Positions 1-64,000 of a stretch of 64,000 bases of DNA are shown piece by piece. The notes below the pieces were generated by a model. It was given only the letters and a program-made list of their open reading frames with translations. It was not told the origin of the DNA and did no database searches. The translations under genes and the position numbers were made by a program. The stretch is from an uncultured Spirochaetia bacterium (lineage in GTDB: Bacteria; Spirochaetota; Spirochaetia; CAKZLE01): NCBI GenBank assembly GCA_937125225.1, contig CAKZLE010000020.1:62001-126000 (forward strand), given 5' to 3'. The number at the start of each line of letters is the position of its first letter. Within the stretch, counting starts at the first letter, position 1.

Positions 1-1
1 A

Positions 2-250
2 GGTATCGATATGGGATATGGCTATACTGCGATCATCATCGCCTGGATGGCCCAACTCAATCCACTAGCCTGTATTCTGGTTTCTATACTCATGGCAGGC
101 CTGCTTGTAGGTGGTGATCAGCTACAGATGATGGTGGGATTACCCTCATCGATGGGACTAGTCATTCAGGGACTTCTCTTGTTCCCTCTGTTAGCCGGTT
201 CAGTCTTCACTGAATACCGTCTGAAGATCGTTAGAAAGGTGGAGGCGTAA
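2..250 (+). CDS. ABC importer permease, C-terminal part (YufP-like, nucleoside or sugar)
   Basis: The reading frame is open from the first bases of the window, so this is the 3' end of a longer gene; the first ATG inside it (position 11) is not a credible start. The visible 83 residues are hydrophobic membrane segments ending in a short basic cytoplasmic tail (EYRLKIVRK). The next gene begins one base after the stop and encodes the paired permease, which identifies this one as the first membrane subunit of a BmpA/YufNOPQ-type importer for nucleosides or related compounds. The ATPase and binding protein would lie upstream, outside the window. Confidence 0.75.
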   Translation, partial: GIDMGYGYTAIIIAWMAQLNPLACILVSILMAGLLVGGDQLQMMVGLPSSMGLVIQGLLLFPLLAGSVFTEYRLKIVRKVEA

Positions 251-251
251 T

Positions 252-1205
252 ATGCAGTTGATAACAACACTTCTTGCTGTCACATTGAGTGCAGGGACAT
301 CTCTGCTCTATGCGACGATCGGTGAGATCTATACAGAGAGATCTGGTATCCTCAACCTTGGTGTCGAGGGAATGATGATGATGGGAGCGCTCTCTGCTTT
401 TGCCGTCTCTTTCTACACTGGGAGTCTCTTCCTGTCTCTCATTGTCGCTATGCTCGTTGGTGGTTCACTCGCACTCCTACACGCCTTCCTCTCTATTTCG
501 ATGAGAGCGAATCAGGTAGTGAGTGGGTTGAGTATCACCCTGTTTGGAACCGGACTTGCTAGTTATCTCGGTCAGCGACTCGGGCCTGAATCAAATGGAT
601 TCAACCTAGCAGGTATGACTGCTTCGAACTTTCAGAAGATTCAGATTCCCTTCTTAGGAGATATACCGATACTCGCGGCCTTCTTCAATCAAGATGTTCT
701 GACCTATATGCTGTTTCTGATCGTTCCTCTCTCTTGGTACTTCATGTACAGGACTAAACATGGACTCTCCCTACGATCTGTGGGAGAGAATCCTAGAACG
801 GCCTCAGCAATGGGGATCAGTGTGGCGAAGGTAAGATATCTATATACGGTGATCGGTGGTATGCTCGTCGGTCTAGGTGGCGCACATCTGACTTTAGCCT
901 ATACGCCAGGTTGGTCGGAGAATGTTACCGGTGGTAGAGGTTGGATAGTCATCGCACTAGTGATCTTTGCTGGCTGGAACCCCTCTCGGGCTGTATTCGG
1001 TGCGGTCCTTTTCGGTGGTATCAATGCCATTCAGTTCAGGTTACAGGCTGCCGGTACTATGATCCCCGCCTCTTTCCTCAATATGGCTCCCTATGTAGTC
1101 ACTGTGGTCGTTCTTGCCTTGATGACGATCATAGGAAAGAAGAAGAAGGGTAAATACTCCTCTCCTTCTGCCCTTGGTAATGCCTTTTCGATCGAAGACA
1201 AGTAA
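252..1205 (+). CDS. ABC importer permease (YufQ-like, nucleoside or sugar)
   Basis: This is a 317-residue multi-spanning membrane protein of the branched-chain amino acid/ribose permease superfamily (BPD_transp_2). The stretch GEIYTERSGILNLGVEGMM near residues 24-42 is characteristic of the second permease of BmpA-linked nucleoside importers. The ATG at 252 follows GGAGG with 6 nt spacing and lies one base after the upstream permease stop, so the two are translationally coupled. A strong hairpin terminator follows at 1228. The substrate cannot be read from the permease; nucleosides are the best family-based guess. Confidence 0.85.
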   Translation: MQLITTLLAVTLSAGTSLLYATIGEIYTERSGILNLGVEGMMMMGALSAFAVSFYTGSLFLSLIVAMLVGGSLALLHAFLSISMRANQVVSGLSITLFGTGLASYLGQRLGPESNGFNLAGMTASNFQKIQIPFLGDIPILAAFFNQDVLTYMLFLIVPLSWYFMYRTKHGLSLRSVGENPRTASAMGISVAKVRYLYTVIGGMLVGLGGAHLTLAYTPGWSENVTGGRGWIVIALVIFAGWNPSRAVFGAVLFGGINAIQFRLQAAGTMIPASFLNMAPYVVTVVVLALMTIIGKKKKGKYSSPSALGNAFSIEDK

Positions 1206-1227
1206 ATCGAGCAGCTCCAGAAACAAT

Positions 1228-1253
1228 AAAACCCCTGGTCTTCCAGGGGTTTT
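1228..1253. terminator. Bidirectional rho-independent terminator
   Basis: An 11-bp perfect stem, AAAACCCCTGG / CCAGGGGTTTT with a TCTT loop, is flanked by A and T runs on both sides. It lies between convergent genes (permease ending at 1205, leuD ending at 1275) and can serve both strands. Confidence 0.9.
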
Positions 1254-1274
1254 ATCATGAGTAGCTATCTGCTC

Positions 1275-1811
1275 CTAGTAGTTCGCATCAGCGAACTCTA
1301 CCCAGCCTCCAGCTTCGACAAGGGTCTTATCGAACTCTGAGAGTTTGAATGGGATCGTAAGAGTCGTATCTCCGGAGGTGAACGTGAAAGACTGAGCCTC
1401 AAGATCTGTTACCACCGAGCACTCTTTACCCTTGAAAGTCTCGAAGAGGCTATCGATATCCTCTTTTGGAAGTTCAACTGCCATCATCCCACAGTTATAC
1501 ATGTTCTGACGGTAGATTCGTGAGAATCCCTCTGCGATCACGAGATAGATCTCATTGATCTCAAGAGCCCATGGTGCATGTTCTCTTGAAGAGCCACAAC
1601 CGAAGTTGTTCCTCGTAACGACGACCTGCCTATTCTCAAGACTCGTAGCAGGGTCGAAGCCCTCTAGTTTCAAGTCTTCGAGAAGGTAAGGCTTCAAGGC
1701 TGCCTTACTGTTCTCTGTCAAATATTTTGCAGGAATGATCTCATCAGTGTTTATATCATCCCGATCGAGGAACAGTATGTTTCCTTTGAATCTGTCTGTC
1801 TTATTACTCAT
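1275..1811 (-). CDS. leuD: 3-isopropylmalate dehydratase small subunit (LeuD-type)
   Basis: This 178-residue aconitase-family swivel domain carries the hallmark GCGSSREHAPWAL motif. It pairs with LeuC to interconvert 2- and 3-isopropylmalate in leucine synthesis. The start overlaps the end of leuC by 8 bases. Its length matches the short archaeal-type small subunits. The substrate loop region (PAKYLTENSKAALKPYL) is not one I can assign confidently, and no leuA or leuB is nearby, so a related 2-hydroxyacid hydro-lyase (for example acting on a methylmalate or homocitrate-like acid) remains possible. Confidence 0.85.
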   Translation of the reverse strand: MSNKTDRFKGNILFLDRDDINTDEIIPAKYLTENSKAALKPYLLEDLKLEGFDPATSLENRQVVVTRNNFGCGSSREHAPWALEINEIYLVIAEGFSRIYRQNMYNCGMMAVELPKEDIDSLFETFKGKECSVVTDLEAQSFTFTSGDTTLTIPFKLSEFDKTLVEAGGWVEFADANY

Positions 1812-3102
1812 TTGATCCCCCCTTATATGCTGGTGAATGTGCTAATGTCCCCTTGATGGCTGTAGCAGCTGCAGAGGCAGGGCTCATCAGGTGTACCATT
1901 CCACCTTTTCCCATTCTTCCGTTGAAATTCCTGTTTGTAGTAGAAGCGCAGATCTCATCGTTTGCAAGGACTCCATTACTCATACCAAGACAGGCTCCGC
2001 AGGTCGGGTTCGTCACACAGAATCCTGCATCCATGAAGATATCGATCAGTCCCTCTTTGAGTGCCTGTTTGAAGATATCAGGAGTAGCAGGGGAGAGTAC
2101 CCCTCGGATTCCCGGTGCGATGGTATGTCCTTCAAGGATCTTTGCAGCCTCTCGGAGGTCTTCGATCCGTCCGTTGGTACAACTTCCAATATATACCTGG
2201 TCGACTGCTGTCTCTTCAAAATCTGCAATGGCTCTCACCTGATCAGGTTTGTATCCGAAGGTGGCTACTGGAGCTAGAGTTGTCACATCGAAGGTGATCT
2301 CATCAGCATATACTGCATCCTCATCGGCGATCCATTTACTATAATCAGCAAGGGCGGCCTCTTTGGATTCATAATCATCTTTGATGAAGTCCCAAAGATA
2401 TTCTACGGTGGTCATGTCTGGATAACAGATACCGGTAGTACCTCCAGCCTCGATTGCCATATTCGAAAGTGTCATTCTCTCTTCCATCGAGAATCTATCG
2501 ATGACAGGTCCTGTGAACTCGATCACTTTGTTCGTTGCCCCGTTCACTCCGATCTTACCGATGATAGCGAGTATGACATCTTTGGCGAAGACTCCCTCTT
2601 GTAGTGTTCCAGTGAACTCTATCTTGAGAGTCTCAGGGGTCTTGAAACTACAGACTCCCTTGAGGATCCCGACTTCGAGGTCTGTTGTTCCCACCCCCGC
2701 TGCAAAGGCACAGAAGGCGCCATGTGTACAGGTATGAGAATCTCCCATGATCACGGTGAAACCGGGTCTTACAAAGCCTTTCTCGGGGAAAAGCGCATGA
2801 CAGACTCCATTGGCACCAATATCGAAGAAGTCCTTGATATTATGTCGTTTTGCCCAATCTCTCATGATCTTACCCTGTTCTGCAGTCTTTGAGTCTTTTG
2901 CAGGTGTGACATGATCGATCACTGCTTTGATCTTGTCGGGGTCGAATACCCGATCCTTTCCTCGTGCTACAAGATCATTGATCGCTATAGGCGTCGTGAT
3001 CTCATGACAGAATACGCGGTCTAATGAGAGAATACTAATATCTGCTCCCTGTCTATCGATCAGATGTGCATCGAAAATCTTTTCTGCTACGGTCTTTCCC
3101 AT
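1804..3102 (-). CDS. leuC: 3-isopropylmalate dehydratase large subunit (LeuC-type)
   Basis: This 432-residue aconitase-superfamily large subunit is expected to hold a [4Fe-4S] cluster through Cys residues in IGSCTNGR and in CVTNPTCGACLG, both visible here. It also has GDSHTCTHG, which contributes to the active site. The ATG at 3102 follows AGGAG with 6 nt spacing. leuD is downstream and overlaps by 8 bases, so the two form one operon read leftward. The size is that of the archaeal-type subfamily (about 420-430 residues) rather than the 465-residue enterobacterial type. Confidence 0.88.
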   Translation of the reverse strand: MGKTVAEKIFDAHLIDRQGADISILSLDRVFCHEITTPIAINDLVARGKDRVFDPDKIKAVIDHVTPAKDSKTAEQGKIMRDWAKRHNIKDFFDIGANGVCHALFPEKGFVRPGFTVIMGDSHTCTHGAFCAFAAGVGTTDLEVGILKGVCSFKTPETLKIEFTGTLQEGVFAKDVILAIIGKIGVNGATNKVIEFTGPVIDRFSMEERMTLSNMAIEAGGTTGICYPDMTTVEYLWDFIKDDYESKEAALADYSKWIADEDAVYADEITFDVTTLAPVATFGYKPDQVRAIADFEETAVDQVYIGSCTNGRIEDLREAAKILEGHTIAPGIRGVLSPATPDIFKQALKEGLIDIFMDAGFCVTNPTCGACLGMSNGVLANDEICASTTNRNFNGRMGKGGMVHLMSPASAAATAIKGTLAHSPAYKGGSNE

Positions 3103-3139
3103 ATCTGCTCCTATTTTTCTGGATATTGCTATCCATGTA

Positions 3140-3727
3140 TTACCTTTCGTTACTGAAGACTCTTGGCGGTGACACTATCCAGATTGCTTTCAATCTCGTA
3201 TCACCAAGATTCTTCAAGGTGTGTGGTATATGTGATGAGAAGGAGACACTGTCATCAACTCCCAAGGTATATACCTTATTCCCGTATATCAACTCTGCAG
3301 AGCCTTCAAGGATGATTCCCATCTCTCTACCAGGATGTCCGAACTCCTCGCTCCCTCTCTGACCATTAGCCTCGATGGTGAGTTCTAGCGTCTCGAACGC
3401 AAAGTCCTCAGTTGAGTCTATTGGTGGTGATAGCTGTTCATAGCTTACCTGCTGGAGACTTAGATGATTTCGGTCCTCTTTATGGACGATCTTCACTTTC
3501 CTTGGTTTTTGGAGATCTTTGAAAAGATACTCAAGATCGATATCGAGCTCTTCTGTGATAGCTATCAAAGTATCAAGAGAGGGCGAGACTCTATTGTTCT
3601 CGATCTGAGAGAGAAGACTCGAACTTACCCCGATCGCCTCCGAAAGAGATTTCAAGGTCATCTTCTGCCGCTCACGTATCTTCTTTATCTTCTCTCCGAA
3701 TCTAAAGGTCTCTTTTTTGTCTGACAT
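3140..3727 (-). CDS. XRE-family regulator with C-terminal cupin domain
   Basis: An N-terminal helix-turn-helix of the Cro/XRE type (roughly residues 8-65, including LKSLSEAIGVSSSLLSQIE) is joined to a C-terminal cupin (roughly 110-190, with HPGREMGIILEGSAELIYG). This architecture is common in one-component regulators that sense a small ligand in the cupin barrel. I take the start at 3727 because an AGG lies 6 nt upstream; an ATG two codons earlier (3733) is possible, while the longer open frame upstream is AT-rich and unlike protein. It is divergent from a lone cupin gene at 3885, which it may control, and lies just upstream of leuCD on the same strand. Confidence 0.85.
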   Translation of the reverse strand: MSDKKETFRFGEKIKKIRERQKMTLKSLSEAIGVSSSLLSQIENNRVSPSLDTLIAITEELDIDLEYLFKDLQKPRKVKIVHKEDRNHLSLQQVSYEQLSPPIDSTEDFAFETLELTIEANGQRGSEEFGHPGREMGIILEGSAELIYGNKVYTLGVDDSVSFSSHIPHTLKNLGDTRLKAIWIVSPPRVFSNER

Positions 3728-3764
3728 AATCATCCTATATGAATGCGAGTTTACAAATACTGAA

Positions 3765-3784
3765 TTTATATAAGTATTTATAAA
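3765..3784. promoter_or_regulatory. Possible operator, AT-rich inverted repeat
   Basis: TTTATA and TATAAA arms are separated by 8 bases in the AT-rich region between the divergent XRE-cupin and cupin genes. The position suits an autoregulatory site, but simple AT-rich arms can occur by chance. Confidence 0.3.
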
Positions 3785-3884
3785 TCCAATTGGGGGATTT
3801 GTCAAGATATTGTAATGATTTATGGATAACTGAGTAAAATAGTGATATATTATACATATATTATTAAAAAAAGAGGAGTTACCG

Positions 3885-4235
3885 ATGTTCGTATCACACA
3901 GAGATAAAATTGAAAAGATTGAACTTACTTCAGAAGAGGTAAAAGGTGTTACTAAACAGATTCTCATCGGACCTGACGAGGGTTGGGAGGATCACGTCAT
4001 GAGAATGTTCACTCTCACAGATGGTGGTCATGCTCCTATGCATACCCATGATTGGCCTCATACCATATATGTTGTTGAAGGAGAGGGGATGCTCTACTTT
4101 GATGGAAAAGAACATAGACTTACTGCGGGTTCTACTGCCTATATTGACAGTAATATGGAACACCAGATTAGGAACTGGGGAACGAGTCACTTCGTATTTC
4201 TCTGTATTGTCCCAAGAAGAGGGGATTCAGTCTAG
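3885..4235 (+). CDS. Single-domain cupin protein
   Basis: This 116-residue protein has one cupin barrel, with metal-ligand style motifs HAPMHTHDWPH (residues about 46-56) and a late histidine in DSNMEHQIRN. Such small cupins act as isomerases, dioxygenases or ligand-binding proteins; the reaction cannot be assigned here. The start has a strong upstream GAGGAG. It is transcribed away from the XRE-cupin regulator at 3727, and a strong terminator follows 8 bases after the stop, so it is a single-gene unit. Confidence 0.8.
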   Translation: MFVSHRDKIEKIELTSEEVKGVTKQILIGPDEGWEDHVMRMFTLTDGGHAPMHTHDWPHTIYVVEGEGMLYFDGKEHRLTAGSTAYIDSNMEHQIRNWGTSHFVFLCIVPRRGDSV

Positions 4236-4243
4236 ATAGATGT

Positions 4244-4277
4244 ACGGCTTCTTCCGAGGAAGAAGCCGTTTTATTTT
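4244..4277. terminator. Rho-independent terminator
   Basis: ACGGCTTCTTCC and GGAAGAAGCCGT form a 12-bp inverted repeat with only two bases between the arms (so the real loop opens a little), followed by TTTTATTTT. It ends the cupin gene and may also serve the thioredoxin gene arriving from the right. Confidence 0.9.
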
Positions 4278-4281
4278 ACTA

Positions 4282-4632
4282 TTACGGAAGTAATATATCG
4301 TTGATAGCCTGCTCGAAGCTCTGCTTCGGTAGGGCACCCATGGCAGCCTGAGGTTGTCCTTCCATCGGTACGAATAGGATAGTTGGGATACTTCTGATCT
4401 CAAACATCTGTGAGAGCTGTTGCTGTTCTTCAGTATTCACTTTATAGATATCGATCTTGCCATTATATTCTTTAGCAAGTTCTTCAAGGACGGGAGCTAC
4501 CATCTTACATGGACCACACCAGTCTGCATAAAAATCTATGATACAGGGCTTGTCCCCTGCGAACTTCCATTCACCACCATTCTCGAAATTGAAAACCTTC
4601 TCTTTAAATGTCTCTACTGTTAAATGTTCCAT
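4282..4632 (-). CDS. trxA: Thioredoxin
   Basis: This 116-residue thioredoxin-fold protein has the WCGPCK redox site (Cys39 and Cys42 from the chosen start). The start at 4632 follows AAGGAG with 7 nt spacing; an ATG six codons further upstream lies before that site and is rejected. The conserved cis-proline is present in RSIPTILFV. There is no signal peptide, so it is a cytoplasmic disulfide reductase. It sits alone, with no reductase gene adjacent. Confidence 0.93.
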   Translation of the reverse strand: MEHLTVETFKEKVFNFENGGEWKFAGDKPCIIDFYADWCGPCKMVAPVLEELAKEYNGKIDIYKVNTEEQQQLSQMFEIRSIPTILFVPMEGQPQAAMGALPKQSFEQAINDILLP

Positions 4633-4810
4633 GTATATCTCCTTGATCATGCTTCTTTGTTTTCTTTACCTTATTAAAATAATAATAAATAAAAAAAAGT
4701 CAAATCAAATTATGAAGTAGTGCAAGAATGTGTTCTATAAACACTTTTTTATATGATACCATATAATCACTCATAAGAAGTAGAAGAAATATGAGAAGTA
4801 AGGAGAATCG

Positions 4811-5596
4811 ATGATGAAGAGCTATCTTAAAATATTGATATTAGTACTAAGTGTGACAGCCTTTCCCGTAAGCGGTATCTCACTCCTCGATGGGATGGTC
4901 TCCCTCGATGAGGGAAATGCGACGATTCATGGAGTGAATGGGTATATCGTGATTCCCAGTGCAGAGCCTGCCTGGTCAGATAATGAGGCTATGGTCACTG
5001 TAGGGTATTCTGCAAATCTCGCTGGCTCTTTCAGCCATCTTCCCTATCTCCAATTGGGACTTAATAACAGTTTCGAATTCGTGCTTTCTGCCGATGTTGA
5101 GAGTGATGCGGCTATTATGCTAAATGGTAAATGGCGTATCGATAAGAAAGGATCAAGATCCCTGGCGATCGGGGTGAACAGTCAGTTACTCAACATTCCT
5201 TCAGCAATTGATTGGGCGGCTCAGATCTATGCAGTCTCAACCTTCTCAAGTACCTTTATCGATTGGCCTGCGAAGACCACTCTGATGGTAGGGTATACCT
5301 TGAGTGAGAGTCTCTCCACTGATATAGATTATGGTATGGGATTCCAGACCACGTTCATGAAGGATCTCTTCAATGAAAAGGTGGATTTCCTCTTGGATTT
5401 TGGAAATATCTCCTACTGTGCGAACCCGAATGTCTCTGATGCGACGAATAGGGGGATGGTGAATCTTGGCTTTAGGCTGCTACCACTAAAACTTGCAGAT
5501 CAGGTCTATCTTTCCGGGGACCTGAGAGCTCTCGATATCCTTGACTCCTCAGATAGAGGTTTGAGTATTGGTATCGGACTCTCTTATAACCCATAA
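4811..5596 (+). CDS. Secreted protein, probable outer-membrane beta-barrel, unknown function
   Basis: The 261-residue product begins with a clear signal peptide (hydrophobic residues 5-20, then PVSG). The rest alternates short amphipathic strands with turns (for example MVTVGYSANLAG, LQLGLNNSFEFVLSA, KTTLMVGYTL, MVNLGFRLLPL), a pattern that suggests a transmembrane beta-barrel or porin-like domain. I do not recognise a named family. A good AGGAG lies 5 nt before the first of two consecutive ATGs. It stands as a single gene with an AT-rich leader. Confidence 0.65.
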   Translation: MMKSYLKILILVLSVTAFPVSGISLLDGMVSLDEGNATIHGVNGYIVIPSAEPAWSDNEAMVTVGYSANLAGSFSHLPYLQLGLNNSFEFVLSADVESDAAIMLNGKWRIDKKGSRSLAIGVNSQLLNIPSAIDWAAQIYAVSTFSSTFIDWPAKTTLMVGYTLSESLSTDIDYGMGFQTTFMKDLFNEKVDFLLDFGNISYCANPNVSDATNRGMVNLGFRLLPLKLADQVYLSGDLRALDILDSSDRGLSIGIGLSYNP

Positions 5597-5601
5597 CGGA
5601 T

Positions 5602-5627
5602 ATTACATGAATTAGTATTCATGTAAT
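5602..5627. other. Perfect 11-bp inverted repeat after the barrel gene
   Basis: ATTACATGAAT and ATTCATGTAAT are separated by TAGT, six bases after the stop at 5596. There is no T-run downstream, so it is a poor terminator; it could equally be an operator upstream of the promoter of the fusion gene at 5703. Confidence 0.5.
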
Positions 5628-5641
5628 TAAATGCACATATA

Positions 5642-5670
5642 TTGACAATCTCACCTTTCTTCATTACTGT
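5642..5670 (+). promoter_or_regulatory. Probable sigma70-type promoter
   Basis: A consensus -35 TTGACA (5642-5647) is followed after 17 bases by TACTGT (5665-5670). It lies just upstream of the GTG start of the fusion gene at 5703, leaving a leader of about 25 nt that contains GAGG. Confidence 0.5.
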
Positions 5671-5702
5671 TCTGATGAACTCTTTCATCGTGAGGTATAG
5701 TA

Positions 5703-7475
5703 GTGGGAAAGCTTAATTCTTGGCGAATATTGACAAATCATGCACGGATTCTCCTCTATCTGCTGAACAACCCGACCGCTCGGGTTCGGATCATAGCAGA
5801 AAAATTGGGAATCACAGAACGTGCAGTCCATAAGATCCTTTCAGAATTGGAACAGGAGGGGTATCTGACTCGAAGAAGAGAGGGAAGAAGGAATATCTAT
5901 CATCTCAATCTTTCTTCAGCTGTCACTATCGATCATGATCATGAACTCACCGTTAGAGAATTGCTGAAGCGATTAAAGCATCAAGACGACTATAGGCCTG
6001 CGGTCTTTCTCGATCGTGATGGGACGCTTATCGAGGATGAGGGGTATATCTCTTCTCCAGATGATATCCATCTCTTTCCCGAGACTATCTCCTCCCTGCA
6101 GAAGATCGCGAATGACTATGATCTCTTTGTCGTGACGAACCAATCTGGGATCGCTAAAGGGTTGATCACAACTGAAGAGGTCGATGCAGTGAACAAAGCA
6201 CTTGATTCTCAGCTCAAAGAGGCTGGTATCGAGATAAGAAGATGGTATGTCTGTCCCCATGACCGAGAAGACCATTGCGACTGTATGAAGCCGAAACCAC
6301 GCTTCATGTTAGAAGCCTCGAATGAGTTCAGGATTGATCTTTCGAGATCTTTCGTGATCGGAGATCATCCCCACGATGTCCTTATGGGAAACGAGTATGG
6401 GGCGACCGGTCTCTACCTGTTGACAGGTCATGGGGCTAAACACTCCATCGAGGTCGCTTCTGATAAACTGCTATTTCATACGATCGGGGATGCCGTCGAC
6501 TGGATCCTTGGACATAGAGCTGCTAAAAGTTCTCTAGATGCTGAGATTATTGAGGGTGTACGAGTTATACAGGCCGGTGGACTCACCGCCTTCCCAACTG
6601 AGACGGTATATGGTCTGGGAGCAGATGCTCTAGATGAGAGGGCTGTGAAGAAGATCTTTGAGGCTAAGCAGAGGCCATTCGAGGATCCTCTGATCTCCCA
6701 CGTCTCTAGTCGAGAGATGCTGATACCGTTAGTTTCAGAGTTACCTGACCGGGCGATAGCTCTCATGGATGCTTTCTGGCCGGGACCTCTGACCTTGGTC
6801 TTCAAGAAATCAGATAAGGTACCTGCTGCAGTCACTGCGGGGAATCCTACTGTTGCCATCAGAATGCCTAGCCATCCTGTAGCATTAGAACTCATTCGAC
6901 GATCAGGAAGACCGGTAGCTGCTCCTAGTGCGAACACTTTCGGAAAGACGAGCCCTACCACGGCCCAACATGTCATCGATCAACTTGAGGGTCGGTTCGA
7001 TGCGATCATCGATGGAGGAGCCTGTAGAGTAGGGGTCGAGTCGACGGTACTTTCTCTTGTTGGAGATACTGCCATACTGCTTAGGCCCGGAGGGATCACG
7101 ATCGAGGAGCTTGAAGGAGTGATAGGTCCCATCACTGTCAATGCTCCAAAGAAGGAGCTGGTATTTGATAGTCCGGGGATGTTCCCCTCTCACTATGCCC
7201 CAAAGACTCCGATGATCATGGTAGATGATCCAACCATCTATGCCCATGAGACTCATATTGCTGTTATGTTGTTCCAACCCTCAGAGGTAGATTATGCTGG
7301 AGAGGTCTTTCTCTTGAGTAATGATGGAGATCCCTCAGCAGCAGCCGCAAGACTTTATGAGACTATGAGAAGAATAGATCGTTTGAATTTGAGGCTTATT
7401 GTTGCCGAGAGACTTCCAGAGACTGGAATGGGTGTGGCGGTGAATGATCGGATGAGTCGCGCAGCTACCCCATAG
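5703..7475 (+). CDS. Triple fusion: winged helix + GmhB-like HAD phosphatase + Sua5/YrdC
   Basis: Three domains are fused in 590 residues. Residues 1-90 form a MarR/ArsR-like winged helix (IIAEKLGITERAVHKILSEL). Residues 98-265 are a class III HAD phosphatase of the GmhB/HisB type, with nucleophile motif DRDGT (104-108), TNQSG (145-149), a zinc set C184/H186/C192/C194, KPKP and GDHPHD (220-225). Residues 280-590 are a Sua5-type threonylcarbamoyl-AMP synthase: YrdC domain with PTETVYGL (298-305) and PSANTFGKTSPT, then the C-terminal Sua5 domain ending in the usual NDRMSRAA. The Sua5 part makes the tRNA t6A precursor. The GTG at 5703 is the first start after an in-frame stop, with GAGG 7-8 nt upstream. 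No frame break is visible, so the fusion appears genuine. Confidence 0.85.
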   Translation: MGKLNSWRILTNHARILLYLLNNPTARVRIIAEKLGITERAVHKILSELEQEGYLTRRREGRRNIYHLNLSSAVTIDHDHELTVRELLKRLKHQDDYRPAVFLDRDGTLIEDEGYISSPDDIHLFPETISSLQKIANDYDLFVVTNQSGIAKGLITTEEVDAVNKALDSQLKEAGIEIRRWYVCPHDREDHCDCMKPKPRFMLEASNEFRIDLSRSFVIGDHPHDVLMGNEYGATGLYLLTGHGAKHSIEVASDKLLFHTIGDAVDWILGHRAAKSSLDAEIIEGVRVIQAGGLTAFPTETVYGLGADALDERAVKKIFEAKQRPFEDPLISHVSSREMLIPLVSELPDRAIALMDAFWPGPLTLVFKKSDKVPAAVTAGNPTVAIRMPSHPVALELIRRSGRPVAAPSANTFGKTSPTTAQHVIDQLEGRFDAIIDGGACRVGVESTVLSLVGDTAILLRPGGITIEELEGVIGPITVNAPKKELVFDSPGMFPSHYAPKTPMIMVDDPTIYAHETHIAVMLFQPSEVDYAGEVFLLSNDGDPSAAAARLYETMRRIDRLNLRLIVAERLPETGMGVAVNDRMSRAATP

Positions 7476-7499
7476 GAGTAGCTGCTTCTGGGGGTCTTT
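7461..7499. terminator. Possible terminator between convergent genes
   Basis: GCAGCTAC (7461-7468) and GTAGCTGC (7478-7485) form an 8-bp stem overlapping the end of the fusion gene, followed by a short CTTTTA stretch. The T-run is short, so termination efficiency is uncertain. Confidence 0.45.
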
Positions 7500-8497
7500 T
7501 ATTGGGAGATATCTTTCCCATCTTTGACAATGACTGCTGCCTGATCGAGGATCGAATCAGCTATCGTGATCCCAAGCTGCGCAGCTACATCGAGATTCAC
7601 TCTCAATTCGATGTCACTTGGATCTGTCATGAATCCTACCGGTATCGTTGATGGGTCGGCCCCCTCAAGAACCTCTGCTGCCATGAGAGCAGTAGCCTTC
7701 CCGAGTTTGTAATAGTCGAAGCCCCAAGCGAGCATGACATCTGTTCCGACTGCGGAGGTCGTATCAGCACTCATGATCGGTACACCTGCCTGCATAGCGA
7801 CATCGGCAAGGGATGGTAGGGCTGATACGACGGTATTGTCATTAGAGACATAGAATCCATCCACCCTAGAGGCTATCGCTTGAGCTGCCTGTTTTACCTC
7901 TGAACTATTTGTGACTGCTGATGGTACGAACTCTATTCCGAGCTCCTTACAGACTTTCTCAGCCATTTCGGCAAGGAGTACTGCATTGGCTTCCCCACTC
8001 GTATAGACATGTCCGAGCCTCTTGATATTGGTGACTTCGGCAAGAAGTCTGATCTGAGCCTCTACAGGAGTCAGGTCTGAAACCCCGGTTACATTACCTA
8101 TCCCATGATCATAGTTCTCGACAAGCCCAGCCTCGATTGGTTCTGTGACTGCAGAGAAGAGTACCGGTGAGTCGCTGATAATATTTGCTAGTGCCTGTGC
8201 GGTGGGAGTTGCGATCCCTATCGCTAAGTCTACCTTATCGGCCTTGAACTTCTGGGCGATCGATGTCGCTGTGGTGATATCACCATTAGCGTTCTGTAGA
8301 TCGAATACGATATCTTCATATCCTAACTCTGCTAGACCATCGATGATCCCCTGTTCGATCGCATCTAAAGCAGGATGCTGGATGATCTTTGAAATACCTA
8401 TGGAAACCGTAGTCTCCTCTTTACTACAACCGATGGAAGCAAAGACTATAGCCACTGAGACTAATATGATCATTACTGACTTGAATATGGAACTCAT
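7499..8497 (-). CDS. ABC substrate-binding lipoprotein, TrpX family (ABC_sub_bind)
   Basis: The 332-residue lipoprotein has a signal peptide ending in the lipobox SIGC (Cys24) and belongs to the YtmK/TrpX group (PF04392 type). Recognisable stretches are GISKIIQHPALDAIEQGI near the N-terminus and FSAVTEPIEAGLV in the middle. In this family TrpX proteins bind tryptophan or other aromatic compounds. The matching permease and ATPase are not adjacent, so it works with a remote transporter or as a sensor. The start follows AGAGG with 7 nt spacing. A striking twin inverted-repeat operator lies 21-81 bases upstream. Confidence 0.85.
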   Translation of the reverse strand: MSSIFKSVMIILVSVAIVFASIGCSKEETTVSIGISKIIQHPALDAIEQGIIDGLAELGYEDIVFDLQNANGDITTATSIAQKFKADKVDLAIGIATPTAQALANIISDSPVLFSAVTEPIEAGLVENYDHGIGNVTGVSDLTPVEAQIRLLAEVTNIKRLGHVYTSGEANAVLLAEMAEKVCKELGIEFVPSAVTNSSEVKQAAQAIASRVDGFYVSNDNTVVSALPSLADVAMQAGVPIMSADTTSAVGTDVMLAWGFDYYKLGKATALMAAEVLEGADPSTIPVGFMTDPSDIELRVNLDVAAQLGITIADSILDQAAVIVKDGKDISQ

Positions 8498-8517
8498 GAT
8501 AATACCTCTTGTTCTTA

Positions 8518-8578
8518 TGTTTCTTCTTGTAGAAACGTTTGTTGTTTTGGAGTATATGTGTTTCTACAAGAAGAAACA
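8518..8578. promoter_or_regulatory. Twin operator: 19-bp perfect inverted repeat
   Basis: TGTTTCTTCTTGTAGAAAC (8518-8536) is the exact reverse complement of the sequence at 8560-8578. Each arm is itself nearly palindromic (GTTTC to GAAAC, 7 of 9 base pairs symmetric), so this looks like two dimer binding sites 41 bp apart. It sits in the leader or promoter of the TrpX-like gene and also within 120 bases of the histidine kinase start. Confidence 0.75.
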
Positions 8579-8616
8579 ATAGGGTCCGGTAAGATTTCTC
8601 AATTTTTATTATTTGC

Positions 8617-8644
8617 TTGAGGGAAAAATTTCTTGTGCTATAAT
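8617..8644 (+). promoter_or_regulatory. Promoter of the two-component operon
   Basis: TTGAGG (8617-8622), 16-bp spacer and a consensus TATAAT (8639-8644) lie 48 bases before the kinase start. Confidence 0.6.
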
Positions 8645-8691
8645 ACAGAAGTCAAGGTGTACTAATACAGTTAAAGGGTGGGATATCTTTC

Positions 8692-9939
8692 TTGCAGTTC
8701 AGGAAATTCTATAATATCTATTTTGAGAAACTCCTTTTCTACCATGACATCATATTACATGCCGTGATCAGTATAGTCTGTTATACCGCTGCACTTATCA
8801 TCTATCATCAGATCAAGAGTACTCATCCGTTTCTGGTACTATTCGAGAAGCAGGTCTATTTTGTAATTGCTGCATCACTTCTCCTCTCTATCCTCTGGTT
8901 CATCTTCAGAAAGACTAAAATCGCTATCCTAGCATTTCTTCTGAAATTCATTTTTCTTATCGTCGTTGGGTATCCTTTTGGAGGAGATCTCTATTTCGAA
9001 CTCTGTCTTACGATCCCGTTCATCTTCGATTGTCTTATATTCTTAGAGGAACCTCTTTCCTGTATCGTTGTCTTTTTCATCGCAGCAGTTGAAATGCTCT
9101 TTCAACGGGAATTCATCGCCTGGGGTAGAGTGGTAGAGGCTCCTGAGGTTATAGATCATATCTTCTTTGGTGTGATACTGATCCTAACGAGTATAACAAC
9201 CTTTTCCTGGAGACACAGCTCCTTTGCCTATAACACCTGCATCACTCAGATCGAGAAGCTCGATTCTATTGTGGTACATCTCTCATCTGTGAACAAGGAC
9301 TTCCAGCAGTATGCTGTCGAGGCTCGAGAAGATGCTCAGATGCTTGAACGTAAGAGGATTTCACGTGATATCCACGATACCGTAGGATATACCCTCACAA
9401 ACCTGATCATGATGATGGAGGCTGCAACAGACTTCTCGAAGACAGATCCCGACAAGACTCGAGAATTACTGCAGAAGGCACGAGAGCAGGCATCACTCGG
9501 TCTTGAAGATACGAGGAAGTCTCTTCGAGCCCTGCGTCATATAGGTGATACGAAGAAATCCTGTATCGCAGCGGTCAATGAGCTAGTAAAGACCTTCCAG
9601 AAGGCTACAGGGGTCGAGACTACTGTAGAGTTCGGGAATATCCCCTGGAGTTTCAATCCTCTCTATGACAGCATCATGTACAGCATCATCCAGGAGGGAC
9701 TGGTAAACTCTTTCAGGCATGGGCATGCTACAAGGATTACGATTAAGTTCTGGCAGGATCTGGATTCAATAAAACTTGCAGTCAATGATAATGGCAAGGG
9801 GAGTGAGAGTATCGTTCAGGGTATAGGTCTGGCCGGGATGAAAGAGCGTCTGAAACTCGTTGATGGCACCCTGTCGGCAGGTAACAGTCAGATGGGCTTT
9901 GATCTTCGTGTCACTCTACCAAATATATTTGAAGGATAA
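8692..9939 (+). CDS. Membrane sensor histidine kinase, NarL-type (HisKA_3)
   Basis: The N-terminal half has about six membrane helices (roughly residues 23-173) with little extracytoplasmic domain. It is followed by a coiled linker, a HisKA_3 phosphoacceptor site RISRDIHDTVGY (His228) and an HATPase domain with VNDNGKG and GIGLAGMKERL. The kinase is expected to phosphorylate the regulator that starts 4 bases downstream. The start is TTG at 8692, the only sensible start in frame; a purine-rich AAAGGGTGGG lies slightly far upstream, so translation may be weak. The signal is unknown, but the next operon is a sugar importer, which suggests carbohydrate sensing in the membrane. Confidence 0.88.
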   Translation: MQFRKFYNIYFEKLLFYHDIILHAVISIVCYTAALIIYHQIKSTHPFLVLFEKQVYFVIAASLLLSILWFIFRKTKIAILAFLLKFIFLIVVGYPFGGDLYFELCLTIPFIFDCLIFLEEPLSCIVVFFIAAVEMLFQREFIAWGRVVEAPEVIDHIFFGVILILTSITTFSWRHSSFAYNTCITQIEKLDSIVVHLSSVNKDFQQYAVEAREDAQMLERKRISRDIHDTVGYTLTNLIMMMEAATDFSKTDPDKTRELLQKAREQASLGLEDTRKSLRALRHIGDTKKSCIAAVNELVKTFQKATGVETTVEFGNIPWSFNPLYDSIMYSIIQEGLVNSFRHGHATRITIKFWQDLDSIKLAVNDNGKGSESIVQGIGLAGMKERLKLVDGTLSAGNSQMGFDLRVTLPNIFEG

Positions 9940-9942
9940 AAG

Positions 9943-10623
9943 ATGGAAAACGTTATAAAGATACTTCTAGTCGATGATCAAATACTTTTTGTACAGAGTC
10001 TTCGGGATGTTCTTCAGATGAGATCAGAGGAGATAGAGGTAGTAGGGATAGCTACGAACGGTATCGAGGCCCTTTCATTCCTCGAGGAGCATGAGGTCGA
10101 TATCGTCCTTATGGATGTTCGCATGCCGGTGATGGATGGGGTTAAAGCGTGTGCAGAGGTCCACTGCCTGTATCCTGATGTTCAGGTAGTGATGCTCACT
10201 ACTTTCGATGATGATGAATATGTCTTTGAGGCATTGAATAAGGGGGCTGTCGGTTATCTGTTGAAGAATATTCCCCCTGAGGAGTTGATCAGGGCGATCG
10301 TAGCAGTGAAAAATAAGATCTATCAGCTATCTCCCTCTGTGATGCAGAAACTCATACATAATAAAGTTCCCAGTATATCTGAAGAGCGGGTCAAAGAACC
10401 TGAGCCGAATGAGAACTCAAAGGTCTTCGAGGATCTGAGTTCTCGAGAGAAGGATATCCTGAGACTGCTCGTTGCCGGAAAGAATAACAGGGAGATAGCT
10501 TCACAGCTCTTCATTGCCCAGCAGACCGTTAAGAACCACCTCTGTATCATATATGATAAACTCATGGTTAGAGACAGGATTCAGGCTATAAGGAAGATAG
10601 AACCCTTCTTCGGGGAGAAGTGA
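9943..10623 (+). CDS. NarL/LuxR-type response regulator
   Basis: The 226-residue protein has a receiver domain with acidic pair D11-D12, phosphoacceptor Asp58 in VLMDVRMP, Thr86 and Lys108. It ends in a LuxR-type helix-turn-helix (LSSREKDILRLLVAGKNNREIA). It is translated from the ATG 4 bases after the kinase stop, preceded by AAGGA. The palindromes just downstream, around the promoter of the importer operon, are natural candidates for its binding sites. Confidence 0.93.
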   Translation: MENVIKILLVDDQILFVQSLRDVLQMRSEEIEVVGIATNGIEALSFLEEHEVDIVLMDVRMPVMDGVKACAEVHCLYPDVQVVMLTTFDDDEYVFEALNKGAVGYLLKNIPPEELIRAIVAVKNKIYQLSPSVMQKLIHNKVPSISEERVKEPEPNENSKVFEDLSSREKDILRLLVAGKNNREIASQLFIAQQTVKNHLCIIYDKLMVRDRIQAIRKIEPFFGEK

Positions 10624-10626
10624 TGC

Positions 10627-10704
10627 AGGTACTATAGTACCTCTTGCCGAACAGGAGTATATAACTCTATATATAAAAATAAATAAAATAAAAGTACTAT
10701 AGTA
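10627..10704 (+). promoter_or_regulatory. Promoter flanked by two matching palindromic operators
   Basis: A 16-bp perfect palindrome AGGTACTATAGTACCT (10627-10642) and a second copy with the same TACTATAGTA core (10695-10704) flank a candidate promoter, TTGCCG (10644-10649) and TATATA (10668-10673). The cores are 65 bp apart, about six helical turns. The arrangement suits one dimeric regulator bound on both sides of the promoter of the CUT1 operon. Confidence 0.7.
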
Positions 10705-10764
10705 ACTTCCGAAAGTGTGGTGCAGGTCTTAGCATGTATATAAACAAAAAAGGAGGCACTCTAT

Positions 10765-12048
10765 ATGAAAAGAATGCTAAGTATTTTACTGTTATTGACA
10801 ATGGTCGTAACCAGCCTGTTCGCTGGTGGAGCACAGGAAGAGGCTGCAGATAAGACAGTCACTCTGAACCTAATGGCTGATAATAGAAGTGAATTGGTCA
10901 AGATGCAGGAACTTCTGCCGGCTTTTGAAGCTGAGACCGGTATCAAAGTCAATTGGATGCAGTTACAGGAGACCCCTCTGCGATCGAAGACAGGTCTGGA
11001 GCTTTCTGCTCCATCAACAGACATCGATGTGATCATGGTCGACTTCCTCTTCATGAATAAATATGCCAAAGCAGGCTATCTAGCACCTCTTGATTCATAT
11101 TTTGCTGATAGCAAGACCTATGATGAATCAGATTTCCAGGCACCATTCATTGATGCAGTCAGTTATGATGGAAATATGTATGCAGTCCCACTCTATCAGG
11201 ATTGTAACATCCTCGTGTATAGAGCTGACCTCTATGCTAAATATGAACTGAACGTACCCAAGACCTTTGATGAATTGATGTACAACGCTAAGGTCATCTC
11301 TGAGAATGAACCAAATATGGCAGGTATCACTCTGAGAGGACAGAGAGGAATGGGTGTGAATGAATGGACATGGCCAACCTTCCTTAGAGGCTTTGGTGGA
11401 ACATATTTTGATGAGAATATGATGGGTAATCTTGATACCCCAGAGGCGATCGCCTCATTGGATTATTATGCTGAGATCCTAAACAACTATGGACCTGAAG
11501 GGGTCGCGAACTTCTCATATATCGAAGTTCAGAATGGTGTCGCTCAGGGAACAGCTGCGATGTTCATAGACTCAGCAAGTCTTGCCCCACGTTGTGAAGA
11601 CCCAGGATACTCAAAAGTAGCTGGTAAACTCGGATATGCTGTCGTCCCCGGTAAGGTCGAGACACAACCTGGATTCTACTCATGGACTCTCGTAGTACCT
11701 GAGAAATCAAAGAAAAAAGAGGCTGCAGCGACATTCCTGGAATGGATAATCAGTCCTGAGATCGCTAGTCAATTAGGTTGGTCAGCTCCGAATCAGGCAC
11801 TCGAAAGTGTTTATGATATCCCCGCCTATGCAGGATATGATCAGTCAGAACCTCTTGTCAAGGTTATGAAAGACTCCCTTGCGTTAGCTGATCCAGATTA
11901 CAGACCTCGAGTCGATCAGGCTGCAGAGGTAGGTACAAGAGTATCAATTGCAATATCTGAAGTATTGGCTGGAGAGAAGAGTGCTGAAGAGGCTCTTAAA
12001 GAGGCTGATGCAGATATCGATCAGATCATGAAAGATGCAGGTTATTAA
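10765..12048 (+). CDS. CUT1 sugar ABC importer, substrate-binding protein
   Basis: The 427-residue extracellular solute-binding protein family 1 member has a signal peptide ending LFAGGAQEE, without a lipobox cysteine, as is common in spirochaetes. The start has AAGGAGG about 9 nt upstream. It captures a carbohydrate outside the membrane for the two permeases that follow. An intercistronic hairpin separates it from the permease genes and probably allows higher expression of this subunit. The sugar is not predictable, but the downstream FGGY kinase suggests a monosaccharide, polyol or sugar derivative. Confidence 0.9.
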   Translation: MKRMLSILLLLTMVVTSLFAGGAQEEAADKTVTLNLMADNRSELVKMQELLPAFEAETGIKVNWMQLQETPLRSKTGLELSAPSTDIDVIMVDFLFMNKYAKAGYLAPLDSYFADSKTYDESDFQAPFIDAVSYDGNMYAVPLYQDCNILVYRADLYAKYELNVPKTFDELMYNAKVISENEPNMAGITLRGQRGMGVNEWTWPTFLRGFGGTYFDENMMGNLDTPEAIASLDYYAEILNNYGPEGVANFSYIEVQNGVAQGTAAMFIDSASLAPRCEDPGYSKVAGKLGYAVVPGKVETQPGFYSWTLVVPEKSKKKEAAATFLEWIISPEIASQLGWSAPNQALESVYDIPAYAGYDQSEPLVKVMKDSLALADPDYRPRVDQAAEVGTRVSIAISEVLAGEKSAEEALKEADADIDQIMKDAGY

Positions 12049-12064
12049 TAGATAGCTTTGTTAG

Positions 12065-12098
12065 ATTGAGATATCTGGCGACTGCCGGATATCTCAAT
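12065..12098 (+). other. Intercistronic hairpin
   Basis: ATTGAGATATC and GATATCTCAAT form an 11-bp stem with a further GGC/GCC pairing inside the loop, 17 bases after the binding-protein stop. No T-run follows, so it probably stabilises or partly terminates the upstream mRNA rather than ending the operon. Confidence 0.7.
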
Positions 12099-12133
12099 AT
12101 GTAAGAATTTGGAAACATTTTAGGAATATACTT

Positions 12134-13024
12134 ATGAAGCTACAACTAAAGCTGAAAGATAAGCATTACCTGATGCTTTTTCTCTTACCAGCGATAATCT
12201 GTCTGGCGGTACTCTCTGTGTACCCACTGCTTTTTAGCTTAAAGAACAGTTTTTTCAATTGGGACCTGATCAAACCCGGTTCACAAGAGAATTTTATCGG
12301 ATTCAAGAATTATATAGCCATCCTAAAAGACGATGCCTTCTGGGTCGCTCTATGGATCACTCTGAAATATACTTTCTTCAGTGTTTCTGCAGCGCTTGTA
12401 TTTGGTATGGCTATGGCATTCCTCTTCTTCAGGAATCTCTTCGGAACTTGGGTCGTCAGAACTATCGTGATCGCTGCCATGGTTATCTCTCCGGTAATCG
12501 TAGGTACCCTGTGGAGACTTATGTACAGTCCTGATTATGGATTGGTGAACTATATCATCGGATTAGTCGGTATACCCCCACAATCCTTCCTGGCCAACAC
12601 CAATAGCGTTCTGGCTTCTCTGATCCTAGTTGATGTATGGGAATTCGCACCTCTTATCATGGTCATCATCCTTGCTGCTCTGCAGGGACTTCCCTCAGCA
12701 ATCTATGAGGCAGGTCTGATAGATGGCTGTAATAAGATGCAGCTCTTTCTCCATATCACACTTCCCCTGTTAAAACCCTCCATACTCCTCTCACTACTGA
12801 TCAGGACTATGGACTGTTTCAGGACCTTTGACTCTATCTATGCCATGACCGGTGGTGGTCCGGGAACCTCAAGCCAGAATCTGAACATCCTGATGTTCAA
12901 TACCGGGTTTGAGTTCTTCCAGATATCCAAAGTCACAGCAATGGCTGTATTAAGTCTTGTAGTCATCACTATCATCTGTCTTCTGATGGTAAAGTCACTG
13001 AGAAAGGATTCATCACTATGGTAA
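12134..13024 (+). CDS. CUT1 sugar ABC importer, permease 1 (MalF/UgpA-like)
   Basis: This 296-residue inner-membrane protein has six predicted helices and the conserved EAGLIDGCNKMQLFLHITLPLL region (the EAA loop, residues about 195-215), which docks to the ATPase. It lies 85 bases after the binding protein, with TAGGAA 7 nt before the start, and overlaps the second permease by 7 bases. No ATPase gene is in the operon, so a shared MsiK/UgpC-type ATPase elsewhere is expected. Confidence 0.92.
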   Translation: MKLQLKLKDKHYLMLFLLPAIICLAVLSVYPLLFSLKNSFFNWDLIKPGSQENFIGFKNYIAILKDDAFWVALWITLKYTFFSVSAALVFGMAMAFLFFRNLFGTWVVRTIVIAAMVISPVIVGTLWRLMYSPDYGLVNYIIGLVGIPPQSFLANTNSVLASLILVDVWEFAPLIMVIILAALQGLPSAIYEAGLIDGCNKMQLFLHITLPLLKPSILLSLLIRTMDCFRTFDSIYAMTGGGPGTSSQNLNILMFNTGFEFFQISKVTAMAVLSLVVITIICLLMVKSLRKDSSLW

Positions 13025-13848
13025 AGAGAGAAAAAGCATTCACCACAACACTATTATACCTAGCTTTGATATTCGTCTTTCTATTCTATGCCTTCCCGAT
13101 CTTCTGGATGGTAACTAGCTCTATGAAAATCGAATCAGAGGCTCTGCAGATGCCTCCAAGTATCATCTTCCAACCGACTCTTGAGAATTATGAGGATGCC
13201 TTCATCAATAGAGGACTGATGACTAATTTCAAGAACTCTCTGTTCATATCTATTGTCAGCAGCATCCTTGCATTGGTGATTGGTACCCCGGCTGCATATG
13301 CTATGTCCCGGTTCGAGTTCAAAGGTAAAGATGATCTGTTCTTCTGGTTCCTCTCTACGAGAATGGCTCCTCCTATACTCGCTGCCATCCCTATGTTCAT
13401 CCTTGCCAGGAATATCGGTATCTATGATACCCTTGGGCTGTTGACGGTCATGAACATGTTGATGAACCTCTCCTGGGTGGTCTGGATGATGCGCTCCTTC
13501 TTCGATGAGATAAGCAAACAGATAGATGAATCATGTATGGTTGACGGCTGTACAAGACTGACTGCTCTTTTGAAGGTGATCATTCCGATGTCCAGTCCAG
13601 GTCTTATAGCTACTGTGATATTCTGTCTGGTCATGTCATGGAATGAGTATTTCTTCGCACTGGTACTTACCAGTGTCAATGCAAAGACTCTCCCTGCTGC
13701 GATCAATTCCTTCCTGACTGTCCATGGTCTGCTCTGGGGCGAGATGTGTGCTGTTGGTACTATTGTAATGATCCCGATCTTGGTCTTCGTCTTCTTTACT
13801 CAGAGGAATTTGATTCGAGGACTTACGATGGGAGCTGTCAAAGGATAA
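13018..13848 (+). CDS. CUT1 sugar ABC importer, permease 2 (MalG/UgpE-like)
   Basis: This 276-residue six-helix permease carries the EAA-loop motif ESCMVDGCTRLTALLKVIIP (residues about 169-188). The C-terminus GLTMGAVKG is typical of MalG-type subunits. It overlaps the preceding permease by 7 bases and is followed 4 bases later by the FGGY kinase, so all are co-transcribed. Confidence 0.92.
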   Translation: MVKREKAFTTTLLYLALIFVFLFYAFPIFWMVTSSMKIESEALQMPPSIIFQPTLENYEDAFINRGLMTNFKNSLFISIVSSILALVIGTPAAYAMSRFEFKGKDDLFFWFLSTRMAPPILAAIPMFILARNIGIYDTLGLLTVMNMLMNLSWVVWMMRSFFDEISKQIDESCMVDGCTRLTALLKVIIPMSSPGLIATVIFCLVMSWNEYFFALVLTSVNAKTLPAAINSFLTVHGLLWGEMCAVGTIVMIPILVFVFFTQRNLIRGLTMGAVKG

Positions 13849-13852
13849 CCAT

Positions 13853-15367
13853 ATGCAGGAATATCTACTTGCTTTTGATGTGGGAACCACAAGCTGTAAA
13901 GCATGTCTGTTTGATACGGAACTCAAGCTTATCGCTTCAGCCGTATCAGGCTATGAGACTGCCCATCCCTACCCCGGGTGGGCAGAACATCAATGCAGCG
14001 ATTGGTTAGATGCTATCATCAGAAATATGAAGGAATTGCTTGATGTGTCTCAGATAGACCCGAAAGCTGTCATAGCTATCGGTCTAGATACCCTCGGCAG
14101 TACCCTCGTCCCAGTTGATGGAGAGGGGAATGCATTAGGCTCAGGTCTGATCTGGATGGATCGACGGAGTTCCCGTGAATGTAGTATGATCGACAGCATC
14201 ATCGGTGATGATCTGTTGAGGATCAATGGGAACCATAATGATCCCTCCAATATTGCCCCCAAGATCCTCTGGATGAAGGCTAATAAACCTGAGATTTATA
14301 AGAGAACAAGTTCCTTTCTCCATGCAAATGGTTATATCGCCCAGTTCCTGACAGGTCTCCCCTCAATGGATATCACAGAGGGGGGGCTTACTCAGCTCTT
14401 TGATATTCAGAGAGGATGCTGGTCGAGAGAGCTGACTTCAGATTGCGGGATCGATCAAGAGAAACTTCCTGAGATCGTTCCCTGCCACAGGCCGCTGGGG
14501 AGATTGACCTCCAGAGCTGCAAAGTTATTGGGGCTGCCTTCAGGTATTCCCGTGATGCCTGGTGCCATGGATATGGTATCTGCTGCTCTCGGTTCCGGGG
14601 TAGTATCTGAAGGTGATACCTATGTCTCTGCCGGTACAGTCACTGCTGTCGGTGTATGCAGGAAGACACCTATCCCTCACAAGGATCTCCATCTCTATCA
14701 TCACATCATACCTGATACCTGGATCTCTGCAGCCGGAGTAGATTACGGTGGGGCTGGTTTTCGCTGGTTCCAAAAACTGCTGGAGATACGTTCATTTGGT
14801 GAGATAGACAGGATGATATCAGAGGCAGATAGGGGTAGTGAGCCACTGATCTTTCTACCTTATATGGTAGGGCAAAGAGCACCTCTCTGGAATTCTCAGA
14901 CTCGGGGAGTCCTACTGGGACTGCATCCCTCAACGACAGAGGTAGAACTTTTCAGGGCCTTCATGGAGGGGAATGCTCTTGGAGTCAGGAGGATCCTTGA
15001 TATCATAGGATCGACAGGAGTCACTCCAGGTATGATGAAACTCACAGGAGGCTGTTCGAACAGTGAACCTTGGATCAGGATCTTCGCTGATGTTTCCAGC
15101 CTTCCCATAACCATTCCCGGTGAGATGGATGTTGCCAGTCTCGGAGGGGCCATCTCGGCTGCTATAGGAGTTGGTCTCTATCCAGATTTCTCATCCTTAC
15201 CGGATCTCACGAGGGATCTTGAAGTGTTAGAACCTGATCGCTCGGCAGTTGATCTCTATCATGAGTATTTCAGGGTGTTCAACCGGGCTCTTGATCAGAT
15301 GATGCCTGTCTATCAGGAGCTGGAAGATGTCAGGACTCTATTACAGGAGAAGAGGGAGAACCCATGA
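13853..15367 (+). CDS. FGGY-family carbohydrate kinase
   Basis: The 504-residue kinase has the N-terminal phosphate-binding motif AFDVGTTSCKACLFD (residues 6-20) and the C-terminal FGGY signature region TGGCSNSEPWIRIFADV followed by LGGAISAAIG. It resembles xylulokinase-like members in layout. It presumably phosphorylates the sugar or polyol delivered by the importer just upstream. The specificity cannot be set from sequence alone. It overlaps the UroD-like gene by 4 bases. Confidence 0.9.
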   Translation: MQEYLLAFDVGTTSCKACLFDTELKLIASAVSGYETAHPYPGWAEHQCSDWLDAIIRNMKELLDVSQIDPKAVIAIGLDTLGSTLVPVDGEGNALGSGLIWMDRRSSRECSMIDSIIGDDLLRINGNHNDPSNIAPKILWMKANKPEIYKRTSSFLHANGYIAQFLTGLPSMDITEGGLTQLFDIQRGCWSRELTSDCGIDQEKLPEIVPCHRPLGRLTSRAAKLLGLPSGIPVMPGAMDMVSAALGSGVVSEGDTYVSAGTVTAVGVCRKTPIPHKDLHLYHHIIPDTWISAAGVDYGGAGFRWFQKLLEIRSFGEIDRMISEADRGSEPLIFLPYMVGQRAPLWNSQTRGVLLGLHPSTTEVELFRAFMEGNALGVRRILDIIGSTGVTPGMMKLTGGCSNSEPWIRIFADVSSLPITIPGEMDVASLGGAISAAIGVGLYPDFSSLPDLTRDLEVLEPDRSAVDLYHEYFRVFNRALDQMMPVYQELEDVRTLLQEKRENP

Positions 15368-16503
15368 ACTCTCGAGAACGGGTGATTCATGCGATCAATC
15401 ATGAACATGTCGATAGGATCCCAATCTACTGGGGAGGGACCTCCTCATGGATGACAGATAGAGCCTATATGAATCTTGTAGATCATCTGGGGTTGGACGG
15501 TTATGGTAGGCCGTACCGTACCGGACACACTGGGAACTATATTGATAACAGGATATTGGAACTCTTCAACGTCGATGTGCGTATGCTGCAGATGCAGATA
15601 TCAATTGATGAGAAGAGGATAGATAATAACACGATAGTCTCAGATTGGGGAATCCTATTGAGAACGGTCGATGGATATGGCATTCGAATTGATCCTCCCT
15701 TTGCCTCTCTGGATATAGAGAGAGCGCTTTTGAATGGTAGCCTCTCAGAGCTTATCGATGCACATAGTTGGCCGGATCCCTTTGATGCACGTAGGACTCT
15801 TGGTCTGGAAGAGGATCTGATATATCATCAGGAACGTTCAGATGCGGCTCTCGTTGCACGGTCCCCGCAATCTGCATCGTTCATAGAATATGGCTGCTGG
15901 CTTCGAGGGGATGCTCAGTTCTATATGGATCTCTACCTCTATCCTGAATTCATAAATATGCTTCTTGATAAGATCCTTGAGATCCAGAAGGGATTTTATA
16001 CTTCCTTCCTTCAGGTGGTGGGAGGTTCTGTGGATATCGTAGAGACCTCTGAAGATTATGGGACTCAGGATGGTCTCCTGATCTCTCCTGAGCAGTTGAG
16101 AGAATATATCTTCCCTAGACGAAAGGAATTGAATCGACACATACGCGATTTGGCTCCCGATATAAAGATCATGCACCACTCCTGTGGTGCTGTAACTCCT
16201 ATCATAGGAGATCTGTATCAAACTGGTGTTGATATACTCAATCCGATACAGCCTATAGCAGATCTTATGGATCATAGTATGCTCAAAGAGAGCTATGGAG
16301 ATAAGATGGTGTTCTGCGGTGGATTGGATATGATAGGGGCCATGACAAGATCAGAAGAGTCGATAGAACAGGAGATCAGAAAGAGGGTGGATATATTCGG
16401 CCATGATGGCGGTTACCTCATATCAACCTCGAACCATCTGCAGCGTGATACTTCACCAGAACAGATAGTCTATGTATTTGAGAGATTAAAAGAGTTAGTT
16501 TGA
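15364..16503 (+). CDS. UroD/MtaA-superfamily protein 1, not heme HemE
   Basis: This 379-residue TIM-barrel protein of the uroporphyrinogen decarboxylase superfamily begins NSRERVIHAINHEHVDRIP, a common N-terminus in methyltransferase-like members. The MRQAGRY motif of true HemE is absent. A His-x-Cys pair (H272, C274 in HHSCG) corresponds to zinc ligands of MtaA/MtbA methyltransferases, but the third cysteine expected about 76 residues later is missing (STSNHLQ there), although a Cys occurs at 318. The ATG overlaps the kinase stop. It is paired with a paralogue 16 bases downstream. The context points to metabolism of the imported carbohydrate; the reaction is unknown. Confidence 0.8.
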   Translation: MNSRERVIHAINHEHVDRIPIYWGGTSSWMTDRAYMNLVDHLGLDGYGRPYRTGHTGNYIDNRILELFNVDVRMLQMQISIDEKRIDNNTIVSDWGILLRTVDGYGIRIDPPFASLDIERALLNGSLSELIDAHSWPDPFDARRTLGLEEDLIYHQERSDAALVARSPQSASFIEYGCWLRGDAQFYMDLYLYPEFINMLLDKILEIQKGFYTSFLQVVGGSVDIVETSEDYGTQDGLLISPEQLREYIFPRRKELNRHIRDLAPDIKIMHHSCGAVTPIIGDLYQTGVDILNPIQPIADLMDHSMLKESYGDKMVFCGGLDMIGAMTRSEESIEQEIRKRVDIFGHDGGYLISTSNHLQRDTSPEQIVYVFERLKELV

Positions 16504-16519
16504 ACAAGGAGAGCAGATC

Positions 16520-17665
16520 ATGACATCAAGAGAACGAGTATTGAGAGCATTGTCTCATAAAGAGCCGGATAGAGTACCCATAGACATTGGTGGAAAAGCA
16601 TGTAATATGACGAGTAAGACACTTTTCAGGATAAAGGATCATTTCGGCATCACCTCGGATGATATCTGGAACAGACCTTTTGAATCTGCGGCCTTCTACA
16701 ATGATGAGGTCGTTGAGAGGCTAGGAAGTGATTTTCGTCATATATTCCTCATGCCCTCAGATCTTGAGACTCTTCAGAAGGGAGATGACGGGATCATCAG
16801 ACTCTCGGAAGATGGGACGATATCAAATGAATGGGGATTCCAGTATAAGTTCATCGACGGGATGTCTACTATCGTGAATGCACCTCTCGCTGAGGCTGAG
16901 ATCTCAGATATCGCAACATATCCATGGCCCGACCCAAAGGCTCCCGGCAGGACTGCAGGGTTGGTAGAGCGGGCAAGACACCTCTTTGAGGAGACAGATT
17001 ATGCAGTAGAGGCCAGAGCTGTCTCACATGGTTTCTTCGAACTCTCCCATGAGTTGAGAGGGTTTGAGAATTTTCTGATGGATCTCTATATCAATAAGGA
17101 CTTCGCACATACTCTGCTCGATAAGATGCTGGAGATCCAGATGGAGATGTACTCAGTCCTATTGCAGAATACCGGCAAGTATGTACATGTTGTGCAGACA
17201 GCTGATGATTATGGGATGCAGACTGGATTGCTGATGTCTCCTGAGATCTGGAGAGAATTCATGAAACCAAGAAGGAAGGCACTCAATGAACATATACAAT
17301 CTCTAGCACCTCAGGCAAAGATCTTTCATCATACCTGTGGTTCGGTATATCCGATAATCCCCGACTTCATTGAGATTGGTATAGATATCCTCAACCCCGT
17401 TCAGCCACTGGCTACAGATATGGACCCCGGAAAGTTGAAGGCTGAATTCGGTGATGAGATATGCTTTCATGGTGCGATCGACCAACAGGAGGCACTTCCC
17501 GGGACAGTTGAAAAACTTGATGAGGAGATTCAGCTAAGAATGCAGCAGTTGAAACCCGGTGGAGGTTATATTGTGGCTCCTACCAGTAATATTCAAGACG
17601 ATGTTCCCCTAGAGAATATTCTTTTTTACTATGATGCGATCAAACGTTATGGACAATATGAATAA
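16520..17665 (+). CDS. UroD/MtaA-superfamily protein 2, paralogue of the upstream gene
   Basis: The 381-residue protein shares its start (TSRERVLRALSHKEPDRVP), its HHTCG motif (H271, C273) and the overall pattern ILNPVQPLATDMDP with the preceding protein, so they arose by duplication and diverged. Again the HemE MRQAGRY motif is missing and the late cysteine ligand is replaced by APTSNIQDD. A heterodimer or two sequential steps are possible. The start is preceded by AAGGAGAG. Confidence 0.8.
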   Translation: MTSRERVLRALSHKEPDRVPIDIGGKACNMTSKTLFRIKDHFGITSDDIWNRPFESAAFYNDEVVERLGSDFRHIFLMPSDLETLQKGDDGIIRLSEDGTISNEWGFQYKFIDGMSTIVNAPLAEAEISDIATYPWPDPKAPGRTAGLVERARHLFEETDYAVEARAVSHGFFELSHELRGFENFLMDLYINKDFAHTLLDKMLEIQMEMYSVLLQNTGKYVHVVQTADDYGMQTGLLMSPEIWREFMKPRRKALNEHIQSLAPQAKIFHHTCGSVYPIIPDFIEIGIDILNPVQPLATDMDPGKLKAEFGDEICFHGAIDQQEALPGTVEKLDEEIQLRMQQLKPGGGYIVAPTSNIQDDVPLENILFYYDAIKRYGQYE

Positions 17666-17710
17666 ATTCAGTATGATTACCCCAAGAGATCTCTATCGAG
17701 GTAGGTATTC

Positions 17711-18337
17711 ATGCTCAAGGAACATCAGAAGGCAACTATCAAGGCATATGACAACTCAGCAAAGAAATTCAACAATACCATAGCCCAATATGATAACTAC
17801 GATGAGACCTATGATTATCTTGTCGATCACTTGAACAGTGGTGATTCAGTGTTAGATCTTGCCTGTGGACCGGGGAATATCAGTGGTTATCTCGCTGAAA
17901 GAAGAGATCTGAATGTCACAGGGTATGATCTATCTCAGAAGATGCTAGAGCTTGCTAGAGAGCGAATACCTCACGGGATGTTCAAAGAACAGTCGATAAT
18001 CGACTTCACCGTAGAGGACCCAGTCGATCTTGTGATCAATGGCTTTGGTTTTCCCTATCTTCATGATCAACAGATAGATCTTTCCCTAGCATCCTCTTAT
18101 CGGGCACTCAAGAGCCCAGGGCTTCTCTATATCAGTTTCATGGATGGGGACAAAGAGGGATTCGAGACCACCTCATTTCATACTGCTGATGAATTCTACC
18201 TTCTCCACCATGATAAACAGCATATCAGATCGAAGCTCGAGAGTATCGGATTCACTCTGAAAAGAGAGTGGACTCTAGGGTATGAGGAAGCTGATGGATC
18301 GATCACGGATGATATCATTATCATTGCAGAGAAATAA
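17711..18337 (+). CDS. Class I SAM-dependent methyltransferase
   Basis: The 208-residue protein has the SAM-binding motif I VLDLACGPGNISGYL (residues about 47-61) and a Rossmann-like fold (Methyltransf_11/25 type). It starts 46 bases after the second UroD-like gene behind GAGGTAGG, and is probably the last gene of the importer-kinase operon. The substrate is unknown. Its presence beside methyltransferase-like UroD proteins suggests a methylation or methyl-transfer theme, but this is inference. Confidence 0.85.
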   Translation: MLKEHQKATIKAYDNSAKKFNNTIAQYDNYDETYDYLVDHLNSGDSVLDLACGPGNISGYLAERRDLNVTGYDLSQKMLELARERIPHGMFKEQSIIDFTVEDPVDLVINGFGFPYLHDQQIDLSLASSYRALKSPGLLYISFMDGDKEGFETTSFHTADEFYLLHHDKQHIRSKLESIGFTLKREWTLGYEEADGSITDDIIIIAEK

Positions 18338-18424
18338 CATTGAGAAACCAGACTTGCTAAATATGGATTTTTAGAGTTTACTAAAGATATATACATTTGA
18401 ATTTATACTTCTGGAGTTAAAAAT

Positions 18425-19573
18425 ATGAAAGAATTACATGATGAAGAGAATTTTGCAGAACTTTTTGAACAAAGTATGCCTGATATGAAGCCTCTGACCC
18501 CCGGTCAGATGCTTGAGACAGAGATCGTTTCGATCTCTAGTGGCTGTGTCTTCCTGCACTTGACGGGCAAGAGTGAAGGGGTCATCGATGCAGAAGAGTT
18601 CACCGATAAAGAGGGGAACCTGACAGTCGCAGTCGGTGATACGATCAAGGCCTACTTTCATTCTGCAAAGAATGGAGAGAAACTGTTCACGACCAAGATC
18701 AGTGGAGAGAAGGCAGGAAATGCTGTCCTAGAGACAGCCTTCTTGAAAAAGGTCCCAATAGAGGGACTTATCGAGAAGGAGATCAAAGGTGGGTACCATG
18801 TCACTATCGGTGATACGAGAGCCTTCTGTCCCTATTCACAGATAACTCTTCACAGAGCAGATGCTCCTGAGGATTTCATTGGTACAAAACAGACCTTCAG
18901 GATCATCGAATACAAAGAGAATGGTCGTAATATTCTGCTTTCTCGTAGAGTCATACTTGAAGAGGAGAGAAATGTTCAGATCGAGATCCTCAAAGATACA
19001 CTCAAAGAGGGAATGAAGATAACTGGAACGATCAAATCACTCCAGGACTTTGGAGCTTTTGTAGAGATCGGGGTGGTCCGAGCACTATTACCAATCTCTG
19101 AGATCAGTAGAGAACGTGTGAATGATATCAGCAAAGTATTAGAAGTAGGTCAAGAGATCGAAGCCTCCATTCTTAAGATCGATTGGAGGACTGAGCGGAT
19201 TTCGGTCAGTATGAAAGCGCTACTCGCAGATCCCTGGGATACCATCCGAGATGCCTATTCGATCGGTTCAAAATACAAAGGGTCTGTAGCAAGAATCACC
19301 AACTTCGGAGCATTCGTGACATTGGAACCTGGACTTGATGGTCTGATCCATATCTCAGATATGCCTGGTAACGGACGTGATTCCGAACCTGGAGAGGCAT
19401 TGAAGCAGGGACAGGAGGTCATGGTCAAGATCGTAAGTATTGATGGTGACAGAAGAAGAATGTCTCTAAAACCTGTCTCTTCTATTGAAGAGGATAATGA
19501 CTATCAGCAGTATATGGATTCAGATACCGATACCTATAATCCCTTTGCGGACTTCTTCAAAGAAAAGAAGTAG
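18425..19573 (+). CDS. S1-domain RNA-binding protein (RpsA-like, four S1 repeats)
   Basis: Four S1 OB-fold repeats fill the 382 residues. The third (GMKITGTIKSLQDFGAFVEIG) and fourth (GSKYKGSVARITNFGAFVTLE) are canonical; the first two are diverged. The layout is that of short ribosomal protein S1 homologues found outside Proteobacteria, which bind mRNA or the ribosome. The start is preceded by CTGGAG 8-9 nt upstream. It is a single gene ending in a strong terminator. Confidence 0.9.
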   Translation: MKELHDEENFAELFEQSMPDMKPLTPGQMLETEIVSISSGCVFLHLTGKSEGVIDAEEFTDKEGNLTVAVGDTIKAYFHSAKNGEKLFTTKISGEKAGNAVLETAFLKKVPIEGLIEKEIKGGYHVTIGDTRAFCPYSQITLHRADAPEDFIGTKQTFRIIEYKENGRNILLSRRVILEEERNVQIEILKDTLKEGMKITGTIKSLQDFGAFVEIGVVRALLPISEISRERVNDISKVLEVGQEIEASILKIDWRTERISVSMKALLADPWDTIRDAYSIGSKYKGSVARITNFGAFVTLEPGLDGLIHISDMPGNGRDSEPGEALKQGQEVMVKIVSIDGDRRRMSLKPVSSIEEDNDYQQYMDSDTDTYNPFADFFKEKK

Positions 19574-19608
19574 TAAGTGACTAACTGGAGTAATTACTTC
19601 AACTAGTG

Positions 19609-19647
19609 AAAAGGATACCCGGAATGATCCTATTCCGGGTATCTTTT
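19609..19647 (+). terminator. Rho-independent terminator
   Basis: GATACCCGGAAT (19614-19625) and ATTCCGGGTATC (19632-19643) form a perfect 12-bp stem with a 6-base loop, followed by TTTT. Confidence 0.93.
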
Positions 19648-19684
19648 ACGATGCGGTTTTCTCATAAAACAGCCCCAAAAACTC

Positions 19685-19740
19685 TTGACGATTACCTTCT
19701 TAGGCCTTACTTTAATGGTAAGTAATACAAAGTATTACTT
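19685..19740 (+). promoter_or_regulatory. Promoter and operator of the znu operon
   Basis: TTGACG (19685-19690) and TACTTT (19708-19713) are spaced 17 bp. Directly after them lies a 21-bp palindrome, AAGTAATAC-AAA-GTATTACTT (19720-19740), covering the likely transcription start. This is a strong candidate binding site for the ribbon-helix-helix regulator encoded immediately downstream. Confidence 0.75.
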
Positions 19741-19759
19741 TTTTAAAGGAGAGGTTTTC

Positions 19760-20047
19760 ATGAAAAAAGAGAGTGTCATATCATTCAAGGCAGACCAGAA
19801 ACTGTCTGAAATCCTACAGAACATACCAAATAGATCAGAATTCATTCGGAAAGCTATCTTGGATGCATTAGAATCGACCTGCCCGTTATGTAAGGGGAGT
19901 GGGATTCTCACTGCTTCACAGAAAGAACATTGGGATGAGTTCTCTCGGGACCATCATATTGGGATATGTGAACATGGCTGTGGTGAGAATATTCTTTTCT
20001 GTGATCATCAAGAGCACTCTCATGAGAAAGGGGGGCACACGTTATGA
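19760..20047 (+). CDS. Ribbon-helix-helix metal-responsive regulator with Cys/His tail
   Basis: This 95-residue protein begins at the ATG after AAAGGAGAGG; the longer open frame upstream overlaps the promoter and operator. Residues 4-40 match a CopG/NikR-like ribbon-helix-helix (SVISFKADQKLSEILQNI, then RSEFIRKAILDAL). The rest is rich in ligands: CPLCKGSG (Cys41, Cys44), H57, H65, H66, CEHGC (70-74), C81, H83, H86, H88 and H93. It overlaps znuA by 4 bases, so it is very probably the zinc or related-metal sensor of this operon, replacing Zur. Confidence 0.82.
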   Translation: MKKESVISFKADQKLSEILQNIPNRSEFIRKAILDALESTCPLCKGSGILTASQKEHWDEFSRDHHIGICEHGCGENILFCDHQEHSHEKGGHTL

Positions 20048-20961
20048 GAAGCAGCGCAATACTCCTTTTACTATTAAGCCCTTTCCTTCTCTATGCAGGT
20101 GGAGCCAAAGAGTCCCCAGAGGTCGGAGATTCCCGACTTGAGATCGTTGTCTCGATCCTCCCTCAGACCTATCTTGTCAAGTCGATCGCAGGGGAGAGAG
20201 TCTCAGTCGAGGTGATGGTCCCTCCTGGGAAGAGCCCCTCTACCTATGAACCGACACCAAAACAGGTCCTTAGATTGGGAGAGGCAGATGGTTTCATCAC
20301 CATAGGGGTCGCCTTCGAACAGTCCTTCATGCCAGTCATAGAGAAGAATCTCCCTGATCTGTATATCATCGAAGGTGATAAGCATATTGAGAAGAGGTCG
20401 ATCGAAGAGCATCATCATGACGATGAAGATCACGATGAAGAGGGATCTGAAGAGTCAGATCACAGTGAGGATCTTGATCCTCACATCTGGTTGGATCCTC
20501 TTCTTATGAAGGTTCAGGCAAGAACGATCACTGATGCCCTTATTCTCCTTGATAGTCAGGGAAGTGAGGTGTATGAGGCGGGTTATGAGAATACCATACG
20601 TGAGCTGGATACACTACATGTGAAGATAGTTGATGCGACGGAATCTTTTACCGGTTCCACATTGTTCACCTATCATCCTGCTTTTGGCTATTTTACCGAT
20701 CGCTATGGGTTGGAGCAGGTTGCCATCGAGACCGGAGGGAAAGAGCCTACCCCAGCACAACTAGAGAAGGTCATCGAACTTGCCTACAGGGATGAGGTCA
20801 AGATCATCCTGGTTCAGCCGGAATTCCCGATCGACAGTGCTGAGGTAGTAGCAAAGGCGATCGATGGGGTCGTTATACCAGTCTCTCCACTACGACCAGA
20901 CTATATCGAGAGTATGACTGAACTTGCAGAGGCTATTACCACAGGAGGCTCTTATGAGTGA
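20044..20961 (+). CDS. znuA: Metal ABC importer, substrate-binding protein (ZnuA-like)
   Basis: The 305-residue cluster A-I binding protein has a signal peptide ending LLYAGGAKES and an acidic His-rich loop (residues 114-140, with HHHDDEDHDEE), a feature usual for zinc rather than manganese. The second ligand is seen in DPHIWLDP (H147) and the third in TYHPAFGYF. The first ligand position of the family, normally His in a PHxYEP-like motif, reads PSTYEPTP here. It is followed by znuC and znuB, so the unit is a complete importer. Confidence 0.9.
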   Translation: MRSSAILLLLLSPFLLYAGGAKESPEVGDSRLEIVVSILPQTYLVKSIAGERVSVEVMVPPGKSPSTYEPTPKQVLRLGEADGFITIGVAFEQSFMPVIEKNLPDLYIIEGDKHIEKRSIEEHHHDDEDHDEEGSEESDHSEDLDPHIWLDPLLMKVQARTITDALILLDSQGSEVYEAGYENTIRELDTLHVKIVDATESFTGSTLFTYHPAFGYFTDRYGLEQVAIETGGKEPTPAQLEKVIELAYRDEVKIILVQPEFPIDSAEVVAKAIDGVVIPVSPLRPDYIESMTELAEAITTGGSYE

Positions 20962-21706
20962 GTCCACGGTAATCAGAGCTGAGCATGTCTCATTCTCTTA
21001 TGGGAAGAATCAAATCTTCGATGATCTGAACTTCGAGATACGTTCTAAAGAGATGGTCACTATCGTTGGCCCGAACGGGGGAGGAAAGACTACACTCCTC
21101 GAGTTACTGCTCGGGTTCATTGAACCAGAGCAGGGATCTTTGACTATTCTCGGAAAGAGGCCAGGAGATGCCTCCTCTCTCGTTGGATATGTCCCTCAAT
21201 ATGCCAAATATGATGAGAAGTTCCCAATCACTGTCTTAGAGGTAGTACTCATCGGTAGAGTTCGGAACTTCTTCGGTTTCTATACGAAAGAGGATAGAGA
21301 GAAAGCCTTTGAAGTCATGGAGCGTGTCGGTATCGCCGATCTGGCAAAGAGGTCTTTCTCAGAACTCTCAGGAGGGCAGAGGCAGCGGGTGATGATCGCA
21401 AGAGCTCTAGTAGGAGCACCACAGATCCTGCTTCTCGATGAACCGACTGCTAATATCGATACTTTCATGAGTGAGAAGTTCTTCTCTCTCATTGAGAAAC
21501 TGGCAAAAGAGAAGACCGTTCTATTCGTCACGCATGATACTGGGTTTGTCACCAATTTTACCAATAGAGTATTCTGTATTAACAAGGGGCTTCATGAACA
21601 CCCTGCAGATGCCGTACCAGGCTCACTTATCCATCATGCCTATGGACATGAGATGCGGAGTATCAGGCATGATATAAAACTTGAACAACCGGAGGTTATC
21701 AGATGA
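20954..21706 (+). CDS. znuC: Metal ABC importer, ATPase (ZnuC-like)
   Basis: This 250-residue ATPase has Walker A GPNGGGKTT, the signature LSGGQRQRV and Walker B ILLLDEPTA. The ATG at 20954 follows GGAGG with 5 nt spacing and lies 8 bases inside the znuA end; an earlier in-frame ATG at 20924 has no such site. It supplies energy for the ZnuB channel. Confidence 0.92.
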   Translation: MSESTVIRAEHVSFSYGKNQIFDDLNFEIRSKEMVTIVGPNGGGKTTLLELLLGFIEPEQGSLTILGKRPGDASSLVGYVPQYAKYDEKFPITVLEVVLIGRVRNFFGFYTKEDREKAFEVMERVGIADLAKRSFSELSGGQRQRVMIARALVGAPQILLLDEPTANIDTFMSEKFFSLIEKLAKEKTVLFVTHDTGFVTNFTNRVFCINKGLHEHPADAVPGSLIHHAYGHEMRSIRHDIKLEQPEVIR

Positions 21707-22548
21707 TGGATTTCTTAGCGGCGATTGCGAACCCGAATGTCCCCTTCATCAGATATGCCTTGATAGCAGGGATCCTCTCATCGATCGCCTTCGGAATGGT
21801 TGGTACCTATGTGGTCGTCCGCCGTATCACCTATATCGCAGGGGCGATAAGTCATGCGGCACTTGCAGGCCTCGGGGCCTCGGTCTATTTCAGTACCGTC
21901 TATTCGATCACCTGGCTAACTCCTTTGACTGGGGCTATGACTGCAGCGATACTCTCTTCGTGGATCATTGGATTGGTGACCCTCTATGCCTCCGAGAGAG
22001 AAGATACCGTAATCGGGACGATCTGGGCTGTAGGCATGGCCATCGGCCTCATCTTCATAGCCAAGACGCCGGGCTATATGGACCCCATGAGTTATCTTTT
22101 TGGGAATATTCTTCTGATCGGACGACAGGATCTTATTCTTATTGCGATCCTCAATATCATTGTGGTTGCGATAATCATCCTCTTCTATCCTCAATTGAAG
22201 GCTCTCAGCTTTGATGAACCCTATGCCCGTACAAGAAACATACCCACAGGCTTCTTCACTCTCCTTCTGCTGACCCTCACTGCCTGTACAGTGGTGTTGA
22301 TGGTCTCTACTGTCGGTATAGTCATGGTCATAGCGATGTTGACAATCCCTGCAGCAACTGCAGGTCTTGTGGTGAACAAGTTATCCTTGATGATGGTCTT
22401 TGCCGGTATTTTCTGTGCCTTCTCAAACACGGTAGGTCTTGGAGTCAGTTATGCTCTTGATCTTCCGACCGGGGCTACCACGATCCTTATCAGTGGTTCG
22501 ATGTATGTCCTCGTACTGTTATGGAAGAAGCTCTCTAAGAGGGGTTGA
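21703..22548 (+). CDS. znuB: Metal ABC importer, permease (ZnuB-like)
   Basis: This 281-residue ABC-3 family membrane protein has about eight or nine helices. Conserved stretches are RRITYIAGAISHAALAGLG near residue 45 and TVGIVMVIAMLTIPAATAGL. Its ATG overlaps the znuC stop (4 bases). It ends 4 bases before a convergent gene with no terminator visible in between. Confidence 0.92.
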   Translation: MMDFLAAIANPNVPFIRYALIAGILSSIAFGMVGTYVVVRRITYIAGAISHAALAGLGASVYFSTVYSITWLTPLTGAMTAAILSSWIIGLVTLYASEREDTVIGTIWAVGMAIGLIFIAKTPGYMDPMSYLFGNILLIGRQDLILIAILNIIVVAIIILFYPQLKALSFDEPYARTRNIPTGFFTLLLLTLTACTVVLMVSTVGIVMVIAMLTIPAATAGLVVNKLSLMMVFAGIFCAFSNTVGLGVSYALDLPTGATTILISGSMYVLVLLWKKLSKRG

Positions 22549-22552
22549 AAGA

Positions 22553-24253
22553 CTATAGGATGATACCTACAGAACGTAGTTCCTCAATGAGTCCATTATC
22601 ATATCTTGAGGTTTCTGACCCGGATCTCAACTTCTCTATGATCTCGACCTTCTGTTTGTCTGCATAGTAGATGGCAGGGCCCTCTCCTGTGATATAGGTG
22701 ATAAGGATCACCGGCTCTTCTTCAACGAGACCATGAATATCATGGAGGTTCATGACTCCCTGTTCACAGAGGTCTATGATGACTAGTGGGTCATAGGTAT
22801 AGGCATTGGTATTGATCGAAGGATTTATGATCGTATCTGGACTTTCTATGGAGTTTAGGTCGAAGTTGCGATTGTTCTCTTCCCAGAAATAGGTGATCAA
22901 GTCGATCGCGAGAGTTTCAAGATGGGAGATCTCAAGAGCGTTGAAGACAGAGGTTATCACCATTTTCTGATAGTCGATAGCACTCATCTCATCTGTAGGA
23001 TCTGGTGCTGTGAGAAAGAATTCTGAGGGGGTGATCCCTGTAGTCTGCAATATGATATCGAACCAAGTGACCGCCTTCCCTTGATTATAGAACAGATCGA
23101 CCTTTCTCACGAGATCAGTGGCTTGAGCCATATCATCTGTAGAGAAGGTCGGAGTGGATCTTACGAGCCAGGAATTATCCATATCATAGGATATGCCGAA
23201 AGACTCAGCAGTATCGAAGAGGACGGTTCCCGGAAGGATCGCCAAAGGGAAGATATCAAGATGGTTCGGGATCAGACCCATCGTATAATCAAGACTCTCA
23301 TAGAAACCTGAGAGGGTATCACCTGGCAGACCGTAGATCAGGTCGAACCCATAGGGGACATGATTCTCATGGAGAAGATAGACATTATCGGTGAACTGTT
23401 GTGAATTGAATCTTCGGTTAATATTTCCCAGAACCTCCTGATGAATACTCTGTAGTCCTATCTGGAGTGCACAGTCGATCTGTGAGAGTAGATCACTGAG
23501 TTCCTCATCTATGAACTCAGCTCTGATCTCCATCATATAATGGATGGAAGGAGCCTTCTTGATGAGCAATCTCACAAGTTCCTTTGCGGAAGGGAGATTA
23601 TAGTTAAAGGTCGGATCGAGTATGAAGATCTCCCGAACATCCTTCTCAACGAAGAGTTCGAGCTCCTTTTTGACTCTCTCTAAAGAGAACCTTCGCAAGG
23701 TAGTATCTCCACGAGATTCGAAACAGAAGGCACATTTGAAAGGACATCCTCGTGAGAGTTCCCAGAGTACTCCGCTATAGTCATCAAGCGAGATGGTCCC
23801 ATCGAGATAGGGTGAAGGGAGCGTTGAGAGATCTGGATGTGCTGAAGGTTTCATCGCGATATTCTTATCGAAGATCGATAGTATCTGCTGCTCTCCCTCT
23901 CCGATGATCACCTCGTCGATAGAGGGGAGTGAACGGTAGAAGTCTCCACGTGCGGTGGGCTCGGGACCCCCGACGATGATCCGGCAAGAGGGGAGTCTTT
24001 TTCTTACCTCTTCTGCGATCTTCAGAGACTGTTCTCGGTTCCATAGATAGATAGACAGTCCTAGATAGTCAGGATCATGGGTGATCACTGCATCTACCAT
24101 CTCCTGTGGTGACTGTTCACTATAACAGTCGAGCAGGGTTATCTCCACTTCTGAGGGGAGTTCTTTTCTCATGTTCGCAGCAATAGATGCGACTCCTAAT
24201 GGGATCGCACGTGAGGATTCTTCAATATGAATACAGACAAATAGACATCTCAT
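22553..24253 (-). CDS. Radical SAM protein with N-terminal B12-type Rossmann domain
   Basis: The 566-residue protein has an N-terminal cobalamin-binding-like domain (residues 1-130, including IIVGGPEPTARGDFY and DEVIIGEGE). It is followed by a radical SAM core with C170-C174-C177 in RGCPFKCAFC, then a long C-terminal region. It belongs to the BchE/DUF4080-like group of B12-radical SAM proteins. The DxHxxG cobalamin-coordinating motif is not seen, so base-off B12 binding is uncertain. The function is unknown; no adjacent pathway genes give a clue. The start codon has no Shine-Dalgarno but a promoter-like -10 only 6 nt away. Confidence 0.82.
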   Translation of the reverse strand: MRCLFVCIHIEESSRAIPLGVASIAANMRKELPSEVEITLLDCYSEQSPQEMVDAVITHDPDYLGLSIYLWNREQSLKIAEEVRKRLPSCRIIVGGPEPTARGDFYRSLPSIDEVIIGEGEQQILSIFDKNIAMKPSAHPDLSTLPSPYLDGTISLDDYSGVLWELSRGCPFKCAFCFESRGDTTLRRFSLERVKKELELFVEKDVREIFILDPTFNYNLPSAKELVRLLIKKAPSIHYMMEIRAEFIDEELSDLLSQIDCALQIGLQSIHQEVLGNINRRFNSQQFTDNVYLLHENHVPYGFDLIYGLPGDTLSGFYESLDYTMGLIPNHLDIFPLAILPGTVLFDTAESFGISYDMDNSWLVRSTPTFSTDDMAQATDLVRKVDLFYNQGKAVTWFDIILQTTGITPSEFFLTAPDPTDEMSAIDYQKMVITSVFNALEISHLETLAIDLITYFWEENNRNFDLNSIESPDTIINPSINTNAYTYDPLVIIDLCEQGVMNLHDIHGLVEEEPVILITYITGEGPAIYYADKQKVEIIEKLRSGSETSRYDNGLIEELRSVGIIL

Positions 24254-24259
24254 GAAGCT

Positions 24260-24288
24260 ACCATACGCTAAAGGAGTGAAAATGTTTA
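24260..24288 (-). promoter_or_regulatory. Promoter giving a probable leaderless mRNA
   Basis: On the minus strand TAAACA (24288-24283), 17-bp spacer and TATGGT (24265-24260) end 6 bases before the ATG at 24253. Transcription would begin at or next to the start codon. Confidence 0.5.
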
Positions 24289-24315
24289 GACTCCAGATGG
24301 GGATAAAATCAATAA

Positions 24316-24361
24316 TTGACAGATAGGTGTTTGCATATTACAATGCGTTATCGATAACGCA
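24316..24361 (+). promoter_or_regulatory. Strong promoter with LacI-type operator
   Basis: TTGACA (24316-24321), 17-bp spacer and TACAAT (24339-24344) form a near-consensus promoter. The last base of the -10 begins an 18-bp perfect palindrome TGCGTTATCGATAACGCA (24344-24361) with a central CG, the style of LacI/PurR-family operators. A repressor bound there would block initiation of the kinase gene. Confidence 0.85.
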
Positions 24362-24394
24362 ATAAAACTTCGGTCAATAGGTGAGGTATATATC

Positions 24395-25996
24395 ATGGAT
24401 AGGATCAAAGAGGTCAAACAGTCAATAGTTAATGGTGAAGCAGTATTGGGAATAGAACTGGGGTCTACCCGGATAAAGGCGGTCCTGATCGCCCCTGATA
24501 ATTCCCCTATAGCCTCTGGTGGATATGGTTGGGAGAACTCTCTGGCAGATGGGATCTGGACATATGACCTTGATCTGGTATGGGAAGGCCTTCAGACTGC
24601 ATTCTCGACCCTCTCAGCTGATGTGAGACGACAGTATGGTGTCACTCTCTCAGAGGTGAAGGCCTTTGGGGTCAGTGGGATGATGCACGGGTATCTAGTA
24701 TTTGATGCTCAGGGAGAATTGCTCACCCCATTTCGAACCTGGAGAAACAATATTACCGGGGAGGCTTCAACGGCTCTCACAGATCTGTTCTCGTATCCTA
24801 TTCCGCAACGGTGGAGTATCGCACATCTGTATCAATCGATCATTGGAGAGGAGCCCCATATCGGGAGTATCTCCTATATGACCACGTTAGCTGGTTATAT
24901 CCATTGGAGATTGACTGGAGAGAAGGTCATCGGTATCGGTGAGGCCTCAGGGATGTTCCCCATTGATATAACTGAAAAAGATTTCAACAGCTCAATGATA
25001 GTTACCTTCGATGAACATATCGCAGATAAAGGGTATGATTGGAATCTTAAAGAGCTCCTTCCTACAGTACTTGAGGCAGGAACCCCTGCCGGAGTCCTCA
25101 CTGCTGAAGGAGCCCTCCTATTGGACCCGACTGGTACGTTATGTTCAGAGATCCCCATGTGTCCTCCTGAAGGAGATGCGGGAACCGGGATGGTTGCGAC
25201 CAACAGTGTCTCGGTCAGAACAGGTAACGTCTCTGCTGGTACATCGGTCTTCGCTATGCTGGTATTGGAGAAAGAACTCTCCAAAGTCCATCCTGAGATC
25301 GATCTGGTAACCACACCTGATGGCTCTCTAGTAGGGATGGCCCATTCGAATAACTGTACCTCTGAATATGATCAATGGATCTCCCTCTTCGGTGAGGCGA
25401 TCAAGGTTACTGGTGGAGAGATCTCTACAGGGAGACTCTATGATGACCTTTTGAGCCATGCATTGACTGGTGATTCTGACTGTGGCGGACTCCTTTCCTA
25501 CGGGTATATCTCCGGAGAACATATGACTGGGTTCAGTGAAGGGCGACCCCTGTTCGTTCGAGAATCCTCAAGTAATCTTACTTTGGCCAATTTCATCCGA
25601 GCGCAACTGTTCACCGCTCTCTGTGCTTTGAGAACTGGACTCGATATCCTCACAGAGGAGGAACAGGTAGAGGTCGATGAGATCAAAGGTCATGGAGGTT
25701 TCTTCAAGACTGCAGAGGTAGGACAGAGAATCATGGCTGCAGCTACGAACACTCCCATCTCTATACTCGAGACAGCTGGAGAGGGTGGTGCCTGGGGGAT
25801 CGCACTTCTCGCCTCATTCCTGAACCAAAGAACACAAGGGAAGACCCTACCTGAATTCCTAGATACCGTGTTCGGTGATGCTACCGGAGAACCGGTAGCA
25901 CCGGATGCAGCCGATGTGAAGGGCTTCAATGAATTCTTCACCCGCTACCATCAGGGGCTTGTGATCGAACGAGCTGCAGTTGATAATCTTTCCTAG
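24395..25996 (+). CDS. FGGY carbohydrate kinase, Bacteroides-type ribulokinase-like
   Basis: The 533-residue kinase starts with [19 protein letters not shown], the nucleotide-binding motif of FGGY kinases. The order of motifs ([56 protein letters not shown]) matches my memory of kinases in Bacteroidetes arabinose operons, which act as L-ribulokinases without resembling E. coli AraB closely. No arabinose isomerase or epimerase is adjacent. The start follows GGTGAGG about 9-10 nt upstream. It is apparently monocistronic and repressible through the upstream operator. Confidence 0.85.
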
Positions 25997-25999
25997 CGC

Positions 26000-26869
26000 T
26001 TAGGGAAGGACCTTTTGCCAATCTGGTATCGTGGGAATCGAACCCTGCGATACCATGAACTGTGCTAACGTGTTCAACTCTTCAAGATGTTCAATCACCG
26101 GTTCATAATTGAATTGATGAAAGTCCCTGCTTACCGCCAACACCTCTTCATCCAACCCCGTCACCGATAGTAACAGCTCTTCTGTATCTCGATCGAGGGG
26201 GCCCTCAAGAAGCTTTTCAGCTTTCTTGATCTCATCGATGAACCGTGCTATCTGCTCGGGTTTGTCTTTTAGAGTCTTTTTCGTTGTGACAAGGACGAGA
26301 GGATATATCTTATCTGGAAGTGCTAGACTAAAATCTTTCATACCTTCCAGTCTATTCATAGCAATGCTTGGGGTTGGTTCACTTGCCGCTAAAGCATCGA
26401 TCTCTCCCGATTCGAGAGCTGAAAGTTGTAATGATGGTGAGAGGTCGATAAGATCCGCATCATAGGATAACCAACTTGAGAGTGCCGCATGAGTGCTCGT
26501 ACCGAACTTGACCCCGATCTTCAGAGGTCTGTCACTTCTCCCTACCATTCGGTGGCGATCGATTCCACCCCCGTGGATACCTAATAATATGATGGTCTCA
26601 GGGTAACGCGCTGCGAGTGTGACCGCAACAGCATCTCCCATGGTCGCTACATCGGCATTGCCACTTATCAAGGCCTCCGCAGTCAATGAACCGGAGGAGA
26701 AGTGCTTTCCTGAGAAACTCGGGTCATCTTTCATCTGATGTGCTGCAATGATCACTGCAGCATCTCCTACTCTATCTTGATAGACAAGAGAGAAAGGATC
26801 TTCTCGCTGAGTACATGAACTCAGGATAAGCAATGATAACAGGATCATAAAGAATAGTTTGTAGCTCAT
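26000..26869 (-). CDS. ABC importer binding lipoprotein (NMT1/SsuA-like)
   Basis: This 289-residue lipoprotein has the lipobox LSSC (Cys19) and a periplasmic fold of the NMT1/THI5/SsuA group, which bind sulfonates, nitrate, pyrimidine precursors and related compounds. The chosen start at 26869 follows AAGGAG with 8 nt spacing; the longer open frame upstream runs inside the ATPase gene. It overlaps the ATPase by 4 bases. Substrate is unknown; there are no sulfur or thiamine genes next door. Confidence 0.85.
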   Translation of the reverse strand: MSYKLFFMILLSLLILSSCTQREDPFSLVYQDRVGDAAVIIAAHQMKDDPSFSGKHFSSGSLTAEALISGNADVATMGDAVAVTLAARYPETIILLGIHGGGIDRHRMVGRSDRPLKIGVKFGTSTHAALSSWLSYDADLIDLSPSLQLSALESGEIDALAASEPTPSIAMNRLEGMKDFSLALPDKIYPLVLVTTKKTLKDKPEQIARFIDEIKKAEKLLEGPLDRDTEELLLSVTGLDEEVLAVSRDFHQFNYEPVIEHLEELNTLAQFMVSQGSIPTIPDWQKVLP

Positions 26870-27624
26870 GTGGTATGCTCCTTTGGTGGACAGCATAGTC
26901 CCATGGAGCCGCGTATCTTCTGAGCCAATGTATTGAAGGGGATAGAATCCACTGAAGGCTTCTCTCTGCTGAGATCCCAATCTCCAATGACCTTCCCAGG
27001 ACGTACTGAGAGTAACACTACACGAGAGCCTAGGGTGAGAGCCTCCCGAATCGAATGAGTGATGAAGATGACCGTCTTCTGACTCTTCTCCCATATCGTG
27101 ATCATCTCTCTATTGAGTCTTGCTCGAGTCTGCTCATCAAGACTGGAGAATGGTTCATCCATCAATAGAATAGGGGAGTTCATCACAAGAGATCTTGCGA
27201 TGGAAACCTTTTGTTTCATCCCTCCACTTAGTTCATGAGGCATTGCATGATCGAAACCTCTCAGGCCGACCGTCTCAAGCGCATTGGCAACGGCCTCTTT
27301 CTGGTCATTTTTTTGACTACTGTCCATGGCAAGGAGAATATTCTCCTCTACATTGAGCCAGGGCATCAAGGTTGATTCCTGAAAGACTACCGCACGATCC
27401 CTGCCAGGACCTGTTATGGTCTTTCCTCTAAAAAGTACCTCACCAGACTCTGGTTGCAGAAGTCCTGCTGCCATGTGCAGTAGGGAGGTCTTCCCACAGC
27501 CTGAGGAGCCTACGATACAGAGGAATTCCCCTTCGGAGACTTTCAGGTCTATCCCTGATAGCGCATGGATCTCAGACTCCTTACTCCTGTATCGGTGATC
27601 TATTCCGCGAAATTCCAGTATCAT
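26866..27624 (-). CDS. ABC importer ATPase (SsuB/TauB-like)
   Basis: The 252-residue ATPase has Walker A GSSGCGKTS, signature LSGGMKQKV and Walker B ILLMDEPFSSLD, the pattern of nitrate/taurine/sulfonate importers. The start at 27624 overlaps the permease stop (ATGA), and an earlier ATG at 27747 lies inside the permease gene and is rejected. It couples to the permease at 27621. Confidence 0.9.
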   Translation of the reverse strand: MILEFRGIDHRYRSKESEIHALSGIDLKVSEGEFLCIVGSSGCGKTSLLHMAAGLLQPESGEVLFRGKTITGPGRDRAVVFQESTLMPWLNVEENILLAMDSSQKNDQKEAVANALETVGLRGFDHAMPHELSGGMKQKVSIARSLVMNSPILLMDEPFSSLDEQTRARLNREMITIWEKSQKTVIFITHSIREALTLGSRVVLLSVRPGKVIGDWDLSREKPSVDSIPFNTLAQKIRGSMGLCCPPKEHTT

Positions 27625-28397
27625 AGCAGGCCTCGCTTCTGACGAATATGACAGTCTAAAGAGGAGAATATCACTCGCTCTACGATCAAACCAATGATGA
27701 TGATGAGCGTGAGTGCCCCGAAGGCTGCCTGATAGTCCAATGTCCATCTTGATTGATAGAGTGCATACCCCAAGCCGAGGCTGCTACCTACGACCATCTC
27801 TGCCGAGATCAGGACACGGAACCCATTTGCTGCTCCTGTTCTCAAACCACTGATGATCGATGGAGCTGCACCTGGGAGGATGACACGAAAGAAGGTGCGC
27901 CTAGGGGACAACTCCATAGTCTGAGCTGCCTGTAGTAGGACCGTCTCTATTTGCTGTATCCCTGAACGGGTATTGATGATTATGGGTGCTATAGCTGTGA
28001 CGGTGATCATGAATATAGTGGCTCCATTACCCAGTCCGAAGACGATCATCGTTATGGGTATCCATGCCAGACCCGGAATGAGTTGCAGGACCGTGACTAA
28101 TGGTGAAAAGAGTCTTTCAACCACAGGACTCAAGCCCATGATGATCCCGAGTACGATACCTAGACTCGATGCGAGGATGAATCCCGAACCCCATCGAAGC
28201 AGACTTGCTCCTGCATGGAGTAACATATTCTGTGATGGGTCCAAAAGTGCTAGGATGGCTTCCCAGGGATAGGGGAAGGGCTTATCAAGGGCGATTCGCT
28301 GATAGGCTGCTAGGAGTATCCAGATCAACAAGATCATCAGGATCCCAGAGAGTTGGCCCTCTTTTTTGTTTTGAGTCTTATTTTTAATATGGTTCAT
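27621..28397 (-). CDS. ABC importer permease (SsuC-like)
   Basis: The 258-residue inner-membrane permease has the BPD_transp_1 motif AAQTMELSPRRTFFRVILPGAAP (a pattern of SsuC/TauC EAA loops; residues about 156-178) and about six helices. It is the first gene of this leftward three-gene importer. The upstream region is shared with a divergent sugar-importer operon. Confidence 0.9.
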   Translation of the reverse strand: MNHIKNKTQNKKEGQLSGILMILLIWILLAAYQRIALDKPFPYPWEAILALLDPSQNMLLHAGASLLRWGSGFILASSLGIVLGIIMGLSPVVERLFSPLVTVLQLIPGLAWIPITMIVFGLGNGATIFMITVTAIAPIIINTRSGIQQIETVLLQAAQTMELSPRRTFFRVILPGAAPSIISGLRTGAANGFRVLISAEMVVGSSLGLGYALYQSRWTLDYQAAFGALTLIIIIGLIVERVIFSSLDCHIRQKRGLL

Positions 28398-28454
28398 GCT
28401 ATCAATATAGAGTTTTATACAGAGTTGTCAAATGTAAATAGCCAAGTGAGAGCA

Positions 28455-28512
28455 CCTGTATAAGATTCTACAGGAACTGATAATATCTTCCATATACAGG
28501 TATAAATACAGG
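28455..28512. repeat. Four short CCTGTA/TACAGG boxes
   Basis: CCTGTA at 28455 is inverted relative to TACAGG at 28469; two more TACAGG copies lie at 28495 and 28507. The cluster is in the intergenic space between divergent importer operons and looks like regulator half-sites. The response regulator at 32385 is one candidate. Confidence 0.45.
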
Positions 28513-28551
28513 CAATCGCAGGATTGAGCTAATTTTCACAGAATTGTGTCA

Positions 28552-28581
28552 TTGTGTTCAATCGAGTAGCTCCTCTACAAT
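28552..28581 (+). promoter_or_regulatory. Candidate promoter of the second CUT1 operon
   Basis: TTGTGT (28552-28557), 18-bp spacer and TACAAT (28576-28581) lie about 35 bases before the binding-protein ATG. Confidence 0.45.
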
Positions 28582-28615
28582 GGATATATACAGAACATGT
28601 ATAAAAGGAGTTACT

Positions 28616-29914
28616 ATGAAAAAAATCTTATGTGCGTTGGCTATTGTAGCCTTGATCGCAGTCTCTCCTGTCTTCGCTGGAGGCCAGCAGGAGAAGGAAG
28701 ATGGACCAATCACCATTACGTTCTGGACTCATGAGGATCCGAATAGAACAGAGATCGAAGAGCGGTATATCGCTGAATTCGAAGCATCACATCCTAATAT
28801 CACCGTTGAACGAGTAACACAGTCTTCAACCAAGATTCAGGAACTTGTGCTTACAGCATTCGCAGCGAACCAGGGACCAGATATCTTCAATATGTCAATC
28901 GAAGATGAGTATGCCTACATCGTGAATGGACGTGTAGCACCGGTCGATGCAGAAGCGGCAGGTTATAGTTCTACGAGTTCACTCGTTGGATCATATCTTG
29001 AAGGTTCACTAGATCCTGTCACTTTGGATGGAAAGGTCTATGGTCTTCCTCTCGAATTGACAAACTGGAGTCTCTATATCAACAAGAAAGTATTCAAAGA
29101 TGCTGGACTGAATCCTGATACCGACTACCCTAAGACTTGGGAAGAGGTTGCAGAAGTATCAGAGAAACTGGTCATCCGAGATGGTGATATCGTTACAAGA
29201 CGAGGGTTTGACTTCAGATATCCATACTATTTGGTATCAATGGTACCAATGGTCGAACAGCTTGGTGGACAGTTGATCAGCGATGATGGCAAGAAAGCTA
29301 TCGTTGGTGATGAAGCTTGGCTCTCATTCCTCGAATACATGCAGATGTGGGGACCAAATGGAAACAACCTTGGATCACCAACCTATAAGAATGCTCGAAA
29401 ACTCTTCAACAAAGACAATAATGATATAGCCATGGCAATGACAGGTCTCTATCAGCAGGGAAGGATCAGAGCAGACAACCAGGAATTCTATGACAGCGGC
29501 GAATGGATGGTCGTACCATTCCCAGTATTCGAGAACGCTGTGAATGATACCGCTGCCTGTTACTATGGTCACTACTATATGGTCAATGGTCAGAAGAGTG
29601 CTGCTCAGCAGAAAGCTTCATGGGAATTCATCGGATACATGTTAAGCCATGGTGAAGAATACCTGAAGACCGTGAATATCATCCAGCCTACAACTGAACT
29701 TCTTGAATCTGAGACCTACAAGAACATGCCTTATTCAGACGTGTTCAGTGCAGATATGGAGAGAGGCCATGTTGTATACTTCGGTGAAGAGAGTGCAAAG
29801 CTACAGGAACTTATCAAAGGTGCTGTAGAATCAGTGATGCTTTCGGGTGTTGCCCCCCAAAAGGCTCTAGCTACATTGAGAGCTGAAGCACAGGAACTGC
29901 TTGACGATATGTAG
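28616..29914 (+). CDS. CUT1 sugar ABC importer, substrate-binding protein
   Basis: The 432-residue family-1 solute-binding protein starts at the ATG after AAAGGAG; an earlier in-frame ATG at 28544 lacks a signal peptide context. Its signal peptide ends VFAGGQQEKED, again without a lipobox cysteine. The region TIEVERV-like strands and FWTHEDPNR near the mature N-terminus are typical of oligosaccharide binders. A hairpin separates it from the two permease genes. It probably feeds the same operon's HAD phosphatase-linked pathway. Confidence 0.9.
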   Translation: MKKILCALAIVALIAVSPVFAGGQQEKEDGPITITFWTHEDPNRTEIEERYIAEFEASHPNITVERVTQSSTKIQELVLTAFAANQGPDIFNMSIEDEYAYIVNGRVAPVDAEAAGYSSTSSLVGSYLEGSLDPVTLDGKVYGLPLELTNWSLYINKKVFKDAGLNPDTDYPKTWEEVAEVSEKLVIRDGDIVTRRGFDFRYPYYLVSMVPMVEQLGGQLISDDGKKAIVGDEAWLSFLEYMQMWGPNGNNLGSPTYKNARKLFNKDNNDIAMAMTGLYQQGRIRADNQEFYDSGEWMVVPFPVFENAVNDTAACYYGHYYMVNGQKSAAQQKASWEFIGYMLSHGEEYLKTVNIIQPTTELLESETYKNMPYSDVFSADMERGHVVYFGEESAKLQELIKGAVESVMLSGVAPQKALATLRAEAQELLDDM

Positions 29915-29933
29915 ACACATATGAATCATTTGA

Positions 29934-29959
29934 AACGGATGCAGGAGACTGCATCCGTT
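29934..29959 (+). other. Intercistronic hairpin
   Basis: AACGGATGCA and TGCATCCGTT form a 10-bp perfect stem with loop GGAGAC, 20 bases after the binding-protein stop. There is no T-run, consistent with mRNA stabilisation or attenuation within the operon. Confidence 0.75.
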
Positions 29960-29988
29960 CATCATATGTAGTATGTGCAAGGATTAAT

Positions 29989-30900
29989 ATGAGACAAAAA
30001 ACAAAAACCAAGAGTATAGAGAAGCATCTCTCCCATTGGGGAATCACATTCGTTCTTCCCTCGATAGTATTCTTCTCTCTGTTTAATTTCTATCCTATCT
30101 TGAATGCGCTCTATACCAGCTTCTTCAAGAAGAAGGTGCTCTCGCTAGCAGCACCAGAATTCGTCGGATTGAAAAATTATATCTATCTTCTGACTTCAGC
30201 AAACTTCTGGAACTCTATCAGAGCAACAGCGGTATTCACCATCGGGACATTCCTCCCTCTACTATTGGCGAGTCTCATCTTTGCTGTGTTCATCACCTCG
30301 ATCAAGAGGGGTAACAAGTTCTACCAGATGGCGTTCTATTCACCTGCAGTACTCTCTTCTGTAGTATCTGCTGCTATCTGGCTTCTTATCTTCGATCCGA
30401 GAGGACTGGGGAACCAATGGGTCAACAACCTTCTGGGGACTCACGGAACAGACCATAACTGGCTTGCAGATGCTATGATGGTCCAACTTTCGACAATGAT
30501 CGTCTATTTCTGGAAATATATTGGCTATTTCATCATCATTTTCATTGCTGGGCTAGCATCTATCCCGAAGAGCCTCTATGAAGCTGCCCGTATAGACGGG
30601 ACGAGTGGTTGGCAGGAGTTCTGGAGAATCACTCTACCACTTCTAAAACCTACGATCGTATTAGTCTCCATCATGTCTATGCTGCAATGTTTGAAGACCT
30701 TCGGTATACAGTATCTGTTCACACAGTCGGGTGCCCCACAGGATCCGATCAATGTCATTACGATGAATATCTATAACACCGGTATTCGTGACCATCGAAT
30801 CGGTCGTGCAAGTGCTATGAGTATCATCCTCTTCATCATCATGCTGGTATTCACCTGGATCCAGTTCAAGAGCTCAAAGAGCGATGAAGTCGAGTATTAG
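29989..30900 (+). CDS. CUT1 sugar ABC importer, permease 1
   Basis: This 303-residue MalF/UgpA-like permease has six helices and the EAA loop EAARIDGTSGWQEFWRITLP (residues about 197-216). It starts after AAGGA, 74 bases past the binding protein, and is followed 15 bases later by the second permease. Confidence 0.92.
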   Translation: MRQKTKTKSIEKHLSHWGITFVLPSIVFFSLFNFYPILNALYTSFFKKKVLSLAAPEFVGLKNYIYLLTSANFWNSIRATAVFTIGTFLPLLLASLIFAVFITSIKRGNKFYQMAFYSPAVLSSVVSAAIWLLIFDPRGLGNQWVNNLLGTHGTDHNWLADAMMVQLSTMIVYFWKYIGYFIIIFIAGLASIPKSLYEAARIDGTSGWQEFWRITLPLLKPTIVLVSIMSMLQCLKTFGIQYLFTQSGAPQDPINVITMNIYNTGIRDHRIGRASAMSIILFIIMLVFTWIQFKSSKSDEVEY

Positions 30901-30915
30901 GGAGGATATGAACAT

Positions 30916-31800
30916 ATGCAGTTAGTACAAAGCTTGAAGACCCCGATACGGTCTCTGAAAACAGCACAAATCACTTGGCAGAAGGCTCTGATCTGGTTTC
31001 TTCTGATCTTGCTCACCATATTCACCTTGACCCCGATCCTCTACATGTTCACCGCTTCTGCGATGCCGGCAAAGGATATCATGAAGATGCCTTATCGCTG
31101 GGTACCGAAGGGCTTCGAATATGAGAATTTCGTGAAGGCTATTAAAGGTAATGATGGCTCCTTCATATTCTTGAGGAACATCCTTAACTCTTTGATCGTT
31201 GCAGTTACCTGTGCGGTGACCACTGTATTACTTTCAGCGATCACCGGGTACGGATTGGCAAAGTTCAGATTCAAAGGAAGGAATCTGTTGTTCATGATGA
31301 TCATGGCAACGATGATGATTCCCTTTGAAGCTATCATGATCCCGCTATATATGGTCGTGACCAAACTGGGGATCCAGAACTCCTATACAGGGTTGATCCT
31401 GCCCTTCCTCGTCAATGCCTTCGGGATATTCATGATGCGTCAGTATCTTGTGACCTTTCCGACTGAGTTCCTCGATGCTGCAAGAGTGGATGGAATGTCA
31501 GAGCCCGGGATCTTCACAAAGATCGTCTTCCCAAACTGTAAACCAGCTATCGCAACTTTAGCGATACTTGCATTCAGGGCTCAATGGGATAATCTCCTAT
31601 GGCCTCTTCTTGTGGCACAGAGTGAGAATATGAAAACAGTCCCTCTCTATATCGTGAAGTTCACCACAGAGATGAATACCGATGAGGGTGCTATGATGGC
31701 TGTCGCAGCGATCGCTAGTATCCCGATGTTCGTCCTGTTCTTCTCTCTTTCGAATTATTTCATCAGTGGGACCGCAGTGTTCTCCTCAAGAAAAGGATAG
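30916..31800 (+). CDS. CUT1 sugar ABC importer, permease 2
   Basis: This 294-residue MalG/UgpE-like permease has the EAA-loop pattern DAARVDGMSEPGIFTKIVFP (residues about 192-211) and an amphipathic N-terminal extension before helix 1. The start follows GGAGG. No ATPase gene is present in the operon. A HAD phosphatase starts 7 bases after its stop. Confidence 0.92.
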   Translation: MQLVQSLKTPIRSLKTAQITWQKALIWFLLILLTIFTLTPILYMFTASAMPAKDIMKMPYRWVPKGFEYENFVKAIKGNDGSFIFLRNILNSLIVAVTCAVTTVLLSAITGYGLAKFRFKGRNLLFMMIMATMMIPFEAIMIPLYMVVTKLGIQNSYTGLILPFLVNAFGIFMMRQYLVTFPTEFLDAARVDGMSEPGIFTKIVFPNCKPAIATLAILAFRAQWDNLLWPLLVAQSENMKTVPLYIVKFTTEMNTDEGAMMAVAAIASIPMFVLFFSLSNYFISGTAVFSSRKG

Positions 31801-31807
31801 TAGGGTT

Positions 31808-32395
31808 ATGGGAAATAGACAGTTATATATCTTCGATCTTGGTAATGTCGTTTTACAGCAGGTGGATGTCACTCCTGCGATAGTCTCGATCCTTGCTGAT
31901 GCTGCTGAGCACTATCTCTACCGGTATGAGTTTCATCTTGATGAACTGATGACCGGTCGCATGAGTGCTGCTGATTTCTGGGCGACCGTGGGGAAGGATG
32001 CTAAGACCCCTATTGCTGTCGATTACCTGGCTGAATGTTTCTCTCCTGTCCCTGACCCTGCTGTGATAAAGATTCTCGATGAGCTGAGAGCTTCCGGGAA
32101 GAGGGTTGTCTGCGGGACCAATACCTATGAGAGCCACTATCAGATCTTTAAGGATCTTGAGGCTCTGACCCACTTCGATGAGGTCTATGCCTCACAGATC
32201 ATGGGTTGTGCAAAACCTGAGGGTGCCTTCTATACCTATATCATGGAGAGGGAAGGATTCTCTCCTGAGGATGTCTTCTTCATAGATGATAAACTCGAGA
32301 ATGTGATAGGAGCAAAAGCTCTTGGAATCACTGCGATCCAATTCTTCGATGCAGTCGAGTTGCGGATAGCTCTTGATCTTCCCCCTACTGAGTAG
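31808..32395 (+). CDS. HAD-family phosphatase (YihX-like)
   Basis: This 195-residue HAD hydrolase starts at the ATG at 31808, 7 bases after the permease stop. It has FDLGNVV (the nucleophile Asp with an unusual Gly-Asn, as in YihX glucose-1-phosphatases), CGTNTYESH and DDKLENVIGA. It probably dephosphorylates a sugar phosphate, here from the imported carbohydrate. Its last 11 bases overlap the convergent response-regulator gene. Confidence 0.87.
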   Translation: MGNRQLYIFDLGNVVLQQVDVTPAIVSILADAAEHYLYRYEFHLDELMTGRMSAADFWATVGKDAKTPIAVDYLAECFSPVPDPAVIKILDELRASGKRVVCGTNTYESHYQIFKDLEALTHFDEVYASQIMGCAKPEGAFYTYIMEREGFSPEDVFFIDDKLENVIGAKALGITAIQFFDAVELRIALDLPPTE

Positions 32396-33119
32396 GGGAC
32401 CCCTTTCGGTACTCTCTTGGTGAGATTCCCGTATAGCGTTTGAAGAGTTTTGAGAAGTAACTTCCCGATAGAAAACCACATCGTTGATAGATCTCTGTTA
32501 TCTGCAGGGAGGTCTCTCTGAGAAGCCTCATAGCTTCACGGATCCTTCTGTTCTGAAGATACCCCAGTACGGTATAACCAGAGTGTTCTTTGAACAGGTG
32601 GCTGATGTGACTTTCAGAGAGTTGAAGGTGGGATCCTACACTATAGATACTGATATCGCGGTGATAGTTCTCATCAATAAAATCCATAGCCATCTTGACG
32701 ATCGCAGGCTGACCGGCGCCCCTCAAGGGGTTCGATACACGGTCCTTGAGCGACTGGGCATCAAGTTTCTTACAAAGCGTTGAGACGCAGGAGAGCAACT
32801 GATCATGTTCAAGGGGTTTCAGCAGGTAGTCATGGACTCCTAACCTGATAGCCTCCTGTGCAAGAGCGAATTCCCCATATCCAGTGAATATCACCGATGC
32901 TCGAGGTTTCGTCTTGTTGAGCATCTGTAATCCACTTTGCCCCGGCAGTCTAATATCGGTGAGTACGATATCCGGCTGGAGCGCTTTGATCATCTGCTCT
33001 CCGGAGACCCCATCTGCAGCATCTCCTATGATCCTGCAACCGATCGATTCCCAATCGATAGTTATGAGCAACTCTTGCCTGATAAGAGTCTCGTCTTCCA
33101 CTAATATGATGGTATACAT
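32385..33119 (-). CDS. AraC-type response regulator (YesN-like)
   Basis: The 244-residue protein has a receiver domain (phosphoacceptor Asp55 in VLTDIRLPG) and a C-terminal double helix-turn-helix of the AraC type (about residues 143-244, including SESHISHLFKEHSGYTVLGY). It is preceded by AGAGGAAAAG, 17 bases after the kinase gene. This pairing is the YesMN class, which commonly controls neighbouring sugar importers; the CUT1 operon at 28616 is the obvious target. Confidence 0.92.
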   Translation of the reverse strand: MYTIILVEDETLIRQELLITIDWESIGCRIIGDAADGVSGEQMIKALQPDIVLTDIRLPGQSGLQMLNKTKPRASVIFTGYGEFALAQEAIRLGVHDYLLKPLEHDQLLSCVSTLCKKLDAQSLKDRVSNPLRGAGQPAIVKMAMDFIDENYHRDISIYSVGSHLQLSESHISHLFKEHSGYTVLGYLQNRRIREAMRLLRETSLQITEIYQRCGFLSGSYFSKLFKRYTGISPREYRKGSPTQ

Positions 33120-33136
33120 ATTCTTTTCCTCTTTGC

Positions 33137-34843
33137 TCAGCTTTTCGGCAGGAGAATACGGACTACAGTCCCTATCCCTATTCTGCTAGTGATCGTAATT
33201 TCTGCTCTTCCCTGGTAATAGAGTTCAATACGTTTCTTCACATTCTGAATACCGATATGGGTATGATCTTCCTTTTCATCCATGCCTTTCGCAGGATCGA
33301 AGCCTATGCCATTATCGATGATTGATATTGCAAAATATCCCCGCCATTCGTAGACTTCGATCCGAAGTCTCCACACTCCCAGTTTTGGTTCAAGACCATG
33401 GGATATGGCATTTTCGACAAATGGTTGGATGATGAACTTTGGAGTGATGAGTTTCTCACAGGAGGCAACGGCTGAGATCGAATAGTCAAGCTTCTCGGGG
33501 AAACGAATCTGAACGATAGTGAGATAACTACGTACGAGATCCAGGCTCTCAGATAGGGGTAGGGTATCGGTACTGCTACTGATAGAATTCCTGAGCAGTC
33601 TGCTCAAAGAGGTAGAGATCTGAAGGATCTGGTTCTCTCCATGTAACGAGGCCAAGGCTTTGATCGTATAGAGCGTATTATAGAGGAAGTGAGGATTGAT
33701 CTGCGCTTGAAGGGCCTTTCTTTCAGCCTCTCTGAGTTGGTGCTCCTCCTCCTTGGTCAGGTCAATCAGCCGTCTGATCTCTACGACCATATCATTGAAT
33801 CCCTCAGTCAATGACTTGATCTCATCAGTTCCGCTGCGCTGTTCTACCTGTACGGTGAGATTACGTTGCTCTACCTGTTTCATTGCTGAGACGAGCTTGC
33901 TAATGGGTCCTGTGATATGGTTTGCCGTGACATAGGCTAGGATGAGTGCTCCAAGGATACTGATCGCCATGATGATCATACTTATTAGTGATATTCGGTC
34001 GAGAACTATCGTATAGGGAGCAGTCTCGATGATCCCGACAAGTGAGAGCATGGTATCAGCGATCGGTTTCTCTGCTATGATATAGTCTGCTGATATCCTC
34101 ACTGATTCCAGTGCAGAGGAAGAACTCGGCACTGTCAGTGCAGGGAATCTGCTGTAGTCGCCGTAGGTGTCGGTATGGATGAGAGAAGAGGTGTTCAACG
34201 TCGTTCTATCGATGAGAATGATATCGCTGAACAGATGTTCATCACAAAGTGCTGAGAGTGTCGTAGAGAAGAGGTCTACGATCACATACCCGATCAGTGA
34301 CTCATCAGTATCTTTGACTGACCTGATCATATTCATCATGACGATATCGTTTCGGTTGTTCACATATCTTTCGGTAAGTAGGAGAGTGGGCTCTGTGAGC
34401 CTCGATAATACCGATGCGATACTGTCATCATTACTATGGTATCTGATGTCATACAGTGGGGGGAACTCATGGGTCGAATATTTCCTCTTTCCCTCTGCGC
34501 TGACAAGATGGGCTGATGCATCATAGATCGTACCTTTCATTGCCTGGTACAACTGTTTGTAGATCTCTGGAGATTCGATCATCTCTCTATTTCTCAAGGC
34601 GGCTCTGACTACCTCATCTGTGGCGATCTCATAGCTTCTGTGGCGATAATCATCAAGACAGAGGGTGAAGTTCTCTATGATCCTATCGAGTGCAAGATCT
34701 GACTGTAATGCGAGATTCTCTCTGACCGTCCTCGAGACTGATGTGTAATAATAGATACTCAAGCAGAGTATCGGGACGAGAGCGATGAGGAGAAAATAGG
34801 ACATGAGTCGATAGGTCAAGGATCTTCTGATCATAGAACTCAT
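33137..34843 (-). CDS. Membrane sensor histidine kinase (YesM-like, LytS class)
   Basis: The 568-residue kinase has two membrane helices (about residues 12-32 and 283-303) around an extracytoplasmic sensor domain, a HAMP linker, the LytS-class phosphoacceptor motif QINPHFLYNTLY and an HATPase domain with DNGIGFDP. It should sense an extracellular carbohydrate, directly or through a binding protein. No clear Shine-Dalgarno precedes the ATG. It is co-transcribed with the response regulator. Confidence 0.9.
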   Translation of the reverse strand: MSSMIRRSLTYRLMSYFLLIALVPILCLSIYYYTSVSRTVRENLALQSDLALDRIIENFTLCLDDYRHRSYEIATDEVVRAALRNREMIESPEIYKQLYQAMKGTIYDASAHLVSAEGKRKYSTHEFPPLYDIRYHSNDDSIASVLSRLTEPTLLLTERYVNNRNDIVMMNMIRSVKDTDESLIGYVIVDLFSTTLSALCDEHLFSDIILIDRTTLNTSSLIHTDTYGDYSRFPALTVPSSSSALESVRISADYIIAEKPIADTMLSLVGIIETAPYTIVLDRISLISMIIMAISILGALILAYVTANHITGPISKLVSAMKQVEQRNLTVQVEQRSGTDEIKSLTEGFNDMVVEIRRLIDLTKEEEHQLREAERKALQAQINPHFLYNTLYTIKALASLHGENQILQISTSLSRLLRNSISSSTDTLPLSESLDLVRSYLTIVQIRFPEKLDYSISAVASCEKLITPKFIIQPFVENAISHGLEPKLGVWRLRIEVYEWRGYFAISIIDNGIGFDPAKGMDEKEDHTHIGIQNVKKRIELYYQGRAEITITSRIGIGTVVRILLPKS

Positions 34844-34969
34844 GGTAACACAGGTTCATCAAGTTTTGTATAGGTATCTTAAGGTGTTCGGAGCCTGATC
34901 TGTCATAGACAGTCTCAAGTCGCTTCTGGTATTCTTGATGGACTAAGCAAAGAGGGGTAAGGGATCAAC

Positions 34970-35629
34970 GTGCAAAGATTAAGACTAGTGGGTGGAAATA
35001 AGACGAACTGCTTTTTCATCACTGCTGAACAGGATTGTCTCATCATCGATCCCGGCTATGAGAAAGATAAGATCATAGAATATGTGAGAAAGAACGATCT
35101 AGTTGTCCAAGGGATTCTCTTGACCCATGGTCATATCGATCATATAGGTGCTGCTGACTGTTTCAACGTACCAGTGTATCTTCATCCTGCCGACTGGGAT
35201 ATCCTAGCAAAGAACTTCTCAGGTGGCTTTGCGAAATATGATCAACCAAACCCTTATGAACTTGATCACCTTGACCTTCACCCGATTTGCGATGGGGAAG
35301 TGGTTCCCTGTGGAAACAGAAATGTCGAGGTGATCCATACTCCCGGACATTCTCCTGGCGGGGTCTGTTTCAAAGTAGGGGATGAACTGTATACAGGAGA
35401 TACCCTATTCTACCATACGGTAGGAAAATGGATCTATACAGATGGGGATCAGCAGCAGATGAGGGAATCGATCATCAGACTACTTGAGACCAACCATGAG
35501 AGACTAGCCGTTCATCCCGCTCATGGGAGGCCAACCACCATCGGAGAAGAGAGAGCCCATAACAGGTTCTATCTTACCTGGTCCTCTACAGATGAGCTGT
35601 TAGCTGATGATATCCATGATACTCTCTAA
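34970..35629 (+). CDS. MBL-fold metallohydrolase (glyoxalase II-like)
   Basis: This 219-residue metallo-beta-lactamase-fold protein has the metal motif THGHIDH (residues about 52-58), HTPGHSPGG and a late HPAHG histidine. It belongs to the YcbL/GloB-like hydrolases that cleave thioesters such as lactoylglutathione or related substrates. The start is GTG at 34970 behind GAGGGGTAAGGG. No pathway partner is nearby. Confidence 0.88.
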   Translation: MQRLRLVGGNKTNCFFITAEQDCLIIDPGYEKDKIIEYVRKNDLVVQGILLTHGHIDHIGAADCFNVPVYLHPADWDILAKNFSGGFAKYDQPNPYELDHLDLHPICDGEVVPCGNRNVEVIHTPGHSPGGVCFKVGDELYTGDTLFYHTVGKWIYTDGDQQQMRESIIRLLETNHERLAVHPAHGRPTTIGEERAHNRFYLTWSSTDELLADDIHDTL

Positions 35630-35695
35630 ACAAAGAGGCTCTGATGCTCATCCTACATGGCTGAAGAGTTCAGGGGGTCGGTCTACCTGTGGGAG

Positions 35696-36622
35696 TCATT
35701 CTGAAAGGAAGGATATCCCGGTCAATTCCTCAGATAACTCCCATAGTCTTCTTGCATCCTCAAGATCATGAGAGGCCGCATTCGAGTTGACAAGAATAGG
35801 ATGCCCTTTGAGTTCCCCTCTTCCTGAAGGTCCATAGTAGGAGGCTCCAGTGACCTGAGGGTCAACCGCAGCCCGAACCTCAGGTAAGGTCCCCTGTTTC
35901 GGATCCTGAGCGAACAGACCTACCAGAGGTCTCAATAACTTGTAGAGCACCTTATGTTTCAGATGTCTACCCAGGTCAGTATCTGAAACACCTGGGTGAG
36001 CTGCAACGGCCATGGGAGTCTTCCCTGACTTCTCGATCCTTCTTTGTAGTTCATAGGTGAACAACAGGTTGGCCAATTTTGATCTACCATAGGCTCCCAA
36101 TGGGGTATATCCCTGGTCTCCGTCGAATTGGAGATGGTTGAAGTCAAAAGTACCTGACTTGTGTGCAAGACTGCTCACGTTGACGATACGAGATCCATGA
36201 GTCCTCGAGAGAATATCCCATAGGATACCGGTCAATGCGAAGTGTCCGAGATGGTTCGTCCCTAACTGGCCTTCGAAGCCATCTAGAGTCAGGTGATAGG
36301 GGGTCGTCATGATCCCTGCATTATTGAGAAGGATATCGAGCTTAGCATAGTTAGTGCTGAAACTGCTACAGAATCGATGTACCGAGCCAAGATCAGAAAG
36401 ATCTAGCTCCATCACCACAATCTTCCCGGGAGGGCTGAGCTGCAAGATCTTCTCTTTTGCCTGTTCACCTCTTTCTAATGACCTACTTGCGAGAATGACC
36501 TCTGCCCCATTCTCTGTGAAGAGTCTTACCGCCTCATATCCTAATCCACTGTTCCCACCGGTGACTATGATCACTTTTCCTGTGAGATCAGGTATATCAT
36601 TCTTTGTCCATGGTTGTCTCAT
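35696..36622 (-). CDS. Short-chain dehydrogenase/reductase
   Basis: This 308-residue SDR has the cofactor motif TGGNSGLG, NNAGIM and the catalytic YGRSK. It resembles retinol dehydrogenase/protochlorophyllide reductase-like oxidoreductases often annotated only as SDR. The start at 36622 follows AAGGAA with 6 nt spacing; a longer frame up to 36700 begins in low-complexity AT-rich DNA and is rejected. The substrate is unknown. Confidence 0.88.
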   Translation of the reverse strand: MRQPWTKNDIPDLTGKVIIVTGGNSGLGYEAVRLFTENGAEVILASRSLERGEQAKEKILQLSPPGKIVVMELDLSDLGSVHRFCSSFSTNYAKLDILLNNAGIMTTPYHLTLDGFEGQLGTNHLGHFALTGILWDILSRTHGSRIVNVSSLAHKSGTFDFNHLQFDGDQGYTPLGAYGRSKLANLLFTYELQRRIEKSGKTPMAVAAHPGVSDTDLGRHLKHKVLYKLLRPLVGLFAQDPKQGTLPEVRAAVDPQVTGASYYGPSGRGELKGHPILVNSNAASHDLEDARRLWELSEELTGISFLSE

Positions 36623-36728
36623 GTTGTGTTCCTTACGTAAGATGTCTTCATAAAAATAGTTATTTTTCTTAGATAAAGCAATTTTTTTATTTACTAACAT
36701 GGTACTTCTTTTATTTGCTGATGGGCCC

Positions 36729-36743
36729 TATAATCCTAGATTA
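36729..36743 (+). promoter_or_regulatory. Consensus -10 box next to a start codon
   Basis: TATAAT (36729-36734) lies 8 bases before the ATG at 36743 and no Shine-Dalgarno is present, suggesting a leaderless mRNA. The -35 region is poor. Confidence 0.45.
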
Positions 36744-37495
36744 TGAGAACTATAAAGATACAAGAGATGACCTGGCTTGAGATTACCGCTGCGATGCGAG
36801 ATGGCTTTGATACGCTACTGTTCTCCTTGGGTTCTACTGAGCAGCATGGTCCGGCGCTCCCGGAGCATACCGATACGCTAGAAGCGGAGTATATTGCAAA
36901 TCGCCTGTCAGTAAGATTGGGAAAGACCTTGCAGGGGCCGACGGTGAATCTTGGCTGTTCATCCCATCATCTCTCCTTCGCAGGGACGATCTCTTTGAGA
37001 AAGGAGACTCTCCAGGCTCTATTGATTGATTATGTCTCATCACTGGTTCACCATGGGTTCAAGCGGATCATCATCATCCCCTTCCATGGAGGAAACTTTG
37101 CCCCCACTGAGGAAATCCTACCGGAATTGAGGATACTGTTTCCCGGTACAGAGATTCTTGCCTATACAGACCTTCTGGAGGTTGAGCGATGTCTTGGACG
37201 GTCTGGCACCTCCCTTGGTTATTCGGTCGAGGAGATTGGAGGTCATGCTGATGCCTGGGAATCCTCCGCTATGCTCTATCTCGATGAGGAGCATGTACAT
37301 AGAGACCTATTTACTCTAGGTTATACAGGTGTGGTCGGAGCAGAAGAGCTAGAGATCCTCTTCTCTCAGGGTATGGACTCCCTTACCGAGAATGGGGTCC
37401 TAGGTGATTCAAGAAGATCGAAGAGAGCAGATGGGAAACTCCTTCTCGATATGTTCGTGGATTTTCTCTATGAGAAATTACAGCTGCTTATCTGA
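36743..37495 (+). CDS. Creatininase-family amidohydrolase
   Basis: This 250-residue protein has the metal-binding pattern STEQHGPALPEHTDTLEAEY and HGGNF, and EIGGHADAWESS, all conserved in creatininase-family enzymes. The family includes creatinine amidohydrolase and mycofactocin-system MftE. The substrate here is unknown, and there are no mycofactocin genes nearby. The start is without Shine-Dalgarno but next to a -10 box. Confidence 0.85.
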   Translation: MRTIKIQEMTWLEITAAMRDGFDTLLFSLGSTEQHGPALPEHTDTLEAEYIANRLSVRLGKTLQGPTVNLGCSSHHLSFAGTISLRKETLQALLIDYVSSLVHHGFKRIIIIPFHGGNFAPTEEILPELRILFPGTEILAYTDLLEVERCLGRSGTSLGYSVEEIGGHADAWESSAMLYLDEEHVHRDLFTLGYTGVVGAEELEILFSQGMDSLTENGVLGDSRRSKRADGKLLLDMFVDFLYEKLQLLI

Positions 37496-37562
37496 GGAGC
37501 TCTCGAGAAGTACTAAAGGCCTTCAGACTAATGATTTCTCTTCTCTTTAAGAGCAATATCCC

Positions 37563-37591
37563 TTGACTATTCGGGCTACTTCCTCAATGAT
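37563..37591 (+). promoter_or_regulatory. Promoter giving a probable leaderless mRNA
   Basis: TTGACT (37563-37568), 17-bp spacer and AATGAT (37586-37591) end 6 bases before the ATG at 37598, which has no Shine-Dalgarno. Confidence 0.5.
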
Positions 37592-37597
37592 GCGGCT

Positions 37598-39133
37598 ATG
37601 GGATATAAAGAGTTCGATTTAACAGTACCTCCTGGATTCACAGGGGAAGATCTAAAGAAGATATTACAGAAAAGAAGTGGGTTAGAGGACTTCACCTACA
37701 GCATTCAGAAGAAGAGCCTTGATGCACGAAAAAAGAAAGAGATCATCTGGAAGATGCGTGTCGCAGTCTGTTCAGATGCATATACAGATGAGTTACCGGG
37801 TGTACCCACCTTAGAGATACCAAAAGGAAAGCATGATGAGAAGATCCTTGTGACCGGAAGCGGTCCTGCAGGTTTCTTCGCTGCCTTCGTCCTTCAGAAA
37901 GCCGGTTTTCAGGTTACCCTGATCGAACGAGGCTCAGATGTCGAGAGCAGGAGTCGTGGGATCAAGGCCTTTGAGGCTGGTGGCGAGTTCAACCCGAAGG
38001 CGAACTATGCCTTCGGAGAGGGTGGAGCTGGAACTTTCAGTGATGGAAAACTCACTAGTAGGTCCAAGCATATAAAGCCCGAGAGGAACTTCATCATCGA
38101 GTCTTATATCGCTGCTGGGGCACCTGAGGAGATCAGGTATCTCGCACATCCTCATCTTGGGACAGATAACCTCAAGAAGATCGTAAAGAGACTGCGGAGA
38201 CAGTTCACTGAACTTGGTGGTACGATGCTCTTCGAGACACAGTTACTCGATATCGAGGTGAAAGATGGAAAGATCGCATCGGTTGAGACGACCAACGGTA
38301 CACTCGATGTAGACTACCTCTACATCGCAACAGGTCATTCCTCCTATGATACCTATCGGATGTTGATGAGAAAGGGCGTTCCCTTTCAGCATAAGAACTT
38401 CGCACTCGGATACCGAGTCGAACATGCTCAGAAGTGGATCAACCAAGCTCAATGGGGGCGTGAGACTCTTCCAGGAGTCAAAGCCGCTGAATATAGACTC
38501 ACCACACAGAACGATCCAAACCATCCGGTATATACCTTCTGCATGTGTCCAGGAGGAACTATCGTCCCTGCTGCAGCATACCCAGGACAGAATATCGTGA
38601 ACGGTATGAGTATGTATGACCGTGGTGGTGAATTCGCCAATGCTGCATGTGTCGCAGGGGTTCAGATAGAAAAGCTACTCGGGAAAGAGGTCTCTCCTCT
38701 TGAAGCCTTGGATTGGCTTGAGAGCCTTGAACAGAAGTTCTTTGCGGTATCCTCTGACTATAAGGCGCCTGCAGTCTCAATAAGAAGTTTTCTCAACAAG
38801 AAACTTCATGGGGTGACTCCCAAGAGTAGTTATGCTCTAGGACTCGAGGAGTTCCCTATCTGGACACTTCTTCCACCGAGTGTGGTCACGGCTCTCCAGA
38901 CCGGATTACAGAACTTCTCACGTAAGGTGAAGGGGTATGAATATGGTACGCTTATGGGACTTGAGAATAAATCAAGCGCTCCTATCCAGGTCCTTCGAGA
39001 GAAGAACGGACAGGTCGAGGGTTTTGAGAATCTCTTTGTCATAGGTGAGGGTTCCGGGTATGCCGGAGGAATCATCTCAAGTGCGGCAGATGGAGTGAGA
39101 TCAGCGATCTCTCTTGTCTCGAAACTTTCCTGA
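37598..39133 (+). CDS. FAD-dependent NAD(P)-utilising dehydrogenase
   Basis: The 511-residue flavoprotein has an FAD/NAD-binding motif GSGPAGFFAAFVL at about residues 88-100. Family features are the ERG at the end of the second strand and the closing GEGSGYAGGI(IS)SAADG motif. The first 70 residues form a small N-terminal domain. It belongs to a conserved group of uncharacterised oxidoreductases (COG2509) found across anaerobes. The reaction is unknown. Confidence 0.88.
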   Translation: MGYKEFDLTVPPGFTGEDLKKILQKRSGLEDFTYSIQKKSLDARKKKEIIWKMRVAVCSDAYTDELPGVPTLEIPKGKHDEKILVTGSGPAGFFAAFVLQKAGFQVTLIERGSDVESRSRGIKAFEAGGEFNPKANYAFGEGGAGTFSDGKLTSRSKHIKPERNFIIESYIAAGAPEEIRYLAHPHLGTDNLKKIVKRLRRQFTELGGTMLFETQLLDIEVKDGKIASVETTNGTLDVDYLYIATGHSSYDTYRMLMRKGVPFQHKNFALGYRVEHAQKWINQAQWGRETLPGVKAAEYRLTTQNDPNHPVYTFCMCPGGTIVPAAAYPGQNIVNGMSMYDRGGEFANAACVAGVQIEKLLGKEVSPLEALDWLESLEQKFFAVSSDYKAPAVSIRSFLNKKLHGVTPKSSYALGLEEFPIWTLLPPSVVTALQTGLQNFSRKVKGYEYGTLMGLENKSSAPIQVLREKNGQVEGFENLFVIGEGSGYAGGIISSAADGVRSAISLVSKLS

Positions 39134-39160
39134 TAACCAACAACTAGGATCGATTCAGAC

Positions 39161-39928
39161 TTAGACGATAGTCAATGTGATATCGCTGAGTCTGAAGAAG
39201 TCTATCCACCTATCATCAGGTCTCTCATCTGTGATGACCTGATCGATCTGATCGAAACCACATATATGAAACAACTCAGAACAGTCGAATTTTGTTCGGT
39301 CCACGAGCAGGATCCTCTGTTTACATCTCTTGAGCATATTCATCCGAATCTGCGCGATCTCCTGATTATCATCACTAAGTCCCTGCTCCATAGAGAGTTT
39401 CGTCGGACTGATGATCGAATAGTCAGCATGATAGTTCGAGAGTGTCTGGACCGGTACGGGTCCTATGAAGGACTGCAGGGTAGCATTAAAGTTACCCCCT
39501 AATGTGATGACCTTCACATGGGTATGTGAAGAAAGAAGGTTAGTGATCGGTAGAGAGTTCGTGATGACCACGACCCTGAGCTTTCTATCAATGATCCTCT
39601 TTGCCACGAACATAGCCGATGAACTAGTATCGAGGATGACCGAATCACCATCTGTAAAGAGATCACAGGCAACAGTTGCCATCCTGTTCTTTTCCTCTAT
39701 CATGATGTTCTCTCTGAGCATCATGGGGATGAGTCGTTCGGAGTTCTCAGAGAGATAGGCCCCACCATGGACCTTGATGATCTCAGAGTCCTCTTTACAG
39801 AGATAGTCAAGATCATTCCTGATCGTCTCCATCGTCACCTGGAAATCCTGTGCCAATCTTTTGACTGTCACATTCCCCTGTAGGGAGAGTCTTTCTTTTA
39901 TCTTGGTTCTTCGCTCTTTAGGTAACAT
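39161..39928 (-). CDS. DeoR-family transcriptional regulator
   Basis: The 255-residue regulator has an N-terminal winged helix (KERLSLQGNVTVKRLAQDFQ and METIRNDLDYL) and a C-terminal DeoR sugar-phosphate sensor domain (DTSSSAMFVA and the ending with DQVITDERPD). The start at 39928 follows GGAGAG. It is divergent from the mtnA-like operon, which it probably represses through the direct repeats between them; the effector is likely a phosphorylated pentose or 5-deoxypentose. Confidence 0.9.
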   Translation of the reverse strand: MLPKERRTKIKERLSLQGNVTVKRLAQDFQVTMETIRNDLDYLCKEDSEIIKVHGGAYLSENSERLIPMMLRENIMIEEKNRMATVACDLFTDGDSVILDTSSSAMFVAKRIIDRKLRVVVITNSLPITNLLSSHTHVKVITLGGNFNATLQSFIGPVPVQTLSNYHADYSIISPTKLSMEQGLSDDNQEIAQIRMNMLKRCKQRILLVDRTKFDCSELFHICGFDQIDQVITDERPDDRWIDFFRLSDITLTIV

Positions 39929-40000
39929 CTTAGTTCTCTCCGTTTTATTGATTCTCAAGTTGTCTCTTTATCGGTAATCAATAGTGTCTCTCTTCTATAA

Positions 40001-40038
40001 TAAACGAAAAAAGCCAAATGTAAACAAAATAAAGCCAA
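40001..40038. promoter_or_regulatory. Tandem direct-repeat operator (DeoR type)
   Basis: TAAACGAAAAAAGCCAA (40001-40017) and TAAACAAAATAAAGCCAA (40021-40038) form a direct repeat with the AAGCCAA ends exactly 21 bp apart, two helical turns. It lies between divergent promoters, and direct-repeat operators are usual for DeoR-family proteins. Confidence 0.7.
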
Positions 40039-40045
40039 GGTTTTC

Positions 40046-40074
40046 TTGACTTTTACTCATCCATAGTTTTAAAT
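40046..40074 (+). promoter_or_regulatory. Promoter of the nucleoside-salvage operon
   Basis: TTGACT (40046-40051), 17-bp spacer and TTAAAT (40069-40074) lie just downstream of the direct repeats and 46 bases before the mtnA-like start. Confidence 0.6.
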
Positions 40075-40120
40075 GAAGCATACTAAAACAAAAAAACCAA
40101 AATTGAAAAGGGAGAGACAC

Positions 40121-41161
40121 ATGAGATCATTTGACGACGGCTTGGCCTTCATCCTTCAAGCTAAGAATATCGCCTGGTATGAGAATGGTAAGGTCCGAAT
40201 ACTCGATCGGAGGATATATCCTATCGAAGTCAGATTCGTCGAGTGCTCTACCCATAAAGAGGTAGCACAGGCTATCACCGATATGGTCACCCAGAGCTGG
40301 GGCCCCTATTTTGCTGCAGGTATGGGTATGGCTCTTGCCTGTCATGAGGCAAGGTCTCTTGGTGTCCTGGGATTCAAGGATTTCATCCAACAGGCAGGGA
40401 AGACTCTTTATACTGCCCGTCCGACGACCTCTGCACATATGAAAGAGATCGTAGAGAGATGTGAAGTGGCGGCCCTCTTCGCTAAAGAGGCGGGAAAAGA
40501 TCCGGTCGTCGCAGCTTTTGATACCTGTATCACCTATTATGGTGAGATATACGCCTCCTGTGATGTGATGGGTAAGTACCTCGTCGAGAAGTTTCCGACC
40601 TCAGGGACGGTCATGACCCAGTGCTGGGCTGAGACTGTTGTCGGTATGATGCTCAAGCATTGTAGGCAGGAGAACAAGGATATCAAGTATATCTGTCCTG
40701 AGACCCGACCCTATTTTCAGGGAGCAAGACTCACTGCGAGTTGTATCTGTGATATGGGCTTTGATGTAACAGTCATCACCGATAATATGCCCGGGTATGT
40801 ACTTGAAAAGAAGAAAGTCGATGTATTCACCTCAGCTGCAGATCTGATCTGTATGGATGGGACGGTCGTCAACAAGGTAGGTACCTTTCAGATCGCGCTA
40901 TGTTGCGATTACCTCTCGATTCCCTATTATGTGAATGGTAAACCGAACCTGGCACATCCCGATAGAGACTCCGTGGTGATAGAGGAGCGAGATCCTGAGT
41001 TCGTTCTGCAGGCCCTTGGACAGCGAAGCGTCATGGAGGGAGTGAAGGGGTATTACCCGGCTTTCGATTTTACCCCACCAAAACTCGTCACAGGTGTTGT
41101 GACTGATAAAGGATGTCTCGATACGTCCGAACTCTATGATTACTATGGAAGTGAAAGATGA
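40121..41161 (+). CDS. mtnA: MtnA-like sugar-1-phosphate isomerase (eIF2B family)
   Basis: This 346-residue protein belongs to the eIF2B/MtnA family, which converts methylthioribose-1-phosphate (or 5-deoxyribose-1-phosphate) to the ribulose form. Candidate catalytic residues are Cys168 (TQCWAE) and Asp241 (SAADLICMDG), with RPTTSAHMKEIV as the usual RP-T substrate loop; the family equivalents in B. subtilis are Cys160 and Asp240. The start at 40121 follows GGGAGAG. It overlaps the aldolase gene by 4 bases. Confidence 0.85.
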   Translation: MRSFDDGLAFILQAKNIAWYENGKVRILDRRIYPIEVRFVECSTHKEVAQAITDMVTQSWGPYFAAGMGMALACHEARSLGVLGFKDFIQQAGKTLYTARPTTSAHMKEIVERCEVAALFAKEAGKDPVVAAFDTCITYYGEIYASCDVMGKYLVEKFPTSGTVMTQCWAETVVGMMLKHCRQENKDIKYICPETRPYFQGARLTASCICDMGFDVTVITDNMPGYVLEKKKVDVFTSAADLICMDGTVVNKVGTFQIALCCDYLSIPYYVNGKPNLAHPDRDSVVIEERDPEFVLQALGQRSVMEGVKGYYPAFDFTPPKLVTGVVTDKGCLDTSELYDYYGSER

Positions 41162-41802
41162 TTGATTTTTACAAAGAACGGAAAGAGGTCGCCGATATCA
41201 TGGCACGCCTCTATCAAAGAGGGCTCACCACAGTCTCTGGAGGGAATATAAGCTTCAGATTGAATGAGGAACTCTTTTGTATCACCCCTTCAAGCCTCGA
41301 TAAGAGCTGTCTCGAACCTGAGATGATCGCTGTCGTAGGATTTGATGGGACCAACTATAACCCTGAATTGAAACTGAGTATCGAATCTGAGATGCATCGG
41401 AGACTCCTTATCGCAAGACCTGATGTGAATGCTGTCGTTCACTCCCATCCGATCTACTGCTCTGTCTTCAGTGCCAGTGAGGCTACGTGTGCTATCAATA
41501 CGAGACTGACAGCTGAGAGCTATTTCTTCATGCAGGAGGCGGTCATCGTCCCCTATGCCCTGATGGGTACAGATTCACTAGCAGACCTCGTAGAGGAGTG
41601 CGGAAAGACTCATGATGTGATGCTTCTCCAGAATCATGGGGCTCTTGCTCTTGGTAAGTCCCTCTTGACCGCCTTCGATAAGATGGACCTATTAGAGAGA
41701 GCAGCCCAGATGACTCTAGCCTATGAGCAACTCAAGAGTCAGGGTGCACCGATGGTGGAGTTGAATGATCAGCAAATGGCTGAGATCAACGGGATGAAAT
41801 AG
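41158..41802 (+). CDS. Class II aldolase (fuculose-phosphate aldolase-like; likely Ald2 role)
   Basis: This 214-residue class II aldolase/adducin domain has the zinc histidines H95 and H97 in HSHPIY, H160 in NHGAL, and the acid Glu78. Such enzymes cleave fuculose-1-phosphate, rhamnulose-1-phosphate or 5-deoxyribulose/methylthioribulose-1-phosphate to DHAP and an aldehyde. Translation is coupled to the isomerase (ATGATTG overlap). The isomerase-aldolase pair matches the DHAP shunt described for 5'-deoxyadenosine and methylthioadenosine salvage in other bacteria. Confidence 0.85.
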   Translation: MIDFYKERKEVADIMARLYQRGLTTVSGGNISFRLNEELFCITPSSLDKSCLEPEMIAVVGFDGTNYNPELKLSIESEMHRRLLIARPDVNAVVHSHPIYCSVFSASEATCAINTRLTAESYFFMQEAVIVPYALMGTDSLADLVEECGKTHDVMLLQNHGALALGKSLLTAFDKMDLLERAAQMTLAYEQLKSQGAPMVELNDQQMAEINGMK

Positions 41803-41813
41803 GAGATATAAAG

Positions 41814-42665
41814 ATGAAGAAAGATATTGATGTATTCAAGAAAGAGTTAGCCGAAACGGTAGATTTCCTAAAAGGGAGATTGAACCGTAAGGCAGATATT
41901 GGGATCATTCTCGGTAGTGGGCTTGGAGAGCTTGCCGGGGAACTTGAGAACAGGGTGACTATCCCCTATGCTGAGATCCCCAACTTTCCAGCCTCCACTG
42001 CACCGGGGCATGAGGGCCAGTTGGTCATCGGGGATCTCGGTGGGAAGACCCTGTTCTGTATGCAGGGAAGATTCCACTACTATGAAGGCTATGATATGGA
42101 GACTATCGTCTACCCGATCTATGTCATGAAATCGATGGGTATCGATAACCTGATCGTGACCAATGCGGCAGGATGTGTGAATGCTGATTGGAATGTCGGG
42201 GATCTGATGTTGATCAAGGATCATATCAAGCTGCTTCCGGACAGCCCCGTAAGAGGCCCAAATTGTGAGGACTTCGGGATGCGATTCTTCGATATGTCAG
42301 ATGTCTATACCAAAGAACTCAGAGATATCGCAAAGAAGACTGCAGCAGAGCAGGGCTTGGAGATCAGAGAGGGCGTCTACTATCTTTATCCGGGGCCAAA
42401 CTTCGAGACTCCTGCAGAGATCAGAATGATCAGGACCCTTGGTGGTGATGCCGTAGGTATGTCGACAGTCCCAGAGGCGATCGCGGCTGCCTATCTTTCT
42501 ATGAGACTCCTTGGTATCACCTGCCTTACGAACATGGCATCAGGAATCCTCGATGAGAAGCTGACTACAGAAGAGGTGATCGAGACCGGCATGAAGGTAA
42601 AAGATACATTTATTAGATTACTCAAGGGGGTCATCAGCTCTTGGGAGATAGGGAGTGACGACTAA
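41814..42665 (+). CDS. punA: Purine nucleoside phosphorylase
   Basis: The 283-residue family 2 (trimeric) phosphorylase has GSGLGELAG (phosphate-binding loop), PGHEGQL, and the base-site PGPNFETPAEIR with Glu and LTNMASGI with Asn, the residues that bind 6-oxopurines in PNP. MTA phosphorylases carry Ser/Asp at these places. The start follows AGGAG. It closes the operon, so a purine nucleoside (or deoxynucleoside) is split to the sugar-1-phosphate used by the isomerase. Confidence 0.88.
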   Translation: MKKDIDVFKKELAETVDFLKGRLNRKADIGIILGSGLGELAGELENRVTIPYAEIPNFPASTAPGHEGQLVIGDLGGKTLFCMQGRFHYYEGYDMETIVYPIYVMKSMGIDNLIVTNAAGCVNADWNVGDLMLIKDHIKLLPDSPVRGPNCEDFGMRFFDMSDVYTKELRDIAKKTAAEQGLEIREGVYYLYPGPNFETPAEIRMIRTLGGDAVGMSTVPEAIAAAYLSMRLLGITCLTNMASGILDEKLTTEEVIETGMKVKDTFIRLLKGVISSWEIGSDD

Positions 42666-42748
42666 ACAGGGGTTCTTGTTTGAGTATCTTCTTTCGTATT
42701 CACCGTATGAGGCTCAAACCGTATTGCTCTTCTCGATTTCTGAGTTGA

Positions 42749-42795
42749 TCATCTTATAGATGATAAATATCCTGACCATTTGGTCAGGAACGTTT
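42749..42795 (+). other. Two hairpins before the DEAD helicase (terminator or leader structure)
   Basis: ATCATC/GATGAT (42749-42765) and TCCTGACC/GGTCAGGA with loop ATTT (42770-42789, followed by AACGTTTTT) lie 80-125 bases after the phosphorylase stop. The second could terminate the salvage operon; both could also structure the helicase leader. Confidence 0.5.
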
Positions 42796-42867
42796 TTGAG
42801 GGATTCACTTTTTCTCAGATCCTCTATACCCTAGGTATTTCCTACTCTTCACTACAAGGAAGCATAT

Positions 42868-44010
42868 ATGTCTTTTAAGACTTTGGGATTATCGAATGCA
42901 TTACTCCCTGAACTGGCAGCACAGGAATTCTTAGAACCCTATCCGATTCAGTCAGAGGCAATCCCAGCGATCCTTGAGATGCGAGATGTCCTCGGTATCG
43001 CAGGGACAGGTTCAGGAAAGACTGCGAGTTATGTCCTTCCTATTCTGACGAACCTTCAGAAGATTCAGACAAAACGAGATAGACATATTCATGTTCTGGT
43101 ACTAGTACCGACACGGGAACTAGCAGGACAGGTCAATGAGGTCTTCGCCACCTTTGCAGGGAGCTTCAAGAAGAAGATACGATCGAGAGCAGTATTCGGA
43201 GGAGTATCGATCAATCCTCAGATGATGGGTATGCAGCATACAGATATACTTGTCGCAACTCCTGGTAGACTGCTACAACTCGTAGAGTCAAAAGCGGTAC
43301 ATTTCTCAGATCTGAAGACTCTCGTCCTCGATGAGGCCGATAAGATGCTCAATACTGCCTTCACTGAAGAGATGAATCAGATCATAGCGATGCTTCCTGC
43401 AAAGAGACAGAACCTGCTCTACTCAGCAACCCTCAATGACAATGTGAAACAGATTCATCAGATCCTCCTGCACGATCCCCTTGTGATCAAGGTAGAAGCA
43501 GAAGAGACCGATATAGATCTTATCGAACAGGCTGCCTATATGGTGGCTGAGAGCGAGAAGGGCCCTATGCTGCGATATCTGATCCATACCTGCGAGATGA
43601 AACAGGTCCTTGTCTTCACCTCCTCTGTCACGAGAGCAGACAGGGTAGCGGAGAAACTCAGGAAGAATGGGATCGAGGCACGTGCGATCCACAGGAAGAA
43701 GTCTCAGGGAGCACGAACTGATCTTCTGACGAAGTTCAAGAATGGTAAACTACCGGTATTGGTCTCAACTGATATCCTCGCCCGTGGTATCGACATCGAG
43801 TATCTTCCCTATGTGGTCAATTACGAGTTGCCTCGTTCTCCTAAGATGTTCATTCATAGGATTGGACGAACGGGAAGGGCTCAAAGACATGGTAAGGCTA
43901 TATCTTTGATATCACCGGAAGAGGAACACCACTTCTGGATCATAGAGAAGAAGATGAACAAGTTCGTCGACAGAATCAAGACTGATGATCTCGATCTCTC
44001 ACGAGTTTGA
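42868..44010 (+). CDS. DEAD-box RNA helicase
   Basis: The 380-residue protein has the Q-motif PYPIQSEAIP, AGTGSGKT, PTREL, DEAD (VLDEADKM), SAT, and HRIGRTGR. It lacks a long C-terminal tail. DEAD-box enzymes of this size remodel RNA in ribosome assembly or mRNA turnover. The start follows AAGGAA, 6 nt upstream. A leader with hairpins may regulate it (cold response is a known theme for such genes). Confidence 0.93.
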   Translation: MSFKTLGLSNALLPELAAQEFLEPYPIQSEAIPAILEMRDVLGIAGTGSGKTASYVLPILTNLQKIQTKRDRHIHVLVLVPTRELAGQVNEVFATFAGSFKKKIRSRAVFGGVSINPQMMGMQHTDILVATPGRLLQLVESKAVHFSDLKTLVLDEADKMLNTAFTEEMNQIIAMLPAKRQNLLYSATLNDNVKQIHQILLHDPLVIKVEAEETDIDLIEQAAYMVAESEKGPMLRYLIHTCEMKQVLVFTSSVTRADRVAEKLRKNGIEARAIHRKKSQGARTDLLTKFKNGKLPVLVSTDILARGIDIEYLPYVVNYELPRSPKMFIHRIGRTGRAQRHGKAISLISPEEEHHFWIIEKKMNKFVDRIKTDDLDLSRV

Positions 44011-44077
44011 TTCGACATACGCACAGAAACCCCGTATACTTCTTTTTAGATGAACCTGTTATGTAAAAGGAGCTCTC

Positions 44078-45016
44078 TTGCCTGAACCACCGGTCACTGA
44101 ATATCTTTATGTCATCAACTACCCGACCTTCGAGCGGGAGCTTGCGCTTCTTGAGATGCGTACACTCTTTGGTATAGAGGCTGAGAAGAAATATATCCTC
44201 TCTGATATTCATATTCCTCCCTCCCGAAGTGCCTTCATCAAATGCTGTATCACAGTCATCTATAAGACAGACTCCCTTGAGTCTCTCAAAGAGCTTCTGA
44301 GAGAGCTTCCTCTGAGCTTCGAAGAGTTCAAATTCGCCCGGTTCTCAGTCCCAGGCGGTGGGCTCGGTTACCATGATTGGTTGCAGATTGCTGCTGAACT
44401 CGGTGCCCTCATCAACGGTGAGGTCGAAATGTACACCCCAGAGCATCTTCTTGGTATCACCTGTCTCGAGGGACAGTGGATCTTCGGGGTCTACGAGAAC
44501 AGCGATACCTCCTGGAATAACCATGATCTGAAACCTCATACCTATAGTAACGCTCTTACCGTCAGGACCGCACGATCCCTCGTGAATATTGCAGTCGGAC
44601 CGACGACTGATATCTCCTTGGTAGATCCCTGCTGTGGCATTGGTACGGTGGTCATCGAAGCAGCCTCCATGGGAATAGATGTCAAAGGGTATGAACTCAA
44701 TTGGCCTATTGCTGATAAGGCCAATAAGAACCTTAACTATTTCGGCTTTGATAGACTTGTGACAAAGCAGGACATGCATAAGATCACCGAGACTTTTCAA
44801 GCGGCGATCCTTGATCTTCCCTATGGTATCTTCACCCATACGACACCTGAGAAACAGCAGGCTCTGATCAAGAGTCTTCGACATATCTCAAAACGCTGTG
44901 TGATCATCACTTTTGAAGATATGGATGAGATCATAGAGACTGCAGGGTTTACCATCGTAGATCGAGCTACGGTCAATAAGGGACAGTTCAAGCGGATCAT
45001 CACTGTAGGTGAATGA
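44078..45016 (+). CDS. TRM11-like RNA methyltransferase
   Basis: The 312-residue protein has a C-terminal Rossmann methyltransferase domain of the UPF0020/TRM11 group: DPCCGIGTVVIEAA (SAM motif) and the catalytic LDLPYGIFT (a D-x-P-Y variant of the N/D-P-P-Y motif). The N-terminal half may be an RNA-binding THUMP-like region. Start is TTG at 44078 preceded by AAAGGAG with 6 nt spacing. It may methylate tRNA guanine; the target is inferred from family. Confidence 0.85.
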   Translation: MPEPPVTEYLYVINYPTFERELALLEMRTLFGIEAEKKYILSDIHIPPSRSAFIKCCITVIYKTDSLESLKELLRELPLSFEEFKFARFSVPGGGLGYHDWLQIAAELGALINGEVEMYTPEHLLGITCLEGQWIFGVYENSDTSWNNHDLKPHTYSNALTVRTARSLVNIAVGPTTDISLVDPCCGIGTVVIEAASMGIDVKGYELNWPIADKANKNLNYFGFDRLVTKQDMHKITETFQAAILDLPYGIFTHTTPEKQQALIKSLRHISKRCVIITFEDMDEIIETAGFTIVDRATVNKGQFKRIITVGE

Positions 45017-45017
45017 C

Positions 45018-45812
45018 CTAAACTATATCTTTACTAGTAATCTTAGTAAGTGATATTCCCGCAAACAGTATGATGAGTAGCGGAGTCACCACAAAGCTAT
45101 AACCGGCAACAGGATCTCCTCTCAGGATAGTGATAGCAGAGAAATATTCGAACGGGGTGATATATTTCAGAAAACCGAAAGACTCATGGATCCCTACGAG
45201 AAAGGTGAGTACATAGAGCAGTAGGGTGATCCCTGCTGCTATCGCACCAGTACGCTTTTGGTTCTTTGAGAGGACAGAGAGGCACAGCCCACCAGAGAGG
45301 AAGAGGACCATCACGACGAAGACGAAGAGGAAGTAGAGTGGGAGTCTTGTGAAGAACTCTTGGGTGGGCTCGAATCTCATGAAAGAGAAAAGGGTTCCGA
45401 CATAGAGGACTCCGGTAAAGATCAAAGAGTTTATCAGGGTTGCGACGAACTTCATCCTGATGATATGACTCCGAGTGACCGGCATCGTGAAGAGTGACTC
45501 TGAAGTCTTCTTACGCAGTTCCTTCGAGAGGATGTTCACTCCTGCAAGGACTGCATAGAGAGCTGCGAGCATCGTCAGATACTCCCCTATATAACTGAAA
45601 TAGCCTTCAGGTGTATTGAAATTGATCAGATCGAAGGAGAGTGCCTCATACATGGACTCAGGGAACATCTTCATGACCTCTGCGATATCGAACGACTCAT
45701 TTTGCAGTGTTCCCAATTCAGTACTAGCCCCACTGACAAGGGCAATGATCCCTATACACCAGATGATCAATCCTTTCAGGTTCGCTCTCAACTCTCGTAG
45801 AATGATATTCAT
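45018..45812 (-). CDS. ABC-2-type exporter permease
   Basis: The 264-residue membrane protein has about six helices and the ABC-2 membrane pattern. It is the third gene of a leftward exporter with a paralogous permease and an ATPase. Stop lies one base from the convergent methyltransferase. The cargo is unknown; architecture resembles bacitracin- or antimicrobial-resistance and YhaP-like exporters. Confidence 0.85.
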   Translation of the reverse strand: MNIILRELRANLKGLIIWCIGIIALVSGASTELGTLQNESFDIAEVMKMFPESMYEALSFDLINFNTPEGYFSYIGEYLTMLAALYAVLAGVNILSKELRKKTSESLFTMPVTRSHIIRMKFVATLINSLIFTGVLYVGTLFSFMRFEPTQEFFTRLPLYFLFVFVVMVLFLSGGLCLSVLSKNQKRTGAIAAGITLLLYVLTFLVGIHESFGFLKYITPFEYFSAITILRGDPVAGYSFVVTPLLIILFAGISLTKITSKDIV

Positions 45813-45825
45813 AGGTTCTATTCCT

Positions 45826-46626
45826 TTAGGTAGCAGATGCTATATTGCGTCTTTCGTATAACAGATAACTTGCCGCAATACTGAAAACAATCACGATAAG
45901 GCTGATCACCAGTCCGTAGGACCTCATGCTACCGGTCTCTGCTATGTAGGTGAACTTCACATAGGAGAAGGGTACGATGTATCCTAAGAACGTCTCATCG
46001 AGGATGGTATTGAAGGTGGCCAGAATATAACAACCGACTGAGAGTCCTACTGAGACTGACAAGGGAGAGTCTAGCTGTTTCACCAACATCGATATCAACA
46101 GACCTAGGGAGAAGAAGAGCCCCTCCATGAGAAAGATACCGAAGATCATGATCAGATAGGAGTGAATCTCAAAAGCTAGCCCTCCGGTATAGAGCCTGAT
46201 GAATAGATAGTTCGATAGACCGATGGTCGTTGCGAAGAGTATCAGGTGAATGAGATCAGCGAGGATCTTCTGTGTCAGAAGCTTGCTTCTGATGATAGGC
46301 TTAGTCAGCAGGAAGTCAGCGGTTCTCTCCATCTCCTCTGGTAATACGGCATGCAAACCCAGGTTTGCTGCAAATATCGCACCGAAGAGGACTAGATAGA
46401 GTCCCAGCATGGAGAAATATCCCAAGACCGTGGTGAAATCAGTATCCATACCGAAGGCCTTCAGGAACTCTTCGGGAAAATCGGCAAGGATATGTACGAG
46501 CATATCGCTGCTGAGTGTCTCGAACATCGTGAAATAGACCCAGGTAAAGGCTGTTATCGTAGTGAGCCAGATGATTGTGGTAAGCACACCTCTTTTTAGT
46601 TCCAACAGGAATGTCTTCATATTCAC
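45826..46626 (-). CDS. ABC-2-type exporter permease
   Basis: The 266-residue membrane protein is paralogous in layout to the next permease (LELKRGVLTTIIWLTTI N-terminus and RTADFLLTKPIIRSKLL). The start has GGTAGGTG upstream. It follows the ATPase stop directly, so the three are co-transcribed. Confidence 0.85.
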   Translation of the reverse strand: MNMKTFLLELKRGVLTTIIWLTTITAFTWVYFTMFETLSSDMLVHILADFPEEFLKAFGMDTDFTTVLGYFSMLGLYLVLFGAIFAANLGLHAVLPEEMERTADFLLTKPIIRSKLLTQKILADLIHLILFATTIGLSNYLFIRLYTGGLAFEIHSYLIMIFGIFLMEGLFFSLGLLISMLVKQLDSPLSVSVGLSVGCYILATFNTILDETFLGYIVPFSYVKFTYIAETGSMRSYGLVISLIVIVFSIAASYLLYERRNIASAT

Positions 46627-47505
46627 CTACCGATAATAGTTCATGAAGATCTCTTCAAGAGTAGGTTCTGCTATCTTCATATCGATGATCCGATGGTCTG
46701 CGACTAACGTCAATACCTTGTTTATATCACCACTATGGAGAAAAGACATCTCATTTCCCTTCTGGATGAACTCTGAGAAACCACCATCTGAGAAATCTGA
46801 GGCTTTCAGGGTATCACAGACGATGGAGTACTTGCGGTATGCCTCTCTATTGATCGAAGCTACGTCATCGATACGGATGATCTTACCCTCTTTGATGATG
46901 GCCAGCCGGTCACAGAGTTTCTGGACCTCACTGAGGATGTGAGAGGAGAACAGGACGGTAGATCCCTTCTGCTGTTCCTCTTTGATGATATCGAAGAATG
47001 TCTGCTGCATGAGTGGGTCAAGCCCTATCGTTGGTTCATCGAGAATGATGAGACTAGGGGAATGGAGAAGTCCCAAGACGATCCCGACTTTCTTCCTGTT
47101 TCCGAAGGATAGGGAGTCGAGTCTCCTCGAGGTGTCGATCTCTAATCGTTCAACGAGTTCGTTCATACGTTTGGTGCAGTCTTTCTTATAGAAACTCGCT
47201 GAGTAGGAGAGCATCTGTCCTACTCGCATCTTCTCATAGAAGAAGACCTCTCCTGGAAGATAGCCTATATCCTCACGAATAGAACTGCCGTCGGTGATGC
47301 AGTCTTTACCGAAGATGGTAGCACTCCCGCTCGTCGGAAAGATGAGCCCTACCAGTATTCTGAGAGTCGTTGTCTTTCCTGCCCCATTAGGACCGATGAA
47401 ACCGAAGATCTCACCCTTCTCAACAGAGAAGGAGACCCCATCGATCCCCCGGTTCTTCCCATACATCTTTGTCAGATCGTTGATCTCAATACTATGTGTT
47501 CCCAT
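46627..47505 (-). CDS. ABC exporter ATPase
   Basis: The 292-residue ATPase has Walker A GPNGAGKTT, signature LSFGNRKKVG (a diverged LSGGQ, as in ABC-2 exporters) and Walker B LIILDEPTIGLD. A C-terminal extension of about 80 residues is usual in this class. Start follows AGGAA. It powers the two membrane proteins downstream. Confidence 0.9.
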   Translation of the reverse strand: MGTHSIEINDLTKMYGKNRGIDGVSFSVEKGEIFGFIGPNGAGKTTTLRILVGLIFPTSGSATIFGKDCITDGSSIREDIGYLPGEVFFYEKMRVGQMLSYSASFYKKDCTKRMNELVERLEIDTSRRLDSLSFGNRKKVGIVLGLLHSPSLIILDEPTIGLDPLMQQTFFDIIKEEQQKGSTVLFSSHILSEVQKLCDRLAIIKEGKIIRIDDVASINREAYRKYSIVCDTLKASDFSDGGFSEFIQKGNEMSFLHSGDINKVLTLVADHRIIDMKIAEPTLEEIFMNYYR

Positions 47506-47652
47506 CTATTCCTCACTCTTCTCTTTACAGTGTAGGGGATAGCCGGGTAGGTGTAAATAACATTTGCATTTTTACCGATTTATAAGATAAAAGTGAATGG
47601 CTCTCTATGCATTTTCTATTCAGTCCCTTATGATTTGTCTCAAGGAGCGAAC

Positions 47653-49977
47653 ATGGATGAGATCAGACTGTCAGTCAGGCGTTTTGTCGAGGTTACCAAC
47701 GTCGGTGGAGATATAGATTCTTCTCGTGTCCCCTCCTTGAAAGCTGAAGCCATGCTCCTTGGGACAAGAGCTCATCAACGTATCCAGAAGAGTCATGGGG
47801 ATGAGTATGAGAGTGAAGTCTCCCTGAGTCATCGCTCAGCGGGTGAAGCTTATGATATTGTGATCTCCGGCCGTGCTGATGGACTCTTCTATGAGGAGAT
47901 GATACCGGTCATCGAAGAGATCAAAGGTGTCATGAAGCGGATAGAGAACCTTGAAGTCCCATACCCTGAACATCTTGCCCAGGCAAAATGCTATGCCTTC
48001 ATTCTCTCAGATAAGAACAAGGTCTCTGAGGTCAAGGTGAAGATGACCTATATCAGTCTCAAGAATGGCCATATCAGATATTTCGACTATTCATTTACTC
48101 ATGAGGAACTTGAAGTCTGGTTCCATAACCTTATCACCTCCTACCGAGCATGGAGGGATAAGGAGAACGCCTGGCTCGAGGTCTATAGAGAGTCCTCCTC
48201 AACACTTGAGTTCCCTTTTTCCTATAGGGCAAGTCAACTCGATCTGATGAGGCGGATCTATACTGGGATCAAACAGGAGAAGCAGATGTTCCTCCAGGCC
48301 CCTACAGGGACAGGGAAGACTCTCTCTACACTCTTCCCTGCACTTAAGGCGGTTGGGGAGGGGCTTGCAGGAAAGATATTCTATCTAACTGCGAAGACTG
48401 TCACCCGGAATGCTGCAAAAGGTGGTATCGCGACCTTGAGAGAACAGGGGCTCAAGGTCCGTTCCTTAGAGCTAGTCGCCAAGGGAAAGGCCTGTTTCTG
48501 TGAGTATGTGGATTGCAGACCGGAGGTCTGCCCTTATGCTAAAGGTTATTATGATCGAGCTCCAGAGGTGATCTTCGAGCTTCTCTCACACGAAGAGGAG
48601 TTCTACTTTCCCCTTATAGAGAGGGTCTCAAAAGAACATTTCCTGTGCCCCTTTGAACTCTCTCTGGACCTTTCGATCTGGTGTGACATCCTTCTGCTGG
48701 ACTACAACTATGCCTTCGACCCACATGTGAGACTACAGCGTTTCTTTCCTCCAGATGAGGAGGCAAACTATCTGTTTCTTGTAGATGAGGCCCATAACAT
48801 GGTAGAGAGAGCAAGAGAGATGTACAGTACAGAGCTCTCCTCCAAGGATATTTTGAAGATCAGGAAGGGGCTCGGACGAAAGGGACGGGGAATCAAGAAA
48901 CTCTTGGATGAGATTCTTCTTGCTATGACTATCTATGATGAAAAGCTTGTTCTGTTAGAGGAACTCGATGCTATAGCTGAACTGATTGAAAAGACGATCG
49001 ATAAGATCAATACCTTCATGCAGGAACATGTCGAATTCTCGCTTGAGATCGCCCTGCCTGATCTCTTTCACGATCTTCGACACTTCAGAGCCATGTATGA
49101 ACGGGAACATGAGGATTATCGCTTCTATCTAGAGAATAGGGAGGAGGAGGTCCTCCTCGTTCTGTACTGTATCGATACCAGACCGATCATGGAGGAGCGG
49201 TTGCAGGACTGCAGGTCCTCGATCTTCTTCTCTGCAACACTGCTTCCTCTCCCCTACTATGTTGAGCTTCTCAAAGAGTGTGATGACATCTATGCCTTCA
49301 TCTCTGAGAGTGCCTTCAGAAAAGAGCAGAGAAGACTCCTTGTTGGTCTTGATGTCACAAGTCGTTTCTCGAGAAGAGGTAGATCAGAGTATGAGAGAAT
49401 TGCCTCCTATCTCATCTCCATGGTATCTGCTAGATGCGGGAACTATATGGCCTTCTTTCCCTCCTATAGTTTTCTTGTATCGGTGAGAGAGGTCCTTGAG
49501 GAGCAGGAAATGGACTTCTTCCTCTCTGAACAGACCAAGTACATGAGTGAAGATGATCGAGATAGTTTTCTCTCCTCCTTCGATGAGGAGAGGGATCATG
49601 CTATGTTATCTCTCTGTGTACTTGGTGGGCTTTTTTCTGAAGGAATAGATCTTGTCGGGGACTCTCTGCTCGGAGTTGCTATCATCGGTACTGGGCTTCC
49701 CGGTCTCTCTACCCGTGGGAATATTTTGAAACAGTACTTCGAAGATCATGATAAGGACGGCTTTGATTATGCTAACCGTTATCCCGGTCTCAACAAGGTC
49801 CTTCAAGCAGCAGGCCGTGTGATCAGGTCTACCGATGACAGAGGAGTCATCCTCTTGTTGGATGGCAGATTTCAGAGTCCAGTCTACAAGGCTCTGTTAC
49901 CAGAAGAGTATGATGATGCTTGGTATGTCAGGTGTGAAGAGGTAAGCTCTGTTCTTGCAGAGTTCTGGGATAGTTGA
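47653..49977 (+). CDS. RecB-type nuclease fused to a DinG/XPD-like Fe-S helicase
   Basis: The 774-residue protein starts at the ATG behind AAGGAG (47653). Residues 35-115 match a RecB-family PD-(D/E)xK nuclease: GTRAH (His41), GRAD (Asp76), EEIK (Glu89, Lys91), and QAKCY (Gln110, Tyr114). After residue 190 comes an SF2 helicase of the DinG/XPD group with APTGTGKT, VDEAHNM, and a cysteine cluster (KACFCEYVDC, then CPY and CPFEL) that fits a [4Fe-4S] domain. It presumably processes DNA. Unusually, nuclease and helicase are fused. Confidence 0.82.
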   Translation: MDEIRLSVRRFVEVTNVGGDIDSSRVPSLKAEAMLLGTRAHQRIQKSHGDEYESEVSLSHRSAGEAYDIVISGRADGLFYEEMIPVIEEIKGVMKRIENLEVPYPEHLAQAKCYAFILSDKNKVSEVKVKMTYISLKNGHIRYFDYSFTHEELEVWFHNLITSYRAWRDKENAWLEVYRESSSTLEFPFSYRASQLDLMRRIYTGIKQEKQMFLQAPTGTGKTLSTLFPALKAVGEGLAGKIFYLTAKTVTRNAAKGGIATLREQGLKVRSLELVAKGKACFCEYVDCRPEVCPYAKGYYDRAPEVIFELLSHEEEFYFPLIERVSKEHFLCPFELSLDLSIWCDILLLDYNYAFDPHVRLQRFFPPDEEANYLFLVDEAHNMVERAREMYSTELSSKDILKIRKGLGRKGRGIKKLLDEILLAMTIYDEKLVLLEELDAIAELIEKTIDKINTFMQEHVEFSLEIALPDLFHDLRHFRAMYEREHEDYRFYLENREEEVLLVLYCIDTRPIMEERLQDCRSSIFFSATLLPLPYYVELLKECDDIYAFISESAFRKEQRRLLVGLDVTSRFSRRGRSEYERIASYLISMVSARCGNYMAFFPSYSFLVSVREVLEEQEMDFFLSEQTKYMSEDDRDSFLSSFDEERDHAMLSLCVLGGLFSEGIDLVGDSLLGVAIIGTGLPGLSTRGNILKQYFEDHDKDGFDYANRYPGLNKVLQAAGRVIRSTDDRGVILLLDGRFQSPVYKALLPEEYDDAWYVRCEEVSSVLAEFWDS

Positions 49978-50068
49978 GTCTCATAATCACAGAGGAGCTG
50001 TATTTTCTCAACGACTTCATAACAGTCCCCCCTCTCGTAGGTGTTCATACAAGATGGTTGAAAGACCG

Positions 50069-50356
50069 CTATACCAGAGTCATCTCATTGACGGTGAAAT
50101 CAACGATCGAGCCTTCAGTTGCCACCGAATATGCAGCAAGATCGTCATTCTTCATATGGTCCTGCCACAGCTCTCTGGTGCTCCAGTTCTCAAAGAAGAG
50201 GAAGATTGCTGGATTATCATTATCCTGATGAAGGTCGTACTGAAGACATCCCTCTTCTGCCCTTGTAGGTTCGATCAACTTTAATAATTCTTTCTTGACG
50301 AGTTCGACTCGATCTGGTTTTGTCTCTATTCTTGCTACGATAGTAAGGTTACTCAT
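50069..50356 (-). CDS. Small monooxygenase-like protein (ABM/YgiN family)
   Basis: The 95-residue protein has the ferredoxin-like ABM fold pattern: TIVARIETKPDRVELVKK, then GCLQYDLHQDND and FLFFENW. It could be a quinol monooxygenase such as YgiN or a non-catalytic homologue. The start follows AAAGGAG. The adjacent 91 bases to the left hold no clear element. Confidence 0.82.
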   Translation of the reverse strand: MSNLTIVARIETKPDRVELVKKELLKLIEPTRAEEGCLQYDLHQDNDNPAIFLFFENWSTRELWQDHMKNDDLAAYSVATEGSIVDFTVNEMTLV

Positions 50357-50525
50357 GTTTCACTCCTTTGTGACAATGATGGTATGAGAGTACTATGTCA
50401 TGAATCAGTTTTTTTGTAAAACGATACGGGTTTATAGATTTTTCTGGAATGAGATAAAAAACATAATTCATACATATTTCCTGTGTAGGATAGGGTATCA
50501 AAAAGATTATAAGGAAGAATCCATT

Positions 50526-51788
50526 ATGAAGAAGATCATCAGGAATCTATTACTGCTTTCACTTGCACTCATATCTGCGGTCATGGTCATGAGTTGCAAC
50601 AGTACAAAGAATCTCCCGTCAGCTGATGAGGGTATCAGTAAAGACCAGGGACAATTCTGGACTAGCAATGTTTATGTAGTGACCGAAGAGGGTTCAGCAG
50701 CAAATACGACTAATATTGCTTTTGGCGTCAACCATGCAACAGGTCATATCAAAGCCTACCCCAGTGATGAGTCGGGACCTATGGCAAAGCATGTCCGTGC
50801 GGTAAGCGGAAGTGTCTATGGTACCGATTATACCTTCGAGGGTAGCTATGAGGATGGAGAACTGAGAAACGAGAGTGTTACCAGTACCAGTACTGATTCC
50901 TACCTTGATAATGGTGATGGTACGATCACCGATACTTCGACCGGTCTGATGTGGATGGCCACAGATAGCAGTGATGCCATGGATTGGAAAGATGCTCTAG
51001 CCTATTGTGAGAATCTTGATTATGCAGGTTACACAGACTGGAAACTACCTGATGTGAAAGAACTTCAGAGTCTCCTCGATTATAGTGGAACCTATCCGGC
51101 AATAGATGCTGATTACTTCACCTGTATCGAGTTTAGTGAAGATAATCCCTATTACTACTACTGGACAAGTACTAGTGCCTATTTCAGTTTCCAGGATCCG
51201 ACCTACTACTATGCATGGTATGTTGCCTTCGGTTATGCGGTAGGAAATGATGGTGAAGATTCCCATGGCGCTGGTGGTGTAAGATTCTCACCTAAATATA
51301 CTGAGAGTAGCGCATTCCTTGAGGGTGGCGATAATATGATCAACAGTGTTCGTGCTGTAAGGATAGACTCACGATATTATGATGCTGCTGAGAGTAAAGT
51401 TGTCTCTACAGGACAGGACTCCAGTTATGATGGTGATGGACAGGTCATAGCACCTGAAGTTGGTGAAGACTATTATGGTCAGGATGCCACCTACAGCACG
51501 GTAGATTTCGATTTCACCGATAATGGTGATGGTACGGTCACCGATAATAATACTGGATTGATCTGGGAAGTAGTTCCAAGTGATGAACATATGAGTATTA
51601 GCGAAGCTGAGGAATATTGTGAGAATCTGGAACTCGCTGGTATTACCGATTGGAGAGTACCAACTGCAGAAGAGCTATTCTCTATCAGTGATTTCTCTTC
51701 AGGTTGGCCATATCTTGATGAAGACTACTTCGAATTCCCTGCGGCAAGTGAATTTGCACCCCCTCAAGGTGGTGGCCCTCAGGGTTGA
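50526..51788 (+). CDS. DUF1566 (Lcl) repeat lipoprotein
   Basis: The 420-residue protein starts at the ATG behind AAGGAAG (50526) and has a signal peptide ending in lipobox VMSC (Cys24). Two Lcl/DUF1566 repeats follow, each with NGDGTITDTSTGLMW or NGDGTVTDNNTGLIW and TDWKLPDVKEL or TDWRVPTAEEL. The family is common in secreted or surface proteins; the Lcl domain in Legionella binds host glycans, but no role is claimed here. The low-complexity tail ends in PPQGGGPQG. Confidence 0.85.
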   Translation: MKKIIRNLLLLSLALISAVMVMSCNSTKNLPSADEGISKDQGQFWTSNVYVVTEEGSAANTTNIAFGVNHATGHIKAYPSDESGPMAKHVRAVSGSVYGTDYTFEGSYEDGELRNESVTSTSTDSYLDNGDGTITDTSTGLMWMATDSSDAMDWKDALAYCENLDYAGYTDWKLPDVKELQSLLDYSGTYPAIDADYFTCIEFSEDNPYYYYWTSTSAYFSFQDPTYYYAWYVAFGYAVGNDGEDSHGAGGVRFSPKYTESSAFLEGGDNMINSVRAVRIDSRYYDAAESKVVSTGQDSSYDGDGQVIAPEVGEDYYGQDATYSTVDFDFTDNGDGTVTDNNTGLIWEVVPSDEHMSISEAEEYCENLELAGITDWRVPTAEELFSISDFSSGWPYLDEDYFEFPAASEFAPPQGGGPQG

Positions 51789-51812
51789 TGAGAGAAGCCA
51801 GTTTATAACAAA

Positions 51813-51850
51813 ACCCCAATTGTTGGATCGATCCAATGATTGGGGTCTTA
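51813..51850 (+). terminator. Hairpin terminator of the DUF1566 gene
   Basis: ACCCCAAT (51813-51820) and ATTGGGGT (51839-51846) are separated by a second palindrome TTGGATCGATCCAA, giving a long near-perfect stem. The T-tail is short (CTTATT), so efficiency is uncertain. It lies between two convergent genes. Confidence 0.7.
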
Positions 51851-51875
51851 TTCGTCTTAGAAAAGTCTTATCACA

Positions 51876-52391
51876 TCAGGTGTTGACTGATCTTCTCTGT
51901 TGCTCTTCAAGGATCAACTCAACCGTCCAGGCTGCAGCTTTCGCCACCACAGAAGTGCACTTATCACGATGAGCACCATCCTCGTTGAATTGGAGTTTCT
52001 CCTCCGGGATCCTTATATCGTAGTTTCTTCCGAAGATTTTCTGATGGATTTCTCCACAGATCACAGTCCCATAGGTGTCGATGAACCTTTGGTGGAGTTC
52101 CCGGGTCAATCGATGGGAGGTAATCTTCATCTCATCATCACCCTCGAAGAACTCTTTTCGTCGACCGTAGAGGTGACTGATCATCATCGCTCCTCCGCTG
52201 ACCCCACCACAGGCGCCTGCACAGGTGAGACCTCCACCCATAGCGAGGCTGCTCGCTGCTCTAAAGATTTCATCATTCTTAATATCTAATGTATCCTGTA
52301 TGGCGGCTATCGTGCACTGTGCACAACCTTTGAATTGCTTCTCATATGAGAAGCCCAACTCATAGGCCTTCTCGATTCTTTTATCTTTCAT
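51876..52391 (-). CDS. C_GCAxxG_C_C-family protein (putative redox protein)
   Basis: The 171-residue protein has the family's cysteine pattern: FKGCAQCTIAA, GGLTCAGACGG and, later, VICGEI and DKCTSVVA. These small proteins are thought to be redox-active in anaerobes; no reaction is established. The start codon has no Shine-Dalgarno but lies 7 nt after a TATAGT box on the minus strand. Confidence 0.82.
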   Translation of the reverse strand: MKDKRIEKAYELGFSYEKQFKGCAQCTIAAIQDTLDIKNDEIFRAASSLAMGGGLTCAGACGGVSGGAMMISHLYGRRKEFFEGDDEMKITSHRLTRELHQRFIDTYGTVICGEIHQKIFGRNYDIRIPEEKLQFNEDGAHRDKCTSVVAKAAAWTVELILEEQQRRSVNT

Positions 52392-52398
52392 GAACGAT

Positions 52399-52427
52399 AC
52401 TATACGATACGTCTGATTGAGCGTCTA
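52399..52427 (-). promoter_or_regulatory. Promoter giving a probable leaderless mRNA
   Basis: On the minus strand TAGACG (52427-52422), 17-bp spacer and TATAGT (52404-52399) end 7 bases before the ATG at 52391. Confidence 0.5.
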
Positions 52428-52536
52428 GTAGTAGATGATTGTTAACTGAAAAGAGGCGTTTCATAAAATAGCCTAGCCATATCATGGACTTTCTTAGAGG
52501 TTTTCACTACGTTATTGCTGAGAGGAAGATAAATCC

Positions 52537-53910
52537 ATGCCAAAAGAGAAAATAGACTTGGGAAAGAGTCCAGTCGTAAAGACTTTCATCAACTATGCTA
52601 TACCCTCAGTGTTGGGAATGGTCACTCTCTCGCTTGCTGGTATTGTTGATGGACTGTTCATTGGGCGTTATGTGGGAACTGATGCCTTAGCAGGTGTGAG
52701 TATCGTTTACCCCATTACCTCTTTAGCGATCGGTTTTGCTATCATGATCGGGACTGGAGGGACCACTACCGCCTCAGCTGAGATCGGCGCAGGTAATATT
52801 GCTGCAGCAAGAAACACCTTTACGGTCACCTCAATACTCGTAACCGTGGCTGCAACTCTATTCATGATTCTCGGAATCATCTTTGCAGCTCCTCTCTCAG
52901 AGTTCTTCGGGATCAAAGGGGGACTCGAAGATGAGATCAGAACCTATATGACTCCACTGTTACTCTTCTTCATCCCCTTCATGCATGCATGGATCCTAGA
53001 TGTATTCATCAGGAATGATGGAAGGCCGGTCTTCCCATCGATAACCCTAGTGATATCATCGGTGATTAACATCATCCTCGATTACCTGTTCATCGTCAGA
53101 TTCGGATGGGGACTTCGAGGAGCAGCTTTTGCAACTGGGTTGTCACAGATAGTCCCCATGGTAGTCTTCTGGATCTATATCTGCCGGGGCAATACCTCCT
53201 ATAAGCTGGTAAGACCGGTATTCAAATCGAGGAAGATCGCTCATATGCTCTATAACGGTGTATCCGAATTCATCAATGAGTTCTCAGTCGGTCTCAGTAC
53301 GATCCTCTTTAATATGGCACTTATCACTAGGATCGGGAGTATTGGGGTTGCCTCATATAGTATCATTCAGTATATGACGATGATCACGTTGATGGTCTTC
53401 TTCGGTATCGCACAAGCTGTCCAACCAGGATTGAGTTATAATCTCGGGGTCGGTGATCGTGATAGGATCAGAGCCTTCAAACGGATAGCTTTGCAAACGA
53501 ATATCGTAATCTCTGTACTATCACTCTCAATCTTGGTGTTATTCAGTGAGTCTATCGCTTCTTTATTCACTCGAGGTGATGCTGATGTCATAGCATTGAC
53601 CTCGCAGATCACCAAATATTACAGCTGGTCCTTCCTCCCTATGGGTATGAATATAACTATCTCTATGTATTTCACCAGTATTCATTATGCGAGGGAGTCA
53701 GCGATCACTGCATTATCAAGGTCTTTTGTGCTCTTTGTCTTCTTTCTCTATACCTTACCTCTGATATTCGGAGATATAGGGTTGTGGTTGACTGTCCCCT
53801 TGGCTGAGCTTGTCACACTTGGGATCGTTGCAGTCTTGTCATTGAGAAGACCCTTAGATGATGCCTATCTGAAGAAGACTATCAATAGGCTACAAGAGTC
53901 TCATGAGTAG
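52537..53910 (+). CDS. MATE-family efflux transporter
   Basis: The 457-residue membrane protein has about 12 helices and the MatE pattern, opening with VVKTFINYAIPSVLGMVTLS and GTDALAGVSIVYP. It exports drugs or metabolites by Na+ or H+ antiport in its family. Start follows GAGAGGAAG. It is a single gene; 95 bases on its right side hold no recognisable element. Confidence 0.92.
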   Translation: MPKEKIDLGKSPVVKTFINYAIPSVLGMVTLSLAGIVDGLFIGRYVGTDALAGVSIVYPITSLAIGFAIMIGTGGTTTASAEIGAGNIAAARNTFTVTSILVTVAATLFMILGIIFAAPLSEFFGIKGGLEDEIRTYMTPLLLFFIPFMHAWILDVFIRNDGRPVFPSITLVISSVINIILDYLFIVRFGWGLRGAAFATGLSQIVPMVVFWIYICRGNTSYKLVRPVFKSRKIAHMLYNGVSEFINEFSVGLSTILFNMALITRIGSIGVASYSIIQYMTMITLMVFFGIAQAVQPGLSYNLGVGDRDRIRAFKRIALQTNIVISVLSLSILVLFSESIASLFTRGDADVIALTSQITKYYSWSFLPMGMNITISMYFTSIHYARESAITALSRSFVLFVFFLYTLPLIFGDIGLWLTVPLAELVTLGIVAVLSLRRPLDDAYLKKTINRLQESHE

Positions 53911-54005
53911 GAGAGATCTCTTACAAAGGCTTTTCAGAATTGCATGTGTTATCGAAGAGCTAGCATAACCGTGTCTGATAATGAGGAACGACTCCTGCGA
54001 CTCTA

Positions 54006-56240
54006 CTATAGTTCTATCCCTTTAAAAGATTCATCAATATTCAAGTATTCGACCTTTGATTGATCCATCTCTCCGGTATGCTGTACGATCTCTGGATAGA
54101 ATGGGATCACCGTTCCAGCTTTAACGAAGACTGGAAGGGTCTCTAGAGGGTGCTTGAGTCCTTTGAGCCATCTACTGCCGTCATGTCTTTCTCCTGTCCA
54201 CAGGTCGACCCAGTTCCCTTCTGGGAGATATACGTCTCGGACCCCTTCATCATTCATGATAGGGGCAATGAGAAGATCCTCACCACAGTAGTACTGATCA
54301 TCTATATGCCAACAGGTTGGATCTTCATGATCCCTAAAGACCATAGCCCTGAAGATAGGGTAACCAGTCGATGCAGTGATCTTTGCCTGTTCAAGAAAGT
54401 AGGGGATCAACTTGTATCTGAGGTTCAACCATTTTCTGATCAATGGAGCTATATGCGGGTAGTACCAGGGTTCCCTAGGAGAGGTCCCATGATACCTAAG
54501 ATGAGAAGAGAAGACTCCGAGTTGGGTCCATCTCATATAGAGGTTATCGGTAGGAAGGGTATTCATGAATTCAGGAATACCATGGAAACCCGGAACATCA
54601 TGGCTCCAGAATCCGAAGCCTGATAGTCCCAGATGAAGTCCTCCTCTGATTGTCGAGGCCATTCCGTCCCAGGTCGCTGCAGCATCACCACCCCAATGGA
54701 GGGGATATCTTTGTGAACCTGCCCAACCTGCACGAGCCCAGATGATCCCTTCCCCAGTTCTTTTTTGAGTCTCAGCGAAGGCTGCTCGTTGGTAGAGTAG
54801 CCCATAGATATTATGAAGCTCTTCAGCACTCATATTGAGGTAATCAGCATTCTTCTGGATCTTCTCACCAAAATCAGTCTTGATCACTGCAGCTCCCATA
54901 TCCAGCAGTCTTCCGATCTTATTCCGGTACCATGTTTCAGCCTCAGGATTGGTGAAATCGATCTGCCCACCAAAGTCCTGTCCCGAGAAATCAGAACCAA
55001 AACTACTACTAGTAACTTCCTTTTGTGGTGCAAGGTACCGTCTTTCGAGGGCCTCTTCTAACAGTTCATTTCCCTGCCCGATATTTGGGGTCTGCCAGAG
55101 AGAGACTCTGAAACCATCATCCTTCAGATCTTTTAGGAACCCTTCAGGATCGGGAAAGTTCTTCTCACTGAATTTCCACTCACATACCCAGTCTTTCGCA
55201 AACCATCCTGTATCGATATGAATCATATCACAGGGGTATTTCTCTCTTCTCAGCCTTGTAGTGATCTCCTTGATCTCCTGTGCACTGAAATAGGTCATCC
55301 TGCTCATCCACATCCCATAGCTCCAGGTGGGAAGGGTTGGGGGAAATCCTGTGAGCTCCCGATAATGGAAGAGTATCTTCTCTGGATTCTTACCACCAAA
55401 GAGAAAGAGGTCAAGTTCTGCCTCTTCGGAAGAACCTTGGACTGCTCGTGATGAGACATCAGCAAAGGAGAGCCTCACGTGGTGTGTAGTATGGATGAAT
55501 AGACCATACCCCCTACTTGAGATATAGAGAGGTACATTCTTATAGGCTCTTCTACTATTGACTCCCAACCCGTCGGTATTCTCTAAAACGATGCTTTTTC
55601 CCGCAAGATCCATTCTTGAGAAGCGTTCACCAGTACCGACGAAATGTTCGTTGATATCTGCGGTGAGACTGAAGAGGCTCGTACAGTTCTCATTTTCATC
55701 AGGATCATTCCAGGTTAGGAAGGCGATCGGTAAGGATTCAACTTTGCCTGGGAAGAACTGATCATAGGATGAGAAAGGAATAGAACATCCTAGTTCTAAG
55801 GTCCCTGAGAGGGAATCATTCGATTCTGGGATCTGTTCGCTCCATCCCTTGATCGGCTCTTGGTATTTGAGGAAGGTCGCATAGACATGCTTTCTGTCAT
55901 CAGTTATCACCCAACGTAGAGGTTCTTCTATTACCGATAATATTCCGTTGATTGGACCGTTTCCTCGGACTATCATAGGGCTCTCAGTGAGTTGAGGTCT
56001 AGTCGTGAGCCGGATCGTCTCATCTCCCCATAGTTCTAGAGTGAGAGAGATATTCCTCTGATCGAGTCCTGGGATCATGACTAACCCTTGAGAGAGACCG
56101 AAGGGTCTGAAGGGGATAACTAATCGGATTCCCGTCTCTGATGGGGTTACCTGTTCTGGAGAACCTGCTCTCCAGAGTATCGCATCAGGGTGCTGATCAA
56201 AGTCAGCCATCACGGTTAAAAAATCTGTTCCTGGTTTCAT
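54006..56240 (-). CDS. GH31 alpha-glycosidase (YicI-like)
   Basis: The 744-residue glycoside hydrolase has the GH31 nucleophile motif KTDFGE (Asp456) and the acid/base Asp519 in HWGGDAAATWDGM, followed by GLSGFGFWSHD, close in layout to E. coli YicI alpha-xylosidase. The substrate-loop residues differ (HIDTGW here where YicI has HFDCFW), so alpha-glucosidase or alpha-xylosidase activity cannot be decided. No signal peptide, so it acts on imported oligosaccharide. It is the last gene of the importer operon. Confidence 0.9.
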   Translation of the reverse strand: MKPGTDFLTVMADFDQHPDAILWRAGSPEQVTPSETGIRLVIPFRPFGLSQGLVMIPGLDQRNISLTLELWGDETIRLTTRPQLTESPMIVRGNGPINGILSVIEEPLRWVITDDRKHVYATFLKYQEPIKGWSEQIPESNDSLSGTLELGCSIPFSSYDQFFPGKVESLPIAFLTWNDPDENENCTSLFSLTADINEHFVGTGERFSRMDLAGKSIVLENTDGLGVNSRRAYKNVPLYISSRGYGLFIHTTHHVRLSFADVSSRAVQGSSEEAELDLFLFGGKNPEKILFHYRELTGFPPTLPTWSYGMWMSRMTYFSAQEIKEITTRLRREKYPCDMIHIDTGWFAKDWVCEWKFSEKNFPDPEGFLKDLKDDGFRVSLWQTPNIGQGNELLEEALERRYLAPQKEVTSSSFGSDFSGQDFGGQIDFTNPEAETWYRNKIGRLLDMGAAVIKTDFGEKIQKNADYLNMSAEELHNIYGLLYQRAAFAETQKRTGEGIIWARAGWAGSQRYPLHWGGDAAATWDGMASTIRGGLHLGLSGFGFWSHDVPGFHGIPEFMNTLPTDNLYMRWTQLGVFSSHLRYHGTSPREPWYYPHIAPLIRKWLNLRYKLIPYFLEQAKITASTGYPIFRAMVFRDHEDPTCWHIDDQYYCGEDLLIAPIMNDEGVRDVYLPEGNWVDLWTGERHDGSRWLKGLKHPLETLPVFVKAGTVIPFYPEIVQHTGEMDQSKVEYLNIDESFKGIEL

Positions 56241-56252
56241 ACGAGTTTATTC

Positions 56253-57098
56253 CTAGCCTTTTACCGCACCTGCGGTAGATCCCTGATGTATCGATCTCTG
56301 GAAGAAAAGATAGAGTATGACAGGGATGATGATCGATAAGATGATAGCTGCAGATAGTGTCGGTACAGGTATCCCGTGTTCACCCTTCATGATCGCTATT
56401 CCCAATGATAGGGGGCGTAACTCCGGCTTCTGGATAAGCAACAGTGAGAAGGGCAGTTCTGTCCACATTGCTAGTGATCCTACGATTCCGATGGTCCCGA
56501 TCATCGGCTTTGCCATAGGGATCATGATATGGAAGAGTTGCTGGAAGATATGAGCTCCATCGATCCTTGCAGATTCCAGCAGAGATCTCGGCATAGTCGC
56601 ATAGTAGGTTGCCATGATATAGGTCCCGAATGGCCCAAAGTAGGTGATCCATACCAGGATGAGTCCTAATCTGGTATTGATGAGACCCAATTGAGAACAG
56701 ATTCGATAGACCTGAGATGCGATCACCATCTGAGGGAAGATCTGAAAGAAGAGTAGAAATGAGAAGATCGGGAGTTTCATCTTGAATCTCAGCATACCCA
56801 AGGCAAATCCCGTAGCATTACAGATATACAGATATCCGATAAGTCCAAAACTGACTGTAATGATGGAATTGGTAAGATATCTGAGGATCCCGAGATTCCT
56901 GAAGACATAGTCATATCCATCGAGGACCCAGACTGAGGGTAGGGTGTTCTTGCTGTAGGTGAACTCCTGGACCCCCTTGAAGCTTGAGATGAATGAGAAA
57001 TAGATCGGATAGAGGCTGATGAAGGTCACGAGGATCAGGAAGAGGTATACCCCCGTCCGGGCTAAGAATTGGTTTCTCTTATAGCTAGAAGATGTCAT
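56253..57098 (-). CDS. CUT1 sugar ABC importer, permease 2
   Basis: The 281-residue MalG-like permease starts at 57098 behind AAGGAG and overlaps the first permease stop (ATGA). It has the EAA-loop pattern ESARIDGAHIFQQLFHIMIP and the C-terminus GSTAGAVKG. The longer open frame upstream runs into the preceding gene and is rejected. Confidence 0.92.
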   Translation of the reverse strand: MTSSSYKRNQFLARTGVYLFLILVTFISLYPIYFSFISSFKGVQEFTYSKNTLPSVWVLDGYDYVFRNLGILRYLTNSIITVSFGLIGYLYICNATGFALGMLRFKMKLPIFSFLLFFQIFPQMVIASQVYRICSQLGLINTRLGLILVWITYFGPFGTYIMATYYATMPRSLLESARIDGAHIFQQLFHIMIPMAKPMIGTIGIVGSLAMWTELPFSLLLIQKPELRPLSLGIAIMKGEHGIPVPTLSAAIILSIIIPVILYLFFQRSIHQGSTAGAVKG

Positions 57099-57988
57099 AT
57101 CAGGTCTCCTTTTTTGATCAAATGGATCTGGAATGCTGCAATCACTGCACAAAGGAGAAAGAGGATGACCGCCCAGCTCGAGGCATACCCCATCTTGAAG
57201 ACCTGAAAACCTTGTCGATAGATACCGAACTCAAGGGTATAGGTCGCAAAACCCGGACCTCCATAGGTGAGGGTGTAGATGAAACTGTACATCCTGGCAA
57301 AGACCTCGATGAATTGAAGGACCAAAAAGAACTGTATGGAGAAGGAGATGCTTGGAACGGTGATGGTGAAGAACACACGCCACCAGCCTGCACCATCGAT
57401 CTTCGCTGCATCAAACATGCTTGAGTCGATGCCGCTCATGGCTGCGAGGAAGAATATGGTCCCGAAACCGATCTTCGTGAATATGACGAACAGTACTGCC
57501 ACGATATGTATCGCACTCTTCGAACTGCCAAGCAGGTTGATCGCAGCTGCATTCTCAACCCCTATGGCCGACAGGAATTCGATGATAGGGCCTGTCTGAC
57601 TGAAGATGATACTGAAGATCGTTCCTAAGACTACATATCCTAAGATCGTTGGAAGATAGATGATGCTCCTGAAGAATGTCCATCCCTTCAACCCTTCCCT
57701 GAGGATTGCGGCAAGGAGTAGAGGGATGAATACTCCAAATGGTATATAGAGCACAAGGGTACCGAGATTCTTCAATGAGTGCCAGAACTTATCATCCTGG
57801 ATTGCCTTGGCATAGTTCTTCAATCCTACCCATTCTGCGGTACCGAAGCCCTTCCATTCGGTGAAACTGTAATAAAAATTGGAGATGACCGGATAGACGG
57901 TGAATACCAGCATGAGTAAGAGAAGGGGGGTTACCAGTATGAAGGCGTCCCGCTGTTCCTGTCGTTGTATGGAAAAGTTGCGTTTCAT
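57095..57988 (-). CDS. CUT1 sugar ABC importer, permease 1
   Basis: The 297-residue MalF-like permease has six helices and the EAA loop DAAKIDGAGWWRVFFTITVP. The start follows CAGGAA. It lies 70 bases after the binding protein, separated by a hairpin, and no ATPase gene is present. Confidence 0.92.
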   Translation of the reverse strand: MKRNFSIQRQEQRDAFILVTPLLLLMLVFTVYPVISNFYYSFTEWKGFGTAEWVGLKNYAKAIQDDKFWHSLKNLGTLVLYIPFGVFIPLLLAAILREGLKGWTFFRSIIYLPTILGYVVLGTIFSIIFSQTGPIIEFLSAIGVENAAAINLLGSSKSAIHIVAVLFVIFTKIGFGTIFFLAAMSGIDSSMFDAAKIDGAGWWRVFFTITVPSISFSIQFFLVLQFIEVFARMYSFIYTLTYGGPGFATYTLEFGIYRQGFQVFKMGYASSWAVILFLLCAVIAAFQIHLIKKGDLI

Positions 57989-58013
57989 ATGTTGTTCCTG
58001 TCAAAGATATAAT

Positions 58014-58043
58014 CAGCAGGGGCCTATCTGAAGACCCCTGCTG
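58014..58043 (-). other. Intercistronic hairpin
   Basis: CAGCAGGGG and CCCCTGCTG form a 9-bp stem with a 12-base loop between the binding-protein stop (58059) and the permease start. There is no T-run in the transcribed direction, so mRNA stabilisation or partial attenuation is likely. Confidence 0.7.
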
Positions 58044-58058
58044 AAAAGGAGGGAGGTC

Positions 58059-59363
58059 CTATAGATTGAGTTCGTAAGCTTTCTGTAGTTTCTCAATATA
58101 TTCGTTGAGAGTGATCTCTTCAGTTAGGAAGAAGAGTTGGATGTAGTTATACATCTCTGAACCGAAGGCTGCATCTAGCTGTACATAGAAATCTGGTACA
58201 CCATTGTTACTCATGTAATCGACTACCGTTGCAAGAGATTCGTTCTCGATAGGGAGTGCCTTATTAGGGACGATAGCTCCCGTCCTCGAGAGGAACAGGC
58301 TTGCTGATTCACCATGAACCAAGGCGTACAGATAGTCGGCAGCCTCTTGAGCATGTTCAGAGTCATTGACGATACCAAAAGCGATACCTGCACCCTGATT
58401 GGACTGTCTGTCGCTGTATTTAGCTTCAGAAGAGTTGATTGATGGCATATATCCTAGATTCTCATATCCGAATGCTTCACCGAAATCTTTCCAGTGTGCG
58501 ATATCTGATGTGAGCCCAAAGAAGAATCCACCTTCACCGGCTTTGAATCGTTCGATAGCATCCATGAAGTAGGGCATAGTCGCATTCTCTACATTGACAT
58601 AACCTTTTGAAAACAGAGTCTTGAGCATTCGTGTAGCTGCGATGAACTCTTCATCTGTGAAATTTGCTGTTCCGTCACTGAAGCCGGTCAGATCTTTACC
58701 ATAGAAGTTTGCAAGGATGGTTCTATAGGCGAAGTCGATTCCAAATGGCATTCCACCATTACCAGAGATGATAGGAGTGATCCCTGCCTGCTTCAGCTGT
58801 TCACAGGTGTCGAGGAAAGTGTCCCAGTCGCTTGGTACGGTAGATGTATCAACACCAGCGAGTTCGAAATTAGCCTTATTGTAGTATATTCCCAGTCCCT
58901 GAGCAGTCAGAGGGATCAATTTGATATTCTTATCTGCCTCTTTTGTCGAGGAACAGGCTTCCCATGCTGAATCTGCCATATCATCTTTCCAGTCTCCGAT
59001 ATATCCATCGAGATCGAGAAGGAACTCTTCCAGATTCCAGATTCTCTGGTCTGTATGTGCCATGATGACATCTGGACCTTCTCCTGAACTGAGTGCAGCA
59101 GCGAGGATCTCATAGTAGTTATCATGTGGCTGTGCAACATGGTTGATGATGACATCTGGATTATTCTCCATGAAAAGAGCATCCATATCTTTCAAGGCGC
59201 CACCGACGACCTCTTCACTATATTTGAAGTCCCATACGGTCAACTCTACCGGGCCCTCTTCTTTTTCCTGTGTACCAGCGGCAAATAGGAAGGTGCTGCT
59301 TATAAGCATCACAGCCATGAGAAGAGCAGATGTCATTCTCGATTTTTTTGAAAATTTGTTCAT
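58059..59363 (-). CDS. CUT1 sugar ABC importer, substrate-binding protein a
   Basis: The 434-residue family-1 binding protein has a signal peptide ending LFAAGTQEKEE. Its mature start is ELTVWDFKYSEE, matched by the neighbouring protein (LTIWDFKYTDP). The start follows CAGGAGG. As it directly precedes the permeases it is the likely transport partner. Confidence 0.9.
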   Translation of the reverse strand: MNKFSKKSRMTSALLMAVMLISSTFLFAAGTQEKEEGPVELTVWDFKYSEEVVGGALKDMDALFMENNPDVIINHVAQPHDNYYEILAAALSSGEGPDVIMAHTDQRIWNLEEFLLDLDGYIGDWKDDMADSAWEACSSTKEADKNIKLIPLTAQGLGIYYNKANFELAGVDTSTVPSDWDTFLDTCEQLKQAGITPIISGNGGMPFGIDFAYRTILANFYGKDLTGFSDGTANFTDEEFIAATRMLKTLFSKGYVNVENATMPYFMDAIERFKAGEGGFFFGLTSDIAHWKDFGEAFGYENLGYMPSINSSEAKYSDRQSNQGAGIAFGIVNDSEHAQEAADYLYALVHGESASLFLSRTGAIVPNKALPIENESLATVVDYMSNNGVPDFYVQLDAAFGSEMYNYIQLFFLTEEITLNEYIEKLQKAYELNL

Positions 59364-59495
59364 TACGAACCTCCTGTTTTTATTGAATCCAGTATGGGTC
59401 CGGTCTTGAGATAAAAAAAGTTTCAGTAGTTGGGATAGCTGCTAGAAATGTGGATGAGTGAGTCTCAAATCCTGTGAAATGAGCCAAAATATGCT

Positions 59496-60806
59496 TTAGA
59501 ATAGGCTGGAATAGTTGTATAAGCGTTGAATATAAACTTCTAACGGAATCTCACAGGTATTGATCAGCAGCTTGTCATACCGATAGAACTCATTCCTGAT
59601 GGAGATAGTCGGGGTGAATCCTTCGAGATCATGACCCCGGTAATCCAAGGATTCTGTGATCTGAGAAAGCACTGGATACTCATCGATTGGAAGCTTTTGG
59701 TTTTCGAGGGGCATCAACAGTCCGAGTTGGCTGATCAGAAGTTTCTGAGTCTGTTCTGAGTAGAGAGTCCTCAGATACTCATATACGATATCCTTTTTCT
59801 CTGGTGAGAGAGAATCCTGGTTCACGGCCCAAACGAGACCTGCACTCTGTAGCAGTTGGATACCAGGGAAACTCATATCGGGATTCTGAAGATTCGCGAA
59901 ATACCCTACAGAATCAGTTCCGAGAGTGTCAGAGAACTCTTTCCAGTTCGCTATATCTGAGAGAAGTCCCGGTATCATAGCACTCTTCCCTGCAGCAAAA
60001 TGATCTTTCGCATAGTTGAAGTAGGGCATGAAGATTCCCTCACTATCGAGCCATCCCTCTTTTCGTAACTTGAGGATGAATCCCATGATCTTTTCGAAGT
60101 CAGGGGATGCGAATCCCTGTCCCTGTCTGTAGAAGGTCTCTATCTCCTTATCGCTGTAGTAGGTAGGTATGAGCATCCTTCTGATGAAGTCTGTGGTTAG
60201 GGGGCGGTTGTTCCCGGTTGCTATGGGAATGATCCCAGCATCATCGAGTTCTCTGCAGACATGATAGAAGTCATCGAAGGATCTCGGATAATCATCAGGG
60301 GAGAGTCCTGCCGCTTCGAATAGCTCCCTATTATAGTACCAGCCCATTCCCTGGATAGTGAAGGGAAGTGCCCTGACGATCCCTTCATCGTCTGTAGTCG
60401 TCTGGAGGACTCCCGGGAGGAAGTCTATCGTGGTTTCCATGAGAAAATCATCTAGAGATGAGAGATATGATTCGAACTCTATGTACTCAGCACCTGGATG
60501 CAGCATGAAGATATCAGGAGCGGTACCTGCGATCATGGCACTTTTCATCGTGTAGGTGAAATCCTCATCATTGAATCCAAGATGCTCTATGGTCACCTCT
60601 GGATGTAGTTTCATGAACTCTTTGTCAATCTTACTGAAGACTCTCTTTGTCGTAGGGTCGGTATATTTGAAGTCCCAGATGGTTAGGACCTGCTGTTCCT
60701 GAGAAGTGACCTCAGAATTCCCTGAGGCAATGATCCCAAAAGGGATCATGAGTAATATCATCAGAGAGATTGTGGAGATCATACTGAACCTGCTTCGTAT
60801 CTTCAA
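59496..60806 (-). CDS. CUT1-type substrate-binding protein b (paralogue; possible sensor subunit)
   Basis: This 436-residue protein is a diverged paralogue of the preceding binding protein; shared stretches are WDFKYT, IPIATGNN vs TPIISGNG, MPYF and GLLSDIANWKEF. I take the TTG at 60806 as start, with AGAGG 8 nt upstream and a signal peptide next (ISTISLMILLMIPFGIIASG); the ATG at 60860 has no such site and would put extra residues before the signal. It is the first gene of the operon and divergent from a membrane-anchored AraC regulator. Confidence 0.82.
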   Translation of the reverse strand: MKIRSRFSMISTISLMILLMIPFGIIASGNSEVTSQEQQVLTIWDFKYTDPTTKRVFSKIDKEFMKLHPEVTIEHLGFNDEDFTYTMKSAMIAGTAPDIFMLHPGAEYIEFESYLSSLDDFLMETTIDFLPGVLQTTTDDEGIVRALPFTIQGMGWYYNRELFEAAGLSPDDYPRSFDDFYHVCRELDDAGIIPIATGNNRPLTTDFIRRMLIPTYYSDKEIETFYRQGQGFASPDFEKIMGFILKLRKEGWLDSEGIFMPYFNYAKDHFAAGKSAMIPGLLSDIANWKEFSDTLGTDSVGYFANLQNPDMSFPGIQLLQSAGLVWAVNQDSLSPEKKDIVYEYLRTLYSEQTQKLLISQLGLLMPLENQKLPIDEYPVLSQITESLDYRGHDLEGFTPTISIRNEFYRYDKLLINTCEIPLEVYIQRLYNYSSLF

Positions 60807-60839
60807 TCTACTGTCCTCTCTATTGGAAATGCAAACCAC

Positions 60840-60868
60840 TCGCCATGGGAATGCTTCCATGATATACT
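60840..60868 (+). promoter_or_regulatory. Promoter of the AraC regulator, probably leaderless
   Basis: TCGCCA (60840-60845), 17-bp spacer and TATACT (60863-60868) end 6 bases before the GTG at 60875, where no Shine-Dalgarno is seen. Confidence 0.45.
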
Positions 60869-60874
60869 GAACCA

Positions 60875-62794
60875 GTGAAAAAAATCCATAATTATTTTAC
60901 GCTATTTCTCATTAGCTTCATGCTTCTCTGTCTCTTTATTATCGTGAACATGTTCTACCAAGGGCAGAGCAATCGGGTAAACTCCCTTGCGATGGAGTCT
61001 GTGGAGGTGCTTGCTGAATGGAATGACCTTGGAAACAGGAACTATGGGTTACTTGTTGATAGATTCACACAGTATGGCGACACCCCCGCTGAGGCCTTCA
61101 CAGAATGGGAAGAGGCCTTCCTCTCATTCGAGAAGGATCTTGATCAGTTCATCGGAAACCCCTCATTCAGTCGTCAACCGGAGATGCAAAGACGACTTGA
61201 TGGTGCTTATCGAGTCTGGAGATACACACGTGTCAGATTGAACACGGCGAATGAATACCTCACTGAGATCATTGAATCAGGACTTGGGGAGACGGTCTTC
61301 GTCAATGGGATGCTTCATACGATGTACCAGTTGAGAATGGAAGATCAACTATCTATCGAGGAGTTGCTTCTCCTAGAGGATGCCATCAATGCATTGGATA
61401 ATCTTGAGAAGGCCTCGGATGATTTTGATCTCCTGTTCAAGGTCATTATCGAAGATATGAAGGCTGATGGTCAACGCTATCTACAGAGGATGAGATTGCT
61501 GATCATTGCAATCTTTTCTGCAGCGGCCCTAGTACTCTTCCTCTCATACTACCTGCAACGATCAGTGAGTAGGAATCAGGAATCTAGAAGTGCTATCAAT
61601 CGGGAGAGAAGAAAGACTCTGTATAGGAATCTTCTTGAGAATAGTACTCAGGAGACGATTCAAGCTATCATTTCAGAGAAAGAGGAGATCTCAATTCCCC
61701 TTGAGCCAAAGGATCCCATTCTGTTGGTTCTTCTTCAGATCGATGATTTCAGGAAGTTCTCTCATGCGTTCAATATTGCAGAGCAGCAAGAGCTGATCAG
61801 TAATCTCTGTTCACGTTTTCTCGCATTTCTGAATATCCGAGAATGTCGAGCTGATCATCTCGAATATCATGATGATATGGTGGTATTCTTGATCAATGGA
61901 GAGACTGAAGAGGCTCTAGATGCCTTGAATCGAGAACTCATGGAGTGGTCCTCGATGAATTTCTGGGACCAGGAGTTCTCTTGCTCGATGACCATCGGAG
62001 AGGTCTATCTGGAACCCGAAGATATCGATCAGGAGTTCAGTGATCTCCTGAAGTTCTCTGAGTATCGTTATACCATGGGCAAACAGGCCCTGATTAAGAT
62101 CGAAGAGATTAAATCTCTCATACATGACCAGGAGTTCAAGTATCCGCAAGAGAAGGAACGCCAATTCTTGGAGGCCTGCAAAGCCCTTGATATCGCAGCA
62201 GTGAAGCGTATCAGTCATGAGATGCTCTCTTATGGGAGAGAGTTTGGTCCAGAATGTGCAAAACGGTTAGTCTTACGACTCTCTGCTGCTCAGAGCAATG
62301 TCATAGAGCAACTGATACGCAGTTTCAATATAGAACGCGAGGCTTCGGGGTCGACTACCAGGATCCTAGAGATTCAGGGGAGGGAGACTCTTGTAGAGGC
62401 TGAAGAGCTACTCTGTTCTGTGATAGAGAATATTATCGAGGTCTGTGATGACAAGCGTCATAACAAACAGGATCAGGTGATCATCAAGATCAAAGAGTTG
62501 ATCAAAGAGAACCTCACCGATTTCAACCTGTCTGCAGATATGATCGGAGATGAGTTCAAGCTCTCTGCATCCTATATCAATAGGGTATTCAAGCAGCAGA
62601 CTTCGATGAGTATTGCCGGATTCATCAATGACCAACGACTCGTTCGAGCTGATGAGTTGATCCTTGAAGGACATATTACCATCGCGGATGCAGCTGCAGC
62701 TGCTGGTTTTGCCAGTACAGGGACCTTCTTCCGTCTCTATAAGAAGAGATTCGGTCAGACTCCCGGAGAACGAGTCTCCGGAATCTTCTCCTAG
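60875..62794 (+). CDS. Membrane-anchored AraC-type regulator with degenerate GGDEF-like domain
   Basis: The 639-residue protein has a membrane helix at residues 8-28, an extracytoplasmic mostly helical domain to about 205, a second helix (about 207-227), a cytoplasmic GGDEF-like domain lacking the catalytic motif (LLVLLQIDDFRKFSHAFN region, about 285-420), and a C-terminal AraC helix-turn-helix pair (DFNLSADMIGDEFKLSASYI and FASTGTFFRLYKKRFGQTPG, about 545-639). It regulates without a phosphorelay, most likely the divergent importer operon. Start is GTG at 60875. The last 4 bases overlap the convergent UroD-like gene. Confidence 0.87.
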   Translation: MKKIHNYFTLFLISFMLLCLFIIVNMFYQGQSNRVNSLAMESVEVLAEWNDLGNRNYGLLVDRFTQYGDTPAEAFTEWEEAFLSFEKDLDQFIGNPSFSRQPEMQRRLDGAYRVWRYTRVRLNTANEYLTEIIESGLGETVFVNGMLHTMYQLRMEDQLSIEELLLLEDAINALDNLEKASDDFDLLFKVIIEDMKADGQRYLQRMRLLIIAIFSAAALVLFLSYYLQRSVSRNQESRSAINRERRKTLYRNLLENSTQETIQAIISEKEEISIPLEPKDPILLVLLQIDDFRKFSHAFNIAEQQELISNLCSRFLAFLNIRECRADHLEYHDDMVVFLINGETEEALDALNRELMEWSSMNFWDQEFSCSMTIGEVYLEPEDIDQEFSDLLKFSEYRYTMGKQALIKIEEIKSLIHDQEFKYPQEKERQFLEACKALDIAAVKRISHEMLSYGREFGPECAKRLVLRLSAAQSNVIEQLIRSFNIEREASGSTTRILEIQGRETLVEAEELLCSVIENIIEVCDDKRHNKQDQVIIKIKELIKENLTDFNLSADMIGDEFKLSASYINRVFKQQTSMSIAGFINDQRLVRADELILEGHITIADAAAAAGFASTGTFFRLYKKRFGQTPGERVSGIFS

Positions 62795-63858
62795 GAATAG
62801 TAGCTCTCAACCTCCCTTTCAAGTCTCTCAGCCTGCTTGAGTGTATCAATGAAGACCATGAGATACATTCCCTGTGGTCCTACAGCATCAAGTAAGGGAA
62901 CGACTTCCTCAGGTCTTATCCAGACAGCCTGTACACTTTTCCCTGCCTTTTTGATCTTCTGATACATCTCATACCAGTAAGGGTCTCCTCCCGGTGGAAT
63001 CTGTGGCCCCGGGGTGAATTCTAAAGCTGTGAGTGATTCGATCTCGAGTAAGGGGTCTATCGATCTTATCGCATCAGGGCCATCGACATGGTAGATGGAG
63101 TAATCTAGGTAATCACACTGTTCTCTGAGGTAGGGAACGACGAAATCATTGAACATCTGTGTCCCGATCATCGCTGCAGTATCGCAATGGGTGAGAGCGA
63201 TCTTTCCCGGCCCTCTGACCATGAAGTATCCTTGGGATGTCCACCCTTTCTCATCAATAAGAAGGGGTTGGAACTCCTCATAGACTTCGAAGAAGACTTG
63301 GTTGAGTTCCTTAAGCTTCTCATGTACCCATCCAGGATCAAGGATCATGTCCATCAAAAGATCCTGTACTCCCCGGAGTTCAGCAAGAACATCAAGGTTT
63401 GGAACTAAGGCAGGGAGTCCCACTTGATACCTTCCTCCTGAGATCTGCATCATCTTCTTATAGATCTCCATATGGCTTCTGAACCATCTGTTGTCCTTAT
63501 CGAAGCATAAAGGATAGTCATTCTCCGGAGAGAGGTCACTATGGTCGTACCAGATATTCGAAGATGTGAATGTTGGTTTAGCTCCCAAGTATAGAGCCAA
63601 GGGGAGGGTGTTGATATCAGGGATGGCTATCGATTGGATATCGAGAGGGAAACTCTTTGCCATGATACGATCATGTTCTCTTCTTACCACCGTATTCGGG
63701 TCTGAATAGTATCTCTCAAGATTCACCCCTTCAGGTGCCTCTTTCCCGAAATCATCGATAAGGCCGGTACCCCAGTGACCGATGACCATGTCAGTACCTT
63801 GCCACCATCCTAGCATATGTCTATCAGATATCACAGTGTTTTTCTTGATCAGATTCAT
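62791..63858 (-). CDS. UroD/MtaA-superfamily protein 3, lacking the His-x-Cys pair
   Basis: The 355-residue TIM-barrel protein is a distant UroD-like member. At the place of HHSCG in the others it has YHVDGPDA (His257, Asp259), with no cysteine, and true HemE motifs are absent. It lies beside the CUT1-GH31 operon and its AraC regulator, which it faces tail-to-tail. Its promoter must lie to the right; 142 bases to the window end hold no recognisable element. The reaction is unknown. Confidence 0.75.
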   Translation of the reverse strand: MNLIKKNTVISDRHMLGWWQGTDMVIGHWGTGLIDDFGKEAPEGVNLERYYSDPNTVVRREHDRIMAKSFPLDIQSIAIPDINTLPLALYLGAKPTFTSSNIWYDHSDLSPENDYPLCFDKDNRWFRSHMEIYKKMMQISGGRYQVGLPALVPNLDVLAELRGVQDLLMDMILDPGWVHEKLKELNQVFFEVYEEFQPLLIDEKGWTSQGYFMVRGPGKIALTHCDTAAMIGTQMFNDFVVPYLREQCDYLDYSIYHVDGPDAIRSIDPLLEIESLTALEFTPGPQIPPGGDPYWYEMYQKIKKAGKSVQAVWIRPEEVVPLLDAVGPQGMYLMVFIDTLKQAERLEREVESYYS

Positions 63859-64000
63859 CGAGCCTGCTCCTCATGTTGTTATTGCTCAATTGTCAGATGA
63901 TAGGTATGAGATGTATAGCTACAAATGAGGTTATATGTTCTAGATAAGTGATAAGTGATGTATCAAATCTGAGGATTACTGTTAAAAGCTGTTATGAGAG

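Follow-up and report, generated by a model that had tools for sequence, protein, structure and literature searches.

We analysed a 64,000-nucleotide stretch of DNA from an uncultured Spirochaetia bacterium (the window). At 8692-18337 it carries nine open reading frames, which encode a two-component pair, a CUT1 importer, an FGGY carbohydrate kinase, two UroD-superfamily proteins (UroD1 and UroD2) and a SAM-dependent methyltransferase (Table 1). All of them lie on the plus strand, in the order and with the domains described in the initial annotation. The overlaps that it reported at most junctions were too many: the spacings from 5' to 3' across the eight junctions are 3, 141, 85, -7, 4, -4, 16 and 45 nt, and only MalF/MalG and FGGY/UroD1 overlap (2/8). 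The promoter-like site in front of the histidine kinase is a match to the consensus only, and the count of such sites was not above the chance expectation. Another divergent UroD-like ORF was found in the window at 62791-63858 on the minus strand, where it adjoins a second CUT1 importer.

Table 1. Features of the locus, with positions in the window and the supporting matches
Feature	Position	Strand	Evidence
Promoter-like site, TTGAGG-16-TATAAT, extended -10 TG, 5' of histidine kinase	8617..8644	+	consensus match only
Sensor histidine kinase, HisKA_3 type	8692..9939	+	PF07730 60 bits, PF02518 27 bits
NarL/LuxR-type response regulator	9943..10623	+	PF00072 96 bits, PF00196 65 bits
CUT1 solute-binding lipoprotein (SBP), core	10765..12048	+	PF01547 (SBP_bac_1) 158 bits
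CUT1 permease 1 (MalF-like), core	12134..13024	+	PF00528 (BPD_transp_1)
CUT1 permease 2 (MalG-like), core	13018..13848	+	PF00528 (BPD_transp_1)
FGGY carbohydrate kinase, core	13853..15367	+	PF00370 (FGGY_N) 174.5 bits, PF02782 (FGGY_C) 87 bits
UroD1, UroD superfamily, proposed corrinoid-dependent MT1, core	15364..16503	+	PF01208 69 bits
UroD2, UroD1 paralogue, proposed second MT1, core	16520..17665	+	PF01208 100 bits
Class I SAM-dependent methyltransferase	17711..18337	+	PF13649 (Methyltransf_25) 58 bits

The importer has no ATPase gene in the operon. CUT1 systems that share one ATPase usually lack an ATPase gene of their own. The nearest solved structure to the SBP is 4rya, named a sorbitol-binding protein, but related plasmid operons are too varied to name the ligand. 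The kinase belongs to the FGGY family and its nearest relative type is xylulokinase. Since its top NCBIfam match, XylB, scored 300.9 bits and the cut-off is 380.25, it does not qualify as a XylB equivalog. The locus resembles FGGY-kinase CUT1 operons of the xylulose, sorbitol and ascorbate types in its importer and kinase, but it lacks an isomerase, dehydrogenase or aldolase gene and has the UroD pair in their place.

Conservation of the importer, kinase and UroD genes

In an unrelated gut Clostridia genome, which belongs to another phylum, we found a locus (L092) with the gene order SBP-MalF-MalG-UroD1-UroD2-FGGY. The orthologues are 46-59% identical (SBP 59%, UroD1 46%, UroD2 57%), and the permeases matched their counterparts with 300 bits (MalF) and 332 bits (MalG). 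UroD1 and UroD2 each group with their own L092 orthologue with a node support of 0.998. The initial annotation held that the UroD genes belong functionally with the importer and the kinase, and named relatives in which UroD and importer are parted as the observation that would speak against this. L092 keeps all six genes together, which upholds that assignment. Judged by gene order and homology, the importer, the FGGY kinase, UroD1 and UroD2 are a genuine conserved module.

A pair of UroD-like genes also occurs with an FGGY kinase at two further loci, one together with an L-ribulose-5-P 3-epimerase (L125) and the other with an Rbs-type importer (L072). Within the window's own UroD subclade, an FGGY gene adjoins UroD at 4/13 loci, compared with 1/80 loci of the other clade members (p=0.001). 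No FGGY enrichment was seen over the entire UroD clade (5/459 near vs 5/387 far). The exact operon is rare, because we found no orthologous operon in 393 genomes of the phylum, or with the SBP as query in about 390 Clostridia and 397 family-level genomes. An alignment-based scan of the genome collection gave 80 loci, and a single-sequence scan with UroD1 gave zero matches. Nor is this locus the only sugar operon with UroD-like genes, as about ten loci of this kind are present in the source genome. Several of its UroD loci carry TRAP/TTT transporters, dehydrogenases and sulfatases, but for none of these was the enrichment near the UroDs of relatives significant.

The remaining genes of the cluster are less constant. 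In L092 the NarL-type two-component pair is missing and the regulator is of the DeoR type. Homologues of the SAM methyltransferase were absent from L092 and from all other fetched loci. The proposal that the sensor pair and this methyltransferase are parts of the system is not supported by this comparison. From its distribution, the two-component pair is a flanking regulator that is not conserved with the core. The methyltransferase is possibly co-transcribed with the module, and its link to the module is putative. Its top NCBIfam match is CpaM (NF043040, corrinoid protein-associated methyltransferase) with 49.8 bits, below the cut-off of 180.

UroD1, UroD2 and a possible corrinoid connection

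UroD1 and UroD2 are 39% identical to each other and their PF01208 scores exceed the gathering score of 23.9. The AlphaFold model of UroD2 (pLDDT 92.9) has the coenzyme M methyltransferase MtaA (4ay7) as its top PDB match, and fold comparison matched it to 4ay7 and many UroD structures with a probability of 1.0. MtaA and the soluble coenzyme M methyltransferases are the top PDB match by sequence profile as well, and they share the HxCG metal motif (H272-S-C274-G in UroD1). However, the metal motif of UroD1 and UroD2 is partial: the His and a Cys/Asp are retained and the third zinc-ligand Cys is replaced in both, so they lack the His-Cys-Cys set of the zinc S-methyltransferases MtaA and Mlp. The pattern of a kept His and Cys/Asp with a replaced third Cys has been tied to O- rather than S-methyl substrates (PMC10418091). 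They also share only about 18% identity with MtaA and scored 40.1 and 73.0 bits against TIGR01463 (MtaA/CmuA), far under the cut-off of 235.4. We also considered HemE and rejected it, since the N-terminal RQAGR, which is present in E. coli HemE (L198), is absent and the identity is 19%. By these comparisons of sequence, UroD1 and UroD2 are neither heme enzymes nor near MtaA. The clade to which they belong is large and is enriched next to sugar importers. The source genome has 21 PF01208 matches and Robinsoniella has 48.

We confirmed that the cluster contains no corrinoid or heme gene. The initial annotation implied that this is a point against corrinoid chemistry. That implication is not supported, as the genome encodes corrinoid proteins at other sites, and in other genomes such proteins are encoded beside relatives of UroD1 and UroD2. 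At the genome level, the components are present as three stand-alone corrinoid proteins and two RACo-type activases. Within the clade, 6/76 UroDs directly adjoin a corrinoid protein on the same strand, and corrinoid genes are enriched at a distance of up to three genes from clade UroDs (10/459 against 1/387, p=0.012). Two operons carry an entire pathway in cis. The clearest case is an operon of Desulfosporosinus (L143), in which an importer, a xylose-isomerase-like protein, UroD, a corrinoid protein and a xylulokinase scoring over the XylB cut-off stand together. The other, a Desulfofustis operon (L137), carries a fucose-isomerase-like protein, UroD, an aldolase, a corrinoid protein and a methyl-THF:corrinoid methyltransferase (PF00809, the acceptor-side MT2); here UroD is the sole candidate for the substrate:corrinoid methyltransferase (MT1). 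Among spirochaete genomes, a corrinoid activase was present in 9/9 of those that have close UroD homologues and in 79/384 of the others (21%, p=1e-6), a statistic confounded by shared ancestry as 5/9 of the positive genomes are one family. Corrinoid genes in cis are absent both from the operon and from the neighbourhoods of the window's 16-member subclade, and present beside other clade members.

Proposed function and alternative explanations

We tentatively propose, with a confidence a little short of even, that UroD1 and UroD2 O-demethylate an imported O-methyl sugar or polyol in a corrinoid-dependent reaction, with the corrinoid protein supplied in trans. The importer would bring in an O-methylated monosaccharide or polyol (or sugar acid), from which UroD1 and UroD2 would take off the methyl group or groups anaerobically, as MT1 enzymes of the O-demethylase kind. 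The His-x-Cys-Gly metal site would polarise the oxygen of the ether, and the methyl would pass to Co(I) of the separately encoded corrinoid protein. Phosphorylation by the FGGY kinase would then lead the sugar into central metabolism. The two paralogues may each act on a different position, or on one of two related substrates. We infer the in-trans use of the corrinoid protein by UroD1 and UroD2, the substrate class and which of demethylation and phosphorylation comes first. Several observations count against the proposal: no corrinoid gene lies in cis in the window's subclade, some genomes have far more UroD-like genes than corrinoid proteins, the source genome lacks the usual THF acceptor enzyme, and one relative lies in the L089 operon (see below). 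Three chemistries had been suggested for this pair, and the comparative evidence of clade relatives beside corrinoid genes favours methyl removal; decarboxylation and a C-C step are not favoured.

The MT1 role proposed here is that of MtvB, OdmB, VdmB, MtoB and CdmB, O-demethylases and dehalogenases of the same superfamily. Tandem paralogues are known among them (MtoB1/MtoB2, PMC8630106), and zinc is not present in every one of these enzymes (PMC13222342). UroD1 and UroD2 differ from them in forming a separate clade, in having a carbohydrate context, not an aromatic or halomethane one, and in having no corrinoid protein in cis. They are about 18% identical to a corrinoid-adjacent UroD of Moorella (L181), a presumed O-demethylase. 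The type 1 mlp clusters of anaerobes (PMC10418091) likewise hold several UroD-superfamily paralogues, but they include a corrinoid protein and an activase and keep His-Cys-Cys, whereas the window's cluster lacks both genes and the third Cys.

The UroDs of sugar operons could instead be independent of corrinoid. The metal barrel would then act as a lyase or decarboxylase, or in dehydration or isomerisation, and its substrate would be the sugar or sugar acid brought in by the importer, either already phosphorylated or not yet. We consider this somewhat unlikely. Copy numbers agree with it, as UroD-like genes are very numerous beside few corrinoid proteins (40 vs 1 in G396, 48 vs 7 in G395), and so do the lack of cis-encoded corrinoid genes in the window's subclade and the membership of HemE, a true decarboxylase, in the superfamily. 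A tie to acid-sugar pathways also fits: one UroD relative (L089) lies in an ascorbate/3-keto-gulonate operon (UlaG-UlaD-UlaE-UlaF-FGGY), where one would not readily expect a methyl ether as substrate. The enrichment of corrinoid genes next to the same clade, including operons with UroD as the only possible MT1, speaks against a corrinoid-independent enzyme, as do the activase co-occurrence and the distance from HemE in identity and in RQAGR.

It is improbable that UroD1 or UroD2 is an MT2, which like MtaA would pass the methyl from the methyl-corrinoid to a thiol or folate, with the other paralogue as the MT1. Among solved structures, MtaA, an MT2, is indeed the nearest both in sequence and in fold, and the two proteins are distinct orthologous lines. 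The only PF00809 methyltransferase in the source genome is MetH, so the classical THF/folate acceptor enzyme is missing; a UroD-type MT2 could exist in this genome. However, both proteins have another residue in place of the third Cys that thiol chemistry requires, their scores fall far under the MtaA/CmuA cut-off, and L137 carries a separate PF00809 MT2 next to its UroD. That they are housekeeping uroporphyrinogen decarboxylases of the heme pathway, or chance bystanders of the importer, has the Pfam family name in its favour and is hardly credible given the gene order conserved in a different phylum, the 21 PF01208 matches in one genome, the 19% identity to E. coli HemE and the absent RQAGR.

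A wider and more speculative reading is that the UroD-like clade, widespread and so far undescribed, is the general anaerobic route for demethylating O-methyl sugars, sugar acids and polyols. Its members would work with importers and kinases and share one corrinoid protein or a few, and the operon would be a two-enzyme case. Plant cell walls, algal polysaccharides and bacterial glycans commonly contain O-methyl sugars and cyclitols. We found no earlier description of UroD proteins with sugars, kinases or methylated sugars in our literature search, and no anaerobic demethylating enzyme for O-methyl sugars or cyclitols in the literature searched. Such a route would matter for C1 flow, acetogenesis and glycan breakdown. 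In bacteria from gut, sediment and digesters, a single genome can carry up to tens of UroD-like genes of the clade, annotated misleadingly as heme enzymes, and the Desulfosporosinus and Desulfofustis operons make the function of this large unannotated family directly testable.

Operon layout and conserved core

The operon lies in a 3.43 Mb genome that is 97% complete, has sampled relatives from a single phylum and reads as a spirochaete by its gene content. All nine ORFs are present on the plus strand, each with the domains named in the initial annotation. Overlaps had been claimed for most junctions, but with intergenic spacings of 3, 141, 85, -7, 4, -4, 16 and 45 nt, there are just two. A single promoter-like site was observed upstream of the histidine kinase gene; such sites are no more frequent than expected by chance.

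The Clostridia locus L092 shares 59% (SBP), 46% (UroD1) and 57% (UroD2) identity with its orthologues in the window, and UroD1 and UroD2 each group with their own L092 orthologue (node support 0.998). This synteny and orthologue pairing indicate that the importer, the kinase and the UroD pair are the core of the module. The initial annotation was mostly right, and synteny confirmed the coupling of the UroD pair to importer and kinase. L092 lacks both the NarL-type pair and the SAM methyltransferase that the initial annotation had counted as members of the system; none of the fetched loci encodes a homologue of the methyltransferase. Two further loci, L125 and L072, combine two UroDs with an FGGY kinase. 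By locus, FGGY adjoins UroD in 4/13 cases in the window's subclade vs 1/80 in the remaining clade of UroD-like proteins (p=0.001). The operon is rare: an SBP search of some 790 sampled clostridial genomes matched only the genome of L092.

Location and gene content of the loci
Locus	Location	Strand	Content
Operon	window 8692-18337	+	nine ORFs
Divergent from operon	window 7499-8497	-	TrpX-like ABC substrate-binding protein (267 bits, under the 390 cut-off)
Divergent UroD-like protein	window 62791-63858	-	355 aa; under Pfam detection, weak match to clade HMM; adjoins second CUT1 importer (56-59 kb)
L092 (Clostridia)	CAJTFD010000005.1		DeoR regulator, SBP, MalF, MalG, UroD1, UroD2, FGGY
L125			UroD-FGGY-UroD-L-ribulose-5-phosphate 3-epimerase
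L072			Rbs-type importer, UroD, unassigned protein, UroD, FGGY
L143 (Desulfosporosinus)	CAKMJS010000032.1, 3758-13516		xylose-isomerase-like gene upstream of RbsC-RbsA-RbsB-UroD-corrinoid protein-xylulokinase
L137 (Desulfofustis)			fucose-isomerase-like gene, UroD, aldolase, corrinoid protein, methyl-THF:corrinoid methyltransferase
L164			importer, two UroDs, fucose-isomerase-like protein, class II aldolase, FGGY, third UroD, corrinoid protein
L056	G000:C20:346001-366000		corrinoid operon: BMP-like ABC importer, activase, MtmB-family methylamine methyltransferase homologue, corrinoid protein, DUF1638, xanthine-dehydrogenase-like subunits, UroD
L089 (same taxonomic family)	G001:C30:7001-26579		UlaG-UlaD-UlaE-UlaF-FGGY-CUT1 importer-UroD
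L178 (Moorella, an acetogen)	G398:C6:33001-46000		CUT1 importer, two UroD-like genes, PIG-L-like deacetylase, PfkB kinase, NagB-like gene

Corrinoid link and candidate mechanism

The predicted model of UroD2 (pLDDT 92.9) best matches MtaA (4ay7), followed by true UroD structures. D230, H271, G274 and D321 of UroD2 are among the positions that do not vary in alignment A1. Of the three zinc ligands of MtaA, the H-x-C-G motif retains two, with N, H or S in place of the third Cys. His-Cys-Cys has been described as a mark of S-methyltransferases and substituted ligands as a mark of O-methyl chemistry (mlp-cluster paper, PMC10418091). Zinc-free methyltransferases have been reported in the superfamily (chloromethane paper, PMC13222342), therefore the ligand loss is compatible with methyl transfer.

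Our best, still tentative, reading is corrinoid-dependent O-demethylation: the importer would take up an O-methyl carbohydrate, which the UroDs would demethylate with a corrinoid protein encoded in trans. The corrinoid link rests on sister branches, because none of the 16 members of the window's subclade has a corrinoid gene in cis. In public genomes, 6/76 clade members have a corrinoid protein gene as their immediate neighbour on the same strand, and corrinoid genes are over-represented at up to three genes' distance from clade UroDs (10/459 vs 1/387, p=0.012). UroD is the sole substrate-side methyltransferase candidate in L143 and in L137. L143, an apparently complete O-methyl-xylose-type operon, offers a strong experimental model. 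The activase occurs in 88/393 genomes of the phylum and in 9/9 with close UroD homologues (p=1e-6), five of these nine non-independent genomes being from one family. Corrinoid-linked UroDs at L055 and L056 retain two Cys ligands and could be acceptor enzymes.

A corrinoid-independent role of the UroD pair is rather unlikely but keeps some weight because of the same absence in cis, the lack of any PF00809 methyltransferase besides MetH in the window's genome, the manyfold excess of UroD copies over corrinoid proteins in some genomes, and L089. There a more distant, unexplained UroD stands with an ABC importer among genes of an ascorbate or keto-gulonate pathway (UlaG 642 bits and UlaD 324 bits, above equivalog cut-offs).

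UroD-like genes beyond the operon

The context of the UroD family is of more interest than the single operon. In the open-access papers searched, no prior description of a UroD-family sugar-operon system was found. PF01208 has 21 matches in the window's genome, 48 in Robinsoniella peoriensis and 40 in a digester Clostridiaceae genome; copy and neighbourhood counts are approximate, as genes were called by a simple longest-ORF method. The three best matches in the window's genome accompany corrinoid proteins, while most others adjoin sugar ABC importers, tripartite tricarboxylate transporters, sulfatases or glycosidases. A transporter lies within five genes in 10/11 scorable cases there, and across relatives sugar importers are enriched beside the clade (45/459 near vs 13/387 far, p=0.00013). 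At three loci of the window's genome (L060, L065 and L067), UroD-like genes adjoin sulfatases (two Pfam-confirmed) and sugar or tricarboxylate transporters, which suggests the use of sulfated, perhaps methylated, glycans.
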